From positions 1-21,979 of IMG/VR virus record IMGVR_UViG_3300006738_003910: 21,979 bases of DNA. The stretch is one strand, 5' to 3'. Below are positions 1 through 21,979 of the stretch, in pieces. The position numbers and the translations under genes were made by a program. The notes below the pieces were generated by a model, which saw only the letters and a program-made list of their open reading frames with translations, was not told where the DNA came from and did no database searches. The number at the start of each line of letters is the position of its first letter. The stretch's first letter is position 1. This DNA is from a virus.

Positions 1-1
1 A

Positions 2-205
2 TGGGAAACAAAAGGTATAGCTCTGGGAGATATCACAGAAGATGTATCTGTTCACACTTACGATGGACCAAACGGATTAGGCTATATTATAATCATGGAG
101 AAGCCAGTTACAGGTGGCCGATTTATCAAAAGGGTAGTCCACGGTGCTGAGCAGAGTAGAGCGCAGGATTGGACATTTACCCCCGATGATGATGGCATTA
201 CCTGA
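2..205 (+). CDS. C-terminal end of an unidentified phage protein (5' partial)
   Basis: An open frame runs in from the left edge and stops with TGA at 203-205, giving about 67 residues. I do not recognise the family. The piece is ordinary mixed composition and ends in DWTFTPDDDGIT. The other two plus frames are poorer here. Its stop lies just inside the next gene (ATG at 192), an overlap typical of packed phage operons. Its place directly before the tail block suggests a virion component, but that is inference. Its end resembles the N-terminus of the 57-aa protein at 15468 (DWKFTPDEDG). The start and true length lie outside the window. Confidence 0.6.
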   Translation, partial: WETKGIALGDITEDVSVHTYDGPNGLGYIIIMEKPVTGGRFIKRVVHGAEQSRAQDWTFTPDDDGIT

Positions 206-2318
206 TAACGGGGACTTTGCACAATCTGGCTCGATAATTGGTCGATGGAAACTCGATGAGGCTTCTGGAACAAGAGTTGATTCTGTAGGAAGCAGCGATC
301 TAACCGATAACAATACCGTGGGTTCTGATGCTAGTTCTCAGTTTTCAACTACTGCAGCTGATTTCATAAAAGCAAATAGCGAATATCTTTCAGTTGCAGA
401 TAGTGAAACACTCAGCCCGTTGGTAGAAATGTCATACTTCGCATGGATAAGGCCAGCTGTGGTGCCATCTTCATCGAGCCTAGCGATTGCATCGAAGTAC
501 GACCACGCAGATAGGGCATGGTACCTTGACTACAGCGAAGATGGAGGAGGTGCGAGACTACACTTTTATATAGAAGACTTAAATGATGATTCAGATTCTC
601 CAGAGGTGTCAATCACTTTGGCAACTGATACTTGGCATCACGTAGGGGTTGTATACGATGATACGGCAAACACGGCAACGTTCTATCACAATGGAGCCAT
701 TATAAGCACAGCACAAACTGTGACTGCAATAAATGACATTAATGATAGTGGAGCTGATTTTCGTATAGGAGCCTTCAGTGGTGGAGGAGGAATATCAGGA
801 GAGTTTGATGGAAACATGCAGGATCACATATTCTGGAGTACAACACTCACAGCAGCAGAAGTAGCTGCGAACTACAACCTATACGGTACAGGTTTACCAG
901 CTACAGCAGCCCTTCCTCAGTCAGGCTCAATAACCGCTAGGTGGAAGCTAGATGAGCCGTCAGGTACAAGAGCAGACTCTGTAGGAAGCAATGATCTTAC
1001 GGACAACAACACAGTCACAGCAGAAGGAGCACAATTCAACAATATAGCAGCAGTCTTCGAGCTTGATAATTCGGAAAACCTATCCATAGCGGATAATGCT
1101 GATATGTCCCAGACAGGAGACATGAGTTATTTTGTTTGGGTTCAGTTTGAAACTCACACAATGGCAGATTCAAGACTGATGGATAAGCTGCTATCTGCAG
1201 GGGATCATCGGTCTTACTACTTTGCAATGACAACCAATGGTACGCAACTAAGGTATGGAAACTACTCAAATGGTCAATCTGGATCTGACAATGATATATT
1301 AAGGAACTTTACCCCTACTGATGGGGCTTGGTATCACATGGGGTTTGTCTATGATGCGAGTGCGGGGGAGGCGAAGCTATTTATAAATGGTGCGCAGCTG
1401 GGGGCTACAGATACAGGAATGAACACAAGTGTATATGATGGCGATGCTGACTTTACGATAGGAGGAGCTTCAGCCTTCCATGACGGGCTCATGCAAGACG
1501 CAATCATGTGGGGTGCTGAACTTACAGATGCAGAGGTGGAAGACCTATACAACGCATACTTTAACCTTCCAGACGAAGGAGATTTGCCTCAGTCTGGCTC
1601 AGTGATTTCTCGTTGGACTCTCACAGAGGACGGTGGAACGAGGAATGACCAAGTGGGAACAAACCATCTTACTGATAATAACACTGTAACCTCTACGACA
1701 GGGGTTTCAGAAACTAACTCTAGTGCAGAAAGAGCAGCAGATTTTGAAGTAGGAAACAATGAATATCTTAGCATTTCAGACAACGCCACTCTCTCTCCTA
1801 CTGATAACGCTTCGTACTTCGCTTGGATAAAATTAGAATCACAACCTCCAGCAGGTAATCACAGGTTTATTGCCAGTAAATATGATGGTGATGATCGTTC
1901 ATGGTTCTTTAGTGTACGAGAAGAAAGTGGCAACTTCTTAAATCTATACATTGAAGATTCAAATGAAGATTCTGAACAGGTCAAGGTGTCTCAAACCTTC
2001 ACAAATGATGTTTGGTATCATGTGGGTTGGGTGTGGGATACGTCAGACAACTCTGTAGTTTTCTATGTAGACGGAGCAAAAGTTGGTTCTACTCAGTACC
2101 CTAATGACGTAGGGGATCTTGAAGATAGTTCGTGTCAATTTCGTATTGGTGAGATAGATAGTGTCGGAGCCGCAGGATGGGACGGAGAAATGCAAGACCA
2201 TATCTTCTGGAGCGCATCACTCACCGCAGCTGAAGTACTTACCCTCTACGAGCTTTACACAGTAGAACCCTCTACAGGAACTCCGAGCGGACTTACTCTC
2301 ATGGGAGTTGGTAATTGA
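192..2318 (+). CDS. Triple LamG-like (concanavalin A-like lectin fold) virion protein
   Basis: A protein of about 708 aa built almost entirely of three tandem units of roughly 220-230 aa. Each opens with QSGS(I/V)..RW.L.E..GTR.D.VG...LTDNNTV. Each continues with a D.SYFAWI-type strand, W(Y/H)H(V/M)G and VFY(V/N)GA-like strands, and closes with MQD.I.W...LT.AEV. This is the Laminin_G_3/concanavalin A-like jelly-roll pattern, known in phage tail appendages and carbohydrate-binding proteins. A role in surface glycan binding is inferred. Start codons ATG-ATG-ATG occur at 186, 189 and 192. I chose 192, giving MALPDNGD; the frame is open upstream to 144, but that region overlaps the preceding gene. 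No Shine-Dalgarno is seen. A short unrelated tail ends in LTLMGVGN. Confidence 0.8.
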   Translation: MALPDNGDFAQSGSIIGRWKLDEASGTRVDSVGSSDLTDNNTVGSDASSQFSTTAADFIKANSEYLSVADSETLSPLVEMSYFAWIRPAVVPSSSSLAIASKYDHADRAWYLDYSEDGGGARLHFYIEDLNDDSDSPEVSITLATDTWHHVGVVYDDTANTATFYHNGAIISTAQTVTAINDINDSGADFRIGAFSGGGGISGEFDGNMQDHIFWSTTLTAAEVAANYNLYGTGLPATAALPQSGSITARWKLDEPSGTRADSVGSNDLTDNNTVTAEGAQFNNIAAVFELDNSENLSIADNADMSQTGDMSYFVWVQFETHTMADSRLMDKLLSAGDHRSYYFAMTTNGTQLRYGNYSNGQSGSDNDILRNFTPTDGAWYHMGFVYDASAGEAKLFINGAQLGATDTGMNTSVYDGDADFTIGGASAFHDGLMQDAIMWGAELTDAEVEDLYNAYFNLPDEGDLPQSGSVISRWTLTEDGGTRNDQVGTNHLTDNNTVTSTTGVSETNSSAERAADFEVGNNEYLSISDNATLSPTDNASYFAWIKLESQPPAGNHRFIASKYDGDDRSWFFSVREESGNFLNLYIEDSNEDSEQVKVSQTFTNDVWYHVGWVWDTSDNSVVFYVDGAKVGSTQYPNDVGDLEDSSCQFRIGEIDSVGAAGWDGEMQDHIFWSASLTAAEVLTLYELYTVEPSTGTPSGLTLMGVGN
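220..2275 (+). repeat. Three tandem protein-coding LamG-type repeats
   Basis: The repeated unit starts at about 220, 911 and 1585, with recognisable RW(K/T)L.E codons near 241, 940 and 1612. The periods are about 690 and 670 bp. The copies are diverged at DNA level but aligned at protein level, so they are old duplications under selection rather than a recent expansion. Confidence 0.7.
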
Positions 2319-2368
2319 GCGTAGTGCAGTGCATGGACTCCTCACCACCGATTCCCTAATATCGACTC

Positions 2369-3043
2369 ATGGCAGCACCATCAGCCACCACACGGGCAGA
2401 ACTACGAGCCTCCCTCACAAGGAAGACAGATAGCCAACTTACAGCGAACGCAGATTTAGACCTCTATCTCAACCTCGCAGACCTCTATGTGGCGAGGAGG
2501 TGGATGACGTTTGACCCCGGAAGATTTAGGGATGCGGGCACAGCAGGAGCAACAGACGCATCTGGACTCCTGAGCCTTGAAGTAGATACGACAAGAGTAG
2601 AAAGGCTTGAGGATGCCAATAAGTCCAAGTACCCGCTCATCAGTCTTGAGGAAAGATGGACGAAAACTGGGTACTACCCAACGGAATACGATGCCGCAAA
2701 CAAGAAATACCGCCTACAAGTAATGAAGAGTGGAGCGGTTCTCGCAAGCACCTCAATGACGTGGTACGACCTCGGACTCGTGCAAATGGGAGATCAGGCA
2801 TCCGATGAACCATCCATACCAGAGGAATACAGAGATATGATCGCCACTTGCGCCACTTGGTTCTACTACAGAGATCAGGGGCCGCCGTTCCTGGAAACTG
2901 CAAGAGGGTGGAAGTCAGAGATCTTAGACGATCTATCAGAAGCCAAGCAGTTCTACAGGACGTTCGCTCAAGACCCCAAGTTTATGAGCAGCAACGACCC
3001 CGATTCAGGGGGAAGCTACAGGATTGCCCATGTAGTATCGTAG
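2369..3043 (+). CDS. Head-tail adaptor / tail tubular protein A-like
   Basis: 224 aa. The N-terminal helical part (TRAELRASLTRKTD, then DLDLYLNLADLYVARRW) fits the 'N-terminal helices, then a row of small-residue helices' layout of phage head-tail connectors such as T7 gp11 and P22 gp4. A middle beta-rich part (RVERLEDANKSKYPLISLEE) follows. A late helix IPEEYRDMIATCATWFYYRD matches the 'IPxx(Y/F)xxxIxxxAxxxxxxxxG' pattern common to adaptors. It is expected to sit below the portal and link it to the nozzle. The next gene looks like a nozzle protein, which supports the call. ATG at 2369 has no Shine-Dalgarno; a 50-nt gap separates it from the LamG gene. The family call rests on pattern and position, not on a search. 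Confidence 0.65.
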   Translation: MAAPSATTRAELRASLTRKTDSQLTANADLDLYLNLADLYVARRWMTFDPGRFRDAGTAGATDASGLLSLEVDTTRVERLEDANKSKYPLISLEERWTKTGYYPTEYDAANKKYRLQVMKSGAVLASTSMTWYDLGLVQMGDQASDEPSIPEEYRDMIATCATWFYYRDQGPPFLETARGWKSEILDDLSEAKQFYRTFAQDPKFMSSNDPDSGGSYRIAHVVS

Positions 3044-3082
3044 TTCGTTCACACGAATTGATAACACTTCTACTGTAGTAGA

Positions 3083-4780
3083 GTGACTAGGCTTAGAAGA
3101 CCACCGGCTTTCTCCACACTAACCCTAGACAAATTCTATGGAATGGTTCAGGACAGAAGTGGTGTAGAAGTGGACGATAAGGAATTTTATGACCTAACGA
3201 ATGTACGGAATAACAACCTAGAAGGTCTTTGTGAAAGGAAGGGTGCTGTAAAAGTGTTCTCGCAGACACATACGGGGTCTGCTACAGGAACTCTCGCTGT
3301 GCACACATTCGTTGATGATTCGGGAACCAAGACGTACATTAAAATTGACGATACTGGGAAAACGTACAAATCCACAGGGAGCTCATGGAGCGAGATAACA
3401 GCCTCAGCCCCCACCTTCACCAACGCGAATACGTTCGTGGTGACAATGAGCACAAAGGACACAGGATCTGCTAACTCCACATCAGGAACAACAACATCCG
3501 CAACCCCCACAGGAATCACTGACACAGGAGAGACAGAGACTCTCAATGAGCATGTAGGACGCTGCCTTACAGTCAACAATGAGATCAAATTGGTTACAGG
3601 TAACACCGCAGCGGAGGTTTTCATAGCTGAAAAATTTGACGAAGAACCTTCCGCTGACTCATATACTATAAATCCTCGTGCTCAAGAGTTCTTTGTTGCG
3701 AATGGAACCGACTTCTATAAGTGTGATGGAACAACATTTACCAATTTAAGCACGTCAAATTTTGCCTACCCCTTTGAAATAATTGAGGCTCACCAAGGAA
3801 GACTCTTTGGATGCGTAGGAACAAGGCTCCACTGGTCAGACCTTGGTATAGGAGAGCATTTCTCCCGCAACGCGTGGAGAGACTTCCAAACGCCAATACA
3901 AGCTGTAAAATCCATAGGAAATGTTCTTGTAGTTTACGAGCGCGATCGCGTGACTACTGTGTTCGGAGACAATCCAGACAACTTCTTCTTTCAAGAAGTT
4001 CTTGGTAGTATAGGAACAACCTCTCCAAAGAGCGTTGCCAACTATCATGGACTCTACCAATTCTTTCTTAACGAATCTCTCGGCGTTGTCGTTCTCTCGA
4101 CGAAGAGTCTCGCCCCCGAAGGACAGCCCGACGAGCCGTTCTCCATCTCCCGTGACTACATCAGCGACGACATTACAGGTCAAAGCGCAGCGAACCTCCA
4201 AGCGTGTGTCGGGGAGGTCGACGAAGACCATTATCACCTCTGCATAGACAATGATTGGTATGTCCTGAATGTCAAAGCCTCAGGAAAGACTGGATTCAAG
4301 AAATGGATATGGACCAAAGACGATAGACCAGATGCTATGGACGCACAGGTGCTTGGTCACTTTGACCAAAAGTTTGTTTCAGGTCCGCAAGACGATGGAC
4401 AGGTGTATGAAATCGAGACGGGAACGGATGATGATGGTACGGCGATTTCAACAACGATAGAGAAGCGCAACTGGAATCCGGGCAATGCACCCTCAGTAAA
4501 AAAGTACTGGGCTCTCAGGGCAATACAACCCGTTGCAGGAGCGAGCGCTGTTATGAACTTCTTTGCAATACCCGACAGCACAACATATGGATCTGCCATC
4601 ACAACAATAGACTTAAATACAGCCTCATCGGATGAGCACAAATACAGATTCACTGGTAATCCAAGCGCCGTAAAGAACTCTGGACGCAAGATTAGCTTCA
4701 AGCTGACGAAAACCTCAGCCAACCCCATGACTGAAATAGAGCAACTTGAGCTGCTATTCATACCGGGCATTTACAACTAA
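3083..4780 (+). CDS. Tail nozzle protein (T7 gp12 / tail tubular protein B-like)
   Basis: 565 aa, starting at GTG 3083; the frame closes upstream at 3062-3064 and no ATG is available. The N-terminus carries EFYDLTNVRNNNLEGLCERKG, the 'list of features, then RKG' signature found at the start of phage nozzle/stabilisation proteins. The central part, about residues 230-330, has repeated beta-propeller-like strands (HQGRLFGCVGTRLHWSD, then NVLVVYERDRVTTVFGD, then a GTTSPKSVANYHGLYQFF stretch). This reads like T7 gp12 and related nozzles. It should form the tail tube tip and bind the adhesins coded next door. The Thr/Ser-rich insertion near residues 110-160 is unlike the rest. No Shine-Dalgarno; a weak TCTAC/GTAGA dyad lies immediately before the GTG. 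Confidence 0.75.
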   Translation: MTRLRRPPAFSTLTLDKFYGMVQDRSGVEVDDKEFYDLTNVRNNNLEGLCERKGAVKVFSQTHTGSATGTLAVHTFVDDSGTKTYIKIDDTGKTYKSTGSSWSEITASAPTFTNANTFVVTMSTKDTGSANSTSGTTTSATPTGITDTGETETLNEHVGRCLTVNNEIKLVTGNTAAEVFIAEKFDEEPSADSYTINPRAQEFFVANGTDFYKCDGTTFTNLSTSNFAYPFEIIEAHQGRLFGCVGTRLHWSDLGIGEHFSRNAWRDFQTPIQAVKSIGNVLVVYERDRVTTVFGDNPDNFFFQEVLGSIGTTSPKSVANYHGLYQFFLNESLGVVVLSTKSLAPEGQPDEPFSISRDYISDDITGQSAANLQACVGEVDEDHYHLCIDNDWYVLNVKASGKTGFKKWIWTKDDRPDAMDAQVLGHFDQKFVSGPQDDGQVYEIETGTDDDGTAISTTIEKRNWNPGNAPSVKKYWALRAIQPVAGASAVMNFFAIPDSTTYGSAITTIDLNTASSDEHKYRFTGNPSAVKNSGRKISFKLTKTSANPMTEIEQLELLFIPGIYN

Positions 4781-4782
4781 TC

Positions 4783-5997
4783 ATGGTTCTCATAATCCAG
4801 CAAACGGCAATAAGCCACGGTACGAGCACATTTATTAATACGCGACCTCAATCTCCAAAGCCGGGCACACTCTGGAAGAACCTCGGAACGAACGAGGATG
4901 AGATATGGGATGGTAGCAAATGGATAAGGCTTGCCAAGCTTGACCAGATTCTTTCTACGTTTGGCGATGGCTCCGACGGTGAGGTAACAATCTCTGCAAA
5001 TACGGAAATGACTGCGGACAAACAATATAGCGACTTGACTGTAGCCTCTACATATACCCTTGATACAAATGGCTATGTACTAAGAGTAAGCGGAACACTT
5101 ACCTTAGACGGGGATATTATCAGTAATGGGAACATTGGATCAAATGGTAGCAATGCAACATCGAAGCTTGGTGCAGCCGCGGGTGCAGGAGGAGCTGCTG
5201 CTCACTCAGGCGCAACAACCCCCGACTCTATGGCAGGGCAAGCCGGTGGAGCGGGTGGAGATGGGCACAGGGGCGATGGACATAGCCCGTCCTCAGGTAA
5301 TGCTGGGGGGAATGGGGACACGGGTGCAGCAGTCGCGCAATCAATAGGATCAAATGGTCCAGCAGGAGGAGCAGGAGGCGTCAGTGGGCACGCAACATCG
5401 TGTTCAGCGGCTGCGGGGGCTTCATCAGGAGGAACAAGCGCGGGAGGTACAGCGACAGCGATAACCAATGCAGAAATGTTTGAAAACGCTCGGATCGACC
5501 CTACACACATCCAGAATGAATCGGCAGAAAGGCTGCATGGAGGATCTGGTGGTGGAGGTGGAGGTGGCGGAGGAGCATCCTGCAGTGACTCTGTATATAC
5601 TTTCGCCGAAGGTGGGGGTGGAGGCGGGGGCGCGGGATCTGGTAGTGGAGGAGGAAATATGAGTGTTCATGCCAACGCAATAACAGGCGCAGGAGACTTT
5701 ATTGCCACAGGTGGCGCTGGCGGAACTGGTGGCGACGGTGCCACAGGAGTTGAGGAGAATGGAGCAGGAGGAGGTGGCGGTGGAGGTGGTGGAGGAGGCT
5801 CTGGTGGGTACATCAAGCTAACAACGCGCACTAGCACGGGCTGGAGCGGAACGGGAACTGTGACTGGGGGCGCTGCAGGACCAGGAGGATCTGGCGGAAG
5901 TAGGCTTGGTGCCTCTGCAACATCTGGAAGCAGCGGAGGCAACGGGGGTGCAGGGAACACTGGAAAGTTCTTCCACCTCTCTCTTAGCTTCCTATAA
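4783..5997 (+). CDS. Glycine-rich tail adhesin / receptor-binding-type protein
   Basis: 404 aa. Residues 1-65 form a likely attachment part (PKPGTLWKNLGTNEDEIWDG). Residues 65-115 hold GDGSDGEVTISANTEM followed by a beta-helix-like run (YSDLTVASTYTLDTNGYVLR). From about residue 115 the chain is dominated by Gly runs, including several blocks of 6-12 glycines around residues 255-350. A GGYIKLTTRTSTGW strand sits between them and the chain ends SLSFL. Such Gly-rich sandwiches recall the polyglycine-II adhesins of T-even phages (gp38-like), with loops between Gly runs making contact with receptors. That comparison is inference. It starts 2 nt after the nozzle stop with no Shine-Dalgarno. Long antisense Pro/Ala-rich frames here are shadows of the Gly codons. 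Confidence 0.7.
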   Translation: MVLIIQQTAISHGTSTFINTRPQSPKPGTLWKNLGTNEDEIWDGSKWIRLAKLDQILSTFGDGSDGEVTISANTEMTADKQYSDLTVASTYTLDTNGYVLRVSGTLTLDGDIISNGNIGSNGSNATSKLGAAAGAGGAAAHSGATTPDSMAGQAGGAGGDGHRGDGHSPSSGNAGGNGDTGAAVAQSIGSNGPAGGAGGVSGHATSCSAAAGASSGGTSAGGTATAITNAEMFENARIDPTHIQNESAERLHGGSGGGGGGGGGASCSDSVYTFAEGGGGGGGAGSGSGGGNMSVHANAITGAGDFIATGGAGGTGGDGATGVEENGAGGGGGGGGGGGSGGYIKLTTRTSTGWSGTGTVTGGAAGPGGSGGSRLGASATSGSSGGNGGAGNTGKFFHLSLSFL

Positions 5998-6046
5998 TAC
6001 TGCACTACGTTGATACAGGTATTCCTTATGGTATATCGTGTTAGAA

Positions 6047-6397
6047 ATGGCGAAAAGCGACAAAACTGATGGCAAGCAGAATGAGCGTATTCGTGCACTC
6101 GAAGTTCAAATGGACGGCATGAAAGAGATGATCGCCGAAATAAAGGATATGGTAACGGTTAAACTGCCGAAGCTAGTCAGAGACGGCTTTACTGATCTCC
6201 GAAAGGAGACGAAAGACGAACACCGCAAAGACCTCGCCCTCCTAGAGAATCGGGTAAAAAAAAATGAAGACAAAATCGCGGGGCTCGACATCTTCTCCTT
6301 CATCATACGCCACCCCAAAATCTCCCTGTTTGCAGGAATAGGATTGTACTTCCTCGCGATTGAGGATTTCAGAGATCTTGTGTTATCATTACTCTAA
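6047..6397 (+). CDS. Coiled-coil protein with C-terminal membrane anchor (XhlA-like, lysis-associated)
   Basis: 116 aa from ATG 6047; GTG at 6038 would add three residues. Residues 10-85 are charged and heptad-like (NERIRALEVQMDGMKEMIAE, later LALLENRVKKNEDKIAG). Residues 92-112 form one hydrophobic segment (ISLFAGIGLYFLAI) with a short C-terminal tail. This layout is that of XhlA-type haemolysin/holin accessory proteins, which precede amidases in phage lysis cassettes. The amidase starts immediately after its stop codon. A structural tail-associated coiled coil is the alternative. No Shine-Dalgarno is present. Confidence 0.55.
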   Translation: MAKSDKTDGKQNERIRALEVQMDGMKEMIAEIKDMVTVKLPKLVRDGFTDLRKETKDEHRKDLALLENRVKKNEDKIAGLDIFSFIIRHPKISLFAGIGLYFLAIEDFRDLVLSLL

Positions 6398-6937
6398 ATG
6401 AAGACAAAAGGAGTGCTCCACCACACGGCGGACACTACACAGTCGCCTCAGTACGACAAGGTGTGGGAGTATCACAACTCTGGAGCTGGGGGCAAGTGGC
6501 CCGAAGGTTTTGGCATACAGTACACATACTTCATTGAACGAGACGGCATGATTATTCAGGGAAGAGAAGAACACGAAACAACATGGCACGCAGGAAACTG
6601 GCTTCTCAACAAGCAGTCAATCGGGATATGTCTTGCGGGAGATTTCACAAGAGAAGACCCAACGATGGCACAACTAAAATCACTTAAAGACCTACTGATA
6701 GACATACAAAGAAGGCGAGGAATACCCAATGACAACATATATCCCCACAGAGAAGTCCGCGCGACTCGCTGTCCGGGGACTGATTTCTTGAGACTTATAG
6801 AAGAAAAACTACCCAATAAAACATTAAAGCAGAAAATTGTCCAGCTACAAAAAGGTGCAGATAGAAGCAAAGAACACAACCCCTCACGATACAGGCGCAT
6901 TATGAGGAAACTAAAACGTCTACTTAGGCTACAATAG
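6398..6937 (+). CDS. N-acetylmuramoyl-L-alanine amidase (Amidase_2/PGRP fold endolysin)
   Basis: 179 aa. Cleaves the amide between MurNAc and L-Ala in peptidoglycan to release progeny. Visible motifs are VLHHTAD with zinc ligand H8, YTYFIERDG (residues 42-50), TWHAGN with H64, and YPHREVRATRCPG with H117 and C125 as the other two zinc ligands. This is the H..H..C arrangement of T7 lysozyme and the PGRP family. The catalytic domain ends near residue 138. The last 40 residues are strongly basic (SRYRRIMRKLKRLLRLQ), a tail that could help it bind or disrupt the envelope. There is no signal peptide, so release needs a holin, and small membrane proteins flank it on both sides. ATG abuts the previous stop; a TGTTATCAT sequence sits 8 nt upstream. 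Confidence 0.9.
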   Translation: MKTKGVLHHTADTTQSPQYDKVWEYHNSGAGGKWPEGFGIQYTYFIERDGMIIQGREEHETTWHAGNWLLNKQSIGICLAGDFTREDPTMAQLKSLKDLLIDIQRRRGIPNDNIYPHREVRATRCPGTDFLRLIEEKLPNKTLKQKIVQLQKGADRSKEHNPSRYRRIMRKLKRLLRLQ

Positions 6938-6956
6938 CCACATTCCCCCTATTCTT

Positions 6957-7196
6957 ATGTTGACCAGTCCAGTAACAATCGCAGTCACAGGTACAGCTAT
7001 CCTCCGAAGGCTCGGCCTCGAAGGTGCAAAGTACAGTATGATTGCCTCCATTGTCCTCGGTGGACTCGCTACTTATTTCACCATCAATTATCCAGAAGGA
7101 TTTGAGATGGCTACTACATACCTTGTTGGTCTTGAGGCCACAGGTGGTGTTGCTTTCCTGTACGACGTACTTGGAAAGGTGAAGAAAGGACGCTAA
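6957..7196 (+). CDS. Small two-helix membrane protein, holin candidate
   Basis: 79 aa, with a hydrophobic stretch at residues 27-42 (SMIASIVLGGLATYF) and a second, weaker one at 51-72. The C-terminus is basic (GKVKKGR). Size, topology and position right after the amidase fit a class II holin, which would form the membrane lesion that lets the amidase out. There is no sequence motif that proves this. The start is preceded by a C-rich tract (ATTCCCCCTATTCTT) and no Shine-Dalgarno. It is the last gene of the plus-strand lysis block, followed by 65 nt with no clear gene before the end of the reverse-strand resolvase. Confidence 0.6.
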   Translation: MLTSPVTIAVTGTAILRRLGLEGAKYSMIASIVLGGLATYFTINYPEGFEMATTYLVGLEATGGVAFLYDVLGKVKKGR

Positions 7197-7261
7197 TCAT
7201 CTGACTAGCCCCGCCTTCAGGATCATTGTCATGTTTGTGATACTTGCTATCACATGGTACA

Positions 7262-7762
7262 TCACGCGCTATTTTGGGTCTGATCCATCCTTCTTCCGTA
7301 TTCAGCCATCAATAGAGCCTCTGCCCTTCCATGATGCTTTTTCAAGGTAATGTCTGCGAGAGGGAATAGCTCTTGCGCGACGCGTATAGAGTCACCCTTC
7401 TCCTTCTTAATCAAGCCAAACTCTTTCTTCCACGCTTGGGGGCGCACTCTCACTGTTCGGATATAGAGACAAGTAAAGATGGCATGAAGTGCACCGAGCC
7501 CATACCCCATGTTAAACATACTCGTCACGCCTTGGCCGGGCATAGCGTTAACCTCTTCGACAAATACAGCATGACCAGAGTTTGCTCTATCTCGAAATAC
7601 ATTGCGGACACCCACAAGGTCAATACGGCTCTTCTTCTTCTTGCCGACTGTGTACTGCATTATTGGCATATCGTGCAGCTCCACGTTTCCATCGAAATCT
7701 AGTACAGCAATCGCCCCACTAATGCCGGGATCGACCCCGACATAGGTATGAGTAGAGTTCAT
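7262..7762 (-). CDS. RuvC-like Holliday-junction resolvase (RNase H fold)
   Basis: 166 aa. Motif 1 is YVGVDPGISGAIAVLD with catalytic D11. Motif 2 is AVFVEEV with E69/E70. The final helix KKHHGRAEALLMAEYGRR contains the A-E-A-L-L core of RuvC-type nucleases, with E148 as the likely late acidic ligand. The lysine cluster at 41-44 (KKKKSR) may contact DNA. Phage versions cut branched DNA before packaging or during recombination. It lies on the opposite strand inside the late block, divergent from the gene at 7797 with a 34-nt gap. Upstream on the minus strand is TATGAT, then a pyrimidine-rich ACTTCCTTCTCTC before the ATG, and no Shine-Dalgarno. The antisense plus frame at 7373-7702 is rejected. 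Confidence 0.8.
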   Translation of the reverse strand: MNSTHTYVGVDPGISGAIAVLDFDGNVELHDMPIMQYTVGKKKKSRIDLVGVRNVFRDRANSGHAVFVEEVNAMPGQGVTSMFNMGYGLGALHAIFTCLYIRTVRVRPQAWKKEFGLIKKEKGDSIRVAQELFPLADITLKKHHGRAEALLMAEYGRRMDQTQNSA

Positions 7763-7796
7763 ATGAGAGAAGGAAGTTTGTGGCTAGTATCATAGC

Positions 7797-9362
7797 ATGG
7801 CTTCATCCCGTCCATCAAGAAGGTCAATCCGAGCTGGTACAGCTGGGAATAGAGTTGCATCAAGAGAGAGGGAAACAAGTCCCCAACCACAGAGTAGTGG
7901 TATGCACGCTGTTAACCGACGAGTCCTAAGTGTAAACCCTCAGCACACTATAGAGCCTATTGATATTGGTAAGGCTAGGGATCTTCTGGGCAAGGAATTG
8001 AGAGAAGGTGGGTACGGCTTTGACTACAAAACAGCTGCTCAGCTAAAGAAAGAAGCTCAGTCCAGTGCCCGCTCTTCATTTGGGACAGGAAATAAGTATC
8101 AAAGAGAGGTCGCATACCAGATAGGAGTTAATAAAAGAAGTCAATCTATTCGTTTCGCAGCAGAGATACAAAGTCGTCTACCAGATAAGGTTCGAGAGAT
8201 GGAAAATAAAGCCTTGGCTGATCTTCGAAAGAAAGCCACGGCCGCAGAGGAAGCAGAAAGAGTTGCGGACAGGAGAAGGAAAGAGGATATAGCAGCTGGC
8301 AAGGAAACAGAACGAGCCACTTTCGAGGGGCTAAAGCCAAACAAAAGAAGCCTTAGGGTTCAATCAGCCATTGAGAGAGATAACGCTTCATCCATATTAA
8401 ATGCGGCGGAGGCTGCAGGACGAGCTAAGATGGCCGAAAGCCCAGACGACCAAAGGCTATTTGGAGAATTTACCGTGGGGATAGAGGACGATGAGGTGCA
8501 AAGGCTACAGGACGTAGCACAGAACAGTTTCGATGAGTATTACGAGAGGCAAGAAGGATTTGTACGCGCAGAGCTTGCTATTAAGCTCAAGAACCTGAAC
8601 GAAAAGTTCAACATCTTTAGCAAAGAATCCCAATTCTTCCTTGAAAGGAATATCGGAGAGATTGATAGGGACACAGCCGAGGATCTCCTTGATATGGTAA
8701 ACAACGCTCAGGTGTCAGGGACACTTGACTCTGGATTGCTTCGGGCTGCAGCGGACAAAATCGTAGAGATGAGAGAGTTTGACGTTGAAGGAGAGGAAAT
8801 GAAAGCTGAGTTCGCTCGTCAGAAAGCAGTTCTTGCTAAAGAGACAGGAATAGCTACGGCAGAACTGACAGCTGATAAAGCTCTGGACGTACAGGCAAGA
8901 GAGAAAGAAGAGGCAGAAAGAACTAGGTTCACCGAGAATTTGCAGGAAGAAGACAACAGGAGAAAGATGGAGCAGGAAAGAGCAGCCACAGAACTCAACG
9001 AAGACTTCGAAGATCCAAATGCTGTTAGCGGGAACAGGGCGGGGCCAGCTGCAAGGTCGCAGATTAAACCAAGAGAGTTTACACCACCCAACCTCAACTT
9101 TAGCGACCAACAAAGGGCTGAGATTAGCCGATCAGGAAAGGGTTCCAGAGGGGGGTCAGTCCCAAGCAGATTTGCTGGACAGCTCAAAGCTTCCACAAAT
9201 GTTACCGGCGCAGGACGTCAGCAATCACGCACAATAACTCCAAGCCGCTCAACAGTGGCTAGGGCGAATACGAATACAGGAAGAACCGCTATTACTGCGC
9301 GGAGCTCAGGAGGATCACTTACTTCAAGAGCAGTCTTAAGAAGGACTGCTCGCGGCGGATAA
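7797..9362 (+). CDS. 521-aa charged coiled-coil protein, putative internal virion protein
   Basis: The family is not recognised. Residues 1-35 are basic and Ser/Arg-rich. Residues 60-170 and 330-405 are E/K/R/A-rich and helical, likely coiled coil (for example AEEAERVADRRRKEDIAAGK). Residues 420-521 are basic and low in hydrophobics, ending LRRTARGG. No membrane segment or enzyme motif is visible. It begins a block of three large genes joined by gaps of 2 nt each. In T7-like phages this position holds the internal core proteins (gp14, gp15, gp16) ejected ahead of DNA, so the same role is inferred from order, size and composition. The ATG at 7797 has TATCAT only 3 nt upstream and no Shine-Dalgarno at proper spacing. 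Confidence 0.6.
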   Translation: MASSRPSRRSIRAGTAGNRVASRERETSPQPQSSGMHAVNRRVLSVNPQHTIEPIDIGKARDLLGKELREGGYGFDYKTAAQLKKEAQSSARSSFGTGNKYQREVAYQIGVNKRSQSIRFAAEIQSRLPDKVREMENKALADLRKKATAAEEAERVADRRRKEDIAAGKETERATFEGLKPNKRSLRVQSAIERDNASSILNAAEAAGRAKMAESPDDQRLFGEFTVGIEDDEVQRLQDVAQNSFDEYYERQEGFVRAELAIKLKNLNEKFNIFSKESQFFLERNIGEIDRDTAEDLLDMVNNAQVSGTLDSGLLRAAADKIVEMREFDVEGEEMKAEFARQKAVLAKETGIATAELTADKALDVQAREKEEAERTRFTENLQEEDNRRKMEQERAATELNEDFEDPNAVSGNRAGPAARSQIKPREFTPPNLNFSDQQRAEISRSGKGSRGGSVPSRFAGQLKASTNVTGAGRQQSRTITPSRSTVARANTNTGRTAITARSSGGSLTSRAVLRRTARGG

Positions 9363-9364
9363 TT

Positions 9365-10456
9365 ATGGCTACAGCACAAGACTTTCTAACATCGGGAGAC
9401 AGAAATATCGGGGGCATCACCCAAGAGACCCTCGACAAATATCCAGTTGTATCGTACTTCGCATCAAGGAAAGCTGCTCAAGAATCGGGGCAAGACCCTA
9501 ATGACCCAGCCACACTAAGAGGTATCTCCCAAAGCCAAGGTCACGCCAAACGGATGAAGCAGGTGGCTACAGTGGGAGACAGGAGAACCATTGAAAGGAT
9601 CGCTGGCATAAAAGACTTCGGACTTGCTGGGCCAGATGCCCCTACAGCTGAACTAGAAAGAACTGGAAACGCCGCACAATTCAACGCATCCAACATGCTT
9701 ATAAGGGGAAGGCAAGCCACATTCAGGCAACAGATAGACGCTCAAAACAGGCTTGATGAAATGGCTGGAATGGAAGCCGACTTACGAAGGAAGTCTAATG
9801 TGATGAGAAGGAAGGCTCAGGAGGAAATAGACTCACAGGTTGCCAATACACAGAACCAGATGTTTGTGTCAAGGACAACACTAATGAGCCAAATAACGCA
9901 CCTCTCACCTGTACAGCAGAATAGGATTCTATCGTCACAAAGAGGATTCTTCCAGAACAGGATCAATAACCTTGAGTCAATCCGAAAGGCTCGTCTTAGC
10001 GCAATAGACGACCAAATAGATAGCGATGAGGCACAGCTACAGAAAGAGACGGATATGGCCAACAACAGAAAAGAGTTCCTAGAGAAACAGATAGAGTTCC
10101 TTGAGGACACAGCGGGAGACCTAGATTCTGCAGCACAAGCAAGACTAGATCTTGCCAAATTAAACAAGAAGGGTGCAGGTAGTAAAAGCACGCCCGAAGA
10201 AGACGTTATTTTCCATGACATACTTAACAAATCAGTAAAGTCAAAACAAGACGCCAACCTCCTAACCGGCGAGTCTAAAAGCACGGCTCCTACAACAGCA
10301 GAAATCGCAGAAGCCAAAAGGCAAGCTAAGGATGTTGTCGAAAGGAGGAGGAGGGGAATAGACAGTGTCCCGAAAGATGCAGACCCCTCTGTAAGAGGAG
10401 CTATAACCGCTGCATCAATAGGGATAGCTCCCGTAGGAATAGGTATAACCAAATAA
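9365..10456 (+). CDS. 363-aa coiled-coil protein, putative internal virion protein
   Basis: Not recognised by family. Mostly helical and charged from residue 70 to 310 (RQQIDAQNRLDEMAGMEADL, later FLEKQIEFLEDTAGDLDSAA). A Ser/Thr/Lys linker follows, with an RRRRG patch near residue 330. The C-terminus is hydrophobic and Gly/Ala/Ile-rich (GAITAASIGIAPVGIG) and could insert in a membrane. It starts 2 nt after the previous stop, with GGCGG about 8 nt before the ATG, the nearest thing to a Shine-Dalgarno in this block. It ends 2 nt before the 1670-aa gene, so the three are almost certainly co-transcribed. An ejection or core protein is inferred; no catalytic motif is seen. Confidence 0.6.
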   Translation: MATAQDFLTSGDRNIGGITQETLDKYPVVSYFASRKAAQESGQDPNDPATLRGISQSQGHAKRMKQVATVGDRRTIERIAGIKDFGLAGPDAPTAELERTGNAAQFNASNMLIRGRQATFRQQIDAQNRLDEMAGMEADLRRKSNVMRRKAQEEIDSQVANTQNQMFVSRTTLMSQITHLSPVQQNRILSSQRGFFQNRINNLESIRKARLSAIDDQIDSDEAQLQKETDMANNRKEFLEKQIEFLEDTAGDLDSAAQARLDLAKLNKKGAGSKSTPEEDVIFHDILNKSVKSKQDANLLTGESKSTAPTTAEIAEAKRQAKDVVERRRRGIDSVPKDADPSVRGAITAASIGIAPVGIGITK

Positions 10457-10458
10457 CA

Positions 10459-13400
10459 ATGGCAATCTCATTATTTCCGAAAAGGCCAAAGACCAAGGAC
10501 CTTCGGGGACCAGCCTTCCCTGAAAGAAATTTATCCCTAGAAGACGTTCAGGCATCAGTAAGTGGTAAGACCACAAAACCCGACGTAGGGCAATCTATGG
10601 GCGCAAACACCTTCCAGCAAGGTGCTGAACTCATGGGTGGCAGGAAGCCGCTGGGACCAGAGAAGCCAATGTTTGTCGCGGATGTTCATGATGTGGGAGA
10701 ATTGGAAAAATCTGGTGAAGAGGCGCAAAAGGACATGATAATAGATCCGACAGAAGTTTTCGACCAACATAGAAGAAGGCTGGAGGAAGAAGCTGAAAAG
10801 TGGGGCGTAGTCACGCCACAGATGAGCGATTACGTCAAACAGATCAATAGGGAAAAGGAAGAGAAATTCATATCGGAGCGCGAAAAACGGGGAGACTTCT
10901 TCGCAAGTGACATGACTGTGGGATTTGCTCCCAGAACATTTTTCATTCCACCAGACGTAACACCAGAAGCATTAAGCATAGCGATCGTTGAGGAGCGTCT
11001 CGATGAGATCAACCGAAAGTACCTCAGCAAGCTCCCTGAAGGCACGCCTGTAGGCATGTTGGGAAAGAGACTAGACCCAGAAGCCACAGGTAGGCGCTTG
11101 CTTAGTGCTATTCCATTTATGCCAGATATTCTAAAAAGAGTTGAAGACCCTAAAGAGAGGGTTATACAAGAGTCCATAGAAAGAGTGACCCCAAGACCCA
11201 TAGCCTTCAAAGCTGCAACAGTCATTCTCGATGTTGCAAGGATTGTAGGAGAATTCAAACTTGTCACAGCCGCTCTTAAACTCCCTATAGGGCCACTAGC
11301 AACGACTGCGAGAGGAAGGGCAATGATTGATCTATCAAAGGAGTATATGAAGAATCACCCTTACACATCAGGTCTTATAGGATCAGAGATAGTATTCAAT
11401 GCCCACGAAGCATCTGGGCAAATAGCTCGCGGAAAATTGGAACCAGAGGGATTCGCTATGGCTACAGCTGAGGCGCTCATATTTCACTCAGGATATGAGT
11501 TCGTGTACAAGCCAGTAGACAGGGGTGTGCAGAAGTTCTTTACGGTTAGACAAAATATAGAGTCAAGAAGCATCACTGCTTCCCGAGGAGAAATCAGTGA
11601 TGTTTTTGCGAATCGTGGGCCAACTGCAAATCCTAAAAGGTTCAATGAGATTTCAAAAGCTGTATATCAAAACTCCGATGATATAGGTAGAAAGCTAATG
11701 AAAGGAAGAGGGAAGCCCATAAAGCTTCACTACACCGTAGAGGTCCCGGGAGGCGGAACCTCCCCCGCAGGAGCCCTTCTAAAGAAAGCTAGGAAGGGTC
11801 TAAAGCAATTCACAGAACAGGTATTCGTACCATCAGGAAAAAGCAACGTCAGTCAGATCCGCGTGTCTGGTGGCAAGAAGGCACGTACCATGCGCTATAT
11901 ACTGACTAATGGAGAACAGGTGAAGGTAGTTTCCAACGGAAAGAAGTTGTCTGTATATGCTACACCGGGAATAGACAAGCCTTCATTAGAAGGGTTTTAC
12001 AAGAGCATATCAACAGAATTTAACGTTGGAGGATCTGATATACGCGCATTGCCTCCAGAGAGGAACGTAGAATATGTTCCAGAGTCTGCCGAGCTAAAGT
12101 TCGTTGTAGATGTATCTATTGATCCAATCGTCTCCGAATTCAGGAAAGACCTAGAAAGCAAGACCGAGCTACAAGAGAAAGCTGCACTTGAGCCATCGGA
12201 CGCCAAGAAGCGCTCATCGGAATTCCTAGCAAGAAGTCGAGAGGTACAAAACATCGAAAAAGAACTACAAGAGGCCGAGGCAAAGCTCGATCTCCAGAGA
12301 GCTACGTTCACAGGTCTAAGCACCGGCCCTACGGGGGAGAGTATTGACCTTCAACCTCTTACAAACAAGCGGACTGGGGAGCTTGCTGAGGTATCAGGAG
12401 AAAGAGGAGGACCGATATTTGCTCAACAAGGAGACGACATATCAAAATCTCTTGGGTTTGAAAGCTCTGAGGATCTAAGGTCACTGCAGCCCGAGATACA
12501 GAAGAATAGAGAGATTCTTAAGGGCATGGAGCAGGATGTAGCTGAGATAAAAGGAAGGCTAAGAGAGGCTAAGAAGATCAGAAATCAAGCCAAGACTGCC
12601 ATAAAGGATGCCCAAAGATCTGTTCCAGCTACAGAGAAGAAAGCAAAGAAAGACCTTATACCAAAAGGACCATCAAGAGCCGAATTAAAGGCTGACCTCA
12701 TTGAAGCCGAGTCCCTACCGCCCAGCGAAGCGAGGGATGCAGCTGTAGCGCAGATAAAGGAAGCCATTGCTGCATCGGGCACACCTTTGGAGGTTGCAAG
12801 GAGAGGTGAGACAGCCGCACACAAGAAGATGCGCAATCTGCAGAAATCTAACAAAGCTCTTACGAAAGAGCTACACAATCTTACGAACCGACAAACAGCT
12901 AAGAAGCTGGATAAGACCATAAGAACAGCAAAACTACCCGAGAAGGTTCGCAAAGAGCTTGAACCTCTACGGAAATCCCTTGCGAAGCCCGGGTCTAAGA
13001 TCAGGGGAATAACTGAATTGGCGAACTTAATAAGTCGTCAGCCAGAGAACCATGTATCACATCAGGTATTAGATTTTGTCCGGTCACTAAACGGGAAAAG
13101 GATGTCTTCACTTACGGCAAAAGACTTGGCACTTATCGACGACCTACTTAGCTCATTTGTCAAATCAGAGCATCTGGCGAATAAAATCATAATACGAGGG
13201 GAGAAGAAGAATATAGATGATGTGGTCAAAGAAGCACTGGCGAATGTAAACCTGCGGCATGAATCAAAGAACAACGCGCTAACAGGACTAGACTCCATGC
13301 AAAAGGAGAGTGACGGTACAAGGGTGGGGAACCTCGCGACCATAGAGTCGTACAACATGGAGCTTAAGGCGGAAATCCTAGACGGTAAGCTTAGCGGAAT

Positions 13401-15471
13401 TATTAAGGACGTTATGTACAATGAGGTAAATGCAGGTGTCGACAAGCAGTTTAGGTTTGAGCACCAAGCCGAAGACTTCTTCAAGGACAAGCTAGAAGGC
13501 ATTGACATAAGTGGCTGGAGCCATTCCTTTAACAAGAAGGCAAAGAATGTACACAAGGTCACTATCAAGATAAGCGGGAACAGAACACTCTCTATGAGCA
13601 AAGGAGAAAGGGTAGCCCTATTCCTCCACACCCTAAACGAAGACAACCTACGTCACTTGGTAGAAGGTGGGATCTCATTCGAAAGAACACCATCAAAGAT
13701 AATAGAGCTTAACAACAATGACATATTGGTGATACAAGGAATCTTGACCGATGATGAAATGACTGTTGCAGCTGCAATCAATGAATACTTCAACGCTGTA
13801 CAAAAGCCCGCGCTCAACGCAGAATCCCGACCATTGATGGGACATGACGTTGCCCGAGAGCCTGACTACTTCAAAATAAGAACCAACTTCCTCGACAAGT
13901 TCAACAGCGACATTCTCCGTCAAAACATCATTAATCAAACACTTGAAGGTCAAGGGATGTTCGAAGAACGTGTACAAGCCGATAACGCCATTATCCTAGA
14001 AGACGTGTTCACCGCAACATACAAGAGCATAAAGAGGTCTGGAGCATTTATAGGGCTCGCATCTCCCGTAAGAAACATGAGGCTACTACTCCAGAACGAT
14101 GAGTTCTTGATCGGGATGAGGAACGCTGGGAAGAACGCCTACGTCAAAGACATGAAAGAATATGTGGACAGGATAGAGGGCGACCCGATTAAATTTGACA
14201 ATATCAGCAGCTTAACGATCGAGGCTATCAACAAGCTCGATGTGGGTATCCTTGGTCTCAACCCGTTTGTCATGGCGAACCAGCCAATATCTCTGCTCGC
14301 AGCGGGCACAGAGATGAGTATGGCAGATTTGTCAAAGGGTATTGCCGAGAAGGACGTCGACATTGAGAAATATACAATCCAAGTCGGCAAAACTAGAGCC
14401 AAAATGCACAAGTGGTCGCCCCAAATAAGAGACAGGCTTGACGGGAACGTCTCAAGAGAAATGGGAGAGGTCGCGCACGTTGGAGCTCCTATGAGGTTCT
14501 GGACAGGGAAAACTGTTGTTAGTCAGAAGTTCATGGCGGGTGTAACAAAATTCGATACAGAGGCTATTGGGGGTATTTGGGAGGGGATTGAGATCGAGAC
14601 AAAGAGATTGCATCCAGACCTTAAGGGCGACGACTTCTATAGGCATGTAGCTGAACGACACTGGGAGGTGGTACGGAAGACGCAGCCCACATTCCACATC
14701 AAAGACCGATCAACAATCGGGATGAGAAGGGGCACGCTTACAAGGCTTCTCACGAAGTACTCATCACAAAGGAACAAGAACTACATTATCCTAAGAAGGA
14801 GTGGAGAGAAGTACAACCGAAGTGGGAAAACAGCTAAAGACAAAGCTATCTTCGCCAAGACGATCGCCATTGTCACACTACTCACTCCCATGATGCTGAT
14901 GGCTAACCGCGAACTAAGAGGGAAGCTTTATGGCAGGAAGGAGAAGAGAACGATGTTTGGTAGAGCCTTAGACATCATTGAGGTCAACCTCGGAAACATA
15001 TACGTTCTTGGTGCTGCGGTGGCATCGCTAAGAAGCAAAGTGGAGAAGGGGCCGTTCGCGGGATACGAAATAAACACAACTCTACTTGGAGTTGTAAACG
15101 AGCTTATAAGCGACATTGCTACACTCATACGCGCGGGTATACAGAAGTCCACAGGAGAGACTTACCAGAAGGGAGAACACAAGAACGAGGAGAAGTGGAA
15201 AGTATCAGCGAAGAAGGGTCTCATAGAAACCACGGAAGACATAGCGAAAATAAGGGGGATACCCCTGCACTCGATAAGGAAGCTGACCGAATCAGGATTT
15301 AAGAAGATCCAAGAGGGGAACATATCAGAAGAAAGGAAAGATCTTCTCAAAAGAAAGAAAGCCCTTGAGGAAAAAAATTCTGACAAAAAGAAACTACTTC
15401 TCAAGAAGAGGAAGAAGCTACTTAAAGAGCAAAAAGCAAGAAAGAAAGCCCTTCTCAAAGAACGACAATGA
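10459..15471 (+). CDS. 1670-aa giant virion protein, putative ejected internal protein
   Basis: The largest gene in the window. Residues 1-200 are polar. Residues 244-352 hold several amphipathic or hydrophobic helices (FKAATVILDVARIVGEF, MATAEALIFHSGYEFVY). Residues 555-835 are long charged coiled coil. Near residues 1044-1086 is MSKGERVALFLHTLNEDNLR followed by HLVEGGI, a pattern I associate with the C-terminal parts of giant phage 'polyvalent' or T7 gp16-type proteins. Residues 1458-1486 are a strong hydrophobic segment (IAIVTLLTPMMLMA). Residues 1623-1669 are a Lys/Arg tail of repeating KK(A/L)L units. I see no lysozyme, protease or polymerase motif. The role, probably trans-envelope DNA ejection, is inferred from size and position. 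It overlaps the next gene by 4 nt (ATGA). Confidence 0.65.
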   Translation: MAISLFPKRPKTKDLRGPAFPERNLSLEDVQASVSGKTTKPDVGQSMGANTFQQGAELMGGRKPLGPEKPMFVADVHDVGELEKSGEEAQKDMIIDPTEVFDQHRRRLEEEAEKWGVVTPQMSDYVKQINREKEEKFISEREKRGDFFASDMTVGFAPRTFFIPPDVTPEALSIAIVEERLDEINRKYLSKLPEGTPVGMLGKRLDPEATGRRLLSAIPFMPDILKRVEDPKERVIQESIERVTPRPIAFKAATVILDVARIVGEFKLVTAALKLPIGPLATTARGRAMIDLSKEYMKNHPYTSGLIGSEIVFNAHEASGQIARGKLEPEGFAMATAEALIFHSGYEFVYKPVDRGVQKFFTVRQNIESRSITASRGEISDVFANRGPTANPKRFNEISKAVYQNSDDIGRKLMKGRGKPIKLHYTVEVPGGGTSPAGALLKKARKGLKQFTEQVFVPSGKSNVSQIRVSGGKKARTMRYILTNGEQVKVVSNGKKLSVYATPGIDKPSLEGFYKSISTEFNVGGSDIRALPPERNVEYVPESAELKFVVDVSIDPIVSEFRKDLESKTELQEKAALEPSDAKKRSSEFLARSREVQNIEKELQEAEAKLDLQRATFTGLSTGPTGESIDLQPLTNKRTGELAEVSGERGGPIFAQQGDDISKSLGFESSEDLRSLQPEIQKNREILKGMEQDVAEIKGRLREAKKIRNQAKTAIKDAQRSVPATEKKAKKDLIPKGPSRAELKADLIEAESLPPSEARDAAVAQIKEAIAASGTPLEVARRGETAAHKKMRNLQKSNKALTKELHNLTNRQTAKKLDKTIRTAKLPEKVRKELEPLRKSLAKPGSKIRGITELANLISRQPENHVSHQVLDFVRSLNGKRMSSLTAKDLALIDDLLSSFVKSEHLANKIIIRGEKKNIDDVVKEALANVNLRHESKNNALTGLDSMQKESDGTRVGNLATIESYNMELKAEILDGKLSGIIKDVMYNEVNAGVDKQFRFEHQAEDFFKDKLEGIDISGWSHSFNKKAKNVHKVTIKISGNRTLSMSKGERVALFLHTLNEDNLRHLVEGGISFERTPSKIIELNNNDILVIQGILTDDEMTVAAAINEYFNAVQKPALNAESRPLMGHDVAREPDYFKIRTNFLDKFNSDILRQNIINQTLEGQGMFEERVQADNAIILEDVFTATYKSIKRSGAFIGLASPVRNMRLLLQNDEFLIGMRNAGKNAYVKDMKEYVDRIEGDPIKFDNISSLTIEAINKLDVGILGLNPFVMANQPISLLAAGTEMSMADLSKGIAEKDVDIEKYTIQVGKTRAKMHKWSPQIRDRLDGNVSREMGEVAHVGAPMRFWTGKTVVSQKFMAGVTKFDTEAIGGIWEGIEIETKRLHPDLKGDDFYRHVAERHWEVVRKTQPTFHIKDRSTIGMRRGTLTRLLTKYSSQRNKNYIILRRSGEKYNRSGKTAKDKAIFAKTIAIVTLLTPMMLMANRELRGKLYGRKEKRTMFGRALDIIEVNLGNIYVLGAAVASLRSKVEKGPFAGYEINTTLLGVVNELISDIATLIRAGIQKSTGETYQKGEHKNEEKWKVSAKKGLIETTEDIAKIRGIPLHSIRKLTESGFKKIQEGNISEERKDLLKRKKALEEKNSDKKKLLLKKRKKLLKEQKARKKALLKERQ

Positions 15472-15641
15472 ACGACTGGAAATTCACCCCTGACGAGGAT
15501 GGCCATCTACGAATCTACTGGATGAAGATGATTCTCTATCCCGAGAAGTCGGACAGAAGCCCTACGAAAATCCATGTCACACACGAAGAAGAACTCCAAG
15601 AGGCTATTGAAGAGGTTGTCAGATTATTGTACGACGACTAG
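15468..15641 (+). CDS. 57-aa acidic hypothetical protein
   Basis: Starts at the ATG of an ATGA overlap with the 1670-aa gene, so it is probably translated by coupling. The sequence begins MNDWKFTPDEDGHLRIYWMK and ends in an acidic helix (EEELQEAIEEVVRLLYDD). It is soluble, with no known motif. Its residues 3-12 (DWKFTPDEDG) match the end of the partial protein at 2-205 (DWTFTPDDDG), also at DNA level. Its TAG stop interlocks with the stop of the convergent minus-strand ORF at 15638. It closes the plus-strand virion operon. Confidence 0.7.
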   Translation: MNDWKFTPDEDGHLRIYWMKMILYPEKSDRSPTKIHVTHEEELQEAIEEVVRLLYDD

Positions 15642-15814
15642 CCTGTTAGCTTAGGCGGGAGACGACGCCTCTTGCTTCTTAACCTACCAATACCGCGCTT
15701 CGTAGAACGCAGTCTGCTCTTTGCGCCCGAAAGAGTTTTAATATTGCGTATCTCTACTCGGCCTACGCTTTGCTGTGGGGCGAGCTCTCCTCTTTTTGTG
15801 TATCTTTCTATCAT
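15638..15814 (-). CDS. 58-aa basic ORF overlapping the end of the histone-like gene
   Basis: Reads MIERYTKRGELAPQQ and then an Arg/Lys-rich remainder ending RRRLPPKLTG. It overlaps the 3' end of the minus-strand basic gene by 77 nt in another frame. It stops exactly against the convergent plus-strand gene, the two stops sharing 3 nt. Without it the stretch 15642-15737 would be empty. It is either a separate small cationic protein or a +1-frameshift extension of the gene upstream. An ATG at 15850 would add 12 hydrophobic residues and is less likely. Expression is unproven. Confidence 0.4.
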   Translation of the reverse strand: MIERYTKRGELAPQQSVGRVEIRNIKTLSGAKSRLRSTKRGIGRLRSKRRRLPPKLTG

Positions 15815-16292
15815 CTCTTCGACTTGAACGCCGCCTAGAAGGAGAAGCACTTATGGCTGGCCTAGATCTTAATGCACGCTTTCTGCTGGCTGCCCTCATT
15901 TTCCTTACGGTCTTTGCTGCTTTTGTAGCCTTTCTCCCTTGTGACTTAGCTTTCCTGTTGGCTGCCATCGCCCTAGCCTTTGCGCTCACACCTACGCTTA
16001 CCCTTGCTTTTGTTTTCTGCACAGCTTCCTTCGATTTGAAATGCCTGACGTTCTGTGTCAAGAACCTAGATTTATCTTTCGCCATTGTCTTTGGTAAATT
16101 CCTAAGCCAATCTGCATGCTCTCTCTTTCGCTTCCGCTCAGCCGCATCCGCATCAGCTCTCTTCTTCCTAATAACTCCAACCTTCTTCGCTGCCTTAGTT
16201 GCCTTTTTTCCCTGACTCTTAGCCCTCCTATTAGCCACATGCTTTCTAGCATTTGCACGAACGCCTGTCGTATAACCTACACCTTTTGGCAT
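15738..16292 (-). CDS. Histone H1/protamine-like basic protein with internal duplication
   Basis: 184 aa from MPKGVGYTTG; the ATG at 16331 lies upstream of the predicted -10 box, so 16292 is preferred. The protein is dominated by Lys, Arg and Ala. Two related units occur: residues 12-38, with ANRRAKSQGKKATKAAKKV, and residues 104-130, with ANRKAKSQGRKATKAAKTV. A mixed region with the only aromatic/hydrophobic core (DWLRNLPKTMAKDKSRFLTQ) separates them. Residues 131-183 are Arg/Ser-rich and protamine-like. No known domain is visible. DNA condensation in the capsid, or binding host or viral DNA, is inferred from composition. TATAAT lies 6 nt before the ATG, so the mRNA may be leaderless. The antisense hydrophobic plus frame (15775-16215) is an artefact of Lys/Ala codons. 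Confidence 0.7.
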   Translation of the reverse strand: MPKGVGYTTGVRANARKHVANRRAKSQGKKATKAAKKVGVIRKKRADADAAERKRKREHADWLRNLPKTMAKDKSRFLTQNVRHFKSKEAVQKTKARVSVGVSAKARAMAANRKAKSQGRKATKAAKTVRKMRAASRKRALRSRPAISASPSRRRSSRRDDRKIHKKRRARPTAKRRPSRDTQY

Positions 16293-16298
16293 ATCGCT

Positions 16299-16326
16299 AT
16301 TATACCTTGGCAGGAGTATAATACAA
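16299..16326 (-). promoter_or_regulatory. Minus-strand promoter of the histone-like gene
   Basis: Reading minus, TTGTAT (16326-16321), a 16-nt spacer, then TATAAT (16304-16299). The start codon at 16292 follows after 6 nt, about where transcription would begin. It overlaps the divergent plus-strand -10 box. Confidence 0.5.
16317..16322 (+). promoter_or_regulatory. Plus-strand -10 box of the 116-aa gene
   Basis: A perfect TATAAT lies 7 nt before ATG 16330. No good -35 is seen at 16-18 nt upstream. The position implies a leaderless or nearly leaderless mRNA. CAGGAG at 16311-16316 is a possible but distant ribosome site (13 nt from the ATG). Confidence 0.4.
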
Positions 16327-16329
16327 TCC

Positions 16330-16680
16330 ATGGCTATGCAGCCTGAAGATGTGGAAAGGCTAAGAGAACAGCATCAGGATACGAAAGTACCACCGCACGC
16401 GGGCTTGGAGTTAGCGCAGTTGTTAGCCCAAATACCCGAAGGCGACGTTGAGCTTCTTACTGAAATCGCAACGACATACGCGCGGCAATACAGAGTGGTC
16501 TTTGGTACTGAACTACACAAAATACTCCTAAACGAAATCAACAGGCATGAGAAGGATAGATTCGATATTAGGCAGACTTACTTCCACGCACTTTTTTTCG
16601 CGTGCATAGACGATGGAAAAACGGTCTACCCTACAAACTTTACCAAGATGCTCAATGACGAGGATGGAGAGCCCCTGTAA
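16330..16680 (+). CDS. 116-aa hypothetical protein
   Basis: Not recognised. Soluble, mixed alpha composition: an acidic N-terminus (MAMQPEDVERLREQHQD), a helical middle (DVELLTEIATTYARQYRVVF, then LHKILLNEINRHEKDRF) and an acidic end (NDEDGEPL). An alternative start is ATG 16336. I prefer 16330 because it sits 7 nt after TATAAT. Its end overlaps the next microgene by 17 nt. It is divergent from the histone-like gene, sharing a compact two-way promoter, and is the first of a plus-strand run leading to replication functions. Confidence 0.65.
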   Translation: MAMQPEDVERLREQHQDTKVPPHAGLELAQLLAQIPEGDVELLTEIATTYARQYRVVFGTELHKILLNEINRHEKDRFDIRQTYFHALFFACIDDGKTVYPTNFTKMLNDEDGEPL

Positions 16681-16759
16681 ACACGGCTGGTACGACATAA
16701 CACTTTGTAGAGAATGTCGAAAAACTCTGTACGAGTATATGCCAGACGAGTGTGATTAG
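16664..16759 (+). CDS. 31-aa Cys/His-rich microprotein
   Basis: Reads MESPCKHGWYDITLCRECRK and ends YEYMPDECD. C5, H7, C15, C18 and possibly C30 could bind one zinc ion. It starts inside the end of the 116-aa gene (17-nt overlap). Its TAG interlocks with the TAA of the convergent zinc-ribbon gene. It is short, but the CxH...CxxC pattern and the exact packing argue against chance. Function unknown; small zinc-binding phage proteins often modify host enzymes, which is only a guess here. Confidence 0.5.
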   Translation: MESPCKHGWYDITLCRECRKTLYEYMPDECD

Positions 16760-16881
16760 TCGCCGCACGTCGGACACATTTCGCCACCAAGAGGTTTTGT
16801 CTTACCACAAACAATACATTCCTCAATGTCTTTAGAAATAGGGTACCAAGCGTGCTCATGCTTCGGGCTCTGGTCGCTCAT
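16756..16881 (-). CDS. 41-aa zinc-ribbon microprotein
   Basis: Reads MSDQSPKHEHAWYPISKDIE, then ECIVCGKTKPLGGEMCPTCGD. Two CxxC knuckles (C22/C25 and C37/C40), 11 residues apart, are a classic zinc ribbon. The N-terminus adds His8, His10 and Trp12. The ATG at 16881 lies 7 nt after an extended -10 (TGTTATCAT on the minus strand). It is convergent with the Cys/His microprotein, their stop codons sharing 3 nt. Likely binds nucleic acid or protein; target unknown. Confidence 0.65.
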   Translation of the reverse strand: MSDQSPKHEHAWYPISKDIEECIVCGKTKPLGGEMCPTCGD

Positions 16882-16888
16882 GGGAAAC

Positions 16889-16897
16889 ATGATAACA
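16889..16897 (-). promoter_or_regulatory. Extended -10 box of the zinc-ribbon gene
   Basis: Minus strand TGTTATCAT, with the TGn extension and TATCAT core, 7 nt before the ATG at 16881. No convincing -35. The spacing suggests a leaderless transcript. Confidence 0.4.
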
Positions 16898-16929
16898 CAT
16901 TAAAGTACGGTACTCCACAATGGATTAAG

Positions 16930-17025
16930 TTAAAACTTTGTGTATAGTTCATCAAGTGCAACCGATCCGACTTCTCTCTCGGCCATCCTTCGTCCCCTCA
17001 ACGTGGATTGGTTGCGCTTTTTCAT
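16930..17025 (-). CDS. 31-aa basic ORF (weak)
   Basis: Reads MKKRNQSTLRGRRMAEREVG and ends ALDELYTKF, followed by TAA. Its basic N-half and acidic/hydrophobic C-half resemble a real small protein, and it fills part of the gap before the primase-helicase gene. No promoter or ribosome site is visible. Chance cannot be excluded at this length. Confidence 0.25.
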   Translation of the reverse strand: MKKRNQSTLRGRRMAEREVGSVALDELYTKF

Positions 17026-17045
17026 GCATTGGGGGGACGATGGGT

Positions 17046-17058
17046 GGCTTTGTAAGCC
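17046..17058 (+). promoter_or_regulatory. Start-proximal hairpin before the primase-helicase gene
   Basis: GGCTT-TGT-AAGCC, a 5-bp stem ending 3 nt before ATG 17062. It could limit ribosome access. No Shine-Dalgarno accompanies it. Confidence 0.3.
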
Positions 17059-17061
17059 CTC

Positions 17062-18894
17062 ATGTCTGAACACCTAACATTACCGGGACAGGTTATAATT
17101 CGCATCGACGATAAGAAACGAACGATGGGAGCTATCGTAACCAACCCTGAAGAATGTAAAAGCTTCAACGACGACGGATGGGGAATTTTCTTCACGCCAA
17201 ATAGCTTCCGCACTCCCACAAAAGAGGAGCACAAAGCCAACGTAACAAAGACCCCGCGCAATGAGCAATATCTCACCGGTATTAATTTCGTATACGGCGA
17301 TCTCGACGTAGCTAAGGATGGAGAGAAAACTACACAAGAAGAGATTGATAAGCGCAAGCAAACTTTACAAGAAGCTCTAGAGGAGCACTGTTGCCCTAAT
17401 TTCATCATCATCACTAGAAATGGCCTCCAGCCCCTATGGGCGCTCAGTGACTCCTCGCCGGATCAAGGGGTCCTCGCAAAGAGAGTCATGTGCGGAATCA
17501 TTGAATGGAGTGGTGAATACGGAGGCAAAAAGGATAACGTCAAAGATCTCGCACGAGTCTTGCGAACCCCTGAGTACACCCATAACAAACAGGAGCCGTA
17601 CATGGTTGAGCTTATAGAGTATGACGTACCAAAATACACACTTGAAGCTCTCCTCGCCAAGTTCCCCTACGAAGAGTTAGCCCCGGGGCAAGCTCCAGAG
17701 GAAGAAGACAATATTTTCTCGGGGGTTGATATTAAGGATATAGCCATCAAAGCGTTCAAAGAGATAGGACGCGAGGCCTCTTTTGACAAACAGCTTCGAT
17801 TAACTCTCGACGGACGGCTCACGGGTACTTTCCAAGGAAAAAAAGGAGCTAGGCAGTACATTGCCACCACATCAGGGCAGGACCCATACGAAGGCAACAA
17901 AATTACTGTCGTTTCCCAAATTTTGGGGCTTAATAATAAAGAAGCTGCTGAGTGGGTGCAAAAAAACTTTGAGCCCAAGAAAGCAAAAGCCATACCGTTC
18001 CTCTCATGGTCTAGTTTGGCCACATCTACCCTCGATTTCCAAAATTATCTACAAGGTCAAGATCTCGCACAATTTCACTTCGCTCCACTCGACAAAATGT
18101 TCGGCGGAATCCTACCAACGGACCTCATAACCGTCGGAGCTGATACAGGTTGCGGTAAATCCGACTTTCTACTCCATATTGCGTACAAAAACGCACAACA
18201 AGGGAAGAAGGTCCTCTTTTTCCAGCTCGAAATGGACGAACACGAGATTATGGTGCGACGGTTGCTGCAACGCGCCAATGCAGCTCTCGGATCAAATTAC
18301 ATTACCCCACGCGACATGCGAATTTTCAACATTTCAGACAAGCAAAAAGAAGAAATCGGAAAAGCTGTCATAGAGGAACAGAAGAGTATCGGTGAAAACA
18401 TCCAAGTGTATTCCGGCGGAGCTATGAAATTCGACGATTTTTCCGCAGCTCTCGAGAAAATACACGGTTTTGACCTCCTCGTTCTCGATCACGTCCACTA
18501 CTTCTCTATGGACGGCAAATCCGACTCAATGGCTACGAATCTCTCTGATGTTATGCGTAAAATGCGTACAATCGTCAAAACTCACAAAATTCCGATTATT
18601 TTAGCTTCTCACCTCCGAAAGAGGGACATGTTAAAGGAGCCAGAACTCGTTGATCTTCATGGATCTGGTGATATTGCCAAGGAATCTACATGCGTTATAA
18701 TGATCCACAGAGACAGGGAGAAAACTGAGGACGGCGCATACGAACTCACTGGCAGAACTTCTCTCTACGTCCGCAAATCAAGAGGCACCGGAGACCTCGG
18801 CGAACCCATTTACTGCACTTTCGACCCCATCTTACGTGAGCTTGTACCAGACGAACCCCCCGCAACCTTTGAAACAACAAAGCTTCCGATCTGA
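17062..18894 (+). CDS. Primase-helicase fusion (AEP/RepB-type primase plus DnaB/gp4-type helicase)
   Basis: 610 aa. Residues 1-205 look like an archaeo-eukaryotic-type (RepB-like) primase: FVYGDLDVAKDG with D80 and D82 as metal ligands, ITRNGLQPLW (118-126), and DLARVLRTPEYTHNK (162-176) as the nucleotide-binding motif. Residues 225-305 look like a linker or degenerate primase zinc domain without cysteines. Residues 335-595 are a RecA-fold DnaB-family helicase: Walker A GADTGCGKS (359-367), LFFQLEMD (385-392), Walker B LLVLDHVHYF (472-481), IILASHLRKRD (512-522), a GSGDIAKES motif, and VRKSRGTGDLG (570-580). It would unwind the fork and prime synthesis on phage DNA. A hairpin and no Shine-Dalgarno precede ATG 17062. 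Its 3' end overlaps the next gene by 59 nt. Confidence 0.85.
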   Translation: MSEHLTLPGQVIIRIDDKKRTMGAIVTNPEECKSFNDDGWGIFFTPNSFRTPTKEEHKANVTKTPRNEQYLTGINFVYGDLDVAKDGEKTTQEEIDKRKQTLQEALEEHCCPNFIIITRNGLQPLWALSDSSPDQGVLAKRVMCGIIEWSGEYGGKKDNVKDLARVLRTPEYTHNKQEPYMVELIEYDVPKYTLEALLAKFPYEELAPGQAPEEEDNIFSGVDIKDIAIKAFKEIGREASFDKQLRLTLDGRLTGTFQGKKGARQYIATTSGQDPYEGNKITVVSQILGLNNKEAAEWVQKNFEPKKAKAIPFLSWSSLATSTLDFQNYLQGQDLAQFHFAPLDKMFGGILPTDLITVGADTGCGKSDFLLHIAYKNAQQGKKVLFFQLEMDEHEIMVRRLLQRANAALGSNYITPRDMRIFNISDKQKEEIGKAVIEEQKSIGENIQVYSGGAMKFDDFSAALEKIHGFDLLVLDHVHYFSMDGKSDSMATNLSDVMRKMRTIVKTHKIPIILASHLRKRDMLKEPELVDLHGSGDIAKESTCVIMIHRDREKTEDGAYELTGRTSLYVRKSRGTGDLGEPIYCTFDPILRELVPDEPPATFETTKLPI

Positions 18895-19546
18895 TTATAT
18901 TAAAATTGAAAGACAGCTCCAAGACGCATTGGACTTCTTTGAGGGTACGGGACCATACACACGCCCCATAGTAAGCAAACAAGGGCGCTCTATTGTCACC
19001 ATATTCAGCGGACAAAGATTCGCGACGAAAAAGCTGCTCCGGGACAAAGTTCGAAGGATTCTTTGGGATGAGAAAAACCTTACTACCCCTCTTTCTGGCT
19101 TAGATGAGACAATTATTCGTTACATCTTCTCTCAACATCCTCGCTATGAGGAAATGACCAATGGATTGAGCGTGTACCAAATTTGGGTCAGGGAAGTTCA
19201 CAAAAAGAACCGGCACTTCGTTTTTGAGCTAATGGACGGCACTATTGACTATTTTAGCTATCAGAAATGCTTTTTCTTCTCTGAGCGCACTGAGTTTATG
19301 GCCGAATGCCGGCAGTCAATTTCGCAGTGGATCAAAGTTTGGAGAGAAAAGAATGCCATTCCAGACGGTTTTCACGTCCATCACAAAGCTCCCGCGACAT
19401 TTTCAATGATTGCTGAGGAGTTTGGAGAGCTGACTAATTGGGTACGCCCCGTGGATAACTTGGCGTTCATTCAGTTTCATGCTGATCGTGCCGATCTTGA
19501 GGGTCTTCCAGCTGAAGCTCACCAAAGTCTTCACTCGCGATCTTGA
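18836..19546 (+). CDS. DUF3223/DCL-domain protein with His-rich C-terminal region
   Basis: Up to 236 aa from GTG 18836; no ATG exists until well inside the domain, so the exact start is uncertain. Residues 56-147 fit the DUF3223 (DCL) family: F.SGQRFATKKLLRDKVRRIL, then LDETIIRYIFSQHPRYEEM, and FVFELMDGTIDYFSYQKCF. DCL proteins act in plant plastid rRNA maturation; the function in phages is not established. Residues 148-230 carry FHVHHKAPATFSMIAEEFGE and FIQFHADRADL, whose spaced His residues recall an HNH-like nuclease end seen with this family. That is inference. It follows the helicase with a 59-nt overlap, suggesting a nucleic-acid role. Its end overlaps the minus-strand gene at 19467 by 80 nt. 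Confidence 0.7.
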   Translation: MSLYQTNPPQPLKQQSFRSDYIKIERQLQDALDFFEGTGPYTRPIVSKQGRSIVTIFSGQRFATKKLLRDKVRRILWDEKNLTTPLSGLDETIIRYIFSQHPRYEEMTNGLSVYQIWVREVHKKNRHFVFELMDGTIDYFSYQKCFFFSERTEFMAECRQSISQWIKVWREKNAIPDGFHVHHKAPATFSMIAEEFGELTNWVRPVDNLAFIQFHADRADLEGLPAEAHQSLHSRS

Positions 19547-19742
19547 AGTTTTTTGACCGAATGAGCGCTTTGAAACTATCCACATGAATAGCTATGGATT
19601 TTCTTTTTTTATAGCTCTTATTATGGATAACAAGTTTGCCGGCAGAAAAGACAGCTGAGGGCTCATCAAAGGAAAATAGTATAAAATTTCCCTCTCTTTG
19701 AATTGCTGCGCTAGAACGAGTTAAGGTGTAGTGCTTTATCAT
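19467..19742 (-). CDS. 91-aa hypothetical protein
   Basis: From MIKHYTLTRSSAAIQREGNF. The middle has alternating strands (FILFSFDEPSAVFSAGKLVI, then KSIAIHVDSFKALIRSKNFK). The end is acidic and His-rich (DPQDRHDQHETE). The frame extends upstream to 19835, but 19742 gives a short overlap (32 nt) with the gene before it, as in an operon. The 3' end overlaps the DUF3223 gene by 80 nt, so the last third of the protein is antisense to another coding sequence. No family recognised. Confidence 0.5.
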   Translation of the reverse strand: MIKHYTLTRSSAAIQREGNFILFSFDEPSAVFSAGKLVIHNKSYKKRKSIAIHVDSFKALIRSKNFKIASEDFGELQLEDPQDRHDQHETE

Positions 19743-19872
19743 TATCTTCGTCGGGAATAGTAAAAACAGCTGCATACTCACCCTCCTCATTGCTCGCACA
19801 ACGGAAAAGCTTGTATCCCTCAGGAATATCCACAACCTCTCCCACGGGGAGTTTCTTTACTAATATCTTCAT
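19711..19872 (-). CDS. 53-aa hypothetical protein
   Basis: Reads MKILVKKLPVGEVVDIPEGY and ends DKALHLNSF. It is a compact beta-type small protein with no known motif. The ATG at 19872 lies 26 nt from the predicted transcription start, and a TATAAT inside a 16-bp palindrome lies upstream. It is first of a two-gene minus-strand operon with the 91-aa ORF. The palindrome suggests the operon is repressed by a dimeric regulator. No Shine-Dalgarno. Confidence 0.6.
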   Translation of the reverse strand: MKILVKKLPVGEVVDIPEGYKLFRCASNEEGEYAAVFTIPDEDNDKALHLNSF

Positions 19873-19898
19873 GTTACTATGGTGGTAGGTAATAAGAC

Positions 19899-19914
19899 CC
19901 ACTAATTATAGTGG
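19899..19914 (-). promoter_or_regulatory. Operator-like palindrome containing the -10 box of the 53-aa gene
   Basis: The 16-bp sequence has perfect 6-bp arms, CCACTA-ATTA-TAGTGG. Read on the minus strand it contains TATAAT (19910-19905). A weak -35 TTGCGT lies 16 nt upstream at 19932-19927. Protein bound here would block the promoter. Confidence 0.45.
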
Positions 19915-19955
19915 TACCTGCCAAAAACGCAACGCGGTTTTTTGGCTATACCACT
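19910..19955. repeat. Long imperfect inverted repeat / possible bidirectional terminator
   Basis: AGTGGTA (19910-19916) pairs with TACCACT (19949-19955). GCCAAAAA (19920-19927) pairs with TTTTTGGC (19939-19946). A small CGC/GCG stem lies at the tip. The A-tract and T-tract flanking a GC tip look like a two-way terminator, but the structure also overlaps the minus-strand promoter. Confidence 0.45.
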
Positions 19956-19974
19956 CAAACCCAGCGCGGCTCTC

Positions 19975-20003
19975 TTGACAACAGCTTACTCTCTTGTTAC
20001 ACT
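19975..20003 (+). promoter_or_regulatory. Strong sigma70-type promoter
   Basis: TTGACA (19975-19980), exactly 17 nt, TACACT (19998-20003). Predicted start is near 20010. No ORF follows for over 500 nt, so its product is probably non-coding RNA or an origin primer. Confidence 0.6.
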
Positions 20004-20009
20004 GCGTCG

Positions 20010-20095
20010 TGTCCGTTGCGCCGCTCGCAAGCAACGCGGCGACGGCAACGCAGGTAACAAAAGTGAGTTAAATATTTTATAATATATTTTTTAAC
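20010..20095 (+). ncRNA. Candidate structured non-coding RNA
   Basis: It begins where the upstream promoter should start. CCGT and CGCCGC (20013-20024, with a TG bulge) pair with GCGGCG and ACGG (20036-20045), a stable 10-bp stem. Alternatively CGTTGC (20014-20019) pairs with GCAACG at 20045-20050, or GTTGC with GCAAC at 20031-20035. An AT-rich stretch with a T-run closes the segment at about 20092. Mutually exclusive folds are typical of regulatory RNAs. Transcription is unproven. Confidence 0.35.
20067..20095. repeat. AT-rich tract bounded by GTTAA/TTAAC
   Basis: 29 bp with A/T throughout apart from one G and one C at its ends, bounded by inverted GTTAA (20067-20071) and TTAAC (20091-20095). 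Could be a duplex-unwinding element or the weak terminator of the preceding candidate RNA. Confidence 0.35.
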
Positions 20096-20219
20096 AAAAC
20101 ACATCAAAACAGCTCATACATGACGTACAACAGGTTTAGCTCTTATTTTGTCGTGCGTATGAACGGCTCTATGTTATATATGTTACTACGCCGTCATGGA
20201 ACCTGAGGGGGGAATGGGG

Positions 20220-20241
20220 GTGGGTGCTCTTGTGCACCCAC
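20220..20241. repeat. Perfect 8-bp hairpin
   Basis: GTGGGTGC, loop TCTTGT, GCACCCAC. No T-run follows on the plus strand, so it is not a standard terminator. The same GCACCCAC octamer recurs at 20501. Confidence 0.5.
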
Positions 20242-20270
20242 ATAATAAAAGGATTGTTTACTATTATATC

Positions 20271-20365
20271 GTATGCCTATGGCATACACGCATGGCGTAC
20301 CTATGAGTACGCACGCATGGTGTACCTATGGGTACGCACGACAGCATGGGGTGTGCTACGCACAC
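20271..20365. repeat. Array of dyad repeats with two 25-bp iterons
   Basis: Two head-to-tail 25-bp copies lie at 20288-20312 and 20313-20337 and differ at 2 of 25 bases. Each contains a dyad around CCTATG: GCGTAC..GTACGC and GTGTAC..GTACGC. On the left is GTATGCC-TAT-GGCATAC (20271-20287), on the right GTGTG-CTACG-CACAC (20351-20365). The spacing and shared core suggest binding sites for an initiator or repressor. Too short and irregular for CRISPR. Confidence 0.65.
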
Positions 20366-20384
20366 GCTAGTTAGATGCGAATGA

Positions 20385-20413
20385 TTGACAAGTGGCACGA
20401 TATGTGGTATGAT
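20385..20413 (+). promoter_or_regulatory. Near-consensus sigma70-type promoter
   Basis: TTGACA (20385-20390), 17 nt, TATGAT (20408-20413). Predicted start is near 20420, giving a leader of about 118 nt before the 30-aa ORF at 20538. It lies just right of the iteron array, which could regulate it. Confidence 0.65.
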
Positions 20414-20537
20414 GTATGAGGTGGGGCAAGAGGGGCACGCACCCATGTAATTTTATACCAGAAGCGCACCCCCGAGCAAGCCAACAGCAAACACCAGAGC
20501 GCACCCACTAGCCTGCTAATACCCATACCAACACCAC

Positions 20538-20630
20538 ATGTACAAATACATTATACCTATTGCAGCCTACGCAATAGGCTACGTCCTAGCTCATTACTAC
20601 GACATCATCATCATTCCGCTAGTGTATTAG
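20538..20630 (+). CDS. 30-aa single-pass membrane microprotein
   Basis: Reads MYKYIIPIAAYAIGYVLAHY and ends DIIIIPLVY. It is hydrophobic throughout, with GY and AH helix-packing residues, so almost certainly membrane-inserted if made. It is the only ORF after a near-consensus promoter, behind a 118-nt C-rich leader with three CGCACCC copies. It overlaps the convergent small-terminase-like gene by 20 nt. No Shine-Dalgarno. Roles such as superinfection exclusion or membrane-linked regulation are possible but unsupported. Confidence 0.45.
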   Translation: MYKYIIPIAAYAIGYVLAHYYDIIIIPLVY

Positions 20631-21165
20631 TATCCGCATCATCGTCCCACCGTTCAACCTTGTGGACACCGTCCGAGGTTTCGACAGTTTGCACGATTTC
20701 GCCTTTATCCCAATCAACACGATTTCCGCCTTTCAAGTGATCGCTGATGCGATCATTCATTGATACGGTCGTATGCACCTCTTGACGATCAGCCCACGAA
20801 TGGAGATTTTTGAGTGCAAAGATAGTGCCAGCAGTTTGACCTACACCCACAATCAATCTTTGAGCCATGATCTCTTCTTGTAATGCCTTGCCCTTTTCGA
20901 TAGCGTAATCAAACTCTTTGATATTCTTTTTCCATTCATACAGTACAGCAGGAGAAATATCGAGCCGAGCAGCGAGACCCCTTAGCGTACCGAGTTTTAG
21001 CTTTGTGATGTCGATGTCGTTCCAATCCCCTTGCGTATCAAATCCAGCCATATGATCGAGCGCGACTTGATCGTATTCCTTGCGATAGTTTGACGGTCTA
21101 CCCATTGCAGCAGCTTTTTGATTGATAACCGCGATTGAGCCGTTTTTTGATGCTGTGCGAGCCAT
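20611..21165 (-). CDS. Terminase small subunit-like DNA-binding protein
   Basis: 184 aa from MARTASKNGSIAVINQKAAA; I chose 21165 over the ATG at 21186 because a -10 box lies between them. GRPSNYRKEYDQVALDHMAG (22-41) is the common entry of small terminases. Residues 59-80 are a helix-turn-helix (GTLRGLAARLDISPAVLYEW). A helical oligomerisation part follows (DYAIEKGKALQEEIMAQRLI), then the LKNLHSWADRQEVH motif (118-131) seen in this group. The acidic C-terminus may contact the large subunit. It would recognise packaging sites. No large terminase gene follows; it is convergent with the membrane microprotein and divergent from the zinc-ribbon operon. Confidence 0.75.
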   Translation of the reverse strand: MARTASKNGSIAVINQKAAAMGRPSNYRKEYDQVALDHMAGFDTQGDWNDIDITKLKLGTLRGLAARLDISPAVLYEWKKNIKEFDYAIEKGKALQEEIMAQRLIVGVGQTAGTIFALKNLHSWADRQEVHTTVSMNDRISDHLKGGNRVDWDKGEIVQTVETSDGVHKVERWDDDADTNTLAE

Positions 21166-21171
21166 ACGCTT

Positions 21172-21180
21172 ACTATACCA
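21172..21180 (-). promoter_or_regulatory. Extended -10 box of the small-terminase-like gene
   Basis: Minus strand TGGTATAGT, with the core 6 nt before ATG 21165, implying a leaderless mRNA. No clear -35 is present. It decides the start codon. Confidence 0.45.
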
Positions 21181-21231
21181 TACCATGCTATGAATCGCCT
21201 ATTTATGGGCAAATTATGTACTCAACAGCCA

Positions 21232-21260
21232 TTGACACTGACAAGCGCGCATGGTACAAT
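21232..21260 (+). promoter_or_regulatory. Consensus promoter of the right-end microgene operon
   Basis: TTGACA (21232-21237), 17 nt, TACAAT (21255-21260). Start near 21267, giving a leader of about 22 nt that is mostly the TACCCTTTCCAA element. Confidence 0.7.
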
Positions 21261-21274
21261 TAAAGCCACATTCC

Positions 21275-21286
21275 TACCCTTTCCAA
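21275..21286 (+). promoter_or_regulatory. TACCCTTTCCAA leader element, copy 1
   Basis: Embedded in ATTCCTACCCTTTCCAAGC, 2 nt before ATG 21289. It takes the place where a Shine-Dalgarno would be. Confidence 0.6.
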
Positions 21287-21288
21287 GC

Positions 21289-21465
21289 ATGTTTATACCA
21301 AGATTATTCAACGACAACCGCGAGACCGCCGAGCTTGTAGCAGTACCAGTGAAGCGTAAGAAAATAATCACTTGGCTACCATGTCCCGAGTGCGGAAAAA
21401 ACATCAGTACCGAGACAAAGCAGCGAATTGGCTCATGCCTACCATGCTTCCATAAATACGACTAA
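21289..21465 (+). CDS. 58-aa zinc-ribbon protein
   Basis: Reads MFIPRLFNDNRETAELVAVP, a basic VKRKK stretch, then LPCPECGKNISTETKQRIGS and CLPCFHKYD. Two CxxC knuckles form a zinc ribbon. The frame is open upstream to 21190, but that part spans the promoter, so 21289 is the start. It is the first gene of a plus-strand operon with conserved TACCCTTTCCAA leaders. Probably a nucleic-acid or polymerase-binding small protein; function unknown. Confidence 0.7.
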   Translation: MFIPRLFNDNRETAELVAVPVKRKKIITWLPCPECGKNISTETKQRIGSCLPCFHKYD

Positions 21466-21489
21466 ATCCTTTCTTCATTCAATCGTTTT

Positions 21490-21501
21490 TACCCTTTCCA
21501 A
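21490..21501 (+). promoter_or_regulatory. TACCCTTTCCAA leader element, copy 2
   Basis: Within GTTTTTACCCTTTCCAATC, 7 nt before ATG 21509. No promoter is seen directly upstream. Confidence 0.6.
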
Positions 21502-21508
21502 TCATTTT

Positions 21509-21586
21509 ATGATTACACCCGAAGCCCTAGCGCAAATGCTTGCGCTTGACGAACTAGAGTCAAGCGAGCGCATGTTAGAAGCGTAA
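21509..21586 (+). CDS. 25-aa acidic microprotein
   Basis: Reads MITPEALAQMLALDELESSE and ends RMLEA. It is a short amphipathic acidic helix. Length alone would not support it. The conserved leader just upstream, identical to those of its two neighbours, does. Its stop is followed by 74 nt rich in CCCGAG before the next gene. Confidence 0.45.
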   Translation: MITPEALAQMLALDELESSERMLEA

Positions 21587-21649
21587 AGCCCACCACCCGA
21601 GTACGCGCCCGAGCTAACCCCCGAGCGCGTATCTCTTTTTATTCATTCC

Positions 21650-21661
21650 TACCCTTTCCAA
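21650..21661 (+). promoter_or_regulatory. TACCCTTTCCAA leader element, copy 3
   Basis: Within ATTCCTACCCTTTCCA; the last A of the element is the A of ATG 21661, so spacing to the start is zero. Confidence 0.6.
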
Positions 21662-21979
21662 TGCAACCGAACTTTTTCGACCGCGATAGCTACTCAATCC
21701 CGACGGTACAACGCGCCCGAGAGATTGCCGTAGCTTCGCCTTGTGTATCGCTAGTGAAGCAAGACGGAAAGCGCAAGGCATACTTGCACCTACCGCACGC
21801 GCCCGAGGTAGAAATTACCGACACCGAGCAATTTTGCAGTAGCCTACACTTTGAACACCGTTTTGACATATCATCGAACGTCAAAGCGCAATACACGAAC
21901 AGTGAACACTATCATTTTCCGAGCAATACACGCGAGATGCAAAACTTGTTTGGAATTGTGTTCAAGAGTGTTAATTGGC
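21661..21979 (+). CDS. Unidentified protein, 3' partial
   Basis: Open from ATG 21661 to the window edge, 106 residues seen. Begins MQPNFFDRDSYSIPTVQRAR. The middle contains KQDGKRKAYLHLPHAPEVEI, and the visible end EMQNLFGIVFKSVNW. Mixed alpha/beta, with many His and aromatic residues, soluble. No family recognised. The conserved leader and continuous frame make it a real gene. It is the third member of the right-end operon. Confidence 0.65.
   Translation, partial: MQPNFFDRDSYSIPTVQRAREIAVASPCVSLVKQDGKRKAYLHLPHAPEVEITDTEQFCSSLHFEHRFDISSNVKAQYTNSEHYHFPSNTREMQNLFGIVFKSVNW

Follow-up and report, generated by a model that had tools for sequence, protein, structure and literature searches.

A pyrimidine-rich 12-mer repeated at the start codons of three small viral genes as a possible Shine-Dalgarno-independent leader element

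Introduction

Cluster K mycobacteriophages carry the start-associated sequence (SAS), GGGATAGGAGCCC, a 13-bp consensus with an AGGAG core, which is present in 11–19 copies per genome, is retained in related phages and is suspected to play a role in translation initiation (Pope et al. 2011, PMC3203893). Another 13-bp repeat, the scattered L5 stoperators of cluster A mycobacteriophages, takes part in the regulation of transcription (PMC3203893). In Beggiatoaceae, Cyanobacteria and Bacteroidetes, TAACTGA repeats have been described, for which S1, Csp or CsrA were proposed as binders (MacGregor 2015, PMC4679880). The RegA operators of phage T4 are unstructured and, in many early genes, lie on the AUG or immediately 5' to it (PMC3014915).

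Unstructured start regions are reported to be necessary and sufficient for initiation independent of Shine-Dalgarno (SD) sequences, and a large survey revealed no general motif replacing the SD (PMC3121790). In phyla with few SD genes, leaderless or S1-linked signals have been reported (PMC5397173). For the choice of starts by ribosomes without SD pairing, an exact SD-free sequence at successive starts constitutes a compact natural test of whether sequence, beyond unstructuredness, can mark a start codon. If such a sequence were the site of a regulator, it would suggest that the genes of an early operon are translationally controlled as a set.

Results and Discussion

Three exact copies at consecutive start codons

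The window, i.e. the whole stretch of DNA analysed (21,979 nt), is a linear viral fragment ending at 21979. The following genes were assigned outside the region of interest:

window: LamG-like gene, assigned by reading of the ORF
window: amidase gene, predicted
window: gene of a 1670-aa protein
window: DnaB-type helicase gene
ATG 7762, minus strand: RuvC-like resolvase gene

The right end of the window is organised as follows:

start 21165, minus strand: predicted small terminase subunit gene (terS), near the right end and divergent from the three-gene operon
21232–21260, plus strand: strong sigma70-like promoter TTGACA-17-TACAAT (11/12), divergent from terS
21269–21286, plus strand: element copy 1, CATTCCTACCCTTTCCAA, ending 2 nt before ATG 21289
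21289–21465, plus strand: ORF1, 58 aa, with a CPxC/CxxC zinc-ribbon-like motif; Pfam matches weak and sub-threshold (E 0.015–0.046)
21484–21501, plus strand: element copy 2, CGTTTTTACCCTTTCCAA, ending 7 nt before ATG 21509
21509–21586, plus strand: ORF2, 25 aa, MITPEALAQMLALDELESSERMLEA; own frame best by codon usage
21599–21640, plus strand: intrinsic-terminator-like hairpin GAGTACGCGC/GCGCGTATCTC, followed by TTTTT; −16.5 kcal/mol
21644–21661, plus strand: element copy 3, CATTCCTACCCTTTCCAA (18 nt identical to copy 1), overlapping ATG 21661
21661–21979, plus strand: ORF3, at least 106 aa, open at the contig end, without a family match

An earlier note on this DNA had described identical 12-mers at the starts of three small genes, and this is borne out: TACCCTTTCCAA occurs three times exactly, at 21275–21286, 21490–21501 and 21650–21661, always on the plus strand. 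Further exact copies are absent from both strands of the 22-kb window; occurrences inside genes or away from starts, on whose rarity the note had made its proposal depend, are thus not seen for the exact 12-mer in the fragment. Allowing up to two mismatches adds just four sites, which are scattered over the window. The spacing had been given as 0–7 nt before an ATG. Every copy is indeed next to an ATG, with 2 nt between the 12-mer and ATG 21289 and 7 nt between it and ATG 21509, but the third copy overlaps its start (−1 nt), with its final A doubling as the A of ATG 21661.

TACCCTTTCCAA is the sole 12-mer with at least three occurrences in the window, both strands counted. Among 200 dinucleotide shuffles of the whole window, a single one gave rise to a 12-mer in triplicate on one strand; for the last 979 nt, this happened once in 2000 shuffles. 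By codon usage the own frame beats the other two forward frames in all three ORFs; the margin is clear in the 25-aa ORF but weak in ORF3 and in the 58-aa ORF, and in the latter one reverse frame scores about equal to its own. A coding repeat was rejected as an explanation of the element: copies 1 and 3 read FLPFP in the frame of the ATG, but copy 2 lies in a different frame. Upstream of copy 3 the frame is open, but neither ATG, GTG nor TTG is available in it as a start.

Local duplication, in which a leader was copied recently together with small early genes and its sequence need only be G-poor and unstructured, is an improbable origin of the repeat. It would be in line with the location of all three copies within one 387-nt stretch at the contig end, with the identity of copies 1 and 3 across 18 nt and with the common acquisition of small genes and regulatory cassettes by phage early regions, e.g. 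the PeSL cassettes of T4. However, the shared block has sharp ends, similarity stopping abruptly on both sides, and neither spacers nor coding sequences are duplicated. Moreover, copy 2, which matches 15 of the 18 positions, retains exactly the 12-nt core and differs in the 6 nt upstream of it. Judged from the sequence, the sharp ends and the variable flank of copy 2 mildly favour selection, but as no relatives were found, selection and recent duplication are inseparable.

Base rate among viral loci

In order to obtain a base rate, a sample of 213 viral loci (2.27 Mb; 212 loci and 2.25 Mb without the window) was scanned for 12-mers shared by at least three positions that lie up to 20 nt upstream of an ATG opening 25 codons or more. 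Six of the 213 loci, the window included, were positive. Four (L139, L178, L199 and L212) look like coding-sequence repeats, judged from the close spacing of the positions, and in L211 the shared 12-mer is an SD-type sequence, GGAGAAAGGAAA. A second SD-less, non-coding case was not found among the 212 other viral loci (2.25 Mb). Because the known SAS of mycobacteriophage Adephagia was recovered as a positive control, the scan detects this kind of element.

GGAGAAAGGAAA is found identically in front of four ATGs of L211, at 9047, 11092, 11799 and 12564 (plus strand), three of which are followed by a similar GATGGATGA start; by its sequence, this repeat of another viral contig is a putative SAS-like element.

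Single occurrences of the 12-mer were attributed to chance. Other viral contigs with the 12-mer beside an ATG hold one copy each, rarely before a plausible gene start, and contigs of cellular genomes hold one copy per locus among the matches listed.

Comparison with described elements

The cluster K SAS is the closest analogue. The present element is not a member of this group and, by analogy, may work similarly. Like the SAS, it is a short asymmetric repeat located a few nt before the ATGs of small, apparently not tightly packed non-structural genes. It shows a single orientation, all three copies lying on the plus strand with their genes and none on the minus strand, and the 12-mer is absent from the other genes of the fragment, including lysis and probable virion genes. 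However, in contrast to the SAS, TACCCTTTCCAA is pyrimidine-rich and lacks an AGGAG or SD core, which is reflected in anti-SD duplex energies of −6.5 kcal/mol for the SAS and +3.5 kcal/mol here. Three copies in this fragment compare with the 11–19 per cluster K genome. SAS genes are more than 50 bp away from the upstream gene; the gaps here are 43 and 74 nt, and the first copy follows a promoter.

The TAACTGA repeats and the RegA operators are weaker parallels. The former share with the element a position shortly before start codons and a setting in which canonical ribosome-binding sites are seldom found, but represent directly repeated heptamers of cellular genomes, with another sequence and arrangement. 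T4 RegA operators are A+U-rich and loosely conserved and extend over the AUG together with a poly(A) tract 5' to it, whereas the element is C+U-rich and exact; an A+U-rich, AUG-spanning site is absent, and only copy 3 touches the AUG. The variable spacing to the ATG (2, 7 and −1 nt) leaves room for a repressor-type site, and is easier to reconcile with a repressor that occludes the start than with an anchor for the ribosome. An RNA operator, at which a phage- or host-encoded regulator, either a RegA-like RNA-binding protein or a small RNA, would switch the operon as a set, could also account for an exact conservation of 12–18 nt with sharp ends, which goes beyond the demands of leader composition, and for the lack of structure and the position on or against the AUG, both of which are features of T4 RegA sites. 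We consider such an operator unlikely: an RNA-binding regulator or RegA-like protein was not recognised among the scanned proteins of the window, which derive from an incomplete genome, and the search of the window for an antisense partner gave nothing closer than the scattered two-mismatch sites.

Lambda cosB and the L5 stoperators are examples of asymmetric sites that are repeated close to terS or between genes. With this precedent, and with the predicted terS start 110–485 bp away from the three copies, the element could act at the DNA level, either as an operator or as a pac/cos-type packaging repeat, bound by a repressor or the small terminase. Unlike the scattered stoperators, though, every copy is situated at a start codon, at most 7 nt from the ATG despite room elsewhere in the gaps. 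Furthermore, a DNA site has no need for the G-poor pyrimidine bias that is common to distant leaders (see below), and we regard this explanation as quite improbable.

Promoter and terminator-like hairpin

The earlier note's statement that only the first copy has a promoter nearby was confirmed, TTGACA-17-TACAAT being the sole sigma70-like site found in the region. The hairpin between the 25-aa ORF and ORF3, which the note had overlooked, begins 12 nt past the stop codon of the 25-aa ORF, and of 200 shuffles of the surrounding 107 nt only 3 fold equally well or better. If the hairpin terminates transcription, ORF3 would need read-through. The 25-aa ORF could then encode a leader peptide, and the ribosome terminating at its stop codon would block the hairpin, in a layout resembling that of leader-peptide attenuators.

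Alternatively, the element might be an antitermination site of the boxA/nut type that lets polymerase pass the hairpin. Copy 1 lies just past the promoter and copy 2 ahead of the hairpin, and 7 of the 12 bases agree with an rrn boxA consensus. Yet this match is weak, copy 3 is located downstream of the hairpin and the leader folds show no boxB-like hairpin following copy 1, which makes antitermination very improbable.

SD pairing and leaders across the fragment

In agreement with the proposed absence of SD sites from the three genes, anti-SD duplex energies at their starts range from +2.8 to +3.7 kcal/mol, the least favourable values in the window, with a background median of −2.3. These unfavourable energies exclude anti-SD pairing of TACCCTTTCCAA itself. 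The three genes are, however, not exceptional in lacking an SD, as had been implied, because starts throughout the fragment lack an enrichment of SD sequences: a duplex of −6 kcal/mol or below is found at 1 of 22 starts versus 11% of random 19-mers.

A −10 box is located 5–9 nt upstream of 4 of the 22 starts, compared with 2.3% of all ATGs (P = 0.0015; with some start and leader groups defined after inspection, P values are given as a measure of strength and not as clean tests). The four boxes observed, 6–8 nt from the start codon, suggest from sequence that the respective genes give rise to leaderless mRNAs. Several genes begin 0–2 nt from an upstream stop codon, and may therefore be translationally coupled. 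At 16280–16335, the ATGs of a divergent gene pair are each 6–7 nt away from their own TATAAT box, an arrangement of apparent back-to-back leaderless promoters.

Promoters with a true leader were recognised at 6957 (plus), 7762 (minus), 19872 (minus) and 21289 (plus). Apart from that of copy 1, the leaders are:

6936–6956, plus strand: related promoter-driven leader AGCCACATTCCCCCTATTCTT, before ATG 6957
7763–7785, minus strand: related promoter-driven leader of the RuvC-like gene, AGCCACAAACTTCCTTCTCTCAT
19873–19894, minus strand: G-poor leader TATTACCTACCACCATAGTAAC, before ATG 19872, with a −10 box TATAAT 32 nt upstream

All four contain a single G in their last 22 nt, and three (6957, 7762 and 21289) are pyrimidine-rich. 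In these three, AGCCACA is located 0–3 nt past the −10 box and is followed by a C/T-rich tract. AGCCACA coincides with the predicted transcription start at 6936 (plus), 7785 (minus) and 21264 (plus), two of these sites reading AGCCACATTCC. In the five leader-bearing genes, the leaders are richer in pyrimidines than the 17 other starts (Mann-Whitney P = 0.0005, with groups that were formed once the sequences had been inspected) and hold 0–1 G in 22 nt, a G count shared by 4.5% of all ATGs. For the element, the pyrimidine fraction of the 22 nt is 0.73–0.82, with 0–1 G. A fold of 0 kcal/mol was obtained for the first leader, and the minimum-energy folds of the other leaders leave the element unpaired. 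Within the operon, copies 2 and 3 mimic a promoter-driven leader at places without a visible promoter.

In these respects the element resembles SD-independent leaders (Scharff et al. 2011, PMC3121790) and sites of S1-dependent initiation: an SD is lacking, structure around the AUG is weak and a pyrimidine-rich tract lies upstream. The earlier interpretation accordingly stands in part, namely in the association with start codons, the SD absence and the fit of a pyrimidine-rich unstructured leader to SD-independent initiation. Unlike the three genes, however, genes with SD-independent leaders share no general sequence motif in surveys (PMC3121790).

The element as a possible SD-independent leader

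With somewhat less than even confidence, we favour a start-associated leader sequence that acts at the mRNA level, independent of an SD and free of structure. The phage appears to be adapted to a host initiating translation largely without SD pairing, since several of its genes look leaderless, several abut upstream stops and the recognisable leaders, of a predicted 15–28 nt, are short and G-poor. Within the operon, the gaps of 43 and 74 nt are too wide for coupling of a start to the preceding stop, and the uncoupled genes consequently each carry their own G-free, pyrimidine-rich and unstructured copy against the ATG. Such a copy would keep the start region open and, we infer, recruit the 30S subunit, plausibly via S1 or a similar pyrimidine-binding function. 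The repeat at the three genes is thus best read as the sequence-conserved form of the SD-independent unstructured leader of this phage.

Several points weigh against a leader. The spacing is unusual for a ribosome-positioning signal and speaks mildly against a rigid one, and just three copies are present, all within 387 nt at the contig end. A general lack of structure needs no 12 invariant bases, so that the composition of the element is explained but not its exact identity. Identity over 12–18 nt requires either recent copying or a reader of the sequence, which could be the 30S subunit/S1, a phage RNA-binding protein or a DNA-binding protein. The invariance of the 12 bases might accordingly reflect an SD-free, sequence-specific initiation element, i.e. 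a conserved pyrimidine motif of 12–18 nt that substitutes for the SD in the phage of an SD-independent host and is read by a dedicated ribosomal or phage factor; this stronger version of the leader is conceivable but doubtful.

Relatives, host and other features of the fragment

A related phage was not found in the collections and genome samples searched. Scans of viral contigs with the 1670-aa protein and ORF3 yielded no relatives, and the helicase query gave one distant match. Among 80 viral loci matched with a RuvC alignment, none held other genes of the window except for weak helicase matches, and tblastn against phage records returned just distant helicase, TerS and RuvC matches. The search for a host by means of phrog_28077 comprised 1907 genome searches, in five phylum samples of 339–396 genomes each, centred on actinobacterial, Patescibacteria, cyanobacterial, verrucomicrobial and planctomycete genomes, and 12 single genomes; it gave no match, but neither did the controls, so that absence is unproven. 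An Rfam search revealed nothing relevant. The genome may extend past the contig end, where further copies of the element would be expected.

About 700 nt without a convincing gene (approximately 19900–20610) contain a 25-nt direct repeat (20287 and 20312) together with promoter-like sites, and are a possible origin or packaging region. Finally, CCCGAG occurs six times on the plus strand between 21385 and 21802, with five of the six copies between 21596 and 21802; some are located in the terminator-like hairpin and some in ORF3.
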